From Actinomycetota bacterium (GTDB lineage Bacteria > Actinomycetota > Acidimicrobiia > Acidimicrobiales > JAJPHE01): a stretch of DNA of 50,767 bases. Positions 1-50,767 of the stretch are shown here, piece after piece. Under the pieces are notes generated by a model that saw only the letters and a program-made list of their open reading frames with translations, did not search any database and was not told the origin of the DNA. Both the position numbers and the translations under genes were made by a program. The DNA is taken from contig JAJPHE010000127.1 of assembly GCA_021325435.1 (NCBI GenBank), positions 1 through 50,767 of the forward strand, written 5' to 3'. Each line of letters starts with the position of its first letter. Position 1 is the stretch's first letter.

Positions 1-88
1 CCAGCTCGTCGGGACGCCCCCCGAAGCCGGCCCGACGGTAGAGGTGGGCAACGTCCGCCCACGGGTCCGTACCAGCCACGCTCAGCAT
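1..88 (-). CDS. DUF1800 family protein, N-terminal fragment (cut by window edge)
   Basis: Only the first 29 codons are in the window; the gene runs off the left edge. Reading the minus strand from an ATG at 88 gives a start ending in HLYRRAGFGGRPDEL. This resembles the opening motif of DUF1800 proteins (HLLRRAGFGATPAEL-like). DUF1800 proteins are usually about 400-500 aa, often exported, and frequently paired with a DUF1501 protein; their biochemical role is not known. The start lies 15 bases after the stop of the decayed phosphotransferase remnant. No strong Shine-Dalgarno is visible. The call rests on one short motif. Confidence 0.55.
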   Translation of the reverse strand, partial: MLSVAGTDPWADVAHLYRRAGFGGRPDEL

Positions 89-103
89 TAAGGCACGAGG
101 ATG

Positions 104-454
104 TTAGAAGTCCGTTAGGGCCCGGCGACCGGGCTGGCCCTCTGGTCCTGCGCCGGCGAGGTCCAGCCTCGGTTTGATCTGCACGCGCAGGGCGGCGGTG
201 ACCAGCGGGGGCTTGTCGTAGACGGCTTCCATCCGGGCGTTGTGGCAGGCGAGCCAGAGGCCGGCCGCCCAGGCGACTTCTGTCTCCTCGGCTGAGAACT
301 CGGTATGGCGCGCCTGTTGATAGGCAGAGGGGAACGCGGCGGACGCTTCGAGCGGCGCGAGCACGGGTTGGGCGTCACTCGGGAACGTGGCCGCGGCCAG
401 GCCGGCGAGGGCCGGCTCGGGACGCCAGGCGAGGCTGTCCCCCTGCCGTATGCC
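104..454 (-). pseudogene. Aminoglycoside phosphotransferase-like C-terminal remnant
   Basis: The open frame on the minus strand resembles only the last quarter of actinobacterial APH/choline-kinase-like phosphotransferases. A DSLAWRPEPALAG stretch, normally just after the catalytic loop, is followed by SAAFPSAYQQAR and then VAWAAGLWLACHNARMEA near the C-terminus. Upstream the similarity stops abruptly and the frame is closed by TGA at 455-457, so the ATP-binding lobe and catalytic HxD are absent. A GTG at 364 could start an 86-residue peptide, but that would have no active site. It is most simply a truncated remnant ending in TAA at 104-106. Family assignment is from motif memory only. Confidence 0.45.
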
Positions 455-586
455 TCACCTCTGCGGTGCGCTCTGGGTCGCTCGGCTCAGAGTGCAGCCT
501 CGCTTGCGCTCCTACGGTGAGTGCAAGCCCCGAGTGGCTGTCGTGATTGCCCGGCCGTGTGGTGCCCGGCCGGCGATGATGTCGGG

Positions 587-1366
587 ATGGGGGATGACAC
601 CTGGGCCCCGCTGGCCGACCGCTTCGTGGATGGCCATTACGGCTCGCTGCGGGGCCGGGTGCGGACCCACGTGATCGACGCCCATCTCCGCTGGCATCTC
701 CCCCCGCCGCCGGCCGAGGTGGTCGATGTAGGCGGCGGAGGGGGGCATCAGGCGCTGCCGCTGGCCCGGGACGGCTATGAGGTGACGATCCTGGACCCGT
801 CGTCCGCCATGCTGGCCCGGGCGGCCGAAGCTCTGGACCGAGAGAGTGAGGAGGTCCGCCGACGGGTCTCGCTGGTGGAGGCGGCCGGGGAGCAGGCTCA
901 GGCGCTGCTCGGGGCTGGGCGTTTCGCCGGGGTCCTCTGCCACGGGGTGCTCATGTACCTCGACGACCCCGAGCCCCTGGTCGCCTCCCTGGCCGGGTTG
1001 GCCTGTGAGGGTGGGGTGATTTCGATCGCGGCAAAGAACGCCGCCAACCTGGCGGTGCGCCCCGCCCTGGCCGGGGACTGGAAGGCGGCTTTGGCCAGCT
1101 TCCAAGCCGACCGGCAGGTGAACGGACTGGGTCTGGACACCAGAGCCGACACGGTCGAGGGGCTGACCCGCCTGCTCGGCCGCTACGGCGTGGAGACCGT
1201 CGCCTGGTACGGAGTGCGCCTGTTCACCGATGGCTGGACTCCCGAGCGCCCCGCTCTCGACGACGATGACGACGTCCTAGCCGTCGAGCTCGAGGCCAGC
1301 CGACGTGACCCCTACCGGCAGATGAGCCGTCTGTTCCACCTCATCGGCCGGCGCCGAACCGAATGA
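587..1366 (+). CDS. Class I SAM-dependent methyltransferase (SmtA/CmoM-like)
   Basis: The protein is about 259 aa. The Rossmann methyltransferase motif I is VVDVGGGGGHQALPLA near residue 50, followed by an acidic strand (VTILDPSSAML), and motif IV-like GVLCHGVLMYLDDP near residue 120. The C-terminal SRRDPYRQMSRLFHLIGRR resembles the end of CmoM/SmtA proteins, which methylate carboxymethoxyuridine in tRNA, but the true substrate cannot be read from sequence. I chose ATG 587 because the alignable protein begins there; an in-frame extension to 521 is low-complexity. An acidic run of five Asp sits near residue 225. The gene is monocistronic and convergent with the next gene. Confidence 0.8.
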   Translation: MGDDTWAPLADRFVDGHYGSLRGRVRTHVIDAHLRWHLPPPPAEVVDVGGGGGHQALPLARDGYEVTILDPSSAMLARAAEALDRESEEVRRRVSLVEAAGEQAQALLGAGRFAGVLCHGVLMYLDDPEPLVASLAGLACEGGVISIAAKNAANLAVRPALAGDWKAALASFQADRQVNGLGLDTRADTVEGLTRLLGRYGVETVAWYGVRLFTDGWTPERPALDDDDDVLAVELEASRRDPYRQMSRLFHLIGRRRTE

Positions 1367-1383
1367 TCTGGGTGGCATCTCCC

Positions 1384-2195
1384 CTATCGCCGTCGCCGAC
1401 TCTCGGGGCGGGGGGCTGGCTTTTGCCATACGGAGATGTGGCTCCGGCTCTCGCCGTCGAAGGTTGACCGGTCCCAGTCGGCCCATCGGTCGACGAGGAG
1501 GAGACCGGCCATGTGGGCCATGAGGTCGAGCTCACCCGGCCACAGGTAGCGGAACCGGGCAGACATCGCCCGCAGGCCTCCGTCGATCCGCCACCAGTGA
1601 TGTGATGCCTCGGTCTGGGTGGCGAAGTCGTATTCGCCGATCCCCACGTGGTCGGGGGTGGCGTGGAAGACCTGGCGGGTCTCTCCGGGGGGGATGAGCC
1701 GCAGGTTGGGATGTAGTTCTCGATGACGAAGTGGCCGCCGGGTCGCAGGTGGTGGGCGGCGTTCTGGAAGGCGGCGACCTGGCCGTCTTGGGTCGTCAGG
1801 TTGGTGATCGTGTTGCGCACCAGGTAAACGAGGTCGAAGTCGCTGCCCACCCGGGTGGTAGAGAAATCGCCGAGGCTCACCTCGACGTCTGTCCCCTCGG
1901 CGTTCTGCCGTGCTCGGTCCGCCATGGCCTCGGACAGCTCGATCCCGTGCACCCGGAACCCGCGCCGGGCGAGCGGGACGGCCAGCCGGCCCGTTCCGAT
2001 CCCGAACTCGAGGGCCGACCCGCCTCCGGCGAGGCCGGCGAGGAAATCCACCGTGGGTTCGATGACCTCCGGTCGGTGCAGGTCGGGCCACAACCGTTCG
2101 TAGTTGTCCGCGACCCATTCGCCGAAGGGCACCTCCAGGCCCTGATCGTCGCTCCCCTCGAGTGGGCCCGGTTGGGCTGTCTCTCGGCCGCTCAT
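1384..2195 (-). pseudogene. SAM-dependent methyltransferase broken by a single-base frameshift
   Basis: The first 160 or so codons (from ATG 2195) give a good class I methyltransferase: ALEFGIGTGRLAVPLA (motif I), GIELSEAMADRARQ, and FDLVYLVRNTITNL, then HLRPGGHFVIENYIP. At about 1708-1710, in a GGG run, the frame breaks; the expected continuation (NLRLIPPGE to the C-terminal HISVWQKP) is in another frame and runs cleanly to a stop at 1384. Restoring one base gives a protein of about 270 aa of normal family length. This is either a real one-base deletion or a sequencing error. The start overlaps the stop of the 36-codon ORF upstream by ATGA. Confidence 0.75.
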
Positions 2196-2302
2196 CGGTA
2201 GCGTCCCAGAGGCCGGTCGTAGGTGCGGGCGAAGTCGCCCACGAAGAGGTTCTCAGGCATGAGCGCCTCGCCCAGCGAGGCACCCGACTCGGGCGCGTCC
2301 AT
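2192..2302 (-). CDS. 36-residue small ORF, translationally coupled to the methyltransferase
   Basis: ATG at 2302 is preceded by AAAGGAGATTGC on the minus strand, one of the best Shine-Dalgarno sequences in the window. The ORF encodes 36 residues ending GDFARTYDRPLGRYR, and its TGA overlaps the methyltransferase ATG as ATGA. Ribosomes entering here would deliver translation to the broken methyltransferase gene. I recognise no domain. The DFARTYDR stretch is reminiscent of the N-terminus of some methyltransferases, so it could be a leader peptide or a relic of a duplicated N-terminus. Confidence 0.45.
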   Translation of the reverse strand: MDAPESGASLGEALMPENLFVGDFARTYDRPLGRYR

Positions 2303-2659
2303 GCAATCTCCTTTAGGAGCGGCAACTTGTAGGACGTTCCCGGCGGCAAAGCCGCGTAGCCAAGCTCCGAGCATTCGCCCGGCCGCGTGAGCTTGATCCG
2401 GCAGCGTTATCCCGTCAAGGAAGATTCGGTGAGGCGACACCCCGGACACTCGCGGCGGGCGCGTAGCCCGACGTCGGGACGACGGTGGGAAGTGCCGAGA
2501 GCGGACGGGCTCACCAGACGGGGGCGGTCTTCGAAAAAACCTGACGGCGTATAGGCGCTCGGCCACACCACGCCGTTGACAGCGGATCGGCCCTCTAAAT
2601 CTCTCCAACCCCGGCCGGCGCTCGACAGCAGATCCGCTCGCGCCGCCGCCCCGACCGAA
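2303..2659. other. Gene-free interval
   Basis: This 357-base interval lies between the small ORF (transcribed leftwards) and the end of the CdsA-like gene (also leftwards). Open frames crossing it are arginine- and proline-rich shadows with no recognisable motif. It should hold the promoter for the small ORF and methyltransferase and the 3' end of the long minus-strand run. A TTGACA at 2576-2581 has no properly spaced -10, and I see no convincing hairpin terminator. Confidence 0.5.
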
Positions 2660-3547
2660 TCACCAACCGGCGACGCGGGTGACGAGCATCCACACCGGCG
2701 CGATGACGAGGAGCGAGTCGAGCTGGCGCAGCGCCGGCACCCGGGCGTCCCGGTCTCCCACGAGGGCGCCGGCCACGCTCGGGCCCAGCGGCACCAGGGC
2801 GGCCGCGGCCAGGCCGGCCAGCCACGGGGCCGACCCGGTGAGTGGCGAGGGCTGAACGACGGCCAGGCCGAGGGTGGCGGCGCCGATGGCGGCGACCCCG
2901 GCCGCCGCCCCCTCCCACGCCGCCGGCGCCCCCCACCCCACGACGTAGCGACTGGCGTCGTGCACCCAGGCCAGGGCCAGCAGCACGGCCACGGCCGTGA
3001 CGCTCGCCTGGCGGGTGAGGACCACGGCCCCGGCGGCGGCCCCGAGGCCGCTGGCCAGGCCGGCGGTCAGCCAGGCCGAGGCCACGGGGGGGCCGGGAGG
3101 GGCCACCAGGGCGGCCGGCAGGGCTGCGCCGGGGCGCCAGCGGGCCAGTTCGCCGACCGCCCGGGCCCGGCGCCCGAGATCGGAAACGGTGGCCCGGCCG
3201 ACCGGAGCCAGGGCCAGTGCCGCAGCGGCCACCACCAGGACGAGCCAGGGGATCCAACCGCCGGCGGAGGCCAACGTAACGGCGAAGCCGCCGACGATGG
3301 CGGTCAACGGAGCCGGCCGGATGTCGCGGCCCCGCCACGACCGGCACGCCTCGATGGCGGCGACGCCCACGCAGACGGCCAGCCACACGGCGAGGGTGAT
3401 CTTCCCGCCGGCCACGGCAAGCCCGGTGGCGACGGCGTAAGCGGTGCCCAGCCGGCCCCGGGGGCCGGGGAGGGCCCGAACGGGGCGCAGGGGCGGGGTG
3501 GGGACGGCCGGCGCCGGGCGGCGGGGGGCGGTCGAGGCGCTCGTCAC
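2660..3547 (-). CDS. CdsA-like polytopic membrane protein
   Basis: The protein is 295 aa with an N-terminal proline-rich tail and about seven or eight hydrophobic segments. Its C-terminus, VAGALVGDRDARVPALRQLDSLLVIAPVW, resembles the signature end of phosphatidate cytidylyltransferases (CDP-DAG synthases), where a GGxxDRxDS-like element closes the protein. The key Lys/Asp pattern of active enzymes is only partly kept, so a diverged or inactive homologue is as likely as a lipid-activating enzyme. GTG 3547 follows the MoaD-like stop by 4 bases, indicating one transcript. It is the last gene of the minus-strand run. Confidence 0.5.
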   Translation of the reverse strand: MTSASTAPRRPAPAVPTPPLRPVRALPGPRGRLGTAYAVATGLAVAGGKITLAVWLAVCVGVAAIEACRSWRGRDIRPAPLTAIVGGFAVTLASAGGWIPWLVLVVAAAALALAPVGRATVSDLGRRARAVGELARWRPGAALPAALVAPPGPPVASAWLTAGLASGLGAAAGAVVLTRQASVTAVAVLLALAWVHDASRYVVGWGAPAAWEGAAAGVAAIGAATLGLAVVQPSPLTGSAPWLAGLAAAALVPLGPSVAGALVGDRDARVPALRQLDSLLVIAPVWMLVTRVAGW

Positions 3548-3551
3548 CGGC

Positions 3552-3794
3552 TCAGCGCTCCCCTCCCGACACCGGCGGCAGCACGGCCACCTCGTCGGCG
3601 TCGCCCACCGGGGTCGTCGGCTCGGCCGGCGACCCGTTGACCCACACCCGACTGGTCGACAGCACCTGTTCGAAGCGGTCCCCGTAGCGCGAGGACGCCG
3701 CCTCGAGGACGGCGGCCACCGTGTGGCCGGGGAGCTCGTCGCGGGCGGTGCCGGCCGCCTCGCGGGCGGCGGCGAACAACCTCAGGGTCGGCAT
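3552..3794 (-). CDS. MoaD/ThiS family ubiquitin-like sulfur carrier
   Basis: The protein is 80 aa, the normal MoaD size. It opens MPTLRLFAAAREAAGTA and contains VWVNGSPAEPTTPVGDADEVAVLPPVSGG, the beta-grasp pattern ending in the diglycine that is adenylated and loaded with sulfur. Two extra residues (ER) follow the GG, so activation would need trimming, or the protein acts otherwise. No MoaE, MoeB, CysM or JAMM protease gene is next to it. It sits between a MaoC dehydratase (43-base gap) and the CdsA-like gene (4-base gap). It could serve molybdopterin or a CysO-like pathway. Confidence 0.8.
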   Translation of the reverse strand: MPTLRLFAAAREAAGTARDELPGHTVAAVLEAASSRYGDRFEQVLSTSRVWVNGSPAEPTTPVGDADEVAVLPPVSGGER

Positions 3795-3837
3795 GGCGGT
3801 CGAAGAAGGCGGGCCGGCGTCCGGCCCGTTGTTCTGG

Positions 3838-4695
3838 TCAGGCCCCCACCGGACCGATCTCGGCCCGGCCGTTGGCGATCACCAGATCGGCCCGGCTGTG
3901 GGCCTCGTAGGCGTAGACGTGGCGGTCGCCGGCCTTGCCGGCGTCGTAGACGGAGGTCACCACGTCGCTGCCGGGGAAGACATTCTTCGAGAAGCGCACG
4001 GCCAGCCGGCGCAGACGGGCGGGGTCGCCGTCGGCGACCAGGCGCAGCACCGCCTGGCTGGTCATGGCCATGGTGCACAGCCCGTGGGCGATGATGCCGG
4101 GGAGGCCGACGCTCTTGGCGAACTGCTCGTCGACGTGGATGGGCATCTGGTCGCCTGAGGCGTCGCGGTAGCGGAACGTCTGGTCGTCATCGACGTGGAC
4201 TGAGTAGTCGCCCACCTTGCGACCCCGGGCCTCCTCCGGAAAGGTGTGGTCGGGACGGTCCGGGCCGGCGCTCTCGCCCTCCGACAACCCGCGGATGAAC
4301 ATCGTCACGTACTGCTCGAGGACAGCGCCGCCGTCCTCGGCGTCGTTGGAGGTCAGCCGCACGGTGAAGCGTGTCCCTGACGGGCCGACCCGCACGCTGA
4401 ACGGCTCGGCCCTGGTCGCCAGGCTGCGCCCGGGGACCAGTGGGCGGTGGAAGTGCATGTCCTGCTCCCCGTGGACCGCCATCACCAGCGCCTGCGGGGG
4501 CACCACGTCGGCGACCACGGCCAGCATCCCGTCCCACACGGGCACCACACCGAACACGGGGGGCGCGTACTCACCGGCGCGGTAGGCGGCCAGGTCGTCG
4601 TTGGTGGCGGCGGCATAAGCCCGGGCCCGGTCCGGGTCGATGGCTGCCACCCGCTCGTCGTAGAGCGCGCCCAGCTTGTCCAGCGCAAGGGTCAT
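3838..4695 (-). CDS. MaoC-type (R)-enoyl-CoA hydratase, double hot-dog
   Basis: The protein is about 285 aa, the length of double hot-dog acyl dehydratases. The N-terminal half is a hot-dog with QDMHFHRPLVPGRSL. The C-terminal half holds the hydratase-2 motif SGDQMPIHVDEQFAKSVG, with the catalytic Asp and His, followed by GIIAHGLCTMAMTSQAV. Such enzymes hydrate trans-2-enoyl-CoA in fatty acid, polyhydroxyalkanoate or sterol side-chain metabolism. ATG 4695 begins MTLALDKLGALYDERVAAID; an upstream ATG at about 4725 would add ten Gly-rich residues. The gene lies in the minus-strand run, 65 bases after the histidine phosphatase. Confidence 0.85.
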   Translation of the reverse strand: MTLALDKLGALYDERVAAIDPDRARAYAAATNDDLAAYRAGEYAPPVFGVVPVWDGMLAVVADVVPPQALVMAVHGEQDMHFHRPLVPGRSLATRAEPFSVRVGPSGTRFTVRLTSNDAEDGGAVLEQYVTMFIRGLSEGESAGPDRPDHTFPEEARGRKVGDYSVHVDDDQTFRYRDASGDQMPIHVDEQFAKSVGLPGIIAHGLCTMAMTSQAVLRLVADGDPARLRRLAVRFSKNVFPGSDVVTSVYDAGKAGDRHVYAYEAHSRADLVIANGRAEIGPVGA

Positions 4696-4760
4696 GCCAG
4701 CCCCTCTGCCTCCGGCGCCCGTCATCAGGCGCTCCGTAGTCCGGCGGCGGAGAAGGCTAG

Positions 4761-5345
4761 TTAGGGCATCAACGGAGCCGCCACCGGGTCGCCGGGGCGG
4801 AGGTCGTCGCCGGCGACGTGGATCCAGCGGCCCGACAGGTTGGTTCCCGGGCCCCGCCCGACACCCGTGGCCCGCTCGAGGGCGCCGATCAGCCCGCCGT
4901 GGGTGACCGCCACCCACGATGCCGCCTCCCCGGCCAGGCGGCGCAGTGCCGCCCGGGCCCGGACGAGGACCGACTCGTCCGTCTCCCCGCCAGGCGGCCG
5001 GGCCAACCGACCCTCGCGCCACGCCTCCAGCTGGCCGGGCCAGCGCTCGACGATCTCGTCGGTGCGCAACCCGCTCCACCAGCCGATCTCGCGCTCGCGC
5101 AGGCGGGCGTCGACCACCGGGCCGGCGGCGCCGGCGGCCCGGGCGAGAACGGCGGCGGTTTCCGAGGCCCGCCGCAAGTCGGAGCACGCCACCGCCTCGA
5201 TGCCGAGGGTCGCGATCCACCCTGCCGCCTCGAGGGCGTGGAGACGCCCGTCCTCCGACAGGGGCGCGTCGGCCCACCCCTGCCAGCGCCCTTCGGCGTT
5301 CCACTCCGACTGGGCGTGTCGGAGCAGAAGGATGCGGGCGGTCAC
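4761..5345 (-). CDS. Histidine phosphatase family protein (phosphoglycerate-mutase-like)
   Basis: The protein is about 194 aa and begins at a GTG giving ARILLLRHAQSEWN; LRHAQS carries the RHG-type catalytic His (Gln replaces the more usual Gly). Other conserved pieces are SDLRRASETA, the LREREIGWWSG element with the acid/base Glu, and VTHGGLIGAL with the second catalytic His. Family members hydrolyse phosphoesters such as sugar phosphates or alpha-ribazole phosphate; the substrate is open. Its start overlaps the stop of the UbiB-like kinase gene by GTGA, indicating coupled translation. Confidence 0.82.
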   Translation of the reverse strand: MTARILLLRHAQSEWNAEGRWQGWADAPLSEDGRLHALEAAGWIATLGIEAVACSDLRRASETAAVLARAAGAAGPVVDARLREREIGWWSGLRTDEIVERWPGQLEAWREGRLARPPGGETDESVLVRARAALRRLAGEAASWVAVTHGGLIGALERATGVGRGPGTNLSGRWIHVAGDDLRPGDPVAAPLMP

Positions 5346-6808
5346 GGCCAGGGCGTGGCGGCCCGGCGGAGGCCGGCGGCCCACTCCGCCTCCTCCTCGC
5401 CGAGCGGCGTCGTCGGCGGCAGCCCCAGCCGGTACTCCTGGAGCAGTGCACGCCAGTCGTTGGTGGCCTGAAGGTGGCACAGCAGCGCGCTCATCCCCCA
5501 CACCACCCGGTCGAGGATGACGTAGGAGGTCGGCATGTTGAACGAACGGATCAGCGCGCCGTAGCGGCCCTGGATGTCGATGATCTTCTGCAGCGCCTCG
5601 GCCAGCCACTCGCGTCGGAAGGTGAAGCTGTCGGTGAGGAACGGCTCGTAGGGCGAGCTCACGTAGTCGTAGACGAAGTCGGCGTCGAAGCCGTGGGCGG
5701 GGGGCAGGAACCCGGCCTTCACGGCGGCGTCGACGGTTCCCTGCGGATCGCGAGCGAGGATGGCGTCGAGGATCGGCGTGAGCTGCTCGAACTCCCCCGC
5801 ACTCCACCGCTTGACCAGACCGAAGTCGAGGAACGTGACCGATCCGTCGTGATGGAAGCGGTAGTTGCCGGGGTGGGGGTCCCCGTTGAAGACGCGGTGG
5901 CGGTGGATCGATCCTTGCGAGAACCGGAACAGCACCTCGGCAGCCCGCTGGCGGGCCGGCTCGTCGGCCGATTGGAGGAACTCGTCCCAGCGCTGTCCCT
6001 CGACCCACTCGCTGGTCAGCACCCGCCGGGCGCTCCGCTCGAGGACGACGCGGGGCACCCGTATGAACGGATGGCCCTCGTAGCGGGCGGCGAACTCCGC
6101 TTGTAATGCCGCTTCGAGCCGGTAGTCGAGCTCGTCCGCCATACGGGCCCGCAGCTCGTCGACGAGCGACTTCACATCCATGTTCTTGAGGGCGAACTGG
6201 GCGAACAGGCCGTAGAGGAGCTCGGCGTTGTCGAGATCGGAGCGGATCGCCTTGTCCACGCCGGGGTACTGCACCTTCACCGCGACCAAACGTCCGTCGG
6301 GCATGACCGCCCGGTGGACCTGGCCGATCGACGCGGCGGCGACCGGCACCGGGTCCCATTCGAGGAACAGCCGATCGGGCTCGGCCCCCAGCTCCTCGCG
6401 CACAACCTGCTCGGCGAGGCTCGGCGCCATCGGGGGCACGTCGGCCTGCAGGGTGGCCAGCGCCGCCTGCGCCTCGGGGGGCAGCCCCTCGGCGATGAAC
6501 GAGATCATCTGGCCGGCCTTCATGATGGCGCCCTTCATGCCCCCGAGGACCTGGGCGACGTCCTCGGCGCTGCGGATGGCAAAGCTCTCCTCCAGGCGGG
6601 CCCGCTCCGCTTCGTCGGCCCAGCGGCCCCGCACCCGAACCACGCCCCAGTGCAGGCCGCGCCGGGCGGTGAGGCGCCACACCCGCAGCTGGCGCTCGAC
6701 CCGGTGGCGCCGGTCAGGATCGGAAAGAAGAACGGCGCCCGCCGCCGCTCCGGCCGCACCGGCGGCGCCCGCCGCCGCCGCCGCCCGCACCGACAGGGAC
6801 CGGGGCAC
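5342..6808 (-). CDS. UbiB/ABC1/ADCK family atypical kinase
   Basis: The protein is 488 aa. Hallmarks are present in order: KAGQ (about 97-100), the Ala-rich nucleotide loop AAASIGQVH (about 157-165), the VAVKVQYPG lysine (about 178), the catalytic loop NGDPHPGNY (about 308-316) and LDFGLVKRW (DFG about 328-330). An Ala-rich hydrophobic N-terminus may contact the membrane. UbiB-like proteins support isoprenoid quinone or lipid metabolism and act as ATPases. GTG 6808 is 6 bases after the DksA-like stop, and the gene overlaps the phosphatase gene, so it is within one operon. Confidence 0.88.
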   Translation of the reverse strand: MPRSLSVRAAAAAGAAGAAGAAAGAVLLSDPDRRHRVERQLRVWRLTARRGLHWGVVRVRGRWADEAERARLEESFAIRSAEDVAQVLGGMKGAIMKAGQMISFIAEGLPPEAQAALATLQADVPPMAPSLAEQVVREELGAEPDRLFLEWDPVPVAAASIGQVHRAVMPDGRLVAVKVQYPGVDKAIRSDLDNAELLYGLFAQFALKNMDVKSLVDELRARMADELDYRLEAALQAEFAARYEGHPFIRVPRVVLERSARRVLTSEWVEGQRWDEFLQSADEPARQRAAEVLFRFSQGSIHRHRVFNGDPHPGNYRFHHDGSVTFLDFGLVKRWSAGEFEQLTPILDAILARDPQGTVDAAVKAGFLPPAHGFDADFVYDYVSSPYEPFLTDSFTFRREWLAEALQKIIDIQGRYGALIRSFNMPTSYVILDRVVWGMSALLCHLQATNDWRALLQEYRLGLPPTTPLGEEEAEWAAGLRRAATPWP

Positions 6809-6814
6809 GGTCCG

Positions 6815-7201
6815 TCAGGATCCGTGAGCTTCGCGCTCGGCCGCCGCCTGATCGGCCATGCAGAAGCGGGCGGCCGGTTGCGCCTCGAGGCGCTCCTCGT
6901 CGATGGGCTTGCCGCACGCCTCACACGTTCCGTAGGTGCCGTTGGCCAGCCGTTCGAGGGCGTGTTCGACGTCGCCCAGCTCCGCCTCCACCTGCTCGAG
7001 GATGGACAGGTAGCGCTCGCGGTTGAACGTCTCAGTGCCCACGTCGGCCTGGTGCTGGTCGGCGGCGGAGAGCTCGGACAGGTCGTCCTGCTCGGACTGA
7101 GACTGGAGCCCCTCTTCCTCGTAGCCGGCGCGCAGCCCCTCGAGGCGCTGGCGTTCTGCTTCGAGTCGTGCGGCGACCTCTGCGGAGTCCATCTCGGCCA
7201 T
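6815..7201 (-). CDS. DksA/TraR-type zinc-finger protein with one Cys missing
   Basis: The protein is 128 aa. A charged N-terminal coiled coil (AARLEAERQRLEGLRAGYEE) is followed by a helix and a C4-type finger. CEAC (93-96) and C114 are kept, but the fourth ligand is Asp (RFCMADQ, D117). The element YGTCEACGKPIDEERLEA is typical of actinobacterial DksA-like or RNA polymerase-binding proteins. The family inserts into the RNA polymerase secondary channel or binds the polymerase. Zinc binding here could use three Cys plus Asp. It lies between the receiver-ATPase gene (39-base gap) and the UbiB-like gene (6 bases). Confidence 0.8.
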   Translation of the reverse strand: MAEMDSAEVAARLEAERQRLEGLRAGYEEEGLQSQSEQDDLSELSAADQHQADVGTETFNRERYLSILEQVEAELGDVEHALERLANGTYGTCEACGKPIDEERLEAQPAARFCMADQAAAEREAHGS

Positions 7202-7240
7202 GGTAACCAGCGCTCGACGCCGCCAATCAACGGTGAGCTG

Positions 7241-8026
7241 TCACCCGCCGGACGGGCGCACCACCTCGAACCACACGGCCTTGCCGGCGTCTCCGGGCAG
7301 CGGGCGCACCCCCCAGGCCGAGGAGAGCTGGGCCACCAGGGCCATGCCGCGGCCGGACACGTCAGTGGGCTCGGCCTGGCGCACGACGGGCAGGACCGGG
7401 CTGTGGTCGAGGACCTCGACCCGCAACGTGGTGTGGGTGAGGCGCACCACCACCTCGGGTTCCGAGCCGGCGTGGACGACGGCGTTGGTGACCAGTTCGC
7501 TGACGAGCAGCTTCACCGCATCGAGGGGCTGGCCGAAATCCCACTCCTCGAGCGTCGACTCGACGAAACGGCGGGCGGAGCCGGCGCTGCCGACGTCGGC
7601 CGCCAACCGTGAGCGGGTCTCGCGCCGCGCCTGCTCGACGACGTCCAGGGCGCCGGCGATCTCGGCCAGGCCGGTGACCAGGCGGCCGACCGGCAACCCT
7701 TTCTCGATGAAGCCGACGGCGCCCAGGGCTCGCACCTGGTCCTCGGCGTCGACGGCGGCGGTTCCCGAGACGACCACCACCCTGGCGTCGGGCGCCGCCT
7801 TCCTCAACTCCGGCAGGGCGTCCATCCCGGACATGCCGGGCATGGCCAGGTCGAGCAGGACGAGGTCGGGGCTCACCCGCCTGGCCACGTCGATGGCCTG
7901 GCTTCCGTCGGAGGCCTCGCCGACCACCCGGAAGCGGGGATCGGCGTCGAGGGCCATGCGCAGCAGTCGGCGGACGTCCTCGACGTCGTCGACGAGGAGG
8001 ACACCCAGCTCGGTAACGGCGCTCAT
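7241..8026 (-). CDS. Receiver domain fused to an RsbW-like HATPase domain
   Basis: The protein is 261 aa. Residues 1-120 form a CheY-like receiver: acidic pair D13-D14, phospho-acceptor D59 in LVLLDLAMPG, and K109. Residues about 135-261 form an anti-sigma-type GHKL ATPase: N-box VSELVTNAVVHAGS, a D207 element, and GRGMALVAQLSSAWGV as the G-box. There is no HisKA domain, so it is not a hybrid histidine kinase. The likely role is phosphorylation-controlled partner switching, with the ATPase domain acting on an anti-sigma antagonist. The gene is 19 bases after the small hypothetical gene. Confidence 0.85.
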   Translation of the reverse strand: MSAVTELGVLLVDDVEDVRRLLRMALDADPRFRVVGEASDGSQAIDVARRVSPDLVLLDLAMPGMSGMDALPELRKAAPDARVVVVSGTAAVDAEDQVRALGAVGFIEKGLPVGRLVTGLAEIAGALDVVEQARRETRSRLAADVGSAGSARRFVESTLEEWDFGQPLDAVKLLVSELVTNAVVHAGSEPEVVVRLTHTTLRVEVLDHSPVLPVVRQAEPTDVSGRGMALVAQLSSAWGVRPLPGDAGKAVWFEVVRPSGG

Positions 8027-8045
8027 CGAACGCCGCCGGGTCGTC

Positions 8046-8324
8046 TCAGACCATGGCTGCCCGGCCCAGCTCCTCGGCCAGGCGCTCGTGCAGCTCGGCC
8101 AGCTCGGAGGGGAGGGCCAGGTCGCGGGGCCCGGCGTACACAGTCAGCAGCTGCTCGATGGGTCCGGTCACGTCCTCGCCCAGGCCGGAAGCCAGCGCCC
8201 AGAGGTCGAGCAGAGGGTTGACCAGGCGGCTGGTGCTGATCGGCTGTCCGCCAGCGAACTCGTCGCGCAACCCGGCAGCAGCGTCCAGCAGCTCCTGCTC
8301 TCGCTCACGCTCTCCGGTCACCAT
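8046..8324 (-). CDS. Small hypothetical protein, first gene of the run
   Basis: This 92-aa acidic, leucine-rich helical protein is not recognised. It has no membrane segment, signal peptide or cysteine. The middle (TSRLVNPLLDLWALASGLG) and the end (LPSELAELHERLAEELGRA) are predicted helices. GTG 8324 is the most natural start. It immediately precedes the receiver-ATPase gene on the same strand and could be a partner or antagonist of it, but that is position-based inference only. Confidence 0.6.
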   Translation of the reverse strand: MVTGEREREQELLDAAAGLRDEFAGGQPISTSRLVNPLLDLWALASGLGEDVTGPIEQLLTVYAGPRDLALPSELAELHERLAEELGRAAMV

Positions 8325-8364
8325 CCGCGCCGCCCTCCGTCGTACTTCGGCTGCCGTGCCTTTA

Positions 8365-8390
8365 CGACAACCCTCTTCTTATCGACAACC
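8365..8390 (-). promoter_or_regulatory. Direct repeat in the divergent promoter region
   Basis: The octamer CGACAACC occurs at 8365-8372 and again at 8383-8390, start-to-start 18 bases. It lies between the divergent hypothetical gene (8324, minus) and the DUF929 gene (8466, plus). Read on the minus strand, TTGTCG in the upstream copy could be a -35-like element. The pair may be a regulator-binding repeat or part of the promoter of the minus-strand run. No regulator can be named. Confidence 0.3.
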
Positions 8391-8465
8391 TTCCCTTCCA
8401 GGGTGAGCCCCATGCAGCCTCTATCGCGATGAAATCACGCCGGGGGGCCCCGGTAGTGTTCCGCC

Positions 8466-9374
8466 GTGCCCTCCCGAGACACCCGGCGTTCGGCCCCCGC
8501 GCCCTCCCGGGCCGGCAGCAGGGGCCGGCCGGGCGGTCCGCCCGCCAAACGGCCCAACCGCAGCTGGCTGCCGGTGGCCGTGCCCGTCGGGGTGGTGGTG
8601 GCCGTGGTCGTCGCCTTGGTGCTGGTCAAGGTGGCCGGCGGAGGGAGCAGCACGCCTACCGCCGAGCCCGACCGCCAGCCGGCCCCCGCCGGCGTGGTGA
8701 CGGCGGTCACGTCGGTGCCAGCCTCGGTGCTGGACACCATCGGAGCTCCGTCCGGGCTCACCCCGCCGCAACGGCTGCCGAAAGCGACCGTCTTGACCAA
8801 GGACGGCAAACCGGCCGTGGTCTACCTGGGCGCCGAGTTCTGCCCGTACTGCGCGGCGGAACGCTGGCCGATGGTGGTCGCCCTGTCGCGTTTCGGCACC
8901 TTCAGCGGCCTCAAGATCACCCACTCGAGCTCCACTGACGTGTTCGCCAACACCCGTACGCTGAGCTTCGTCGGGTCCAGCTACTCGAGCCCGTACATAA
9001 CGTTCGACCCGGTGGAGTTCGAGAACAACCGCAACGGCCCCCTGGAGCAGCCCGACGCCATCCAGACCCGGGTGGAGGCCAACTTCGACAAGCCCCCCTA
9101 CTCGGGTATCGACGGAGGCATCCCGTTCATCGACTTCGGCAACCAGTGGTCGATCGGAGGACCCAGCTACAACGTCCAGATCCTGCAGGGGCTCAGCTGG
9201 GAGGAGATCGCCTCTCAGCTGTCCGACCCCAACCAGGTGCTGGCCGTCGGGGTCGACGGGACCGCCAACATCATCTCGGCGGCCATCTGCCAGCTGACCG
9301 GGGGGCAGCCGGCGGCGGTGTGCGGATCGCCGGGCGTGCGGGTGGCCACCGGGCGGATCCCCGGAGCGAAGTGA
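8466..9374 (+). CDS. DUF929 thioredoxin-like membrane-anchored protein
   Basis: The protein is 302 aa: a basic, proline-rich cytoplasmic tail, one transmembrane helix (about 34-56), then an outside domain. That domain holds a thioredoxin-like strand and active site, [18 protein letters not shown], with C126-PY-C129. [10 protein letters not shown] is typical of the rest of the DUF929 fold. It is probably a disulfide oxidoreductase acting outside the membrane. GTG 8466 is the start. Its TGA overlaps the GTG of the VKOR gene as GTGA, and a VKOR partner would reoxidise its CxxC. Confidence 0.85.
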
Positions 9375-9856
9375 CGGCATTGGCCGACGCCGAAGTCGGC
9401 ACGGTCCCGGACTGGTCCCCCCCTCGCCCGTCGCTGGTGTGGTTGACCGTGGCGCTGAGCGCGGCCGGGCTCGGGGTCTCCGGGTACCTGACGGCGGCCC
9501 ATTACACCAGCCCGTCGCTTTTGGTCTGCAGCGCCAGCGGCGCCATCGACTGCGCCAAGGTGACGACGAGCAGCGCGTCGCGGCTGTTCGGCATACCGGT
9601 CGCCGTCCTCGGCCTGGTGTGGTTCGTGCCGATGCTCGGGTTGTCCCTGCCGGCGGTGTGGCGCAGCCCCGACAGTCGGGTGGCCGTGGCCCGACTGGCG
9701 TGGGTGACGGCGGGAATCGGCTTCGTCGTCTACCTCATCTACGCCGAGCTGTTCGTGGTCGGCGCCATCTGCCTGTGGTGCAGCACGGTGCACCTGGCCG
9801 TGTTCCTGCTGTTCGTCGCCGTGCTGAGCGCTGGCCTCCCGCAGCTCAGGCGCTGA
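9371..9856 (+). CDS. Vitamin K epoxide reductase (VKOR) family protein
   Basis: The protein is 161 aa with four to five transmembrane helices. Four conserved cysteines are seen: the loop pair C53 and C61 ([10 protein letters not shown]) and the membrane CxxC at C134/C137 ([10 protein letters not shown]). Bacterial VKORs pass electrons from an exported thiol oxidase to a membrane quinone, taking the place of DsbB. The gene overlaps DUF929 by GTGA, so the two proteins almost certainly work together. The last 11 bases overlap the convergent GGDEF-like gene. Confidence 0.9.
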
Positions 9857-10796
9857 CGGCCGCCACCTCTACCGACGCCCGGCAGTACTTGCAGCGCAGC
9901 ACGCCGTGGCCGGTGGCGACGTAGGCGCCCCTCCGCCCGCACTCGCCACACACCAGGAAGTGAGCGTCGTGGCGGGCGGACTGCGACAGCAGCCGGTCGA
10001 GGGCCTCGGTCAGCCCCAGTGCCGGTGCGTGGGTGCACCACGACATGCGGGCGACGTGGCCCATGGCGCCGAGCTTCTCGCGGAGCCGCTCGGCCACGCT
10101 GGGGGCGACCTCGGCGGACAGTCCGGGTGCGAGCACGGCCAGGCGGGCAGGGCCCAGCCGTCCCACCACGTCGGTGCCGCGGGCGACCGACGCCAGGTCG
10201 CGGGCGGTGGCCGCCACCAACTGGCTCGACCCCCGGGCCCGCGACCGGGGCAGGTCGACCACGAGAACGGTGGCGTCGCCACCCTCCTCCTCGCACCGGC
10301 GCTGCTCGGCCGACGTCAGCTCCATGAATCGGGTGCGGCCGACGACCCCGGAGGGCTTCTGGCCCGACCGACGGGAGGCCCGCGGCCACGACACCAGGCT
10401 GGCCAGCATCCTGCCGGCCAGTTCGGCCTCGCCGGCGCTGGCGGGGCTGCCGCCGAAGGCGAGGACCATGGCCACCACGGCGCCGTCGGGCCCGGCGAGG
10501 GGCAGGGCGGCGAAGGGTCGGGCTCCGCTGGGGGCGGCGAGGATGGAGTCGGGGTCCACCTCGTCGGGGACGGTGGCCACGACCTGCCAGCCGTCGCCTC
10601 GGGGCTCGGCCAGGGCGGCGACCTCCCACCCGAACAGGTCGCGCATCCACCCGAGGGCGTCGCCGGCGGCGCTGGCCCGGTCGGGATAGGCCTGCCAGCC
10701 CCCCAGGGCGCCAGGAACCGAACGGCTGTTCAGCAGCGTGTGCACCGCCCCTTCCTCGGCTTTCCCGACCCGGACCTTGAGAAACGGGGGTGTCAC
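9846..10796 (-). CDS. GAF-like / degenerate GGDEF-like protein with a C-terminal zinc ribbon
   Basis: The protein is 316 aa. Residues about 35-130 look GAF-like (WQVVATVPDEVDPDS, AALPLAGPDGAVVAMVLAF). Residues about 150-275 follow the diguanylate cyclase fold pattern (GRTRFMELTSAEQRR, VLVVDL, GTDVVGRLGPARLAVLAPG), but the GGDEF signature is missing, so enzymatic activity is unlikely. The C-terminus carries CGECGRRG and LRCKYC, a four-Cys zinc ribbon. It is probably a regulator or scaffold sensing a ligand through the GAF-like part. It is convergent with VKOR and divergent from the next gene. Confidence 0.55.
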   Translation of the reverse strand: MTPPFLKVRVGKAEEGAVHTLLNSRSVPGALGGWQAYPDRASAAGDALGWMRDLFGWEVAALAEPRGDGWQVVATVPDEVDPDSILAAPSGARPFAALPLAGPDGAVVAMVLAFGGSPASAGEAELAGRMLASLVSWPRASRRSGQKPSGVVGRTRFMELTSAEQRRCEEEGGDATVLVVDLPRSRARGSSQLVAATARDLASVARGTDVVGRLGPARLAVLAPGLSAEVAPSVAERLREKLGAMGHVARMSWCTHAPALGLTEALDRLLSQSARHDAHFLVCGECGRRGAYVATGHGVLRCKYCRASVEVAAVSA

Positions 10797-10853
10797 CGAA
10801 GCCTGCCGGGGCTCTCATTGCGGGCCGGCCCGCCGGGGGTATAGACGTTCGGC

Positions 10854-11228
10854 GTGGCCCGCGACCGTGACCCGGACCAGCCGAAGGGGATTCGCGCCCG
10901 CATGGGACGCGCCATCCTCGGCGTCCCTTTCATGCGCCGGTGGTACGCCCGGCGCCTCCTCAAGATGATGGACAAGGCCAAGGCCAAGAACCGTCAGCTC
11001 CCGCCCGAGCTGGCCCAACTGGAGGCGAACCTCTCCCGCCTGCCGAAGGCGCGCCGCTTCGAGGCCCTGGAGACCGCCCTGTCCGCCGGCGGCGGGGATC
11101 AGGCCCTCAGCCGCGAGATGAGGCGGGCGGCCGGCCGCCAGGGGCGCCAGAGCGGGCGGGGAGGAGCGCGCCAGCGGCCGGGCCAGCCCGTCTACCCGGT
11201 GCGGCCCAAGCGTCCCAAACCCCGCTGA
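10854..11228 (+). CDS. Basic hypothetical protein upstream of the SpoU methyltransferase
   Basis: This 124-aa, strongly basic protein is not recognised. The middle is helical (RWYARRLLKMMDKAKAKNR, LPPELAQLEANLSRLPKARR) and the last 35 residues are a disordered Arg/Gln/Gly/Pro tail ending RPKRPKPR. It may bind RNA or ribosomes, given its charge and its 4-base overlap with an rRNA/tRNA methyltransferase gene, but that is inference. GTG 10854 is the best start. Confidence 0.6.
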   Translation: MARDRDPDQPKGIRARMGRAILGVPFMRRWYARRLLKMMDKAKAKNRQLPPELAQLEANLSRLPKARRFEALETALSAGGGDQALSREMRRAAGRQGRQSGRGGARQRPGQPVYPVRPKRPKPR

Positions 11229-12031
11229 GCGAGCCGGTCCCCATCGACGATCCGGCCGACGGCCGGCTGTCCGACTACCGGGACCTCACCGATGCCGGGC
11301 TGCGGCGCCGGCGCGAGGCCGCCGAGGGCGTCTTCGTGGCCGAGGGCCGCCTCGTCGTCCGCCGGCTGTTGGAGTCGCGCTTCCCGGTGCGATCGGTCCT
11401 GGTCAGCCCGGCCGGGCTGGCCGCCATGGAGCAGGATCTGGCGGCCGCGGCGGCGCCGGTGTTCGTCGCCGAGCCGGCGGTGCTGGAGCAGGTCGCCGGC
11501 TTCGATGTCCACCGGGGCGTGCTGGCCTGCGCCGCGCGGCTGCCGCTGCCCACCGCCACAGACGTGATCGAGGGAGCCCGCCGACTGGCGGTGGTCGAGG
11601 ACCTCACCGACCACGAGAACCTGGGCGCCCTGTTCCGCAACGCCGCCGCCTTCGGGCTCGACGCCGTGTTGCTGTCACCGCGCTGCTGCGACCCGCTCTA
11701 CCGGAGGTCGGTGCGGGTGTCCGTGGGGGCGGCCCTGACGGTGCCCTACACCCGGCTGGCCCCGTGGCCGGGGGGCCTCGAGCAGCTGCGGGCCCACGGA
11801 TTCGCTCTCGTCGCCCTTACGCCCGACCCCGAATCCGAGCCCCTCGACGATCTGGCCCGACGGCCACCCGACCGCCTGGCCGTGGTGGTCGGGGCCGAGG
11901 GCCCGGGGCTGACGGACGAGGTCATCGCCGCCTGCGACCGGTCCGTTCACATACCGATGGCGCCCGGGGTCGACTCGCTCAACGTCGCCACCGCGGCGGC
12001 CATCGCCTTCCACCGCACCCGGCCTACCTAG
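11225..12031 (+). CDS. SpoU/TrmH family RNA 2'-O-methyltransferase, probable CTG start
   Basis: The protein is about 268 aa. The N-terminal substrate-binding domain begins PIDDPADGRLSDYRDL. The SPOUT domain shows motif 1 DLTDHENLGALFRNAAAFG, motif 2 VVVGAEGPGLTDEV and motif 3 HIPMAPGVDSLNVATAAA, forming the trefoil knot that binds SAM. Substrate is 23S rRNA or tRNA ribose. No in-frame ATG, GTG or TTG lies near the start; the only NTG that keeps the conserved N-terminus is CTG 11225, which overlaps the upstream TGA as CTGA. Confidence 0.85.
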   Translation: MSEPVPIDDPADGRLSDYRDLTDAGLRRRREAAEGVFVAEGRLVVRRLLESRFPVRSVLVSPAGLAAMEQDLAAAAAPVFVAEPAVLEQVAGFDVHRGVLACAARLPLPTATDVIEGARRLAVVEDLTDHENLGALFRNAAAFGLDAVLLSPRCCDPLYRRSVRVSVGAALTVPYTRLAPWPGGLEQLRAHGFALVALTPDPESEPLDDLARRPPDRLAVVVGAEGPGLTDEVIAACDRSVHIPMAPGVDSLNVATAAAIAFHRTRPT

Positions 12032-13692
12032 AGCCGGCGCCCGTCGGTGACGCGCACCGCGCCAGCGAGCTCGACCGCCCGGGTGATCTCGACCGCCTCG
12101 AGGAGGCGGCGGTCGTGGGAGACGATCACCAGGGTGCCGGAGTAGGACTCGAGCGCCTCTTCGAGCTGCTCGATGGCCGGTAGGTCGAGGTGGTTGGTCG
12201 GCTCGTCGAGGACCAGCAGGTTGACCTCGTTGGCCTGGAAGCCGGCCAGCTCGGCCCGGGTGCGCTCCCCCGGTGACAGGGTGGCTGCCGGGCGGCCCAC
12301 GTGCTCGGGACCGAGTCCGAACTTGGCCAGGAGGGAACGGGCCTCGGCCACCGGCATGCCGGTGTGGCTCATGAACGCATCGAGGAGGGGGCGGTCGGCG
12401 TCGAAGGCCGACCGCCGCTGACCGAGCTCGCCCACGATCACCGACGGCCCGATCCACCGCGAGCCCTCGGCCGGTGCCAGCCGGCCGACAAGCAGCTCGA
12501 TCAGGGTGGTCTTGCCCGAGCCGTTCGGTCCGGTCACGGCGACGCGCTCGGCCCAACCGATCTCGAGGTCGACGGGGCCCAGGACGAACCGGCCCCGGCG
12601 CACCACCGCGCCGTCCAACCGGGCCACCACCGTGCCGGAGCGGGGCGCCTGGCGGATCGAGAGCCGGAGGTCCCAACCCTCCCACGGCTTGTCCACCGCC
12701 TCCAGGCGCTTCAGGGCCATCTCGGTCATGCGGGCCCGCGACGCCAGCTTCTCCGTGCGGTTGATGCGGAAGTCGCGCTGCGCCTTGTCGTTGTCGCGGG
12801 GGACGCGCTTCTCGCGGCTGACGCCCGACGTGGCCCACTGACGCTCGCGCCGGGCCCGGTCCAGCAGCTCCCGGCGCTGGGACTGGTAGGAGGCGTAGGA
12901 CTCCTCGGCGTGGCGACGGGCGGTGTCGCGTTCCTCGAGGTAGGCCAGCCATCCGCCGGCGTACTCGGTGCCGGTGCGGGTGTGCTCGTCGATCTCGAGC
13001 ACCGACGTCACCGTGCGCTCGAGAAAGGCGCGGTCGTGGGAGACGACGACGAAGCCGCCGCCGCCACTCACGAAGTCCTCCAACCGTGCCAGCCCGTCGA
13101 AATCGAGGTCGTTGGTGGGCTCGTCCAGCAGAGTGAGATCGAAGCGCGACAGCAGCACCGTCGCCAGCTCCACGCGGGCCGCCTGCCCACCGGACAACGA
13201 CCCGGTCGGGTTGTCGGCCACCGATGCGTCCAGGCCCAGATCGGCGAGGGCGGCCTCCAGCCGGGCGTCGAGGTCGGCGCCGCCGAGGGACTCCCAGCGC
13301 TCGAGGGCCGACGAGTAGCGGGCCCCGGCGTCGGGCTCGTGGCGGCTCATGGCCTCGGCGGCCCGGGTCAGCTCCTGCTCGGCGGCCTCCACGCCGGTCC
13401 GGCGCCGGAGGTGCTGCCGGACCGTTTCGGTGGTGCTGCGCTGCCGTTCCTGGGCCAGGTAGCCGACGGTGGCCTCGGGCGGCGACAGCTCCAGGCGACC
13501 GCGGGCCGGCCGGTCCAGGCCGGCCAGCAGCCGCAGGAGCGTGGTCTTCCCGACACCGTTGGGGCCCACGACGCCCATGCGGGTGTCCGGGCCGACCACC
13601 ACCGACACGGCGGACAGGACGGTCAGCGGGCCGCGCTCGTAGGACAGGGCGTGGGCGGTGAGGGTGGCAGAACGGCGGGGACGGGCGAGCAC
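12028..13692 (-). CDS. ABC-F family ATPase
   Basis: The protein is 554 aa with two ATPase domains and no membrane segments. Domain 1 has Walker A GPNGVGKTT, signature LSGGQ and Walker B LTLLDEPTND. Domain 2 has GPNGSGKTT, signature LSPGE and LLVLDEPTNHLD. A charged linker lies between (about 250-330). ABC-F proteins act on the ribosome E site to rescue stalled translation or protect against antibiotics. GTG 13692 is preceded by CGGAGG at good spacing. tRNA-Lys lies upstream on the same strand. The 3' end touches the SpoU gene. Confidence 0.9.
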   Translation of the reverse strand: MLARPRRSATLTAHALSYERGPLTVLSAVSVVVGPDTRMGVVGPNGVGKTTLLRLLAGLDRPARGRLELSPPEATVGYLAQERQRSTTETVRQHLRRRTGVEAAEQELTRAAEAMSRHEPDAGARYSSALERWESLGGADLDARLEAALADLGLDASVADNPTGSLSGGQAARVELATVLLSRFDLTLLDEPTNDLDFDGLARLEDFVSGGGGFVVVSHDRAFLERTVTSVLEIDEHTRTGTEYAGGWLAYLEERDTARRHAEESYASYQSQRRELLDRARRERQWATSGVSREKRVPRDNDKAQRDFRINRTEKLASRARMTEMALKRLEAVDKPWEGWDLRLSIRQAPRSGTVVARLDGAVVRRGRFVLGPVDLEIGWAERVAVTGPNGSGKTTLIELLVGRLAPAEGSRWIGPSVIVGELGQRRSAFDADRPLLDAFMSHTGMPVAEARSLLAKFGLGPEHVGRPAATLSPGERTRAELAGFQANEVNLLVLDEPTNHLDLPAIEQLEEALESYSGTLVIVSHDRRLLEAVEITRAVELAGAVRVTDGRRL

Positions 13693-13759
13693 GACGGACC
13701 TCCGGGGCAGAGACGGAAGGGGGACCGTGGGCTCAACGCACGCGCCCAGCGTACGGCAC

Positions 13760-13778
13760 CGGCCCGCGACCGGGGCCG
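13760..13778 (-). terminator. Possible hairpin terminator after tRNA-Lys
   Basis: CGGCCC and GGGCCG form a six-pair stem with a seven-base loop, 12 bases after the CCA end of tRNA-Lys and before the ABC-F gene. There is no T run after it, so it is weak as an intrinsic terminator. It could instead be a leader element of the ABC-F gene. Confidence 0.3.
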
Positions 13779-13789
13779 AATTGCGATGG

Positions 13790-13865
13790 TGGTGGGGGCG
13801 GCGGGGATCGAACCCGCGGATCTTCTGATTAAAAGTCAGCTGCCTTACCGCTTGGCTACGCCCCC
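13790..13865 (-). tRNA. tRNA-Lys(TTT)
   Basis: On the minus strand a seven-pair acceptor (GGGGGCG with CGCCCCC) encloses D, anticodon and T arms (GGTTCGATCC). The anticodon loop is CTTTTAA, giving anticodon TTT (13831-13833). Discriminator A and a genome-encoded CCA follow. It lies between marR and the ABC-F gene on the same strand. Confidence 0.97.
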
Positions 13866-13874
13866 GGCACGAGG

Positions 13875-14396
13875 CTAGTCACCGCCGCAGCCGCTCTCGT
13901 CACACGCGCCGGCCGCGAGCCCTTCGAGCACCACCCGGGCGATGGTCGCCTGGGCCTGCAGCTGGTCGGGGGTGAGGCGGTCCACGAAGCTCCGCCGCAC
14001 CGCGCCCACATGTCCGGGGGCCGCCGCTTCGATGGCCGCCCGCCCCTCGTCGGTCACCGCCACGAACCAGCCCCGCTGGTCGGCCGGGCAGCTTTCGCGG
14101 GCCACCAGACCCCGCTCGGCCATGCGCGACAGGTGATGTGACAGCCGGCTCTTCTCCCAGCCGAGCTCCCGTCCCAGCTCGAACGGGCGCAAGCGCCCGT
14201 CGGGCTGCTCGGTGAGAACCACGAGAACCCCGTAGTCCTGCAGCGACAGCCCGGACTGGCCCGACAGCTGGCGGTTGAGGACCGCCGACAGGGCGGCGTG
14301 CATCTGCTGCAGGCCCTTCCACGCCTCGCGCTCCTCGACCGTCAGCCAGCGGGCCGGGCTCGCCTTGGAGCTCTTCGCTGTCTTGGCGCCGCTCAT
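13875..14396 (-). CDS. MarR family transcriptional regulator
   Basis: The protein is 173 aa. The winged helix is clear: LSLQDYGVLVVLTEQPDGRL, recognition helix region ELGWEKSRLSHHLSRMAERG, and wing ARESCPADQRGWFVAVTDEG. Helices at both ends make the dimer interface. The C-terminal tail CDESGCGGD has two Cys that could sense oxidation. ATG 14396 directly abuts the pirin gene stop (14397), so it is the last gene of the yceI-pirin-marR operon. It is the obvious candidate to bind the palindromes upstream of yceI. Confidence 0.9.
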   Translation of the reverse strand: MSGAKTAKSSKASPARWLTVEEREAWKGLQQMHAALSAVLNRQLSGQSGLSLQDYGVLVVLTEQPDGRLRPFELGRELGWEKSRLSHHLSRMAERGLVARESCPADQRGWFVAVTDEGRAAIEAAAPGHVGAVRRSFVDRLTPDQLQAQATIARVVLEGLAAGACDESGCGGD

Positions 14397-15170
14397 TCAG
14401 GCCGCCAACCCGGCGTGCATCTCCCACACCAGCACCTCGGCGGGTTCGACGGCGGCGAGGCGGTGGCCGCCGGTGGCGGTGAAGCGGACAGCATCGCCTT
14501 GGCGGAGGACGCCGGACCCCTCGAGCTCGACCGTTCCCCGGGCCACGAAAAGGTGGACGTAGGGGGCGTCGGGAAGGGCAACGGCGCCCTCGGGCAGCAG
14601 CCGGGCCACGTGCAGGGCGGCGTACCGGTTGCGAATACGGATCGCCGCCGAGTCCGAATGCTGCTCCATGCCCGAGGCCACCGGCACCAGACCACCAGCC
14701 AGCAGCTCGGCGTCGATCTCCGCCTGCTCGTATCCGGGTCGGATGCCGTTCTCATCCGGCGCCACCCACATCTGGATGAACCTCACGGGCTGCTGGTGGG
14801 AAGGTCCGCCCCGCAGCTGCCACGAGTCGTTCTTCTCCGAATGGAGGATGCCGGTGCCTGCGCTCATGCGCTGGGCCAGACCGGGATAGATCAGCCCCTT
14901 GTTGCCCTCGGAATCCTGGTGTACGAGCGAACCCTGCAGGACCCAGGTGACGATCTCCATGTCGCGGTGAGGGTGGGTGTCGAACCCGGTACCCGGGGCC
15001 ACCACGTCGTCGTTGTTAACGAGCAGCAGTCCGTGGTGGGTGTTGCCGGGGTCCCAGTGGTTGGCGAAGGAGAACGAATGACGCGAGTCGAGCCAACCGA
15101 CGCGCGTGCTCGTCCGGCTCTCCGCCCGGCGGATGTCCACCCCGGGTGGCGCCTTGGTCGTGTCCGGCAT
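14397..15170 (-). CDS. Pirin family bicupin protein
   Basis: The protein is 257 aa. The N-terminal cupin has the pirin pattern SFSFANHWDPGNTHHG and the metal-site motif FDTHPHRDMEIVTWVLQG, then LIYPGLAQRMSAGTGILHSE; the His and Glu residues can hold iron. The C-terminal half is a second cupin. Pirins include quercetin 2,3-dioxygenases and regulators of metabolic enzymes; which applies is unknown. It lies in the operon between yceI and marR, an arrangement that fits redox or aromatic-stress response. Confidence 0.9.
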   Translation of the reverse strand: MPDTTKAPPGVDIRRAESRTSTRVGWLDSRHSFSFANHWDPGNTHHGLLLVNNDDVVAPGTGFDTHPHRDMEIVTWVLQGSLVHQDSEGNKGLIYPGLAQRMSAGTGILHSEKNDSWQLRGGPSHQQPVRFIQMWVAPDENGIRPGYEQAEIDAELLAGGLVPVASGMEQHSDSAAIRIRNRYAALHVARLLPEGAVALPDAPYVHLFVARGTVELEGSGVLRQGDAVRFTATGGHRLAAVEPAEVLVWEMHAGLAA

Positions 15171-15234
15171 CGTTGTCTCCGTTCTGACGAGTCGGGGTGG
15201 CGCCGTAGGTCGGCGCCACCCGGGCCCGTGTCGG

Positions 15235-15801
15235 TCAGGCGGACTGCTTGATGGCCGCCACCTCGAACTCGAGGACGACCTTCTCGCTCACGAGGACGCC
15301 GCCGGCCTCCAGGGCGGCGTTCCAGTTCACGCCCCAGTCCTTGCGGTTGACGGTGACGTTGCCTTCCAGACCGATGCGGCGGTTGCCCCAGGGGTCGATC
15401 GCCGTGCCGGTGTATTCAAAGTCGATCGTCACCGGCTTCGTCACACCCTTGATGGTCAGATCCCCGGTCACCCGGTATTGGCTCTCGCCGGCGGGCTCGA
15501 CCTCGGTGCTGACGAACGTGATCTCCGGATAGGTCTCCATGTCGAAGAAGTCGTTGCCCCGCAGGTGGGCATCGCGATCGGCGTTGCGGGTGTCGATGCT
15601 GGCGGCCTTGATCGTGACCTCGAGATGCGAACGCGAGGGGTCGGCGGCGTCGAAGTAGCCCCGTCCCTCGAGCTCGTTGAAAGAGCCGCGGACCTTGGTC
15701 ACCATGGCGTGGCGGGCGACGAATCCGATGCGGCTGTGGGTGGGATCGAGAACGTAGTCCCCGGTCAGTTCCTGGACGTCCTGGACGCTCGTGACGGTCA
15801 T
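15235..15801 (-). CDS. YceI family lipocalin-like protein
   Basis: The protein is about 188 aa. It follows the YceI pattern: GDYVLDPTHSRIGFVARHAM, GSFNELEGRGYFD, then HLRGNDFFDMETYPEITF and GDLTIKGVTKPVTIDFEY. The fold is a lipocalin-like barrel that binds isoprenoids or other amphiphiles. No signal peptide is seen, so it is cytoplasmic. ATG 15801 (MTVTSVQDV) is preceded by GGAGAG; an in-frame ATG at 15837 would cover one of the operator-like palindromes. It is first in the yceI-pirin-marR operon. Confidence 0.9.
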   Translation of the reverse strand: MTVTSVQDVQELTGDYVLDPTHSRIGFVARHAMVTKVRGSFNELEGRGYFDAADPSRSHLEVTIKAASIDTRNADRDAHLRGNDFFDMETYPEITFVSTEVEPAGESQYRVTGDLTIKGVTKPVTIDFEYTGTAIDPWGNRRIGLEGNVTVNRKDWGVNWNAALEAGGVLVSEKVVLEFEVAAIKQSA

Positions 15802-15818
15802 GATCTCACTCTCCGTTG

Positions 15819-15832
15819 GTTGACATTTCAAC
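15819..15832. promoter_or_regulatory. Operator-like palindrome (proximal) upstream of yceI
   Basis: GTTGACATTTCAAC has perfect five-base arms (GTTGA/TCAAC) around a four-base centre. It lies 18 bases upstream of the yceI ATG. It shares GTTGACAT with the second palindrome at 15849-15866. TTGA-N-TCAA symmetry is typical of MarR-family sites, so the marR product of the operon is the likely ligand (inference). Confidence 0.5.
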
Positions 15833-15848
15833 AGCACCCTCTAGAACC

Positions 15849-15866
15849 TAGTTGACATAGCAACTA
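15849..15866. promoter_or_regulatory. Operator-like palindrome (distal) between yceI and the divergent gene
   Basis: TAGTTGACATAGCAACTA has perfect six-base arms (TAGTTG/CAACTA) with a six-base centre. Its centre is 32 bases from the centre of the proximal palindrome, three helical turns. The site ends 17 bases before the divergent ATG at 15883, so it could control both directions. Binding by the operon's MarR protein is inference. Confidence 0.55.
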
Positions 15867-15882
15867 TTCCCCGGGGGTCATC

Positions 15883-16359
15883 ATGGAGGCCGTGCAGGCC
15901 CGACCGGTGTTCGTCGACGAGACCGGTCGGCGCCGGCGGCGGGCGGCCCGGGCCGGCCGGACGCTGGCTGTTCTGATCGTCGCCTACCTGGTTCTCCTCG
16001 GCATCAGCTTCGCCCGTCCCCCCTGGGCACCCCGCCTCTCCCTGCCCGGGGTCGGCACCGTCCTGGGCCCCGCCGGCCAGCACCGCCCGCCCTCCCTCGG
16101 GCCCTCGGCCAAGGTGTCCCCCCTCCCCAACCTCAACCCGGCCGCCCCCGCACCCCCGGCGCCGGCACCGGCGCCGGCGCCGTCGACCACCGCTCCCCGG
16201 CCCCGCATCGGCGCTTCGACGGCCCCCACCACCACGGTGACCACCTCCGCCTCGACCTCGACGACGACGGGAGCCACCACCACGTCGGTCCCCGGTCACC
16301 GCCACAGCACGACCACCACCTCCTCCACCTCCACGACCACGCCAGGGCGGAAGCCGTGA
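15883..16359 (+). CDS. Membrane-anchored Pro/Thr-rich protein
   Basis: The protein is 158 aa: a basic start (RRRRRAARAGR), one transmembrane helix (about 27-45), then an outside tail of Pro/Ala repeats and long Thr/Ser runs. No catalytic domain is present. Tails like this span the cell wall or carry O-glycans. Its stop overlaps the next gene as GTGA, so it is co-translated with the deacetylase-glycosyltransferase and may be an accessory or anchor of that system. Confidence 0.65.
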   Translation: MEAVQARPVFVDETGRRRRRAARAGRTLAVLIVAYLVLLGISFARPPWAPRLSLPGVGTVLGPAGQHRPPSLGPSAKVSPLPNLNPAAPAPPAPAPAPAPSTTAPRPRIGASTAPTTTVTTSASTSTTTGATTTSVPGHRHSTTTTSSTSTTTPGRKP

Positions 16360-18521
16360 CCGCGGGGACCGGGCGGCCCGGTAGCGCGGGACATCCGCCG
16401 CCCCGGCGGCCGATGAGCAGGGCGAGGCTGCTCTGGTATCCCGACGGCCACTGGCTCCTCTTCGGGATGCTCGTGGGCGCCCTGCTGGCTGCCCTCCTCA
16501 GCCAGGGCTACGACCGCCACGAGGTGGGCGTCTCGTCGACCGTGGCGAACGGGACGCCGGTGGCGTCACTAGCCGGGGCGGGCCCGCTGTTGGACCTGTC
16601 GGGGACGAGCGTCCGGTCCCTCCGACCCCCGGCCGGGGCGGTGGCGCTCACCTTCGACGACGGGCCCGACCCCACCTGGACGCCGAAGGTGCTCGCCGTG
16701 CTCGGCCGCTTCCACGTGCCGGCGACCTTCTTCGTCGTCGGGTCGCAGGTGCTCGCCCACCCCGCCCTCCTGCGGCGCGAGCTGGCGGCGGGCGACGATG
16801 TCGGATCCCACACCTTCACCCACGCGGACCTCGGGGCGGTGTCCGGCACCCGGGCCAATCTCGAGCTGTCGCTGACGGAGACGGCCCTGGCCGGGGCGGG
16901 AGGGATCAACGCCGCGCTCCTGCGGCTGCCCTACTCGTCGACGCCCGCCGGCCTGACCGTCGAGCAGCTGCGGGCGGCCAAGGACGCGGCGCGGTTCGGC
17001 TACCTGGTGGTGCTGGCCACCAACGACAGCCAGGACTGGCGCCGCCCGGGAGTCGACCGGATCATCGCCAACGCCGTCCGGGCGGCAGGCGACGGGGCGG
17101 TGGTGATGTTCCACGACGGGGGCGGCGACCGGGCCCAGACCGTCGCCGCTCTGGAGCGACTGATACCGATGCTGGCCGCCCGAGGCGACCGGTTCGAAAC
17201 GGTGGCGGCCCTCGCCGGGCAGCGCCACTCTCAGGTGGACCCCCCGATCTCGCTGGGGCCGCACCTGCAGGGCGTGGGGTTGATGTGGGGCATGTCCCTG
17301 GCCTTGGTCCTGACCGCCGTCCTCACCTGGCTGCTGGTGCCCGTCGCCGTCCTGGCCGCCCTCCGCACCGTCCTCGTGCTGCTGCTCGCCCGTCGTCACC
17401 GACGGGCCACCCCTCCGCCGGGCGAACACTCACCGGCGGTATCGGTAGTCGTGCCCGCCTACAACGAAGAGGTCGGCATCGCCGCCACCGTGCGCTCCCT
17501 GGCCGCCAGTCATTACCCGCAGTTCGAGATCATCGTCGTCGACGACGGCTCGACCGACGCCACCTCGGAGCAGGTCACGTCGCTGGGGCTACCCATGGTG
17601 ACGGTGCTGCGCCAGGCCAACGGCGGCAAGGCCGCCGCCCTCAATACCGGCGTGGGTCACGCCCGCCACGACGTGATCGTCATGGTGGACGGCGACACCG
17701 TGTTCGAGCCGGACACCCTGGCCTGTCTGGTGCGTCCCCTCGCAGACCCGACTGTCGGCGCGGTGAGCGGCAACACCAAGGTCGGCAACCGCCGACGACT
17801 GCTCGGCCGCTGGCAGCACATCGAGTACGTCCAGGGTTTCAACCTCGACCGGCGCCTGTACGACGTGCTGCGCTGCATGCCGACCGTGCCCGGCGCCATC
17901 GGCGCCTTCCGGCGCGAGGCGCTGGCGTCGGTCGGCGGCATCAGCACCGACACCCTGGCCGAGGACACCGATCTCACCATGGCCCTGCACCGACGCGGTT
18001 GGCGGGTGGTGTACGAGGACTCCGCCCGGGCGTGGACGGAGGCTCCCGCTTCGCTGCGGGCGCTGTGGGCCCAGCGGTACCGGTGGTCGTACGGGACCAT
18101 GCAGGCCATGTGGAAGCACCGGGCCGCCTTCGGTGAGGGAGGTCCCCTCGGACGGGTCGGCCTCCCCTACCTGACGCTGTTCCAGGTCGTCCTGCCTCTG
18201 CTGGCGCCGGTCATCGACCTGTTCGCTGTCTACGGCCTGCTGTTCCTCAACCCCGGTCCGGTGCTCGGCTACTGGCTGGGGTTCAACGCCCTGCAGGTGG
18301 TGGTGGCGGCCTATGCCTTCCGCCTCGACGGCGAGTCGCTCCGGCCGCTGGCCACCGTCCCACTGCAGCAGTTCGTCTACCGCCAGCTGATGTACCTGGT
18401 GGTGATCCAGTCGGTCATCAGCGCCGCCACCGGGGCCCGGCTGGGGTGGAACAAGCTCATCCGCCACGGCGGCATCGAGCCGGCGGTCCCCGATCAACCC
18501 CTGGCCGGCGACCAGGCGTGA
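16356..18521 (+). CDS. Bifunctional polysaccharide deacetylase / family 2 glycosyltransferase
   Basis: The protein is 721 aa. After one transmembrane helix (about 32-50) comes a NodB deacetylase domain: LTFDDGPD (98-105), metal-binding SHTFTH (151-156), LRLPYSST and VMFHDGGG. A membrane span (about 305-345) leads to a GT2 domain: VSVVVPAYNEE, DGD (445-447), AEDTDL (535-540) and QRYRW (573-577), the processive synthase signature. C-terminal helices form the polymer channel. It probably makes and partly deacetylates an N-acetylhexosamine polymer; the product is inferred. Confidence 0.9.
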   Translation: MTAGTGRPGSAGHPPPRRPMSRARLLWYPDGHWLLFGMLVGALLAALLSQGYDRHEVGVSSTVANGTPVASLAGAGPLLDLSGTSVRSLRPPAGAVALTFDDGPDPTWTPKVLAVLGRFHVPATFFVVGSQVLAHPALLRRELAAGDDVGSHTFTHADLGAVSGTRANLELSLTETALAGAGGINAALLRLPYSSTPAGLTVEQLRAAKDAARFGYLVVLATNDSQDWRRPGVDRIIANAVRAAGDGAVVMFHDGGGDRAQTVAALERLIPMLAARGDRFETVAALAGQRHSQVDPPISLGPHLQGVGLMWGMSLALVLTAVLTWLLVPVAVLAALRTVLVLLLARRHRRATPPPGEHSPAVSVVVPAYNEEVGIAATVRSLAASHYPQFEIIVVDDGSTDATSEQVTSLGLPMVTVLRQANGGKAAALNTGVGHARHDVIVMVDGDTVFEPDTLACLVRPLADPTVGAVSGNTKVGNRRRLLGRWQHIEYVQGFNLDRRLYDVLRCMPTVPGAIGAFRREALASVGGISTDTLAEDTDLTMALHRRGWRVVYEDSARAWTEAPASLRALWAQRYRWSYGTMQAMWKHRAAFGEGGPLGRVGLPYLTLFQVVLPLLAPVIDLFAVYGLLFLNPGPVLGYWLGFNALQVVVAAYAFRLDGESLRPLATVPLQQFVYRQLMYLVVIQSVISAATGARLGWNKLIRHGGIEPAVPDQPLAGDQA

Positions 18522-18564
18522 CCAATTCGGCGCGGGCGGCGCCGGCGGCGGCCAAGCTGTTCGC

Positions 18565-19584
18565 ATGGAGCCTCGCCCGGCCGAGACCTGCGCCGAGTGC
18601 GGCTTCGACAGCGGAGCCTGGCGGATCGGCGACGCCGTCACTCTCCTCGGTGCCCTGGGCGAATGGTGGTCCGGCGCCACGTCGGGGCTGGACCCCTCCG
18701 TCCTGAACCGTCGTCCGGCCGATGCGGTGTGGTCCACCCTCGAGTACGGGCTGCACAGCGCCCTGGTGACGGCGATGAACCGGGTCGGCGTGGAGATGAT
18801 CCTGGCCGAGGACGGCTGCCGCCTGCCCCGGCCGCCGGCGTTGCCCGATGCCGCCGGCTCGGCAGCTCTCCTCCTCGACCGCGAGGCCGTGGTGGACGAC
18901 ATCGGCCGCGAGGGGTCGGCCTTCGCCGAGGCGGCCCGGCGGGCGGCGCTCGGCGCCTGGCGCCACTCCGGTGACCTCGCCGGCGACCCACTCCGGGCCG
19001 ACTGGCTGCTGTTCCACGCCGTGCACGACGCCACTCACCACCAACTCGACGTGGCCCGCGGCCTGGCCAGCATGGGCGAGGGGACCCCGGCCGGCGTCGG
19101 GACGGTATTTCAGATCAACACCTCCGACGGCGGGGTGCCCAAACTCCCGGTGGCCGCGGCGCAGATCGGCTGGCGTGGGCTGGTCGGAGACCAGCAGGCG
19201 GACCGCAAACACCACGGCCGGCCCTTCCAGGCGCTGTGCCTGTGGTCGGCCGAGGTGATCGACGAGCTGGCGTCGCAGGGTCACCCGATCGGCCCTGGCA
19301 AGGCCGGCGAGAACGTGACCGTCTCCGGCCTGGTGTGGGACAGCCTGCGCCCGGGCTCGCTGCTGCGGCTCGGCACGGCGCTGGCCGAGGTGTCCTTCGC
19401 GGCGACGCCGTGCGCCAAACAGCGGGCGTGGTTCAGCGACGGCGACTTCGGGCGCATCGACTACGACCGCAACCCGGGCCTGGCCCGCTGGTACGCGTGG
19501 GTCCGCCAGCCCGGTGCGGTGCGCGTCGGCGACGCCGTGGTCGTCCAACCCCGGGACGCCATGGTTCGCCCGGCGGCCGGCTGA
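18565..19584 (+). CDS. DinB-like domain fused to a MOSC domain
   Basis: The protein is 339 aa. Residues about 20-170 match a DinB four-helix bundle, with ATHHQLDVARGLASMG carrying metal-type His residues. Residues about 185-339 are a YiiM-like MOSC domain: PFQALCLWSAEVIDEL, GENVTVSGLVWDSLRPGS, and SFAATPCAKQ with the conserved Cys that would bind or transfer molybdenum-cofactor sulfur. DinB proteins in actinobacteria often use mycothiol; MOSC proteins reduce N-hydroxylated compounds or move sulfur. The fusion may be a thiol-linked detoxification enzyme. An N-terminal CAEC pair is also present. Confidence 0.75.
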   Translation: MEPRPAETCAECGFDSGAWRIGDAVTLLGALGEWWSGATSGLDPSVLNRRPADAVWSTLEYGLHSALVTAMNRVGVEMILAEDGCRLPRPPALPDAAGSAALLLDREAVVDDIGREGSAFAEAARRAALGAWRHSGDLAGDPLRADWLLFHAVHDATHHQLDVARGLASMGEGTPAGVGTVFQINTSDGGVPKLPVAAAQIGWRGLVGDQQADRKHHGRPFQALCLWSAEVIDELASQGHPIGPGKAGENVTVSGLVWDSLRPGSLLRLGTALAEVSFAATPCAKQRAWFSDGDFGRIDYDRNPGLARWYAWVRQPGAVRVGDAVVVQPRDAMVRPAAG

Positions 19585-19619
19585 CGCCGTCGGCGAAAGG
19601 CCCGGGTAGGGTCGGCCGG

Positions 19620-20417
19620 GTGAGGCCTCGGGCGATCCTGCAGGGGGTGCTCTTCGGACTGGGCCGCAAGCTGCCGCCGGGAGCGGTGCGGGCCATCAAC
19701 CTCGCCCGGGGCATCGACGCCCCCCGGCTGGTCGAGCTTCCGCCCGGCAAGCGGCCGGTGGTGGTGGCGCCCCACCCCGACGACGAGCTCATCGGGTGCG
19801 GCGGCACCATCGTCAAGCACTCGGCGGCCGGCCATCCCATCCATGTGGTGATGGCCACCAGCGGCGAGCGCTCGGCGAGCTTCGTGGGCAGCGACAGCGG
19901 CTCGGCCCGGGCCCAGCGTGAGGGGGAGGCGCTCGCCGGGCTGAGCGAAGTGGGGGTGGAGGCCGACCGGGTGACCTTTCTCCGCCTCAGGGAAGGGGAG
20001 CTGGAGGGGGCCGATATGGGCCCGATGGCCCGGGTCCTCGGAGCGCTCTCCCCCGACCTGCTCTACGTGCCCAGCCCGGGCGACGGGCACGCCGACCACG
20101 CCGCCACCTCGCGCCTGGTCGCCGCCTGCCTGACCCGGCTGCCCACCGTGCGTCACGTGGCCCTCTACGAGGTCATGACGCCGGTGTATCCCACCGTCGT
20201 GGTCGATATCTCCGAACAGGTGGGGCCGAAGCTGGCCGGACTCCAGCGCTACGAGAGCGCCCTGGCGTCGGTCGACTTCGTCCACACCTCCCGGGGGCTG
20301 GCCGCCTACCGCTCCGTGCACTGCATGCACGGTCGGGGCCACGCCGAGGCCTTCACCCTCCTGCGCCCGGGCGACTTCGCGCTCCTCGCCCGACAGGAGC
20401 CGGCGCCGCGGCCATGA
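19620..20417 (+). CDS. PIG-L (LmbE) family deacetylase
   Basis: The protein is about 265 aa. The zinc-binding motif VVVAPHPDDELIGCGG lies near residue 50 and the second motif PGDGHADHAATS near 155. The family removes acetyl groups from N-acetylglucosamine conjugates; MshB in mycothiol synthesis is one member, and glycan or antibiotic deacetylases are others. GTG 19620 is the first in-frame start after the upstream stop. It overlaps the leucine dehydrogenase-type gene by ATGA. A neighbouring DinB-MOSC gene makes a low-molecular-weight thiol link thinkable, not shown. Confidence 0.85.
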   Translation: MRPRAILQGVLFGLGRKLPPGAVRAINLARGIDAPRLVELPPGKRPVVVAPHPDDELIGCGGTIVKHSAAGHPIHVVMATSGERSASFVGSDSGSARAQREGEALAGLSEVGVEADRVTFLRLREGELEGADMGPMARVLGALSPDLLYVPSPGDGHADHAATSRLVAACLTRLPTVRHVALYEVMTPVYPTVVVDISEQVGPKLAGLQRYESALASVDFVHTSRGLAAYRSVHCMHGRGHAEAFTLLRPGDFALLARQEPAPRP

Positions 20418-21493
20418 CCACCCCCCCGGTGGCGAGCGTCGAGGGCCTGCTGGAGGGGGCGGAGCACGAGCAGGTGGTGTTCGGCCACGACCGGGACACC
20501 GGGCTGAGGGCGATCATCGCCATCCATTCGACCGCGCTGGGACCGGCGCTGGGCGGCACCAGGTTCAAGGCCTACCCGGACCTCGGCGCCGCGGTGCAGG
20601 ACGTGCTGCGGCTGGCGCGGGCCATGACCTACAAGAACGCCGCCGCCGGCCTCGACTTCGGTGGGGGCAAGGCTGTCATCGTGGGCGATCCGGCTGCGGT
20701 GCGCTCGGAGGAACTGATCCGCTCCTATGCCCGCCACGTCCACCGGCTCGGCGGGGCCTACCTGACCGCCGAGGACGTGGGCACCACCCAGGCGGACATG
20801 GACCTGATCCGCCAGGAGACCCGCTACGTGACCGGCACCAGCCCCGAGCTGGGCGGCTCGGGCGACCCCTCGGAGGCCACGGCGGTGGGGTTGTTCGCCG
20901 CCATGAAGGCGGTGGCCGCCCATCTGTGGTCGACCGACGACATCGGCGGCCGTTCGGTGACGATCAGCGGGGTGGGCAAGGTTGGCTCGCACCTGGCCGC
21001 GCTCCTGGCCGGTGCTGGCGCCCGGGTGGCGGTGGCCGACGTGAACGCCGAGGCGGCCCGCCGCACCGCCGAGATGACCGGCGCCGAGACGGTGGACCCG
21101 GATGCGGCGCTGTCACGCCGGTGCGACATCGTCTCGCCGTGCGCCCTCGGCGGCGTGCTCGACGCCGAGTCGATACCGAAGCTGCAGTGCCGGGCCGTCG
21201 TCGGCGCCGCCAACAACCAGCTGGCCGACGACTCGTGCGCGCCGGCCCTGGCCGAGCGCGGCATCCTCTACGCCCCCGACTTCCTGGTCAACGCGGGCGG
21301 GGTGATCAACATCTCCGAGGAGGTCGGCGGCTACGACCGGGAGCGGGCGTTGGCCCGGGTCGCCGGCATCGGCGCCACCCTCACCCAGGTGCTGCAGCGG
21401 GCCGCCTCGGAGGGGACCACTCCGCTGCAGGCCGCCATCGACCGGGCCGAGGAGCGGTTGGGCGCCGCCCGGGTCAGGGCAGCCGGGCGGTGA
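20414..21493 (+). CDS. Leucine/valine/phenylalanine dehydrogenase family enzyme
   Basis: The protein is 359 aa. The substrate site has LGPALGGTRFK and the catalytic-lysine region ARAMTYKNAAAGLDFGGGKA. The NAD domain has VTISGVGKVGSHLAALL and the C-terminal part FLVNAGGVINISEE. These are the marks of octameric Glu/Leu/Phe/Val dehydrogenases, which deaminate branched-chain or aromatic amino acids with NAD. Leucine dehydrogenase is the best guess. It starts in an ATGA overlap with the PIG-L gene, and its last 20 bases overlap the convergent tam gene. Confidence 0.9.
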   Translation: MTTPPVASVEGLLEGAEHEQVVFGHDRDTGLRAIIAIHSTALGPALGGTRFKAYPDLGAAVQDVLRLARAMTYKNAAAGLDFGGGKAVIVGDPAAVRSEELIRSYARHVHRLGGAYLTAEDVGTTQADMDLIRQETRYVTGTSPELGGSGDPSEATAVGLFAAMKAVAAHLWSTDDIGGRSVTISGVGKVGSHLAALLAGAGARVAVADVNAEAARRTAEMTGAETVDPDAALSRRCDIVSPCALGGVLDAESIPKLQCRAVVGAANNQLADDSCAPALAERGILYAPDFLVNAGGVINISEEVGGYDRERALARVAGIGATLTQVLQRAASEGTTPLQAAIDRAEERLGAARVRAAGR

Positions 21494-22265
21494 AGAGGAT
21501 CCGCTTGAACGGATAGAAGTAGGGCGAGCGGTCGCCCAGCACCTCGCGCAGCCGGGTGCGGTAGCGAACCAGATAGTCACCGAACAGATCGTCGGCCATG
21601 ACCGCCCGGTAGCGGTTGAGGGTGGTCCCCTTCACCCACTCGACCACGTCCGCCGTGGAGGCCAGGCGGTGGCCGTAGACCTGGAGGCGGACGTGCTGGC
21701 GTTGGAAGCCGAGGTCCCAGAGGATCTCGGCGTAGCTCTCCGGGGACAGCACCCCCCGGACCGAGTCGGGGGCGGCCGGCCGGTCGGCGAGGGCGGCGCC
21801 GAAGGGCTCCTCGGCGGCCACTTCCTCCGCCACCCAGTGGGACGGGTGGTCGCCGTTGGCCGGCAGCTGCACCGCCAGCTGGCCGCCCGCCCGCAGAGAG
21901 GCCGCCCAGCGGCCCAGAACGGCGGCATGGTCGGTGACCCACTGCAGGGCGGCGTTGGAGAACACCAGATCGAGTCCCTCCGACCGGAAGGTGGCGATGT
22001 CGCCATGGGCGAAGGACAACCCATCGCCGGCGTGTTCGGCCGCCCGGGCCAGCATGGCCGGGCTGTTGTCGATGCCCACGGTCTCGGCCAACGAGAGGGC
22101 CCGGTGCAGGCCGGCGGTCAGCTGGCCGGTGCCGCAGCCGAGGTCCACCGCCCGGCCGCCGGCACACCCCTCGACCAGGCCCACCAGGTCGTGGAACGGC
22201 AAGGCTCGCTCCGCGGCAAACCGCTCGTATTGGTCAGGGTTCCAGGAGTCGGGGGCGGCGATCAC
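21474..22265 (-). CDS. tam: Trans-aconitate 2-methyltransferase
   Basis: The protein is 263 aa. The N-terminus WNPDQYERFAAERALPFHDL is the Tam signature, followed by motif I AVDLGCGTGQLT, VGIDNSPAML and LDLVFSNAALQWV. The C-terminal half has WDLGFQRQHVRLQVYGH. Tam methylates trans-aconitate, which would otherwise inhibit aconitase. GTG 22265 leaves almost no spacing for the GGAGG that touches it, and a -10-like GATACA lies just upstream on the minus strand, so the mRNA may be leaderless. Confidence 0.88.
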   Translation of the reverse strand: MIAAPDSWNPDQYERFAAERALPFHDLVGLVEGCAGGRAVDLGCGTGQLTAGLHRALSLAETVGIDNSPAMLARAAEHAGDGLSFAHGDIATFRSEGLDLVFSNAALQWVTDHAAVLGRWAASLRAGGQLAVQLPANGDHPSHWVAEEVAAEEPFGAALADRPAAPDSVRGVLSPESYAEILWDLGFQRQHVRLQVYGHRLASTADVVEWVKGTTLNRYRAVMADDLFGDYLVRYRTRLREVLGDRSPYFYPFKRILFTARLP

Positions 22266-22269
22266 CCTC

Positions 22270-22289
22270 CACTTGTATCACACTTGTAT
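22270..22289 (-). repeat. Eleven-base-period direct repeat at the tam promoter
   Basis: CACTTGTAT occurs at 22270-22278 and 22281-22289, one helical turn apart and just upstream of the tam start. On the minus strand each copy supplies an ATACAAGTG element; the one nearer the gene doubles as a -10-like GATACA. The block is AT-rich for this genome. It may be a promoter with a tandem regulator site. Confidence 0.4.
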
Positions 22290-22316
22290 TACTCCCGGCC
22301 AGGACGAAATCAGCTT

Positions 22317-22351
22317 CGCCTCATGCCCGCCTGCTTCCGGCCGATGAGGCG
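22317..22351 (-). terminator. Possible hairpin between the oligopeptidase gene and tam
   Basis: CGCCTCAT at 22317-22324 and ATGAGGCG at 22344-22351 are perfect eight-base arms with a 19-base loop that can itself fold partly. It lies downstream of the minus-strand oligopeptidase gene and upstream of the tam promoter. There is no T tract, so termination is only possible. Confidence 0.35.
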
Positions 22352-22401
22352 GGAGCAGCGGGTCCGGGGCAGCCTTTTCGCCGAGATGCTCCGGGCCCGC
22401 T

Positions 22402-24180
22402 TCAGATCTTTCCGGCGTCCGCCGCCGCCTGCTCGGCGGCCGCCAGCTCGCCCTCGATGATCTCGAGCCCGCCGTGCCAGAAGGCGGGATCCGACAGGTC
22501 GCAGCCCACCAGCCGGGCCAGCACGTCGGGGCTGTCCGAGCCGCCGGCGGCGAGCAGCTCGAGGTAGCGGGGTACGAAGCCGGCGCCGTTCTCCTCGTAG
22601 CGTCGGTAGACCGACAGCGAGAGCAGCTGACCGTAGGCGTAGGCGTACACGTATCCGGGCGTCGAGATGAAGTGCGGGATGTACGACCACCACGACCGGT
22701 AGCCCTCCGTCACCTCGACCGAATCACCGAACATCTCGGCCTGGCTGTCGGCCCACAGCTCGCCCAGGCGGTCGACCGACAGCTCCCCCTCGTGGCGACG
22801 GGCGGTGTGGACGAGGTGCTCGAAGCGGTTCATGGCCGTCTGGCGGAAGACGGTGGCCACCGCTCCGTCGACGTGCTCGGCCAACAGGGCGAGACGCGAC
22901 TCGGCGTCGGTCGTCTGGCCCAGCAGCCGGCCGAACGTGACCGTCTCACCGAACACCGACGCCGTCTCGGCGAGGGTCAGCGGCATCTCCTGGTGGAAGA
23001 TCCCCTGGCCCGAGGCCAGCACGCCGTGGATGCCGTGCCCGAGCTCGTGGGCCAGGGTGAGGATGTCCGACCGGCGTGACGTGAAGTTGAGCAACAGGTA
23101 GGGGTGGACCGAAGGCACGGTGTAGTCGCAGAAGGCCCCCGGCCGCTTGCCCGGGCGCACCGGGGCGTCGATCCACCGCTCGTCGAAGAACCGCCGGGCG
23201 ATGTCGGCCATCTCGGCGGAGAAGGAGGCATAGGAGTCCAGCACGGTGGTGCGGGCCTCGTCCCAGCCGACCTCGGGCTCCTCGGCCGCCACCGGCGCCA
23301 TCCGGTCGTAGTCGGCCAGCCGGTCGACCCCGAGGAGGCGGGCCTTCAACCGATACCAGCGCTGGGCGATGTCATAGCGCGAGCGCACCGCCTCGACCAG
23401 CGCCTCGACCGACTGGTCGCTGGCCTCGTTGGCCAGGTTGCGGCTGGCCAGCCAGTGGTCGAAGTGACGCAGCCGATCGTCGATCGCCTTGTCGTAGAGA
23501 AGGGTGTTGTAGACGAAGGCCCGGGTCCGCAGGCCGGGCGCCAGACCCTCGGTGATGGCCTGGGCGGCCTGGCGGCGCTTGTCTCGGTCGGCGGAGCGCA
23601 GGCGGGCCAGCCCCTCCTCGAGGCCGACGGTGGCCCCGTCGAGCTGCAGCTCGACACCGGAGATGAGCTCGTCGAAGAGCCGGTCCCACGCCATCGGCCC
23701 GGTGACGGCCTTCTCGGTGAGGATCCGCTCCTCGGGCTCGGACAGCAGGTGGGGACGCATGCGCCGCAGCACCTCGAGGTGGTGGCGGCAGAAGGTCAGC
23801 TCGGGGGCCGACAGCAGTTCGGCGGCCCGCTGGTCGGGGAGGGCGGACCACTCGAGCTCGAAGAAGATGAGCCGGGACCGGATGCTGGTGAGGCGCTCCT
23901 GCACGTGCTGCATGAGGGCGCCGTTGGCCGGGTCGGTCGTGTCGGCCGCGAAGCGCAGGGTCGAAAAGGAGGTGGCCCGCCCGGCCAGGTCGTGCATCTC
24001 ACCCATGCGCCGCATCACCTGCTCGAGCTGGGACCGGTCGAGCTGGCCGACCTTGTCCCGGTGGGCGGCGACCTCCTCGGCGATGGCCTCGGCCCGGTCG
24101 AGCAGCCCGTCGACCGTCGGCTGGCCGGACAGGAGGTCCGCCAGCTGCCATGTGACTTCCTCGACTGCGACGGTTGTCAT
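22402..24180 (-). CDS. pepF: M3 family oligoendopeptidase F
   Basis: The protein is about 592 aa. The zinc site LAHELGHGIHG (HELGH 378-382) and the third ligand E405 in LTLAETASVFGE are typical of family M3B. The N-terminal helical domain (about 1-200) and the C-terminal FISTPGYVYAYAYGQLLSLS complete the clam-shell fold. The enzyme cleaves short peptides in the cytoplasm. ATG 24180 overlaps the MFS gene stop as ATGA, so the transporter and the peptidase are co-expressed. Confidence 0.93.
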   Translation of the reverse strand: MTTVAVEEVTWQLADLLSGQPTVDGLLDRAEAIAEEVAAHRDKVGQLDRSQLEQVMRRMGEMHDLAGRATSFSTLRFAADTTDPANGALMQHVQERLTSIRSRLIFFELEWSALPDQRAAELLSAPELTFCRHHLEVLRRMRPHLLSEPEERILTEKAVTGPMAWDRLFDELISGVELQLDGATVGLEEGLARLRSADRDKRRQAAQAITEGLAPGLRTRAFVYNTLLYDKAIDDRLRHFDHWLASRNLANEASDQSVEALVEAVRSRYDIAQRWYRLKARLLGVDRLADYDRMAPVAAEEPEVGWDEARTTVLDSYASFSAEMADIARRFFDERWIDAPVRPGKRPGAFCDYTVPSVHPYLLLNFTSRRSDILTLAHELGHGIHGVLASGQGIFHQEMPLTLAETASVFGETVTFGRLLGQTTDAESRLALLAEHVDGAVATVFRQTAMNRFEHLVHTARRHEGELSVDRLGELWADSQAEMFGDSVEVTEGYRSWWSYIPHFISTPGYVYAYAYGQLLSLSVYRRYEENGAGFVPRYLELLAAGGSDSPDVLARLVGCDLSDPAFWHGGLEIIEGELAAAEQAAADAGKI

Positions 24181-25382
24181 GGCCGCAGACCGTACCGGCC
24201 CCGTCGGGTCCCGGAGGACGTAAGACGCGACGCGGCGACGGCTACGAACCCCGCCGCCGCCGCCAGCAGCGCCAGCCCCGCCCGCAGCCCGGCCACCGAC
24301 GCCAGCCAGCCCACCAGGGCCGGCCCGACGACGAAGCCCAGGTACCCGATGGACGACACCCCGCCAACGGCGTTGGCCGGCCGCTGCCGGCCGGACCCGG
24401 TGAGCGCCATCAGCAACGGCCAGCACATGGACACGCCCCCGGCCGCGACCGCCAGACCGGCGGCGGCCAAGGGCACCGGTCGCCCTACGCAGAGGGCAAC
24501 CATCCCGGCCGCCGCCACCCCGGCGCCCGCCGCCACACCCCGGCGCGACCCCAACCTCCCGGCGCGGGGGCCGAGCCCGGCTCGCGAGGCGGTGGCCACC
24601 AGCTGGCCGATGGTGTATGCCGAGGCGCCGGCCAGGACCCCCACCGCCAGCTTCTCGCGCAGGTACAGGACCCCCCACGTGTCGATGCCGCCTTCGACCA
24701 TGGCCCCGCAGGCGAAGATGACGGCGAGAAGGACGAGGCCCTCGCCCCGAACGGCCCGCAGTGAGGACAGCAGCGACTGCGGCTCGGGCGAGCCGGCGGC
24801 GGCCGGCATGGGCGAACGTCGGCTTACCGCCCCAAGGGTGAGCATGACGACCCCGGCGAACAGCCAGATCCACCGCCACGACAGACCGGCGTGGAGCACG
24901 GTGCCGGCGATGGCGGCCCCGGCTGCCGCCCCGACGTTGAAGAAGGAGTGGAAACGCACCAGCCGCCCGGGCTCGTCCACCAGGCCGGCGGTGGCAGCCA
25001 CGTTCATGGCCACGTCCACCCCGCCGGCGGCGACGATCGACACCCCGATGGCCAGGCCGGTCAGCGCCCCGTCGGGCGCGGCCGCCGCCGCCGCCAGCAG
25101 GACCGACCACACGACCAGCCCGGTGACAAAGGTGCGCCGGGTGCCCCACCGCTCACACAGCGATCCGGCGACGGCGTTCGACCCGGCCGCCGCCACCAGG
25201 GCAGCGGAGAGGAAGAGCCCGAAACTGGCGTGGGACAGCCCGAGGGAGCGCTCGATGTCGGCGACCGACACCGCCCACGCCCCCCAGAAGGTGCCGAAGG
25301 CGGCAAAGCCGCCGGCCACCGTGCGCAGGCCCGGCTGTCTCAACACGGTGGGCAGGCCGGGCTGTCTCGACACGGCGGGCAT
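24177..25382 (-). CDS. MFS transporter (YbjJ/FucP-like)
   Basis: The protein is 401 aa with about twelve transmembrane helices. The loop-2 MFS element is GSLCERWGTRRTF after helix 2, and a second cytoplasmic loop ends GRLGSRRG. It resembles YbjJ-type sugar or drug exporters; the substrate is unknown. The first 20 residues contain a tandem nine-residue repeat (PAVSRQPGL, PTVLRQPGL) encoded by a 27-base duplication, so the true start could be internal. It is translationally coupled to the oligopeptidase downstream. Confidence 0.85.
   Translation of the reverse strand: MPAVSRQPGLPTVLRQPGLRTVAGGFAAFGTFWGAWAVSVADIERSLGLSHASFGLFLSAALVAAAGSNAVAGSLCERWGTRRTFVTGLVVWSVLLAAAAAAPDGALTGLAIGVSIVAAGGVDVAMNVAATAGLVDEPGRLVRFHSFFNVGAAAGAAIAGTVLHAGLSWRWIWLFAGVVMLTLGAVSRRSPMPAAAGSPEPQSLLSSLRAVRGEGLVLLAVIFACGAMVEGGIDTWGVLYLREKLAVGVLAGASAYTIGQLVATASRAGLGPRAGRLGSRRGVAAGAGVAAAGMVALCVGRPVPLAAAGLAVAAGGVSMCWPLLMALTGSGRQRPANAVGGVSSIGYLGFVVGPALVGWLASVAGLRAGLALLAAAAGFVAVAASRLTSSGTRRGRYGLRP
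25326..25379. repeat. 27-base tandem duplication at the MFS gene start
   Basis: Positions 25326-25352 and 25353-25379 are adjacent copies of one 27-base unit, matching at 24 of 27 bases. The repeat keeps frame and adds nine residues to the N-terminal tail of the MFS protein. The three differences show it is not brand new. Confidence 0.85.
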
Positions 25383-25411
25383 CGTGTCAGACCCGGGTAC
25401 TAGAAAGCCGC

Positions 25412-26323
25412 GTGGTGGCGGAGGCTGACGGCGAGCACGAACTGGTGGCGGGCAACCACCGGGTGGTGGTGGTGACGGCGGGCGGCGGGTTGCGGGCCTA
25501 CCAGCATGGCGACCGCCCCGTGCTCGACGGCTATCGGGCCGGGGCCCGCCCCGACGGCGGGCGGGGGCAGCTGTTGGCGCCGTGGCCGAACCGCCTGGCC
25601 GACGGCGCCTACCGCTTCGGCGGCGCCGATTACCAGTGCCCGATCACCGAGCCGGCCCGCCACACCGCCATCCACGGCCTGGTCCGCTGGGAGGCTTGGG
25701 ACACGGCGGAGGCCGACCGCCGGCGGGTGGCCATGACCCTCCGCCTTCCTGCCGGCCCCTGCTACCCGTCGGATCTCCATTTGCGGGTGGAGTACACCCT
25801 CGACCCGGCGGCCGGCCTGGCCGTCGCCATGGAGGCGACCAATGTCGGCGGTCGGCCCTGCCCCTTCGGCGCCGGGGCCCACCCGTACGTGACCCTGGGC
25901 GACCCCACCATCGACCGGGCCACCCTGCGGGCGCCGGCCGCGACCGTGCTCGACACCGACGGGCGGGGAATTCCAACCGGCCGGCGGCCGGTGGCGGGCA
26001 CCGCCGTCGACTTCCGCCAGGGGAGGCCGATCGGCGACGCCCGAATCGACACCTGCCTCACCGACCTCCACCGGGACGAGGACGGCCTGAGCCGGGTGGT
26101 CCTGTCGAACGCGCGGGCGGCGGTGACGGTGTGGATGGACGAGTCCTTCGGCTTCCTGATGCTGTACACCGGCGACGCCCTCGACGATCCTGGCCGGCGG
26201 CGCCAGGGCCTCGCCGTCGAGCCGATGACCTGCGCCCCCGACGCCTTCCACAACGGGTACGGCCTGGTGGTCCTGGAACCGGATGAGACGTTCCGGGGTA
26301 CCTGGGGTATCTCGCCGACGTGA
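25412..26323 (+). CDS. Aldose 1-epimerase family protein
   Basis: The protein is 303 aa. It shows the mutarotase pattern: LLAPWPNRLADGAYRFGG, HTAIHGLVRWEAW, FGAGAHPYVTLGD and AVEPMTCAPDAFHNG, with the catalytic His and Glu in these blocks. It interconverts alpha and beta anomers of hexoses in the cytoplasm. GTG 25412 (or 25415) is the start. It overlaps the glycosidase gene by GTGA, which fits sugar release followed by mutarotation. Confidence 0.9.
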   Translation: MVAEADGEHELVAGNHRVVVVTAGGGLRAYQHGDRPVLDGYRAGARPDGGRGQLLAPWPNRLADGAYRFGGADYQCPITEPARHTAIHGLVRWEAWDTAEADRRRVAMTLRLPAGPCYPSDLHLRVEYTLDPAAGLAVAMEATNVGGRPCPFGAGAHPYVTLGDPTIDRATLRAPAATVLDTDGRGIPTGRRPVAGTAVDFRQGRPIGDARIDTCLTDLHRDEDGLSRVVLSNARAAVTVWMDESFGFLMLYTGDALDDPGRRRQGLAVEPMTCAPDAFHNGYGLVVLEPDETFRGTWGISPT

Positions 26324-28098
26324 GCGACAATCCGTCCTCCGAGGTCGGCGGGCCGCACGAGTTGCGCGACTACGCCCTCATCGCCGACGGCGAACGGGGG
26401 GCGCTGGTCGGGCCGACGGGCGAGCTGGCGTGGATGTGCTTTCCGGGATGGGACGGCGATGCCGTGTTCGCCGAGCTGATCGGCGGCGCCGGCCACTACG
26501 GCGTCGCTCCACAGGATCGGTTCGTCTGGGGCGGCTACTACGAGGAGGGGACGCTCATCTGGCGCAGCCGCTGGGTCACCACCAGTGGCATCGTCGAGTG
26601 TCGCGAGGCGCTCTGCTTCCCGGGCGACGCCGGACGGGCCGTCATCCTGCGCCGCATCCAGGGGATCGAAGGCGGGGGCCGCCTCGACGTGGTGCTCCGC
26701 CCTCGGGCCGGTTTCGGGGCCGAGCCCCTGCGCAACCCCCGCCGTCACGAAGGAGGAACCTGGACGGCGCGCACCGGGGACCTGCACGTTCGCTGGTGCG
26801 GCGCGCCCAGGGCCACCGACCGCCCCGACGGCCACGGCGGGCGAGAGCTGTTCGCCACCTTGGCGTGGACGCCGGACACCCGTCACGATCTCGTGCTCGA
26901 GCTCTCCGACCGTCCCTTCGACGGGGAGCCCCCCGACCCGGAACGGCTGTGGAGCGGCACCCGCGCCGCGTGGGGGCGCGAGCTGCCGGCCTTCGCCGAC
27001 GTGGTGGGCCGACGCGACGTGCGTCACGCCTACTGCGTGCTGCGCGGGCTGAGCAGCGACTCCGGCGCCACGGTGGCGGCCGCCACCACCTCGCTGCCGG
27101 AGCGGGCCCGCCAAGGGCGCAGCTTCGACTACCGGTTCGCGTGGATCCGCGACCAGTGCTACATCGGTCAGGCCGCGGCCGCCGGGCAAGCATGGCCGCT
27201 GCTCGACGGATCGGTTCGCTTCGTGGGCGAGCGGCTGCTCGGCGACGGTCCCTCCCTCATGCCCGCCTACACCGTCGGCGGGGGCCGGGTGCCCGACGAA
27301 CGGAGCCTGTCGCTGCCCGGCTACCCCGGCGGCACCGACATGGTCGGCAACCACGTCAACCGCCAGTTCCAGCTGGACGCCTTCGGCGAGTCGCTGCTGC
27401 TGTTCGCCTCGGCGGCGAGGGCCGACCGGCTCGACGCCGACGGCTGGCGGGCGGCCGAGGTGGCCGCCGACGCCATCGCCGCCCGCTGGGAGGAACCTGA
27501 TGCCGGGGTGTGGGAGCTGGAGCCCCGCCGCTGGACCCACAGCCGCCTGACCTGCGTCGCCGGCCTGCGGGCCATGGCCGGGGCCGGCGCCCCGCCGTCG
27601 GTGATCGGGGCGTGGACGGCGCTGGCCGAGCGCATCCTCGCCGACACCGCGGCCACCTGCATCCACCCGAGCGGGCGGTGGCAGCGCTCCCCGGAGGACG
27701 AGCGGGTCGATGCCGCTCTGCTGATGGCGGGCATCCGCGGCGCCGTGCCCCCCCACGACCCCCGCACGACGGCAACGCTGGTGGCCGTGGTCGACGAGCT
27801 GACCCGCGACGGGTACGCCTACCGTTACCGGCCGGACGAACGCCCGCTGGGCAAAGCCGAGGGGGCCTTCCTCCTGTGCGGGTTCATGCTCAGCCTCGCC
27901 CACCTGCAGGAGGGGAACGAGGTGGAGGCGGTGCGGTGGTTCGAGCGCAACCGGGCCGCCTGCGGGCCGGCCGGCCTCTTGGCCGAGGAGTTCGACGTGG
28001 AGGAGCGCCAGCTTCGGGGCAACCTCCCTCAGGCCTTCGTGCACGCCATGCTCATGGAGTCGGCCTTCCGCCAGAGCGGCGTCACCCCGGCCATCTGA
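26320..28098 (+). CDS. Glycoside hydrolase family 15 protein (glucoamylase/trehalase-like)
   Basis: The protein is 592 aa. An N-terminal beta-domain (RDYALIADGERGALVGPTGELAWMC is split here as RDYALIADGERGALVG, then ELAWMCFPGWDG) precedes an (alpha/alpha)6 barrel with FDYRFAWIRDQ, GVWELEPRRWTHSRL and LLAEEFDVEERQ followed by GNLPQAFVHA. The two Glu in the last two blocks are the usual acid and base. No signal peptide is present, so it is cytoplasmic; trehalose or maltodextrin are likely substrates. Confidence 0.9.
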   Translation: MSDNPSSEVGGPHELRDYALIADGERGALVGPTGELAWMCFPGWDGDAVFAELIGGAGHYGVAPQDRFVWGGYYEEGTLIWRSRWVTTSGIVECREALCFPGDAGRAVILRRIQGIEGGGRLDVVLRPRAGFGAEPLRNPRRHEGGTWTARTGDLHVRWCGAPRATDRPDGHGGRELFATLAWTPDTRHDLVLELSDRPFDGEPPDPERLWSGTRAAWGRELPAFADVVGRRDVRHAYCVLRGLSSDSGATVAAATTSLPERARQGRSFDYRFAWIRDQCYIGQAAAAGQAWPLLDGSVRFVGERLLGDGPSLMPAYTVGGGRVPDERSLSLPGYPGGTDMVGNHVNRQFQLDAFGESLLLFASAARADRLDADGWRAAEVAADAIAARWEEPDAGVWELEPRRWTHSRLTCVAGLRAMAGAGAPPSVIGAWTALAERILADTAATCIHPSGRWQRSPEDERVDAALLMAGIRGAVPPHDPRTTATLVAVVDELTRDGYAYRYRPDERPLGKAEGAFLLCGFMLSLAHLQEGNEVEAVRWFERNRAACGPAGLLAEEFDVEERQLRGNLPQAFVHAMLMESAFRQSGVTPAI

Positions 28099-28107
28099 GG
28101 GGCGGGG

Positions 28108-28821
28108 ATGTTGCGCCGGCTCTCGCCCGGCCAAGCCGGCTATCCAACCCCGCTGGCCGCCATCTCCTCGCCGCCCGACCCACTGTGGCTGCGGGGAGCC
28201 GAGCCGAAGTGGCCGGCGGTGGCGGTGGTCGGCACCCGCCGCCCCGACGCCGAGGGCCGACGAGTCGCATCGGTGATCGCCACGACCCTCGCCGCCCGGG
28301 GGATCGCGGTGGTGTCAGGGCTGGCGCCGGGCATCGACACCGCCGCCCACCGCGCCGCCCTCCGGGCCGGCGGCCGCACCTGGGCGGTGGTGGGCTGCGG
28401 CGCCGACATGGCCGAGTCGGTGGAGGACCCTGACCTGCCGGAGGACATGGTGGGCGCCGGCGGCATCCTGGCCGAGCTTCCTCCCGGCCAGCCGGCGTCG
28501 GCCCGGGCCCTGGTGGCGCGGGACCGGATCCAGACGGCCCTGTCGGCGGCGACGGTCGTCGTGCAGACCGACCTCGCCTCCGGCACCATGCACACCGCCC
28601 GCTTCGCCCTGGTGCAGGGCAGGCCCCTGGCCGTGGTCGCCCCCGGGGCCGGTCCCCGCTGGGCGGGCAACGCCGCCCTGGTCGATCCGGCCGGCTGCGA
28701 CCCGGCCGCCCTCCACGCCCGGGGGGAGGCGGGCCGGCTGGTGCAGGCCCGCCGGCCGGTGGCCGACGTCGTGCTGGACGGAGGCGACGTCGCCCCGCTG
28801 CTGGCCCGCCTGGGGCTCTAG
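28108..28821 (+). CDS. Short DprA/Smf-like protein
   Basis: The protein is 237 aa. It has the DprA Rossmann core: VAVVGTRRPDAEGRR, VVSGLAPGIDTAAHRAAL, TWAVVGCGAD, then RDRIQTALSAATVVVQTD and SGTMHTARFALVQGRPLAVV. In DprA this domain binds single-stranded DNA and loads RecA. The SAM-like N-terminal and winged-helix C-terminal domains of full DprA are missing. It starts 10 bases after the GH15 stop, an odd operon partner. A nucleotide-binding or LOG-like role is possible. Confidence 0.75.
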   Translation: MLRRLSPGQAGYPTPLAAISSPPDPLWLRGAEPKWPAVAVVGTRRPDAEGRRVASVIATTLAARGIAVVSGLAPGIDTAAHRAALRAGGRTWAVVGCGADMAESVEDPDLPEDMVGAGGILAELPPGQPASARALVARDRIQTALSAATVVVQTDLASGTMHTARFALVQGRPLAVVAPGAGPRWAGNAALVDPAGCDPAALHARGEAGRLVQARRPVADVVLDGGDVAPLLARLGL

Positions 28822-30185
28822 CCCCGGGCGTTGCCGGTGAAGTTCCAGGAGGCCAGGCGCAAGGTGGGCACGTGGTGCACCCCGGAGTAGCCGCTCACCA
28901 GCCGGGCGTCGGATCCGACGCCGATCACCCGACCGGGGGCCAGGGCCCCGGGGTACGACTGGGTGAAGCGCAGGTTGGTCACCGGGCCCACCACCTCACC
29001 GCCCTCGACGAGGAAGACGCCGTTTCGGGTCAGGCCGGTGACCACGAGCGTCTTCGGGTCGAGCACCCTCGTGTACCAGAAGTCCGACACGAGAAGGCCC
29101 CGCTCCAGCGAGGCCACCAGCTCGGCCGGGTCGGCCGGCGCCGGCGACCGCTCGGCGGCCGACGGTCCGAGGAACAGGTTGGTGGGGACGGCACCGAACG
29201 ACTCGCCGCCCGGGACGGCGTGGCCGGTGCTCTCGGTGCCGGAGCGGGCGGCGGTGCGCCGGTCGTGAGCCAGGCCGACGACCGTGCCGGCATCGACCAG
29301 CGGCACCCGGCGCTTCGGGGTCCCCTCGTGGTCGAACAGCAGTCCGGTGCTGCGGTGGTCGCCGGCGTCGTCCCACAGCGACAGGGCGGGGTCGAGCTGG
29401 GCCTCGCCGGGGCGGGCGAAGGACTGGCCCTCCAGCACGGGACGGGCGTTGAACCCGTAGATGGCGAGGAAGTCGACCAGGTCGGCCACGCACCGGGGCT
29501 CGAGCACCACCTCGTAGCGGCCGGGGGGAAGCTCCACCGGTCGGGTGCCGGCGCGGGCCTTGGCCGCGGCGAGCTCGCCGGCCGCCGCCCCGTCCAGATC
29601 CGACAGGGCCACCGACACCCGGGCGGCGACCCCGTCGGCAGTGGCGTCGCCCTCCCCCGCCGCCCGGTGGACACCGTCGAGGGCGGCCCGGGTGGAGCGG
29701 CCCTCGACGGCCTGCCCGGCCGAGTTGGCGAAGGCGGCGGTGACCGCCCCGGTCGAGCAGAAGCCCGCCGCCGCCAAACCTTCGCCGGCGGCGACGAACG
29801 CCCCCACCACCGCGGCCCGCTGGTCGGGGCTGGCCGCGGCGGTGGCCGCGTCGTGGTGCTCGGCCCCGGTGACGGCGGCGGGCGGGGCCAACCCGGCCCA
29901 GCCCGGGTCCACGGGCCGGACCTCGGCGGCGGCCAGGGCGGCGTGGACCAGCGCATCGAGGGAGGCGTCGTCGGTCCGGTTGGTGTGGGCGGTGGCGAGG
30001 CGGCCGTCGACCGCCACATCGAGGCCGACCGCCGCCGACTGCTCGGCGACGTTCTGGTGGATGAAGGAGTTGGCGAACCGGGTCAGCCCGGACACGCCGG
30101 CCGACACCCGGGCCCGGGCCTCGGCCGAGCGGTTGCGGGCGGCCACCCGCTCGACGAGGGCAGCGGCGACCCTCGCCGGGTCCAT
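28818..30185 (-). CDS. pmbA: TldE/PmbA-like partner subunit of the TldD protease
   Basis: The protein is about 455 aa. It has the TldD/PmbA fold but no HExxH: SGLTRFANSFIHQNVAEQS near the start, YEVVLEPRCVADLVDFLA in the middle, and LVVTGLTRNGVFLVEGGEVVG near the end. In known systems this subunit pairs with TldD to form the active heterodimer. ATG 30185 is chosen. A TTG at 30212 would overlap the tldD stop as TTGA, add nine residues and couple translation, and is a real alternative. Confidence 0.85.
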   Translation of the reverse strand: MDPARVAAALVERVAARNRSAEARARVSAGVSGLTRFANSFIHQNVAEQSAAVGLDVAVDGRLATAHTNRTDDASLDALVHAALAAAEVRPVDPGWAGLAPPAAVTGAEHHDAATAAASPDQRAAVVGAFVAAGEGLAAAGFCSTGAVTAAFANSAGQAVEGRSTRAALDGVHRAAGEGDATADGVAARVSVALSDLDGAAAGELAAAKARAGTRPVELPPGRYEVVLEPRCVADLVDFLAIYGFNARPVLEGQSFARPGEAQLDPALSLWDDAGDHRSTGLLFDHEGTPKRRVPLVDAGTVVGLAHDRRTAARSGTESTGHAVPGGESFGAVPTNLFLGPSAAERSPAPADPAELVASLERGLLVSDFWYTRVLDPKTLVVTGLTRNGVFLVEGGEVVGPVTNLRFTQSYPGALAPGRVIGVGSDARLVSGYSGVHHVPTLRLASWNFTGNARG

Positions 30186-30208
30186 CCCCTTGGCGCCGAC
30201 CGCCGCGC

Positions 30209-31645
30209 TCAACCCCGGACCCCGACTCTGATACCCCGGAAGCGGGCGGGAACGGCGGGGTGCCCGGTGTGGCCGATCTGCATGGGCTGGCCCTTGCCGC
30301 AGTTGGGCGTGCCCCAGAAGACCCACTCCGACTCGTTGCCGACCATGTCCATCGATCCCCAGAACCTCGGGCTGATGCCGGTGTAGGTGGGGTTGCGGAC
30401 CATGCGGCCGAGGCGTCCGCCCTTGATCTCCCATCCGATCTCGCACCCGAACTGGAAGTTGAGCCGGCGGTCGTCGATCGACCATGACCGGTTGGTGTCC
30501 ATGAACACCCCGTCGTCCGTGGCCCCGATCATCTCCTCGAGCGAGTTGCCACCGGGCAGCATGCCGATGTTCGTCATGCGCACCATGGGCAGCCGGTCGT
30601 AGCCGTCGCAGCGGACCATGCCGCCGGCCGGGACCCCGGCCAGGGCGGCGGAGTCTCGCCCGGAAAGCACCCCGACCCAGATGCCGTCGCGCACGATGTC
30701 CACCGAGGCCGCCGGGGTTCCCTCGTCGTCGTAGCCGAACGAGCCCAGCGCCCCCGGCAGGGTGGCGTCGGCCGTCACGTTCATGAGCTCGGAGCCGAAC
30801 CGCAACGCGCCGAGCTGGGAAAGGTCGAGCCACGAGGTGCCGGCGAAGGCGGCCTCCCAACCGAGGATCCGGTCCAGCTCGACGGCGTGGCCGACCGACT
30901 CGTGGATCTGCAGCGCCATCTGCTCGGAGCCGAGGACGAGATCGGTCGTGCCCTCCGGACAGGGCGGCGCCGACAGCAGCGCCACCGCCTCCTCGCCGAC
31001 CCGCCCGGCGTTGCCGGCCAGGTCGATCTGGCGCACCAGCTCCCAGCCCCGGGTGCCGTACTGGCCCCGCACCCCGGGGTACGAACGGCGCTGGGTCTCG
31101 CTGTCGCCTACGGCCGTGGCCGACATCTCCGCCCCGCACTCGCGGATGCGCTGCGACACCCGGTGACCCTCGCTCGACACCAGCCACTTCTCGTTGTCCC
31201 ACACCCGGCACGAGGCCCGGGTGATCGACGCCCCGGCCCCGGCCATGGTGCGGGTCACCTCGACCAGCAGGTCGGCCTTCTCGGACAGGGGAACCGAGAG
31301 CGGGTCCTCCTCACAGGGGCTCTCCCAGTGGCCCACGGCCGGCTCGACGGGAGCCAGCGCCAGCGGAGGTCCGGGCACCCGGGCCGAAGCCCGGGCGGTC
31401 TCGGCGGCCCGCTCCCCGGCCCGCCTGGCACCGCCGTCGTCGAGGTCGGCCACAGCGAAGAAGCCCCACGACGAGCCGATCAGGGCCCGCACCCCCAGGC
31501 CGGCGGACTCGGACTGCGCCACCCCTTCGACGTCGCCGTTCTGGGCGGACAGGCCCTGGGTGCGGCCGATGATCACCCGAGCGTCGGCGTAGCCGGCGCC
31601 GGCGGCCAGGGCCGCCTCCACTGCCGCTTCGGCGTAGCCGAACAC
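30209..31645 (-). CDS. tldD: TldD family metalloprotease
   Basis: The protein is 478 aa. The zinc motif is QIHESVGHAVELD (HESVGH 248-253), with the downstream ligand Cys expected in the C-terminal half (GCEIGWEIKGG). Other family elements are IIGRTQGLSAQNGDVE at the start and DDEGTPA. TldD with TldE degrades unfolded peptides and matures some ribosomal peptides such as microcin B17. No precursor peptide was seen nearby. ATG-type start at 31645 faces the divergent HbhA-like gene. Confidence 0.92.
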   Translation of the reverse strand: MFGYAEAAVEAALAAGAGYADARVIIGRTQGLSAQNGDVEGVAQSESAGLGVRALIGSSWGFFAVADLDDGGARRAGERAAETARASARVPGPPLALAPVEPAVGHWESPCEEDPLSVPLSEKADLLVEVTRTMAGAGASITRASCRVWDNEKWLVSSEGHRVSQRIRECGAEMSATAVGDSETQRRSYPGVRGQYGTRGWELVRQIDLAGNAGRVGEEAVALLSAPPCPEGTTDLVLGSEQMALQIHESVGHAVELDRILGWEAAFAGTSWLDLSQLGALRFGSELMNVTADATLPGALGSFGYDDEGTPAASVDIVRDGIWVGVLSGRDSAALAGVPAGGMVRCDGYDRLPMVRMTNIGMLPGGNSLEEMIGATDDGVFMDTNRSWSIDDRRLNFQFGCEIGWEIKGGRLGRMVRNPTYTGISPRFWGSMDMVGNESEWVFWGTPNCGKGQPMQIGHTGHPAVPARFRGIRVGVRG

Positions 31646-31717
31646 GGCGGGCGACAGTAATCGGGCGCCGGACGGCGACGTCCTCCCGCCCTATGACGAG
31701 AGTCACGGAATCCGTTC

Positions 31718-31747
31718 TTGACTTGAACAGCGGATGCTTGAAATACT
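31718..31747 (+). promoter_or_regulatory. Probable sigma-70-type promoter of the HbhA-like gene
   Basis: TTGACT (31718-31723) is followed after 18 bases by AATACT (31742-31747). Transcription would start near 31754, leaving about 97 bases of leader. CTTGAA occurs twice within it (31722-31727 region and 31737-31742), possibly a site for the XRE regulator encoded downstream. Confidence 0.5.
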
Positions 31748-31850
31748 TAGCATGGGTCTTCCGAAGAGCGCATCCCCCCGGGGACGCCCAGCCGGGCGCT
31801 CGACCAGCGCCGGGCGCGCCAGACAAGTACGCCGACAAGAGGAGAGACAA

Positions 31851-32165
31851 ATGAGCATCACCGACATCGCCGACACGGTTCAGGATCAGGTGTTCGAGGC
31901 AGTCAAGGCCGCCCAGGACGCGGTGGTCGAGGCCGTCCGCAACCTGGCCGACACGGTGGAGCGGCTCGTGCCCGAAGGCGGCCGGGCCACGGTGGCCGAG
32001 CGGCTTCCGGACACCGGCAAGATCGTGGACCGGGCCTTCGGCTTCGCCGAAAGGCTGCTCGAGGCCCAGCACGAGTTCGTATCGCGCCTCGTCGAGGCGG
32101 CGGCCCCCGCCCGCCCGGCCGGCACCACCACCACGGCCACGACCCGCAAGGCCACCGCCGCCTAG
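31851..32165 (+). CDS. HbhA/phasin-like amphipathic helical protein
   Basis: The protein is 104 aa. Residues 1-80 form long amphipathic helices (QDQVFEAVKAAQDAVVEAV, AERLLEAQHEFVSRLVEAA), and the tail is a Pro/Ala/Thr stretch ending TTTTATTRKATAA. The pattern recalls mycobacterial HbhA and phasins, which coat surfaces or storage granules. ATG 31851 has a clear GAGGAGAGACAA ribosome site; an earlier in-frame start at 31734 would lie over the promoter. The XRE gene follows after 22 bases. Confidence 0.6.
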   Translation: MSITDIADTVQDQVFEAVKAAQDAVVEAVRNLADTVERLVPEGGRATVAERLPDTGKIVDRAFGFAERLLEAQHEFVSRLVEAAAPARPAGTTTTATTRKATAA

Positions 32166-32187
32166 CGGTGACGGCCCGGGCCCGCTG

Positions 32188-32571
32188 ATGCCGGAGCCGT
32201 GGCAGTCACAGGTGGAGGCGCTGGGGCGGTTCATCCGCTCCCAGCGCCGCCTGGCCAATCTCAGCCTGCGCGAGCTGGCCGAGCTCACCAATGTGTCAAA
32301 CCCTTATCTGAGCCAGATCGAGCGGGGCCTCCACGAGCCGTCCGTGCGGGTGCTCCGGTCGATCGCCCGGGCCCTCAACGTGTCGGCCGAGACCCTGCTG
32401 GCCCAGGCCGGGCTGCTCGAGGACCCGCCCCCGGAGGAGGCCGACATGGACGTGGCCGGCCCGACGACCGAGCAGGCGATCCGGTCCGACCGCTTCCTCA
32501 GCGACGCCCAGAAGGAGGCGCTGCTGGCCGTGTACCGCAGCTACCGGGCGGCAGGGCCCACGCCGGGTTGA
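32188..32571 (+). CDS. XRE family regulator (Rv0474-like)
   Basis: The protein is 127 aa. The helix-turn-helix is RLANLSLRELAELTNVSNPYL followed by SQIERGLHEPSVRVLRSIAR, shown here in two pieces. The C-terminal half (AEADMDVAGPTT region, then SDAQKEALLAVYRSYRAA) matches the actinobacterial regulator found next to hbhA in mycobacteria (Rv0474, from memory). It probably controls the gene before it. Its last 74 bases overlap the convergent membrane-hydrolase gene. Confidence 0.85.
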   Translation: MPEPWQSQVEALGRFIRSQRRLANLSLRELAELTNVSNPYLSQIERGLHEPSVRVLRSIARALNVSAETLLAQAGLLEDPPPEEADMDVAGPTTEQAIRSDRFLSDAQKEALLAVYRSYRAAGPTPG

Positions 32572-34213
32572 CCGACAGGGCCAGCTCCGGCACCTGCCAC
32601 GCCGTCGCCGCCCCCCGCAGGGCGCGGTCGAAGCGCGACCAACCGCCCGGGTGGGGAACCGGGTTCCCCTCCAGCAGCGAGATCACCACCTGATCGACGG
32701 AGGGATCGCCGAGCGTGCCCGAGTGGAAGGCCGGAACCACGACCGTCGGGGGCCCGAGCGAACCGACGATCGGCGAGGCCACCGCGTCGGCGAGCGGGAG
32801 GATGGCGACGAGCCGCACGGTGGGCGGCGGGCAGGACAGCGCCGTCTGCAACATCGGCGCGTCGCGCTCGATCGAGGCGAACAACGGCGTGCCCGGCGAC
32901 ACCTGGAACGGGCCGAGCGACCCGAGGGCGTTGGTGATGGCCCGCAGCCCGAGGCCGCTCACCATGCCCCACCCGGCGGTGCCGGGAGGCGGGTAGTACA
33001 CCCGGCCCGGGCGCACGATCGGCGACAGCAGCACGACGTGGTCGACCGGCGCGTCGGTCCACCCGGCCAGGTACACCTCGGTGACCAAAGACGCCTCGCT
33101 CGCCGCCACTATGTCGACCCGCCGGTGGGTTCGGTTCGCCAACGCGTCGACCTGGGCAGCCATGGCCGCCGCCGACTGCTCCAGTGAGGCGTCGGTGTCC
33201 TGCGGCCCGTAGGGCAGCGGCTGCCCGGCGGGGTCGAGACCGCGATAGGAGAAGCGGGTCTCGTCGAAGGGTCCGGCCAGCCACGGCCCCGAACGCCCGT
33301 CCCACTTGGTGCCGAACCCGGAGGCCACCATCAGCGGCGGCCCGTGTGAGGGGGGCGCCACCGGAGCGGCGGCCGCCTTCTCGCCCGCGGCGTGCACCCG
33401 GGCGGTGGTGATGCCGAATCCGAGGGCGGTGCCCCCGACCACCACACCAACGATGGCGGCCAAGCCGGCGGGGGCCACGGGGCGGAACCGGTTCGACCGG
33501 AAGGGGGAGGCGACCGCCGACACCATGCCCCTCCACGCCCATGCGTTGAACAGGCCGCAGAGGGCGGCGACGGGCAGGCCGAGGACGCGCCGGTCGTAGG
33601 AGACGACGCCGGCGGCGAGGGTCATCACCCCGAAGGTGAGAGCGACCCAGCCGACCGCCCGCAGAGGAACGGTGCGACGCCACCATCCCGGGCTCACGGC
33701 GCCGGGGTGGATCAGCATCGCCACCCACACCACCGGGGGGACGGCCGCGAAGAACAGCCACGACAAAGACACCACCGACAGGCCGAACAGCAGCAGCACC
33801 CACGGGGCGATCACCACCACGGCCAGGCCGGTGAAGATCAGCGTGCGGCGCAGGGCGGCGAGGAAGCTCGGCGCAACGGCGTCCTCCGGCCAGGCCAGGC
33901 GGATGATGCCGGCGTCGAGCACGCTGCGGAAGCCGAGGAGCAGCGCCATCTCCCACCCAAAGCTGAACCATGACCGGTGGTAGACGACCAGCCAGCGCAG
34001 GTCGTGGAAGACGCCGAAGGGAGCGACAGCCGACACCTGGGGGGCCAGCCCCGCCGCCCACGACGCGCCGATCCCCGCCAGGATCGAGGCCTCGGCCACG
34101 CTGGTGAGCACGCACAGGCTGACCAGCGGGAGCTTCGATCGCAGGAGGGGCTGGGCCCGCACCCGCACCCTCGCCGTGGCGGGCGTCGGGTGCGCCCGGG
34201 TGGCGGTGGGCAC
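32498..34213 (-). CDS. Multi-pass membrane protein with an outside alpha/beta-hydrolase-like domain
   Basis: The protein is 571 aa. About six to seven hydrophobic segments fill residues 25-275, the last being AIVGVVVGGTALGFGIT. Residues about 290-571 look like a serine hydrolase: nucleophile region VDIVAASEASLVTEVY, an Asp in AILPLADAVASP, and a His in VVPAFHSGTLGDPSV. The elbow is ASEAS, not the usual GxSxG. I do not recognise the whole protein. GTG 34213 is 9 bases after the coupling-ATPase stop, so it reads as the last gene of the secretion operon. Confidence 0.6.
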   Translation of the reverse strand: MPTATRAHPTPATARVRVRAQPLLRSKLPLVSLCVLTSVAEASILAGIGASWAAGLAPQVSAVAPFGVFHDLRWLVVYHRSWFSFGWEMALLLGFRSVLDAGIIRLAWPEDAVAPSFLAALRRTLIFTGLAVVVIAPWVLLLFGLSVVSLSWLFFAAVPPVVWVAMLIHPGAVSPGWWRRTVPLRAVGWVALTFGVMTLAAGVVSYDRRVLGLPVAALCGLFNAWAWRGMVSAVASPFRSNRFRPVAPAGLAAIVGVVVGGTALGFGITTARVHAAGEKAAAAPVAPPSHGPPLMVASGFGTKWDGRSGPWLAGPFDETRFSYRGLDPAGQPLPYGPQDTDASLEQSAAAMAAQVDALANRTHRRVDIVAASEASLVTEVYLAGWTDAPVDHVVLLSPIVRPGRVYYPPPGTAGWGMVSGLGLRAITNALGSLGPFQVSPGTPLFASIERDAPMLQTALSCPPPTVRLVAILPLADAVASPIVGSLGPPTVVVPAFHSGTLGDPSVDQVVISLLEGNPVPHPGGWSRFDRALRGAATAWQVPELALSVNPAWALPPGSCGTRPAAPPSGRR

Positions 34214-34222
34214 GACCGAAGG

Positions 34223-35890
34223 CTACCCAGGGTCCACCCGGCGCGACCACAGGTCGCGGTCCTCGAACCAGGGTCGCAGCTCCAGGCGGGCCGGGGGCAG
34301 GTGGCCGTAGAGCAGCAGACCGTGCCCGGGCGGGATGCGCCGCAGGGCGTCGGCGGGGGCCAGCGGCCGGGTCGCCAACGACTCGGTGGTGGACAGCGCT
34401 CCGCCCGAGTCCTTGGTCACCGAGGAGGACGCCTCCTGGCCGTCGCCGACGAGGCCACTCAGCTGCTGCAACGTCACCGGGTCCGACACCCCCGACAGGA
34501 GGACCTTGGCCCGGTGGTTGTTGACCACCGAGGCGGCCCGAGCCCCGTAGCGGGCGGTGATCTGGGCCAGGTCCTGCCACACCGTCACCAGCTGGATCCC
34601 CTGACCGGCGCCGGTGGCGGCCAGCCCGTCGAGGTCCTCCAGCGGAGCGATCGAGGCCGCCTCGTCGAGCACCATGAGCAAGGGTGGGTCGAGGGCCCTG
34701 CCGGCGGAGTGGCGCTCGTACACGGCCGCCACGACCTGCTCGACCAGCGAGGTGAACAGCGGCCGGAGCCGGCGCTGCTCGTGCGACGGGGCGCACAGGT
34801 AGAGCGTGTGGGCGCCCCCGTCCAACAGGACGGCGGGGTCGATGCCGGGGCCGGCCGCGGCGGCGACCGCCGGATCGGCGAAAGGGTCGAGCACCGTCTC
34901 GGCGGTGGTGAAGACGGAGCTGCGCTGGCGGTCCTCGCGCCGCCAGCTGGCCTCGGCGGCGAGGATGGCCTGCTCGACGCCGGCCATGGCCAGGGCGGCG
35001 GCGGGCTCGTTGGTGTCCTGGCTGTCGACCCAGCGAACCACGTCGGACATGTCGCGCCCGGAGACCGCCGCCGCGAACAGCAGGGGCGCCAGCAGCTTGG
35101 CCGCGGTGGCATACCAGAACTCGGCGTCGGACGGACCGCCGGTCGACGAGCGGGCCGCTCCCACCATGGCCGCGGCCGTCCGGCGGGCGCCGGCCCAGGT
35201 GCCGGAGGCCGCCAGGGGCGACCAGCTGTCGGAGGGCAGCCCGGTGCAGCAGGTGGGGTCGTAGACCCAGACCTCACCGCACCGGCGCCGCCAGCCGATG
35301 GTGTCGCGCACCAGGTCCGTCTTCACGCTGGTGGCGAGGACGGGGCCGTCCCACTCGAGGATGGCCGGCACGGCAAAGCCGGTGGTCTTCATGGTCTGGG
35401 TCGGGCCCACGACCAACACCGACTGGCGGGGCTCGGCGGCGAGGAGACGCCGCCCGGACCGCCCGAGGACGAGGCGACCGTCGCCCGGCCGGCGCACGGC
35501 CAGGGCAGCAAGGTCGCGCCGTGACGCCCACCGGGCGGCTTCCGCGGCCCGGCCCACACCGGTCGCCAGCACGAAGCGCCACGGCCGTCGCCTGGTGGGA
35601 GCGGGCCGGGCGCCAGGTGGCGCGACCCGCCGACGTCGGATGGCCCGGCCGGCCGCCACGACCGCGGCGGCGGACAGCGCCAGGAGGGGGGCCAGCACCG
35701 GCCACCGCGGCTCCGCCAAGGAGGTGACCGTCCGTTCCCACCCGTGGGCGGCCAGGCCGGCGCGCCGGGCGAGCAGCACGGCGAGGGCGGCGGCCATGGC
35801 CAGCTCCTCGGTCTTCCAACCACCGCCGGCCGGGCGCCGACCGGCGCCACCGGCCCGCGGACCGGTCGGGTGGAACTGTCGGCGTCTCAT
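34223..35890 (-). CDS. VirD4/TraG-type coupling ATPase
   Basis: The protein is about 555 aa. After two N-terminal hydrophobic stretches (about 30-45 and 63-82) come Walker A VVGPTQTMKTTGFAVPAIL (GPTQTMKT 162-169) and Walker B LLMVLDEAASIAPLE. VTVWQDLAQITARYG is the TraG/VirD4 motif III region. Coupling proteins carry substrates to the type IV secretion channel. The Walker A has Met where Gly is usual. ATG 35890 overlaps the VirB4-like stop as ATGA. Confidence 0.88.
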   Translation of the reverse strand: MRRRQFHPTGPRAGGAGRRPAGGGWKTEELAMAAALAVLLARRAGLAAHGWERTVTSLAEPRWPVLAPLLALSAAAVVAAGRAIRRRRVAPPGARPAPTRRRPWRFVLATGVGRAAEAARWASRRDLAALAVRRPGDGRLVLGRSGRRLLAAEPRQSVLVVGPTQTMKTTGFAVPAILEWDGPVLATSVKTDLVRDTIGWRRRCGEVWVYDPTCCTGLPSDSWSPLAASGTWAGARRTAAAMVGAARSSTGGPSDAEFWYATAAKLLAPLLFAAAVSGRDMSDVVRWVDSQDTNEPAAALAMAGVEQAILAAEASWRREDRQRSSVFTTAETVLDPFADPAVAAAAGPGIDPAVLLDGGAHTLYLCAPSHEQRRLRPLFTSLVEQVVAAVYERHSAGRALDPPLLMVLDEAASIAPLEDLDGLAATGAGQGIQLVTVWQDLAQITARYGARAASVVNNHRAKVLLSGVSDPVTLQQLSGLVGDGQEASSSVTKDSGGALSTTESLATRPLAPADALRRIPPGHGLLLYGHLPPARLELRPWFEDRDLWSRRVDPG

Positions 35891-37140
35891 GCGCCGGTCA
35901 TGCGAGCGTCGGTGTCGACGATCGCCGCCTCGGCCTCGGAGAGCCGGTGCTCCACGAGGAACGAGCGCGGCCCCACCTTCCACAGCGCCACTCCGCGTCG
36001 TAGCCGTGAGAGCAGCTGCGCCTCTGCGTCTGACAGGCCGAGCAGGGGACGGCACGCCTCGGACTCGGCGGGCGACTGGGCGTACACGATCCGGGTCTCG
36101 GAGTCGGCCAGCAGCCCCTCGGCCAACAGGGCTTGCTCAGAGCCCGAGGGCCCGGCCGCTCGCAGGTCGGACAGCCGGTGGAGGACGGCCAGGTTGGCGA
36201 CACCCAGAGCCCGCGACAGCTTCCACGCGCTGCGCAGCCAACGGGCCACCCCTACGTCGGAGAGGATCGCCCACGCCTCGTCGACGACGAGGAGTCGGGG
36301 ATGGTCCCCCGAGCGTTCGAGGGCGGTCTGCACCCAGGCGGTGGCGCAGGTCATGAGCAGGCCCAGCGCCGGTGAGGTGTACACGGCGGAAAGGTCGATG
36401 ACGAGGAGCGAGGCGTCGAGTCGCAGCTGGGACGACGTGGGGCCGTCGAACATCCCCCGCAGGTCTCCCGACACCAGCCGGCGCAGCTCGAGGGCGACAT
36501 CGCGCCCGTCTGCCGCCAAGCCGTCGGTTGTGGTTCCCAGTTCGGCGGCGGGGCCCGGTGCGGGCGCCAGCAAGGCCTCCACCACCTGGGGCAACAGTGG
36601 GGCCCGGCCGGGCTGACGAGCCTCGGCCGCGGAGAGGGCCACGTCGAGGGCGGCCCGCTCGGCTGGGCGCAGCGGGCGGCCGAGCGACGACTCGGCCAGG
36701 GAGCCGAGCAGCGTCACCCGTCGGCGGGTCAGCTCGGGGCGGCCGCCATCGACCAGAGCCGGCGGGGGCCCGTCGAGCGGGTTGAGCCGCAGTCGTCCCC
36801 CGGGGGACAGGCGAAGCGGCTTGACCCCCCACGCCGCCGCCAGCGGGCCGTACTCGCCCTTCGGGTCCACCACCCACGCCTGGGCCCCGAACAGGGACAT
36901 CCGCCACAGGAGGGACTTGACCAGGGCGCTCTTGCCCCGGCCGATCTGGCCGAGGACCACGGCGTTGGGATTGGTCAGTGCTCCGCACGCGTACAGCCGG
37001 AAGGGGTCGTAACAGAACGCCCCACCGAGCAGATCACGGCCGATGTAGGGCGCCGGGCACGGCAGGGGCGGCTCGGCCACGAAGGGGAACAGGGCGCCGA
37101 CGTGAGCGGTGGTCGCCCGGTGGGCGGGCGGGGACCTCAC
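35887..37140 (-). CDS. VirB4/TraC-like secretion ATPase
   Basis: The protein is about 417 aa. It begins PFVAEPPLP, contains YDPFRLYACGALTNPNAVVLG followed by Walker A GQIGRGKSALVKS (64-76), DPKGEYGPLA, and Walker B HPRLLVVDEAWAIL, then VLHRLSDLRAAG. It covers only the ATPase half of a normal VirB4 (about 800 aa); the N-terminal half is probably supplied by the SCO6880-like gene before it. GTG 37140 overlaps that gene's stop as GTGA. Confidence 0.85.
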   Translation of the reverse strand: MRSPPAHRATTAHVGALFPFVAEPPLPCPAPYIGRDLLGGAFCYDPFRLYACGALTNPNAVVLGQIGRGKSALVKSLLWRMSLFGAQAWVVDPKGEYGPLAAAWGVKPLRLSPGGRLRLNPLDGPPPALVDGGRPELTRRRVTLLGSLAESSLGRPLRPAERAALDVALSAAEARQPGRAPLLPQVVEALLAPAPGPAAELGTTTDGLAADGRDVALELRRLVSGDLRGMFDGPTSSQLRLDASLLVIDLSAVYTSPALGLLMTCATAWVQTALERSGDHPRLLVVDEAWAILSDVGVARWLRSAWKLSRALGVANLAVLHRLSDLRAAGPSGSEQALLAEGLLADSETRIVYAQSPAESEACRPLLGLSDAEAQLLSRLRRGVALWKVGPRSFLVEHRLSEAEAAIVDTDARMTGA

Positions 37141-38576
37141 CCCAATCCCCGCCCCATGGGCAACGTGTAGGCGAAGGCCGCGTCCTGCTGCCCGTAGAGG
37201 CGGCGGAGCTGCAGGCGGGCCTGGCCGGCCGCATGCTCCACCTCGGAACAACAGGACTCGAGCTGTTCGATCCCCGGGGCCGAGACGGTGACGTACCCGG
37301 AGAAGCGGTAGTCGGCGTGCCCGTCGGCCAGCTCGACCTCGCGGTCGGCGATGCCTGACTGCTGGCGCTGGCGCCGGGCGGTGGCAAGGAAGCCGCCCCT
37401 GCGACGGAGCTCGTCGTCGGCGACGCCGGCGGTGCGGGCCGCCTCGACCTCGCGGGTCGCCCGCCTCGGTGGGACCGGCTCGAGGATGGCGGCCACGGTG
37501 CGCACTCCGGACCCGAGGAGCAGCAACGGCGTGAGGAAGTCCGGTCCCACGTCGGCACGGGGCCACTCCGCCACCCAGTAGGTGACGTGCCACCACGCGT
37601 CGGTGCGCAGCCAGCCCCACGACGCCTCGGTGGCCGACGGCCACGGCGACCGGTACTGATGGCGCGAGCGACCGAAGCCGACGGCCATGGCGGCCCCCAG
37701 AGCCGTCGGGCCGAGCGGCCCGTCGACGGCTATGCCCGCGCCCCGGAGGTTGGACTCGAGGGTCAGCAGCTCGCGCTCCAGGCCGACCGGCTCGGTGGCG
37801 TCGCGGCACTGGCGGCTCCGCCGGTGTCGCGGCCTTCGGACGGTGAGGCCGACGAGGACCTCGTGGACGGGCGCGTCCGAGCCCTCGCGGCGGACCAGCT
37901 CGGCGTAGGAGCTGGCACCGGCACCATCGGCGCGCGGCAGCTCGAGCACGACCTCCTCGCTCGGCGGCAGGACCCGTTCGATCCACTGGATGCGGTGTAC
38001 CGGCGAGCCGTCTCGGGCCAGACCGGCCAGCACCGCCGCCCACCCCCCGACCCGCTGGTCCTTCTCCGTCCGGTCGAGCAGGGCGAATCCGCCACCCCTG
38101 ACCGACAGGACCGCCGTGGCCGTGCCCGAGCTGCGGTCGTCCACCACCCCGATCGCTCGCTGAGTCGAAGGGTCGAAGACCTCGCCCAGCCGGCAGCCCG
38201 ACATCAGGCGGGGCGGGCGGACCTGCTCGCCTCCAGAGCTCTCTCGCCGGACCGGGTAGATGCCCAGCGAAGCGGCGTCGGTGACCCACCGGCGGCGGGC
38301 CGTCCCCCTCAGAGCTGCCCAGCGGATCACCACCGGCACCCACTCGTCGACACCACGACCACCCACGCTCACCAGGGCGCCGGCGACTCCGGCGACCAGC
38401 AACGTGGCGGCGGCCACCGTGCCCGGTCCGGACGGGGCCAACCGCAGGACCAGCACCGCCCCGACCAGGCCGACACCCACCGACGCCACTTGACCGGTGG
38501 TCAGCCCGGCCACCATGCCCCTGCGCTCCAGCGGCCCGAACCGGTAGGTCCGGTTCGGGCCTTCGGTCTCAGGCAT
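37137..38576 (-). CDS. SCO6880-like T4SS protein (VirB3/PrgI-like plus VirB4 N-domain-like)
   Basis: The protein is about 479 aa. Two N-terminal helices (about 24-42 and 52-69) recall PrgI/VirB3. The rest is soluble with no Walker motif, and carries ALLDRTEKDQRVGGWAAVL and a C-terminal LESCCSEVEHAAGQARLQL. It resembles the SCO6880 family of Streptomyces chromosomes and conjugative elements (from memory). It probably docks the VirB4 ATPase to the membrane. ATG 38576 overlaps the TrbL-like gene by 8 bases; a GTG at 38579 is the alternative. Confidence 0.75.
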   Translation of the reverse strand: MPETEGPNRTYRFGPLERRGMVAGLTTGQVASVGVGLVGAVLVLRLAPSGPGTVAAATLLVAGVAGALVSVGGRGVDEWVPVVIRWAALRGTARRRWVTDAASLGIYPVRRESSGGEQVRPPRLMSGCRLGEVFDPSTQRAIGVVDDRSSGTATAVLSVRGGGFALLDRTEKDQRVGGWAAVLAGLARDGSPVHRIQWIERVLPPSEEVVLELPRADGAGASSYAELVRREGSDAPVHEVLVGLTVRRPRHRRSRQCRDATEPVGLERELLTLESNLRGAGIAVDGPLGPTALGAAMAVGFGRSRHQYRSPWPSATEASWGWLRTDAWWHVTYWVAEWPRADVGPDFLTPLLLLGSGVRTVAAILEPVPPRRATREVEAARTAGVADDELRRRGGFLATARRQRQQSGIADREVELADGHADYRFSGYVTVSAPGIEQLESCCSEVEHAAGQARLQLRRLYGQQDAAFAYTLPMGRGLG

Positions 38577-39684
38577 CACCGGATGGGGGGCGAGGGTCGG
38601 GGCCGGCCACTCCGGAGTCGGAGTCGGTGTCGGTCGGGCGTCGGCCGTGCATGGCGGCGAGGAGATCGTCGACGCCCCCGGAGACATCACCGGCGCGGTA
38701 CTTGATGCTCTCGCCGGCGGCGGCGGCGCCGGTCGGGCCGGACGGCGAAGCACCCGCTCCTGCCCTCGCCAACAGCCACTGGGCGCCCCCGACCGTCGAC
38801 GACGGGGCCGCCACCGCCCGGCGGCTCAGGCCCTCGAGATGGGACGCCACACCGACCTCGGCGATCGGGATCAGCCGAAGCAGGGCGTAGGGAGCGAAGG
38901 TGGCCAAGAGCAGGAGAGCGACCCCGCCGATCACCGAGGCGAACCCGGCGCCGCTGCCGAGGGCTCCGACGGCCAGGCCCAGGGTGGCCACCACCACCAG
39001 CTTCGACAGCACCAGGGCAGCGATGACCTCGGCCAGGCGCCGGGCCCAGCGCGACAGCGCCGGCCAGGTCAAGGTGGCCAGCGCCAAGGGGAGGAACAAA
39101 ACCGCCACGTAGATGGCGGCCGCCCGGAGCACCAGCTCCAGCCACAGCATGAGCCCCCCGGCGGCCACGATCAGGGCCACGATGAAGGAAACGAACACCG
39201 GGACGGCAGGATCTCCGCCGCCTGCCGCGGCCACCGTGGCCAGTCCCTTGCCGAGATTGGCCAGAACGCCCGGGCCGGGGTGACCGGCGTCAAGGACGGC
39301 CGCGCACATCGAGTCGACCACGGCGAGCGACAGCTGGACCACCTGGACGGCCACAACCGTCAACACCACAGCCAACGGAAGCTGAACGGCCACCGCCCGC
39401 ACCATGAGCGACGGCTCCTGCCGGACCACGGCGTGGATGACGCACAGAAGCAGCAGGGGCAGGACCGTGGCCGCCGCCACTGCCACCATGGCCCGGTAGT
39501 GCTCGGCGAACCAGCGGGCGTCGAGGCGGGGGGTCGTCGACGACTGGACCAGCGAGCCCACCTGGCCCACCAGCCACACGGCTCCGTCGGAGACCCACTT
39601 GGCCACCCCACTCAGGAGCTGGCTGATGCCGAAGGAGGCCAGGCCCCCGGTCACCGCCCCCACGCCGGGCGGGCCGACGCTCAA
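38569..39684 (-). CDS. TrbL/VirB6-like polytopic membrane protein
   Basis: The protein is 371 aa with about seven transmembrane segments between residues 60 and 265, including MLWLELVLRAAAIYVAVLFLPL, the typical TrbL/VirB6 core (quoted as two adjoining parts, MLWLELVLRAAAIY and VAVLFLPLALATLTW). The C-terminal 90 residues are a disordered Ala/Gly/Pro/Asp tail. VirB6 proteins line the inner-membrane channel. The start is TTG 39684 in a TTGA overlap with the pilin-like gene. Confidence 0.75.
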   Translation of the reverse strand: MSVGPPGVGAVTGGLASFGISQLLSGVAKWVSDGAVWLVGQVGSLVQSSTTPRLDARWFAEHYRAMVAVAAATVLPLLLLCVIHAVVRQEPSLMVRAVAVQLPLAVVLTVVAVQVVQLSLAVVDSMCAAVLDAGHPGPGVLANLGKGLATVAAAGGGDPAVPVFVSFIVALIVAAGGLMLWLELVLRAAAIYVAVLFLPLALATLTWPALSRWARRLAEVIAALVLSKLVVVATLGLAVGALGSGAGFASVIGGVALLLLATFAPYALLRLIPIAEVGVASHLEGLSRRAVAAPSSTVGGAQWLLARAGAGASPSGPTGAAAAGESIKYRAGDVSGGVDDLLAAMHGRRPTDTDSDSGVAGPDPRPPSGDA

Positions 39685-39962
39685 CTGCCGTGGCCGAGCT
39701 TGAAGAAGGTGTTGACGATCAACGGGGCCGCCCCGACCAGGAGGGCGGCCAGCCCCGACACGACCACCGCCCGCCGGCCGGCGATGGACTGCTGATAGTT
39801 CTGCGAGTGGGAGCCGAGGGCCCAGGCCGCCGCCCCGACCAGCAGCCCGATCAACGCCAGCATCAGGGCCCAGCCAGCGATTCCGTCGGTCAGCTTCTGC
39901 AGCAGCGCTCCGCCGGGCAGAGCGTTCGTCGCCATCGGGTTCACGGTGACGTCAGCGAGCAT
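39681..39962 (-). CDS. Small two-helix pilin-like protein (VirB2/TrbC-like, DUF6112-type)
   Basis: The protein is 93 aa with two hydrophobic helices (GWALMLALIGLLVGAAAWAL and AVVVSGLAALLVGAAPLIV) separated by a short polar loop, SHSQNYQQSIAGRR. That is the VirB2/TrbC pilin layout. It has no long signal peptide. It is the first gene of the operon: ATG 39962 is preceded by GGAGGAGGAGAAG, an unusually strong ribosome site that would give it high expression, as expected for a pilin. Confidence 0.65.
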   Translation of the reverse strand: MLADVTVNPMATNALPGGALLQKLTDGIAGWALMLALIGLLVGAAAWALGSHSQNYQQSIAGRRAVVVSGLAALLVGAAPLIVNTFFKLGHGS

Positions 39963-40016
39963 CTCTTCTTCTCCTCCTCCGGGCTCTGGCCCGGGTCCTC
40001 TCTCGTACCCGTGGTC

Positions 40017-40045
40017 ACCTTACTGTCTCTTTCGTGTTATTTCAA
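40017..40045 (-). promoter_or_regulatory. Promoter of the type IV secretion-like operon
   Basis: On the minus strand TTGAAA (40045-40040) and TAAGGT (40022-40017) are separated by exactly 17 bases, in an AT-rich patch that stands out in this genome. The transcript would start near 40010, about 48 bases before the pilin-like ATG. Confidence 0.6.
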
Positions 40046-40062
40046 TATGTTTCATTGTCTGT

Positions 40063-40081
40063 CGGTGGGAGGGTCCCACCG
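40063..40081. promoter_or_regulatory. Perfect palindrome upstream of the sensor-kinase gene
   Basis: CGGTGGGA and TCCCACCG are perfect eight-base arms around GGG. It lies 30 bases before the kinase start and 18 bases beyond the -35 of the divergent secretion operon. It could be an operator shared by both or an RNA hairpin in the kinase leader. Confidence 0.45.
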
Positions 40082-40111
40082 GAAGGCGGTAGGCGGGCAC
40101 AGAGTGGTGAC

Positions 40112-41566
40112 ATGACGACGCCGCTGCCCAGCTCAGCCGAGGTCCCCTATGTCGCCGGCGCCGCCTGCTCGGCGGCATTAGCAGTGGCCTCCCTCGTCTA
40201 CGCCTTCCGAGAGCGCAGAAGCCTCCGCCGCCGGATCGGCTCTCTGATCGTGCGGCTCTCCGAGGCCTCGGCTACCCCGGAGGGCGGCCTCGAGTCCCTG
40301 CTCTCCCAGCTGGAACGGGCGTCTGACTCCGCCCTCGAGCGATCGGCTGACGCCGAGGGGGCGGTGGCGAGGATGGCCGGTGCTCTCGACGAGCTCGACG
40401 CCGGCGTCCTGGTGACCGACGAGGCCGGCCGCCTCGTTTTCCGCAACCTGCGGGCGGCGGCCATGCTCGCTGGCGGCCGCGAGGGCGACGCCATCGTCGG
40501 CCGCGCCGTGGTCGAGGCCCTGGCCAACGTCGGAGAGGGGACGCCGGTCGAGCGGTACGTCGACCTCTACGGGCCGCCCCGTCGCAACGTCGTCGTCCGG
40601 GCCACCACGCTCGACGACGGGCGCCGACCGCTGGGCGCCGCCGCCGTGGTCGAGGACCTGACCCGGCTGCGCCGCCTGGAGGAGTCGGGCCGCGACCTGG
40701 TCGCCAACGCCGCCGAGCGGCTCCAGTCCCCGGTCGCCGCCCTGGTCGGGGTGGCCGAGCTTCTGGCGGAGGAGGCGGACCCGGCGGTGACGGGTCGAGT
40801 GGCGCCGCACCTCGCCCACCACGCTGGCCGCATCGCCGAGGCGGTGCAGGACCTCGTCGAGCTGGGGCGAGCCGACCTCGAAGCGAGGCCAGCCCGGGCG
40901 GCCACGGCCGTGTCGACGATCGTCACCGACGCCGTCGCCCTGGCCGCTCCGGTGGCCGAGGCCCGGTCGGTCCGCCTGCACCTGGACCACCTCGACCCCG
41001 CCCTGTTCGTGGTGGCCGATCGGCGCCAGCTGGTGGCCGCCCTGTTCAATGTGGTGGAGAACGCCATCAAGTGGTCCTCCGCCGGCCAGCCCGTCCGCGT
41101 CCGGGCCGTAAGTGCCGGGCGCGACGTGGAGATGGTTGTCCAGGACGAAGGCATCGGCATACCGGGGCGCGATGTCGAACGGGTCTTCGAGCGATTCTTC
41201 CGCGGCGGCGCGGTCACCGACCCCCGCCACGGCGCCGGCCTCGGGCTGTCCATCACCCGCCAGGTGGCGGAGAACCACGGCGGCAGCGTGCTGGTGCACT
41301 CCCGCGAAGGCGAGGGGTCCACCTTCGTGCTTCGCCTGCCGCTGTCCCCTGAGGTTCTCGTCACGCCGACACCGGCGGTTCCGGCTCTGCTCGGCCGGAT
41401 CACGTCTGTCGGTGGTCCGGCCGAGGACCCGGGCGCCGACGCCGATACCGGCGAGATCATCGTCGTCAACGACACCAGTGCCGCGCCCGAGGTCACTCCG
41501 GCGCCGGAGGACCCCTACCTCAGCGGGCCGCCCACCAACGGGGTCGGCCTGCCGGCCGGCGTCTGA
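40112..41566 (+). CDS. SenX3-like sensor kinase homologue lacking the phospho-acceptor His
   Basis: The protein is about 484 aa: one N-terminal transmembrane helix, a PAS-like domain (about 90-180; LDELDAGVLVTDEAGRLVF), a HisKA-like helix, and an intact HATPase (NVVENAIKWS, DEGIGIP, FERFFRGG, GAGLGLSITRQV). In the HisKA-like helix the expected SHELKTP is AERLQSP, with E202 where His should be. ATP binding is kept but normal autophosphorylation is not possible. A 60-residue acidic tail follows. No response regulator gene is adjacent; fur follows after 22 bases. Confidence 0.85.
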   Translation: MTTPLPSSAEVPYVAGAACSAALAVASLVYAFRERRSLRRRIGSLIVRLSEASATPEGGLESLLSQLERASDSALERSADAEGAVARMAGALDELDAGVLVTDEAGRLVFRNLRAAAMLAGGREGDAIVGRAVVEALANVGEGTPVERYVDLYGPPRRNVVVRATTLDDGRRPLGAAAVVEDLTRLRRLEESGRDLVANAAERLQSPVAALVGVAELLAEEADPAVTGRVAPHLAHHAGRIAEAVQDLVELGRADLEARPARAATAVSTIVTDAVALAAPVAEARSVRLHLDHLDPALFVVADRRQLVAALFNVVENAIKWSSAGQPVRVRAVSAGRDVEMVVQDEGIGIPGRDVERVFERFFRGGAVTDPRHGAGLGLSITRQVAENHGGSVLVHSREGEGSTFVLRLPLSPEVLVTPTPAVPALLGRITSVGGPAEDPGADADTGEIIVVNDTSAAPEVTPAPEDPYLSGPPTNGVGLPAGV

Positions 41567-41588
41567 CCGGGCTTAGGCTCGGGCGTCG

Positions 41589-42014
41589 ATGGACGCGGCG
41601 CGGGTCGCCAGGTTGATTGCCGAGCTCCGGTCTCGGGGCGCCCGCGTCACCGGCGCCCGCCGCGCCCTCCTTCAAGCCATGGTGGACGCCGATGGTCACG
41701 TGACCGCCGAGGACATCGCTCGCCGGGTCGAGGCGGCCCATCCTGACGTGCACCTCTCCACCATCTACCGCACCCTGGACGCCCTGGAGAACCTGGGCCT
41801 CGTCGACCACGTTCACCTGGGCCACGGCCGGGCCGTCTACCACCTCTCCGACGACCCCCATCAGCACCTGGTGTGCGAACAGTGCGGCGCGGTCGTCGAG
41901 GTGCCCGACGCCACCTTCGCCCAGCTGAAGGCTTCGCTCCTGGAGGATTACGGCTTCGCCATCCGGCCCAACCACTTCGCCGTCATCGGGCGCTGCGCCG
42001 CCTGCACGACGTGA
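41589..42014 (+). CDS. Fur family metal-responsive regulator
   Basis: The protein is 141 aa. The winged helix includes ARVTGARRALLQAMV and DVHLSTIYRTLDALENLG. The dimer/metal domain has DDPHQHLVCEQCG with the HxH and CxxC ligands, and CAAC at the C-terminus for the structural zinc. It could be Fur, Zur or a peroxide sensor; the ligand set does not decide. ATG 41589 follows the kinase homologue by 22 bases. Confidence 0.9.
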   Translation: MDAARVARLIAELRSRGARVTGARRALLQAMVDADGHVTAEDIARRVEAAHPDVHLSTIYRTLDALENLGLVDHVHLGHGRAVYHLSDDPHQHLVCEQCGAVVEVPDATFAQLKASLLEDYGFAIRPNHFAVIGRCAACTT

Positions 42015-42030
42015 GGTCGGCGCCGACCTC
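42013..42030. terminator. Perfect palindrome between convergent fur and serS
   Basis: GAGGTCGGCGCCGACCTC is an 18-base perfect palindrome that begins inside the fur stop codon and ends 4 bases before the serS stop. As RNA it makes a seven-pair stem with a GCGC loop on either strand. It is well placed as a bidirectional terminator, although the T run after it is weak. Confidence 0.6.
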
Positions 42031-42033
42031 TGT

Positions 42034-43359
42034 CTAGCGCCGGTACTGCTTGTTGGGGCCGATCTCCTCCGCGCCGCCGAGGTAGGGGCGGAGTCGCACA
42101 GGCACGGCCACGCTCCCGTCCGGCTTGCGGTGGGTCTCCACGATCGTCGCCCAAACTCGCGGCCAGGCCAACGCCGAACCGTTGAGGGTATGCACGAAGG
42201 CGGTGCCGGATCCTCCGGTGGGGCGGTAGCGCACATTGGCCCGCCGGGCCTGATAGTCGCTGAACCATGACACCGAGGACACCTCCAGCCACTGGCCGCT
42301 GCCGGGGGCGTAGGCCTCGAGGTCGAATGTCCGGGCTGAGGACTGACCGAGGTCGCCGGCGCACAGGTCGACCACCCGGTAGGTCAGCTCGAGCTCCTGC
42401 AGCAGCGCCTCGGCCCGGGCCAGCAGGTCGGCGTGGACGCCGGGCGCCTGATCGGGCGTGCAGTAGGCGAGGATCTCGACTTTGTCGAACTCGTGCACCC
42501 GCAGCAGGCCACGGGTGTCACGTCCGGCCGAGCCGGCCTCGCGCCGGTAGCACGGGGTGGCGGCGGTCATGCGCACGGGCAGGTCGGCCTCGACCAGGAT
42601 CTCGTCGCGCCCGAGTGAGGTGAGGGGAACCTCGGCCGTCGGTATCGCCCACAGGTCGTCGCGCTCGAGGTGATAGGCGTCGTCCTCGAACTTGGGCAGG
42701 TGGCCGGTCGAGACCATCGTCTCGGTGCGGACCAGGGACGGTGGCCGGATCTCCTCGAAAGCCTCCCCGTGGTGGTCAAGGGCGAAGTTGGTCAGGGCCC
42801 GGATTAGCGCTGCCCCCATGCCCCGGTAGACGGGGAACATCGTCCCCGAGAGCTTCGCCCCCCGCTCGAGGTCGAGGATGCCGAGTTCGGCTCCGACATC
42901 CCAGTGCGGTATCCGCTGGTGGTCGGGGTGGGCCGGCGACCCGTCGGGGCCCCACTCCAGTCCCGGCGCGGTCCAGGTCCGCACCACGACGTTCTCCTCG
43001 GCCGAGTCACCGTCCGGGGCGTCGCCGTCGGGGATGTTGGGGATGCCGAGTAACGAGGCGCGCAACTCACCGGCCACCGAGTCGATGTCGGCGGCCACGG
43101 CGCGCTCCTCCTCACCCAGGGCGCGACTCTCCGTTGCGGCGGCGTCGGCCGCTCCCTGATCTCCGGCCCGGCGGGCCTGGGCCACCGACTGGGAGAGGGA
43201 CTTCACCCGGGCGCGAATGTCGTCACGGCGCTGCGACAGCTGACGGTGGCGCTCGTCCAGCTGCGCCACCCGATCCAGCTCCGTCGGGTCTACGCCACGG
43301 CGGGTGAGCGCGGCCTTCACCCCGTCGAGGTCGCTGCGTACCCGGCGGATGTCGATCAT
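42034..43359 (-). CDS. serS: Seryl-tRNA synthetase
   Basis: The protein is 441 aa, normal for SerS. The N-terminal coiled coil that grips tRNA-Ser is residues about 30-105 (LDERHRQLSQRRDDIRARV). The class II core has motif 1 IRPPSLVRTETMVSTG, motif 2 TPCYRREAGSAGRDTRGLLR with the ATP-binding Arg, and motif 3 LNGSALAWPRVWATIVE. It charges tRNA-Ser with serine. It is monocistronic, divergent from the ABC exporter genes. Confidence 0.97.
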   Translation of the reverse strand: MIDIRRVRSDLDGVKAALTRRGVDPTELDRVAQLDERHRQLSQRRDDIRARVKSLSQSVAQARRAGDQGAADAAATESRALGEEERAVAADIDSVAGELRASLLGIPNIPDGDAPDGDSAEENVVVRTWTAPGLEWGPDGSPAHPDHQRIPHWDVGAELGILDLERGAKLSGTMFPVYRGMGAALIRALTNFALDHHGEAFEEIRPPSLVRTETMVSTGHLPKFEDDAYHLERDDLWAIPTAEVPLTSLGRDEILVEADLPVRMTAATPCYRREAGSAGRDTRGLLRVHEFDKVEILAYCTPDQAPGVHADLLARAEALLQELELTYRVVDLCAGDLGQSSARTFDLEAYAPGSGQWLEVSSVSWFSDYQARRANVRYRPTGGSGTAFVHTLNGSALAWPRVWATIVETHRKPDGSVAVPVRLRPYLGGAEEIGPNKQYRR

Positions 43360-43385
43360 GGCGGAGCCAAACTACTCTCGCCCGC

Positions 43386-44294
43386 GTGCCAGCCATCGAG
43401 GTGAATGAGCTGGTCGTCCGCTACGGCGAGGTAACGGCAGTAGACCGTCTGTCCGTGTCGGCCGAGGCGGGCGAGATCCTCGCTCTGCTGGGACCGAACG
43501 GAGCGGGGAAGACGACCACGGTCGAGACCCTCGAGGGCTACCGCCGCCCGGCAGAGGGGGAGGTTCGGGTCCTCGGCCTCGATCCGGTTGCCCAACGCCG
43601 CCAACTCGTCCCCCGCATCGGAGTGATGCTGCAGCGCGGCGGCGTCTACCCCTCGATGACCCCTCGCCGGGCGGCAGCCCTGTTCGCCTCCTACTACGCC
43701 GACCCCGTCGACCCTGCCGAGCTGCTGGCCCAGGTCGGGCTCGAGCGGGTGGCCGACACGTCGTGGCGGCGACTGTCGGGCGGGGAGCAGCAAAGGCTGT
43801 CGCTGGCCCTGGCCCTGGTGGGCCGGCCGCAGGTGGCGTTCCTCGACGAGCCCACCGCCGGGGTGGACCCGGCCGGCCGATTGGCGATCCGCGCCGTGGT
43901 GGCGGGGCTGCGCGACCGCGGGGTGTGCGTGGTGCTGACCACCCACGAGCTGGAGGAGGCGGAGCGCCTCGCCGACCGCATAGTGATCATCGACCGGGGC
44001 CGGACGGTCGGCGCCGGCACGCCGGCCGAGTTGATGGCCACGGCGGGCGGCCGCCAGATTCGTTTCGGCGCCCCGGCCGGCATGGACGTGGCTGCCCTCG
44101 GCCGGGCCATGGCCGCGGCGGTGGTGGAAGAGAGGCCCGGTGAATACGTGATCGACAAGGAGGCGACCCCCGCCGCCATCGCCGCCCTGACCGCATGGTT
44201 GGCCGAGCGCGACCTCCCCCTGGCCGACCTGCGGGCCGGGCGGCACTCGCTGGAGGACGTCTTCCTGCGGCTGACCGGATCGGGCGGTTCGTGA
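43386..44294 (+). CDS. ABC transporter ATP-binding protein
   Basis: The protein is 302 aa. Walker A is LLGPNGAGKTTTVE, signature LSGGEQQRLSLALA, Walker B VAFLDEPTAGVDP and the H-loop LTTHELEEAE. The C-terminal 80 residues are the extension common in DrrA-like exporters. It powers the permease encoded next. The same pair sits near ctaA/ctaB in other actinobacteria, so a role in heme or oxidase assembly is conceivable. The stop overlaps the permease start by GTGA. Confidence 0.92.
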   Translation: MPAIEVNELVVRYGEVTAVDRLSVSAEAGEILALLGPNGAGKTTTVETLEGYRRPAEGEVRVLGLDPVAQRRQLVPRIGVMLQRGGVYPSMTPRRAAALFASYYADPVDPAELLAQVGLERVADTSWRRLSGGEQQRLSLALALVGRPQVAFLDEPTAGVDPAGRLAIRAVVAGLRDRGVCVVLTTHELEEAERLADRIVIIDRGRTVGAGTPAELMATAGGRQIRFGAPAGMDVAALGRAMAAAVVEERPGEYVIDKEATPAAIAALTAWLAERDLPLADLRAGRHSLEDVFLRLTGSGGS

Positions 44295-45055
44295 GCGCGG
44301 CGACGGCGTCCGTGCCCCGCCCCGCACCCCGGGGGCGGCTGTTGGCAGCTCAGGCGGCGGCCGAAGTGGGCATGACCCTTCGCCGAGGGGAGTCGGTGCT
44401 GCTCGCCCTGGGCATACCGGTGATGCTGCTCGTCTTCTTCTCGGTGGTGCACGTGCTGCCCACCGACACCACCCGGCCGGTGGACTTCCTGGGACCGGGC
44501 ATCCTCGCCTTGGCCGTCATGTCGACGGCCATGGTGAGCCTCGGGATCGCCACCGGGTTCGAGCGCGGCTACGGAGTGCTCAAGCGGCTGGGGACGACCC
44601 CCCTGGGACGCCCCTCCCTGCTGGCGGCCAAGACGGCCGCGGTGCTGGCAGTGGAGCTGATCCAGGTGATCGTGCTGGTTCCGGTCGCGGTGGGACTCGG
44701 ATGGAAGCCAGGCGGGGACGTCGGCCTGGCTGTCGCCGCCGTGCTGGCCGCCACCGTCGCTTTCGCCGGGTTGGGATTGTTGATGGCCGGCACGCTGCGG
44801 CCCGAGGCCACCCTGGCTGCCGCCAACGGCCTCTACTTGCTGCTGCTGCTTCTGGGCGGCATGGTCGTCCCCCTGTCCAAGCTCCCGGCCGCCCTCCGGG
44901 CGGTGGCCCGGGGCCTGCCGGCGGCCGCCCTGTCCGGGGCCTTAAAGGGCGCCCTTACCGGCTCCGGCCACGTCAGCCCCCACGACTGGGTGGTCCTGGC
45001 GGCGTGGGCGATCGGTGCCCCCGTCGCCGCCGCCTTCACCTTCCGCTGGGAGTGA
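44291..45055 (+). CDS. ABC-2 type permease
   Basis: The protein is about 254 aa with six transmembrane helices in the DrrB-like layout. A loop ERGYGVLKRLGTTPLGRPSL after helix 2 is the conserved ABC-2 coupling region. Helices 5 and 6 include LYLLLLLLGGMVVPLSKLPAAL, seen here as LYLLLLLLGGMVV then PLSKLPAALRAVA. It exports an unknown substrate with the ATPase before it. GTG 44291 is in a GTGA overlap; the 3' end overlaps the tlpA-like gene by 20 bases. Confidence 0.88.
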   Translation: MSAATASVPRPAPRGRLLAAQAAAEVGMTLRRGESVLLALGIPVMLLVFFSVVHVLPTDTTRPVDFLGPGILALAVMSTAMVSLGIATGFERGYGVLKRLGTTPLGRPSLLAAKTAAVLAVELIQVIVLVPVAVGLGWKPGGDVGLAVAAVLAATVAFAGLGLLMAGTLRPEATLAAANGLYLLLLLLGGMVVPLSKLPAALRAVARGLPAAALSGALKGALTGSGHVSPHDWVVLAAWAIGAPVAAAFTFRWE

Positions 45056-45668
45056 GGCGGGTGAGCCACCACTGGAGTCGACCCCGGTCGAGGGCCCCGA
45101 CGACCCGGCCGATGATGTGGCCCCGGCGGTCGATGAACACCGTCGTCGGCGTGCCCACCAGGTCGTAGCGGTCAGCCACCGTGTCGTGGGGGTCGAACCC
45201 GGCCGGGTAGCTCACCCCGGCGGCAGCGAGCATCTGGCGGGCCGGGGTCATCTGGTCCTCCAGATCGACGCCCACGAAGCGGACGGCGCCGGCGTAGCGC
45301 CGGCTGGCGTCGGCCAGCATCGGCAACTCCTGTCGGCAGGGGGGGCACCACGAACCGAAGAAGTTGAGGACGACCGGCGTCCCGGCTCCCCCGCCGAGCG
45401 CCACCCGTCCCCCGACCGGCTGCACGGCCGGCAGGCTGAAGGTGGGTGCCGGCCCCTGGTCGCTGACCCGGTCGGTCACCCGGACGGTGTTGTGGGGCCG
45501 GTAGGTGAGGCCCCCCACCACGCCGCCGACGACGATCGCCCCGATGGTGGCCACGCCGATGAGGATTCGGGTGCGGGCCGACAGGCGGGTGGGCCGTCGC
45601 CCTCCCGTGCGGGCGAGGGGAGGGTGGCCTTCGGCGGTGATGCCCGAGTCGGGGACTTCGTTCGTCAG
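45036..45668 (-). CDS. TlpA/ResA-like membrane-anchored thioredoxin, probable CTG start
   Basis: The protein is about 210 aa: an N-terminal anchor (about 37-60, ILIGVATIGAIVVGG) and an outside thioredoxin domain with NFFGSWCPPCRQELPML and the cis-Pro VGTPTTVFID. Such proteins reduce cysteines for cytochrome c or Cu-A assembly. No ATG, GTG or TTG precedes the anchor in frame. CTG 45668, which overlaps the ctaB stop as CTGA, is the only sensible start. Linkage to ctaB supports a role in oxidase biogenesis. Confidence 0.85.
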   Translation of the reverse strand: MTNEVPDSGITAEGHPPLARTGGRRPTRLSARTRILIGVATIGAIVVGGVVGGLTYRPHNTVRVTDRVSDQGPAPTFSLPAVQPVGGRVALGGGAGTPVVLNFFGSWCPPCRQELPMLADASRRYAGAVRFVGVDLEDQMTPARQMLAAAGVSYPAGFDPHDTVADRYDLVGTPTTVFIDRRGHIIGRVVGALDRGRLQWWLTRLTPSGR

Positions 45669-46579
45669 ATGCGTCGCAACAGCACGTCGGCGGCCATGGC
45701 CGCGAACAGCAGGGTGAGGTAGGTGATCGAGTAGCCGAACAGCCCCATGGCGTGACGGGCGTTGCGGCTGATCAACAGCTGTACCGCCTTGGCCATGAAC
45801 ACGGCGCCAAGCACGCCGGCCACGACCACGTAGAGGATGCCCATACCGGCGAGGGGGGCGAAGGCCAGGGACGCAGCCGACATCAGGGCGGTGTAGAGCA
45901 CGATCTGGCGGGCCGTGGCGCCCAGGGAGGACACCACCGGCAACATCGGCACCTCGGCGGCGGCGTAGTCCTCGCGGTAGCGGACGGCCAGGGCCCAGAA
46001 GTGCGGTGGCGTCCACAGGAAGATGACACCGAACAACAGCAGCGGGGCGAAGGCCAACCGGCCGGTGACGGCGGCCCAGCCGACCAGCACGGGCACGGCG
46101 CCGGCGGCACCGCCGATGACGATGTTCTGGGTCGACGTGCGCTTCAACCACAGGGTGTACACGAAGACATAGAAGAGGGTGGCGCTGACCGCCAGGACGG
46201 CCGAGAGAAGGTTGACGGCCCCCCACAGCTCCACGAAGGCGGCCCCCTCGATGGCGAAGGCGAAGACCAGGGCGGCCCGTGGGGTCACCGCCCCGGTGAC
46301 CAGGGGCCGGTTGCGGGTGCGGCGCATGATGCGGTCGATGTCGCGGTCCACGTACATGTTGAAGGCGTTGGCGCCGCCCGCGGCCAGGGTTCCCCCGACC
46401 AGCGTTGCCAGCATCAGCCAGCCGGAGGGGATGCCCCGGGCGGCCACCACCATCGTCGGCAGGGTGGTCACGAGCAACAGCTCGATGATGCGCGGCTTGG
46501 TGAGGGCCACGTAGGCCCCCACCCTCGAGGTCAGGGTGCGCGCCGAGGGCGGGGAGACGGCCGGCAGGGTCAACGACAT
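45665..46579 (-). CDS. ctaB: Protoheme IX farnesyltransferase (heme O synthase)
   Basis: The protein is 304 aa with about nine helices. The prenyl-diphosphate sites are NAFNMYVDRDIDRIMRRTRNR (split: NMYVDRDIDRIM and RRTRNRPLVTG) and the second loop YREDYAAAEVPMLPVV. It adds farnesyl to heme B to make heme O. It is divergent from ctaA and co-translated with the TlpA-like gene. Confidence 0.95.
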   Translation of the reverse strand: MSLTLPAVSPPSARTLTSRVGAYVALTKPRIIELLLVTTLPTMVVAARGIPSGWLMLATLVGGTLAAGGANAFNMYVDRDIDRIMRRTRNRPLVTGAVTPRAALVFAFAIEGAAFVELWGAVNLLSAVLAVSATLFYVFVYTLWLKRTSTQNIVIGGAAGAVPVLVGWAAVTGRLAFAPLLLFGVIFLWTPPHFWALAVRYREDYAAAEVPMLPVVSSLGATARQIVLYTALMSAASLAFAPLAGMGILYVVVAGVLGAVFMAKAVQLLISRNARHAMGLFGYSITYLTLLFAAMAADVLLRRI

Positions 46580-46652
46580 GGGCGCCCAACCTTACGGGGC
46601 GCCCGGCCCGGCCTCCAAGGCGACGGCGGCCCTGCCGTAGCATGACCAGGCC

Positions 46653-47609
46653 ATGGACACCACCATCACCGGAGTGTCGCGGCTACCCGAGGTGTCCCCC
46701 GCCGCCGTCCGCAAGGCGGCGGCCGGCGCCCTGGGCGCCCTGTGCCTGATCGTGGTGACGGGGGCGGCCGTGCGCCTCACCCAGTCCGGGCTGGGCTGCC
46801 CCGACTGGCCGATGTGCTCGGGCAGCCGCCTGTACCCGGCCTGGCGCTACCACGCCATGATCGAGTTCGGAAACCGCCTGGTCACCGTGGGCGTGGTGGC
46901 GGCGGCGGCGGCCGCCCTGGTCGCCGCCTGGCTGCGGACCCCCCGCCGGCGCGACCTGGTGTGGCTGGCGGCCGGGGCGGTCGGCGGGGTCTTCGCCCAG
47001 GCCGTGCTGGGAGGCATCACCGTGCTGGTCAGGCTCTCCCCGCCGTGGGTGATGGCCCACTTCCTCCTGTCGATGGTGGTCATCGCCGACGCCGCCGTCC
47101 TCTACCACCGGGCGGGCGAGCCCGACGGGCCGACCCGGCCCCGGGTGGGGCCCGAGATGCGCCAGGTGAGCCGGGCGCTGGTCGTCCTCACTGCGGTGGT
47201 CCTCGCTCTCGGCACGGCCGTCACCGGCGCCGGACCCCATTCGGGCAGCACCGGCGTCGGCCGTCTCGGCCTGTCCGCCCGTGACGCCGCCGAGCTGCAC
47301 AGCTCGGCCGTCATGCTGTTGATCGGCGTCACTCTCGCCACTCTCTGGCTCTTGCGCCCCGCCCACGCCCCGGCCGACGTCCAGCGCCGGGGCCGCACGG
47401 TCCTTTGGGTGATGGCGGCCCAGGCCGGCGTGGGCTACACCCAGTACTTCACCGGGGTGCCCGCCGCCCTGGTGGCGGTGCACGTGGCCGGGGCAGTGAC
47501 GGTGTGGTTGGCGGTCCTGCGGTTCCACCTCTCCCTCGTCACCCGGACGCCGCCGGCCGACACGGTGGACGGGCCCGCCAGGTCGGAGCCGGCGCTCGTC
47601 GGAGCCTGA
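46653..47609 (+). CDS. ctaA: Heme A synthase (CtaA/COX15 family)
   Basis: The protein is 318 aa with eight helices. TGAAVRLTQSGLGCPDWPMC near residue 40 is the family signature with its paired Cys. Conserved His residues appear in EFGNRLVT-adjacent YHAMIEFGNR, VMAHFLLSM, ELHSSAVML and VAVHVAGAV, which hold heme. It oxidises heme O to heme A for aa3-type oxidases. It is divergent from ctaB, with 73 bases between starts. Confidence 0.93.
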   Translation: MDTTITGVSRLPEVSPAAVRKAAAGALGALCLIVVTGAAVRLTQSGLGCPDWPMCSGSRLYPAWRYHAMIEFGNRLVTVGVVAAAAAALVAAWLRTPRRRDLVWLAAGAVGGVFAQAVLGGITVLVRLSPPWVMAHFLLSMVVIADAAVLYHRAGEPDGPTRPRVGPEMRQVSRALVVLTAVVLALGTAVTGAGPHSGSTGVGRLGLSARDAAELHSSAVMLLIGVTLATLWLLRPAHAPADVQRRGRTVLWVMAAQAGVGYTQYFTGVPAALVAVHVAGAVTVWLAVLRFHLSLVTRTPPADTVDGPARSEPALVGA

Positions 47610-47627
47610 CCGGTGCGAGCGCGAGCG

Positions 47628-47918
47628 ATGAGCGTCTCGCCGGCGACGATCGAACGGACCACCGAGGACGAAGACGTCCGTCCCGACCGGCCGTGGCTGG
47701 TGATCGTCTGGAACGATCCAATCAACCTGATGTCCTACGTCACCTACGTGCTGCAAAAGCTGTTCGGGTATCCCAAGGAGAAGGCCACCCGGTTGATGCT
47801 GCAGGTCCATCACGAAGGACGGGCCATCGTGTCGAGCGGCACCCGCGAGCGGGCGGAGCTCGACGTGTTCAGACTGCACGAGCACGGACTGTGGGCGACC
47901 ATGGAGCAGGAAGGATGA
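47628..47918 (+). CDS. clpS: ATP-dependent Clp protease adaptor ClpS
   Basis: The protein is about 96 aa. The core [20 protein letters not shown], then [20 protein letters not shown], includes the Asn/Asp and Met residues that bind N-degrons, and the His pair. ClpS delivers N-end-rule substrates to ClpA/ClpC. ATG 47628 ([15 protein letters not shown]) is preferred over GTG 47613. Its stop overlaps the DUF2017 gene by ATGA, the same order as in mycobacteria. Confidence 0.93.
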
Positions 47919-48382
47919 AACTCGGACGCCGGATCCGACGTTCACGGCGGGGGGACTTCGAGGTGAGCCTTTCCGCCGACGAACGCGAGCTGCTGCGGGG
48001 TCTCCCGGCCCAGCTGCGCACCCTCCTGAACGACACCTCAGATCCGGATCTGCGCCGGTTGTTCCCGCCGGCCCACGCCGAGGACGCCGAGCTGGAGCAG
48101 GAGTACCGGCGCCTCGTGCACGACGATCTCCTCTCTGGCCACCGGGCCTCGCTGGAGGTGATGGAGGCGACCGTCGACGCCAAGCGGCTGGACGAGGCGC
48201 AGTTGAACGCGTGGATGGGAGCCATCAACGACATGCGGCTGGTGCTGGGCACGCGGCTCAACGTGACCGAGGACCAGAAGCCGCTCGACCCGGACGACCC
48301 CCGATCCCCGGCGATGGCGCTCTACGGGTACCTGAGCTGGTTGCAAGAGCAGGTGGTAGAGGCCTTGGCGGGAGGGCTGTGA
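47915..48382 (+). CDS. DUF2017 family protein
   Basis: The protein is about 155 aa and all helical. It begins [21 protein letters not shown] and has [21 protein letters not shown] and [18 protein letters not shown]. The family is typically found next to clpS in actinobacteria, so it may tune Clp-dependent degradation; the mechanism is not known. It overlaps clpS by ATGA and the hydrolase gene by GTGA. Confidence 0.85.
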
Positions 48383-49260
48383 ACTACCGGCAGGAACGGG
48401 TCGAGGTGGCCGACGGTGTCGAGCTGGCCGTCGACCTATGGGATGGCGACTCGCCGGCGTTCGTGCTCGTGCACGGGCTCGCCTCCAACGCCCGCCTGTG
48501 GGAGGGCGTCGGGGACCGGCTGGCCGCCAGAGGCCATGCCGTGGCCGCCCTCGACCAGCGTGGTCACGGCCGCTCGGACAAACCCGATTCCGGCTACGAC
48601 CTGCCCACCGCCTGCGCCGACCTGGAGGCGGCCGTTGCCGGCCTCGCCGCTCGACATGCCGCCTTCGCCGACTGCCCGGTGCTCGTCGGTCAGTCATGGG
48701 GGGCCAACGTGGTCCTGGAGCTGGCATGGGGCCGCCCCGAGACCGCCCGCGGGGTGGTGTGTGTCGACGGCGGCATGGGCGACATGGCGGACCGGTTTCC
48801 GGATTGGGAGGAGTGCGCCAGGGTGCTGGCGCCCCCCCGGCTCGCCGGGCGCCCGGCGGCAACGATGGAAGCGGTCGTCCAACGGATGTACGCCGGTTGG
48901 CCCGACTTCGCCGTCCGGGCCGCGCTGGCCAACTTCGAGTTCCGCCAGGACGGAACCATCGCCCCGTGGCTGACGTATGACCGTCATATGCAGCTTCTGA
49001 AAGCCATCTGGCAGCACCGCCCGTCCACCCGCTTTCCGGGGATGAAGGTGCCAGTCCTGCTCGTGCCGGCGGACGACGGATCCGAATGGGCGGCGGCCAA
49101 GCGATCCTCAGTGGAGCGGGCCGCCGCCGCCATCCCCCACAGCAGGGTGCACTGGTTCAGCCCCGCCCACCACGACCTGCATGCTCAGTACCCCGACCGA
49201 TTGGCGGAGATCCTCCATGCCGAGGCCACTTCCGGGCTGCTATCGGGTGACCGGCGATGA
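48379..49260 (+). CDS. Alpha/beta hydrolase
   Basis: The protein is about 293 aa. The oxyanion strand is FVLVHGLASNARLWEGV, then ALDQRGHGRSDKP, the nucleophile elbow VLVGQSWGANVVLE (GQSWG), a late Asp in LVPADDGSEW, and the catalytic His in SPAHHDLHAQYP. Substrate is unknown; it could be an esterase or epoxide hydrolase-like enzyme. GTG 48379 is in a GTGA overlap, and the stop overlaps the S51-like gene by ATGA. Confidence 0.88.
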   Translation: MNYRQERVEVADGVELAVDLWDGDSPAFVLVHGLASNARLWEGVGDRLAARGHAVAALDQRGHGRSDKPDSGYDLPTACADLEAAVAGLAARHAAFADCPVLVGQSWGANVVLELAWGRPETARGVVCVDGGMGDMADRFPDWEECARVLAPPRLAGRPAATMEAVVQRMYAGWPDFAVRAALANFEFRQDGTIAPWLTYDRHMQLLKAIWQHRPSTRFPGMKVPVLLVPADDGSEWAAAKRSSVERAAAAIPHSRVHWFSPAHHDLHAQYPDRLAEILHAEATSGLLSGDRR

Positions 49261-50519
49261 ACGCCAAGGCTCCCGCCCGTCTCCTGGCGATCATGGGCTC
49301 CGGTGAGACGAGCCCCACCATGGTCACGACCCACAAGCAGCTGCTCGAGCGGGTAGGCCCTCCGCCCGTGCCGGCCGTGCTGCTCGACACGCCCTTCGGA
49401 TTTCAGGAGAACGCCGACGAGCTGTCGGCTCGGGCGGTGAGCTACTTCGAACACAACGTGGGCGCCTCGCTCGACGTGGCCAGCTTCCGGTCGGCCGGGG
49501 ACGCCGCGGACACTTTGGCTTACGAGCGCACCCTCAACCAGCTCCGGGCCGCCCGTTACGTGTTCGCCGGCCCCGGGTCGCCCAGTTACGCCCTGGCCCA
49601 GTGGAGCGACTCCGGCATACCCGCGATCCTCGCCGACAAGCTCGATGGCGGCGGATGCGTGTGCTTCGCCAGCGCCGCCGCCCTCACCCTGGGCCTGCTG
49701 ACCGTGCCGGTCTACGAGATCTACAAGGTCGGCGCGCCGGTTCACTGGCTGGAGGGCCTCGACCTCCTATCGCGCGCCGGGCTGCGGGCGGCGGTCATAC
49801 CGCACTTCAACAACGCTGAGGGAGGCACGCACGACACACGCTTCTGCTATCTGGGCGAGCGGCGGCTGGCGCTCCTCGAGGAGCAGATGCCCGACGACTC
49901 GGTCGTGCTCGGCGTCGACGAGCACACCGGCTGCATCCTCGACCTGGCCAACGGCACGGCGACCGTCGTCGGGCTCGGGGTGGTGACGGTGCGGCGTCGG
50001 GGGGTCACCCAGGAACTGGCTGCCGGGTCCGAGGTGAAGATCGAGGAGCTGGGCGAGATGGCCGCCGGCGCCGCTCCAGGCCCGATCACCGCCCCCGCGG
50101 CCTCCCCACCGAGCGAGGACGCGTCTCCTCGCCAGACGCCCTTGATGGAGACCATCCTCACCCGCCGGGACGAGTTCGGCGCCGCTTTGTCCGGGCGTGA
50201 CCTGCCGGCCGCCATCCGGGCCGCCCTCGACCTCGACGACGAGCTGGCCGCCTGGGCGGCGGACCCCACCCAGTCCGATGAGCTCGATCGGGGACGAGCA
50301 GCGCTGCGGTCGATGGTGGTCGCTCTGGGCGAGGCTGCCGCCGGCGCCCGCGACCCCCGGGAAGTGGTGGGGCCCTTCGTGGAGCTCGCCCTGCGCCAGC
50401 GCGACCGGGCCCGCCAGGAGCGCCGCTGGGCCGACGCCGACTCGCTGCGCGACGGGCTGACCGCCCTGGGGGTCGAGATCCACGACACCCCGGACGGCAC
50501 CGACTGGGAGCTGTCGTGA
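49257..50519 (+). CDS. Peptidase S51-like protein fused to a CysRS-like C-terminal domain
   Basis: The protein is 420 aa. Residues 1-255 resemble peptidase S51/class I glutamine-amidotransferase-like proteins: LLAIMGSGETSPTMV, GPGSPSYALAQW, and GCVCFASAAALTLG with candidate nucleophile S139. A Pro/Ser linker (about 270-295) leads to a helical domain that ends ARQERRWADADSLRDGL and GVEIHDTPDGTDWEL, closely like the C-terminus of cysteinyl-tRNA synthetase. The CysRS catalytic core is absent. The gene is co-translated with the clpS group and followed by tRNA genes. Confidence 0.75.
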   Translation: MNAKAPARLLAIMGSGETSPTMVTTHKQLLERVGPPPVPAVLLDTPFGFQENADELSARAVSYFEHNVGASLDVASFRSAGDAADTLAYERTLNQLRAARYVFAGPGSPSYALAQWSDSGIPAILADKLDGGGCVCFASAAALTLGLLTVPVYEIYKVGAPVHWLEGLDLLSRAGLRAAVIPHFNNAEGGTHDTRFCYLGERRLALLEEQMPDDSVVLGVDEHTGCILDLANGTATVVGLGVVTVRRRGVTQELAAGSEVKIEELGEMAAGAAPGPITAPAASPPSEDASPRQTPLMETILTRRDEFGAALSGRDLPAAIRAALDLDDELAAWAADPTQSDELDRGRAALRSMVVALGEAAAGARDPREVVGPFVELALRQRDRARQERRWADADSLRDGLTALGVEIHDTPDGTDWELS

Positions 50520-50560
50520 AGGGCCCCTGCTATCGTGACCGGACCCTCTACGGGGGGCGA

Positions 50561-50633
50561 GCCCCCATCGTCTAGCGGCCGAGGACGCCGCCCTTTCAAG
50601 GCGGTAACACGGGTTCGAATCCCGTTGGGGGTG
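50561..50633 (+). tRNA. tRNA-Glu(TTC)
   Basis: The cloverleaf has acceptor GCCCCCA paired with TGGGGGT (first pair G-T, usual for this tRNA in actinobacteria), anticodon stem CCGCC/GGCGG and loop CTTTCAA with anticodon TTC (50595-50597), and T arm GGTTCGAATCC. CCA is not encoded. It heads a Glu-Asp-Phe cluster. Confidence 0.97.
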
Positions 50634-50642
50634 CCCACTCTG

Positions 50643-50717
50643 GGACCTGTGGTGCAGTTTGGAGTGCACGCCGGCCTGTCAAGCCGGAGGTCGCGGGTTC
50701 AAATCCCGTCAGGTCCG
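50643..50717 (+). tRNA. tRNA-Asp(GTC)
   Basis: Acceptor GGACCTG pairs with CAGGTCC. The anticodon stem is CCGGC/GCCGG with loop CTGTCAA, anticodon GTC (50678-50680). The T arm is GGTTCAAATCC and the discriminator is G, as expected for Asp. CCA is not encoded. It lies 9 bases after tRNA-Glu. Confidence 0.97.
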
Positions 50718-50718
50718 C

Positions 50719-50767
50719 GGTCGGGTAGCTCAGTTGGTAGAGCGCGCGCCTGAAAAGCGCGAGGTCA
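50719..50767 (+). tRNA. tRNA-Phe(GAA), 5' part (cut by window edge)
   Basis: The sequence starts GGTCGGGTAGCTCAG, with D loop TTGGTAGAGC, and the anticodon stem CGCGC/GCGCG encloses loop CTGAAAA with anticodon GAA (50752-50754). The T arm and 3' acceptor lie beyond the window. It is one base after tRNA-Asp. Confidence 0.93.

Follow-up and report, generated by a model that had tools for sequence, protein, structure and literature searches.

The operon studied here likely encodes the channel half of a resident chromosomal machine of the conjugation type, which is divided between two loci and serves the cell's own DNA. It lies in a 50,767-nucleotide stretch of an Actinomycetota genome (the window) and would contribute pilin, VirB6, VirB4N, VirB4C and VirD4, with the relaxase supplied from the second locus. 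Because the relaxase has a fixed place of its own elsewhere and a rare control sequence in common with the operon, transfer of own DNA is probable: judged from sequence, the carriers, some soil and water Acidimicrobiales, probably pass on their own DNA and not a plasmid's. The operon and its surroundings comprise the following features.

32498 to 34213, minus strand: membrane protein without a family match, its C-terminal half described as hydrolase-like by the first-pass annotation only
34223 to 35890, minus strand: VirD4/TraG-like coupling ATPase (PF02534, E = 1.3e-36; PF12696, E = 7e-22)
35887 to 37140, minus strand: VirB4 C-terminal ATPase, VirB4C (NF045971 positions 413-728; TIGR00929; PDB 4ag5, E = 3e-24)
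37137 to 38576, minus strand: SCO6880-family protein with N-terminal hydrophobic helices and a VirB4 N-terminal domain (NF042935, E = 1.5e-76)
38569 to 39684, minus strand: SCO6881-family VirB6/TrbL-like polytopic channel protein (NF047967, E = 6e-12)
39681 to 39962, minus strand: VirB2-like pilin (DUF6112/T4SS_pilin-like), operon gene 1 (PF19607, E = 1e-5; PF18895, E = 0.012)
40040 to 40055, minus strand: cis-element WTGAAANNNNWTGAAA, a 10-bp direct repeat 5' of the pilin gene (repeat enrichment, genome count)
40111 to 41566, plus strand: divergent histidine kinase, start ATG at 40111 (PF02518, E = 2e-25)
42034 to 43359, minus strand: seryl-tRNA synthetase, the conserved flank that defines the address (profile matches, cross-family synteny)
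43386 to 44294, plus strand: ABC ATPase, conserved flank (profile matches, cross-family synteny)

The six tightly overlapping minus-strand genes proposed in the first-pass annotation were reproduced exactly in their coordinates and at every junction, which from pilin to hydrolase are TTGA, an 8-base overlap, GTGA, ATGA and a 9-base gap. The operon proteins are intact, the GC content of the block (74.3%) is similar to that of its flanks, and the pilin is gene 1 in almost every syntenic locus compared. The ATPases claimed earlier are borne out by family matches (VirD4, VirB4C and SCO6880), and the channel and pilin are indicated by low-scoring ones (SCO6881 and DUF6112); the model of the SCO6881-family protein (pLDDT 75) gave Foldseek matches to TrwI/VirB6 with a probability of up to 0.98, at a best E value of only 0.08. 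Among Pfam and NCBIfam profiles, no VirB8-like family matched any of the six encoded proteins. One good promoter had also been proposed; a simple scan for sigma-70 promoters 5' of the operon was blank, and what does exist 5' of the pilin gene is the conserved 10-bp direct repeat.

Analysis of the two central genes revealed that the SCO6880-family protein is the N-terminal half of VirB4, so that VirB4 is divided into two genes, VirB4N and VirB4C. The SCO6880 model (pLDDT 84) aligned to TrwK/VirB4 residues ~9-383 with a Foldseek E value of 2e-9 and a VIA Z of 24, and its C-terminal end weakly matched positions 314-363 of the VirB4 model NF045971. ESX-3 chains were rejected as the closer likeness, with a VIA-align Z of 17.4, below that of VirB4. 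The VirB4 open reading frame given by the longest frame is spuriously long, and the real gene covers the C-terminal half only; its Walker A (GQIGRGKS) and Walker B (DEAW) motifs are invariant or nearly so among 14 homologues. The SCO6880-like and VirB4-like proteins noted earlier are both present, as the two halves of a split VirB4.

The membrane hydrolase adjoins the operon in the window, as was first described, and is a lineage-specific neighbour, not a conserved part of it. Its gene occurs in 22 of 298 genomes of the order; it adjoins the T4SS in family f1 alone, that of the window, and is unlinked elsewhere, which rules it out as a sixth component of the machine. The protein had no matches in Pfam or NCBIfam.

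Comparison of synteny placed the same block at the same address in most sampled families, with constant neighbours (histidine kinase and response regulator, Fur, seryl-tRNA synthetase, ABC ATPase); most matches come from fragmented assemblies. Other families have an OmpR-type response regulator after the histidine kinase, and some have an SLT peptidoglycan hydrolase before it. This hydrolase, known from close relatives, is absent at the window locus. The earlier statement that the window lacks a relaxase, integrase, peptidoglycan hydrolase, VirB8 gene and att repeats stood for the window genes scanned, and is qualified by a TrwC relaxase encoded in trans. No integrase was found among the Pfam-scanned neighbours of the block, and within positions 30200-42100 no long exact direct repeats flank it; those present are GC-rich and degenerate. 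There was no close plasmid relative, the best showing 46% identity over full length. A normal ICE was rejected because the site does not vary, no relaxase is local to it, and neither an integrase nor att was seen there; a decayed element, one of the two readings first offered, is not supported, given the intact proteins and catalytic motifs. The other, a resident secretion or DNA-transfer machine, is supported by the fixed address in many families, the mostly congruent trees and the intact motifs. Overall, the first interpretation is partly supported.

The T4SS forms one clade, separate from "type B" systems, which are often relaxase-linked. (In some type B loci, an open reading frame of ~240 aa lies between the pilin and VirB6 genes.) Only about one fifth of the sampled genomes of the order carry the system. 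Its tree recovered families f1, f16, f21, f29, f32, f34, f40 and f50, and agreed with that of the relaxase (Spearman 0.80), with 17 of 22 supported relaxase splits in common. Agreement with the RpoB tree was moderate for the T4SS (0.58) and weak for the relaxase (0.35), which leaves room for some horizontal transfer. Taxonomic families are mostly recovered. Neither of the outcomes named beforehand as refuting a resident machine (relaxase, integrase and att repeats just outside, or discordant phylogeny) was seen, and the T4SS is a chromosomal, largely vertically inherited system.

A whole-genome relaxase search revealed, on another contig (C65) and directly after pafB-pafC, a relaxase of the MOBF/TrwC type that includes a helicase domain; this contig also encodes a second VirD4-like coupling ATPase. 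The relaxase retains a double tyrosine (YY) and the histidine triad H...DPHLHTH, and its match to TrwC (1omh) has an E value of 6.5e-56. No PF03432 (MOBP/Q type) relaxase was found in the genome. Of the 58 carrier genomes in the order, 57 have a MOBF/TrwC relaxase, compared with 93 of the 240 other genomes; restricted to high-quality genomes, the figures are 44 of 44 and 76 of 183. The relaxase gene lies directly 3' of the DNA-damage regulator genes pafB-pafC in 37 of the 39 testable carrier loci outside family f16; in f16 it adjoins the T4SS, and the two halves are relinked. Short relaxases without a helicase occur in several families. Among the matches listed for 40 genomes with TrwC and pafC and without this T4SS, judged from coordinates alone, no pafC-relaxase adjacency was seen; two genomes (G201 and G259, 67% and 90% complete) have the pair with no T4SS detected. 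PafBC is a damage response that senses ssDNA. PafBC-type promoter motifs (TGTCRGTG and variants) were not enriched 5' of the pilin or relaxase genes.

The two loci share the cis-element. Its exact sequence has just two copies in the 4.0-Mb genome, one before the pilin gene and one directly before the trans relaxase gene. The element was detected in 27 of 83 dereplicated pilin upstream regions, against 0.13 in shuffles, and 21 of 43 relaxase upstream regions scored at least 10 of 12 for it, against 2% of shuffles. In 43 carrier genomes, ~24 of 50 exact copies map to one or other of these loci. In the window's genome the copy at the relaxase is ~5 bp 5' of the annotated start, an odd position for a classical activator site. 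For a short inverted repeat adjoining the window element, no conservation in relatives was seen by eye. No oriT was found.

We lean towards a vertically inherited bacterial conjugation apparatus with a dedicated relaxase, at two loci under one control element, that exports or exchanges chromosomal DNA; it would be the bacterial equivalent of the archaeal Ced/Ted systems and may be linked to the PafBC damage response. Both loci would be switched on together, with the neighbouring pair of histidine kinase and OmpR-type regulator as the candidate regulator. The relaxase would nick chromosomal or resident DNA without letting go of the cut strand, and the VirD4 and VirB4 ATPases may drive the resulting ssDNA-relaxase complex, via the VirB6 channel, to another cell or out into the medium. 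The cell would gain by exchanging or repairing its own genome, not by spreading a mobile element.

Bacterial conjugation is attributed to plasmids and ICEs. If our reading is true, it also occurs outside them and, unlike Ced/Ted, with a dedicated relaxase, which would equip a group with few cultured members with its own resident means of gene exchange. T4SSs called relaxase-less may, likewise, have their relaxase in trans. Two carriers, Acidiferrimicrobium sp. IK and Salsipaludibacter albus, look cultured, which makes the idea testable.

Alternatively, a resident T4SS could secrete effectors, or release proteins or DNA into the medium independently of contact, as the gonococcal GGI system is described to do for DNA in a T4SS review, the relaxase being a DNA-release enzyme or one substrate. 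VirD4 systems are able to export proteins, and the helicase-less short relaxases of several families suggest lower processivity; the strict pairing and common cis-element with a relaxase of intact catalytic motifs argue against this reading, as does the fact that no gene resembling a conserved effector was noticed at the locus, and we consider it unlikely. Import of DNA by a ComB- or Ced-like machine has a precedent in the Ced system of Sulfolobales, a domesticated conjugation apparatus (PMC9905601). A paired relaxase and coupling ATPases are, however, donor-side export functions, and ComB works without VirD4 (T4SS review); we give uptake the least credence of all.

A role in development or chromosome handling, with no DNA moved between cells, would resemble that of Streptomyces CmdABCDEF (SCO4126-4131). 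The cmd genes are a chromosomal homologue with VirB4, SCO6880- and SCO6881-like genes, and without them sporulation and chromosome segregation are affected but SLP2 transfer is not (PMC2782261). The present system has VirD4 and a paired relaxase, whereas a relaxase with cmd is not described in that study, which makes such a role very unlikely. The two loci might instead be ancient remnants of at least one integrative element, kept by chance or as helpers of mobilisable plasmids, given that type B relatives are often TrwC-linked on apparent mobile elements and that the genome has further TrwC matches (C111, C52 and C53). Intact genes, addresses fixed across many families, retention of the common cis-element and a window locus with no integrase or att in evidence render this highly improbable.

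Like the conjugative T4SSs of Gram-positive plasmids and ICEs (MPF_FATA, MOBF/TrwC), the proposed conjugation machine combines pilin, VirB6, VirB4 and VirD4 with a relaxase of intact motifs, and an SLT/NlpC hydrolase is found in its relatives. It differs in not being part of a mobile element: it occupies two fixed addresses on the chromosome, and neither an integrase nor att was seen in the window's locus. It further differs in the division of VirB4 between two genes, in a relaxase encoded in trans and in that no VirB8-like gene was found. The Streptomyces cmdABCDEF operon (SCO4126-4131) and SLP2 transfer genes are alike in VirB4, SCO6880- and SCO6881-like proteins and chromosomal operon organization, whereas cmd acts on sporulation and chromosome segregation, and neither VirD4 nor a relaxase partner is described for it (PMC2782261). 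Ced/Ted of hyperthermophilic archaea are likewise domesticated chromosomal conjugation machinery with pilin, VirB6 and VirB4; the present system, for which DNA transfer is predicted, is bacterial and has VirD4 and a dedicated relaxase, lacking in archaea (PMC9905601). The chromosomal T4SSs of Patescibacteria are also widespread, with a VirB2-like pilin and no nearby relaxase; their clusters are mostly without a relaxase, whereas here a trans relaxase and a common cis-element accompany the channel genes (PMC12102498).

The first-pass annotation had described six minus-strand genes at 32498-39962 as a possibly resident secretion operon, and both the coordinates and the junctions along the block (TTGA, an 8-base overlap, GTGA, ATGA, then a 9-base gap) were borne out on the sequence. 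Profile searches agreed with its identities: a pilin-like protein, an SCO6881-family (VirB6-like) protein, an SCO6880-family protein, a VirB4 ATPase domain and VirD4. tblastn with the window genes against relatives placed pilin-SCO6881-SCO6880-VirB4C-VirD4 beside the same flank (histidine kinase, response regulator, sometimes Fur, SerRS, ABC) across many families. The same block and flank were recovered in a second, partly overlapping collection of named genomes, for the most part MAGs of Acidimicrobiales. Family f32 mostly keeps this address, without SerRS, and family f16 has moved away from it. The hydrolase gene adjoins the other five genes only in the window's own family, f1. In several relatives, both those from f1 among them, pilin and kinase are separated by a gene for an SLT peptidoglycan hydrolase (VirB1-like), which is missing in the window. 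A DprA gene (28108-28821) lies about 4-6 kb from the block.

Such systems (type A) were counted by hand in 17 families and about 58 of the 298 genomes sampled from the order; they form a clade separate from other SCO6880 systems (type B), several of which have a TrwC relaxase within roughly 10-25 kb. The closest full-length plasmid relative is 46% identical. From this conserved context, we regard the type A system as resident and not mobile, one of the alternatives that the first-pass annotation had offered. Outside Acidimicrobiia, Salsipaludibacter albus (Nitriliruptoria; locus L320) carries a type A operon with an SLT gene, away from SerRS. The window's own genome also has, as its second copy, a type B SCO6880/VirB4C system with an NlpC/P60 gene (contig C96, locus L003); this system, along with a 1495-aa TrwC protein on contig C111, may belong to a mobile element.

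The VirB4 gene product in the window comprises the C-terminal motor domain only. The C-terminal end of SCO6880 continues the VirB4 profile just ahead of the VirB4C part, with a weak sequence match, and its predicted structure (pLDDT 84) resembles the TrwK/VirB4 N-terminal domain (Foldseek E=2e-9; Z=24 across ~320 residues). Sequence and model thus indicate that VirB4 is encoded by two overlapping genes, SCO6880 (N part) and VirB4C. Splitting as such is not new, because TrsD of one MPF_FATA subclass was already known to show remote homology to the VirB4 N-terminus. Further matches of the SCO6880 model (37137-38576), across helices and cytosolic domain, are to the ESX-3 core chains 6umm_A (Z 17.4) and 6sgz_D (Z 12.9); the VirB4 N-domain may be related to a component of type VII secretion.

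No relaxase lies in the window, as noted at first pass, and profile searches of the whole genome found no MOBP/Q-type PF03432. The same genome nevertheless contains four TrwC (PF08751) matches, the relevant one on contig C65:

L228:6240-9191, relaxase of 983 aa, TrwC + AAA_30

The relaxase sequences have kept their double Tyr motif and His triad, and their match to TrwC structure 1omh has E=6.5e-56; in some families the relaxases are short and lack a recognised helicase. TrwC is present in 57/58 type A carriers vs 93/240 other genomes (Fisher 7e-19, relatedness ignored), and in 44/44 vs 76/183 when only high-quality genomes are considered (8e-15, relatedness likewise ignored). Two genomes, G091 and G066, are very relaxase-rich, with 18-19 TrwC matches each. 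The relaxase has a fixed address directly 3' of two WYL regulators of the pafB-pafC type; a second VirD4-like ATPase is convergent with the relaxase in several families. This adjacency to pafC holds in 37 of the 39 testable carriers outside f16 (exceptions G060 and G092); in f16 the relaxase adjoins the T4SS, divergent from pilin, and still has neighbours from the relaxase address. Among 40 genomes that have TrwC and pafC but no type A, none of the relaxase matches listed lay closer than ~18 kb to pafC. The pair also occurs in two incomplete genomes (G201, G259) and in family f61. The T4SS of f61 is strongly diverged, and its pair suggests that the division into two loci may predate type A or extend beyond it.

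Upstream of pilin, k-mer enrichment revealed (A/T)TGAAA repeated at exact 10-bp spacing in 27 of 83 dereplicated regions vs 0.13 in shuffles, with none on the other strand of these regions. The element was searched as WTGAAANNNNWTGAAA in 63 genomes (43 carriers and 20 controls). The window's genome has exactly two copies, one at pilin (C41:40040-40055) and one at the relaxase (C65:21195-21210), a pairing that recurs in G047, G028 and G008. By hand count, ~24 of the 50 copies in carriers fall at the pilin or the relaxase locus, vs 0.009 expected at random. Since the pattern was derived solely from the pilin side, finding it again at the relaxase tests it independently: 21/43 relaxase upstream regions score at least 10/12 positions, vs 24/1290 shuffles. 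Copies are present in eight of the 20 controls too, so the targets of the element may form a wider regulon; sites in genomes without type A include overlapping copies at G016:C42:30562-30587. In the relaxase of the window's genome, the annotated start codon is overlapped by a third repeat, so possible roles of the element are those of an operator, part of a promoter or a binding site for the relaxosome. OmpR-type factors bind direct repeats, and kinase and response regulator genes are conserved beside the T4SS operon, making an OmpR-type regulator a natural candidate to act on it.

Among 41 genomes, trees of the T4SS (VirB4C+SCO6880) and the relaxase agree strongly (Spearman 0.80; 17/22 supported relaxase splits common to both). 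Correlation with the RpoB tree is 0.58 for the T4SS and 0.35 for the relaxase. Most GTDB families form clades in the T4SS tree. These sequence comparisons fit vertical inheritance of the two together, accompanied by losses and perhaps by some transfers of both.

Components and motifs point to machinery on the donor side, with all functions inferred. In this pathway, the relaxase would nick DNA, and the coupling ATPase would pass the ssDNA-relaxase complex on to the channel. Since both halves lie in the chromosome and no element to be moved is present, the cargo would most likely be the cell's own DNA. Since mycobacterial PafBC is an ssDNA sensor (PMC11804915), DNA-damage control of the system would be attractive. 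A PafBC-type promoter motif, however, was not enriched ahead of pilin or relaxase.

A literature search that covered few subscription journals found no paper joining relaxase with PafC, leaving priority unproven. SCO6880 has been described with the cmd cluster (PMC2782261). The chromosomal T4SSs of Patescibacteria mostly have no relaxase nearby (PMC12102498), and archaea are reported to use domesticated conjugation for DNA transfer, stated to be unreported elsewhere (PMC9905601).
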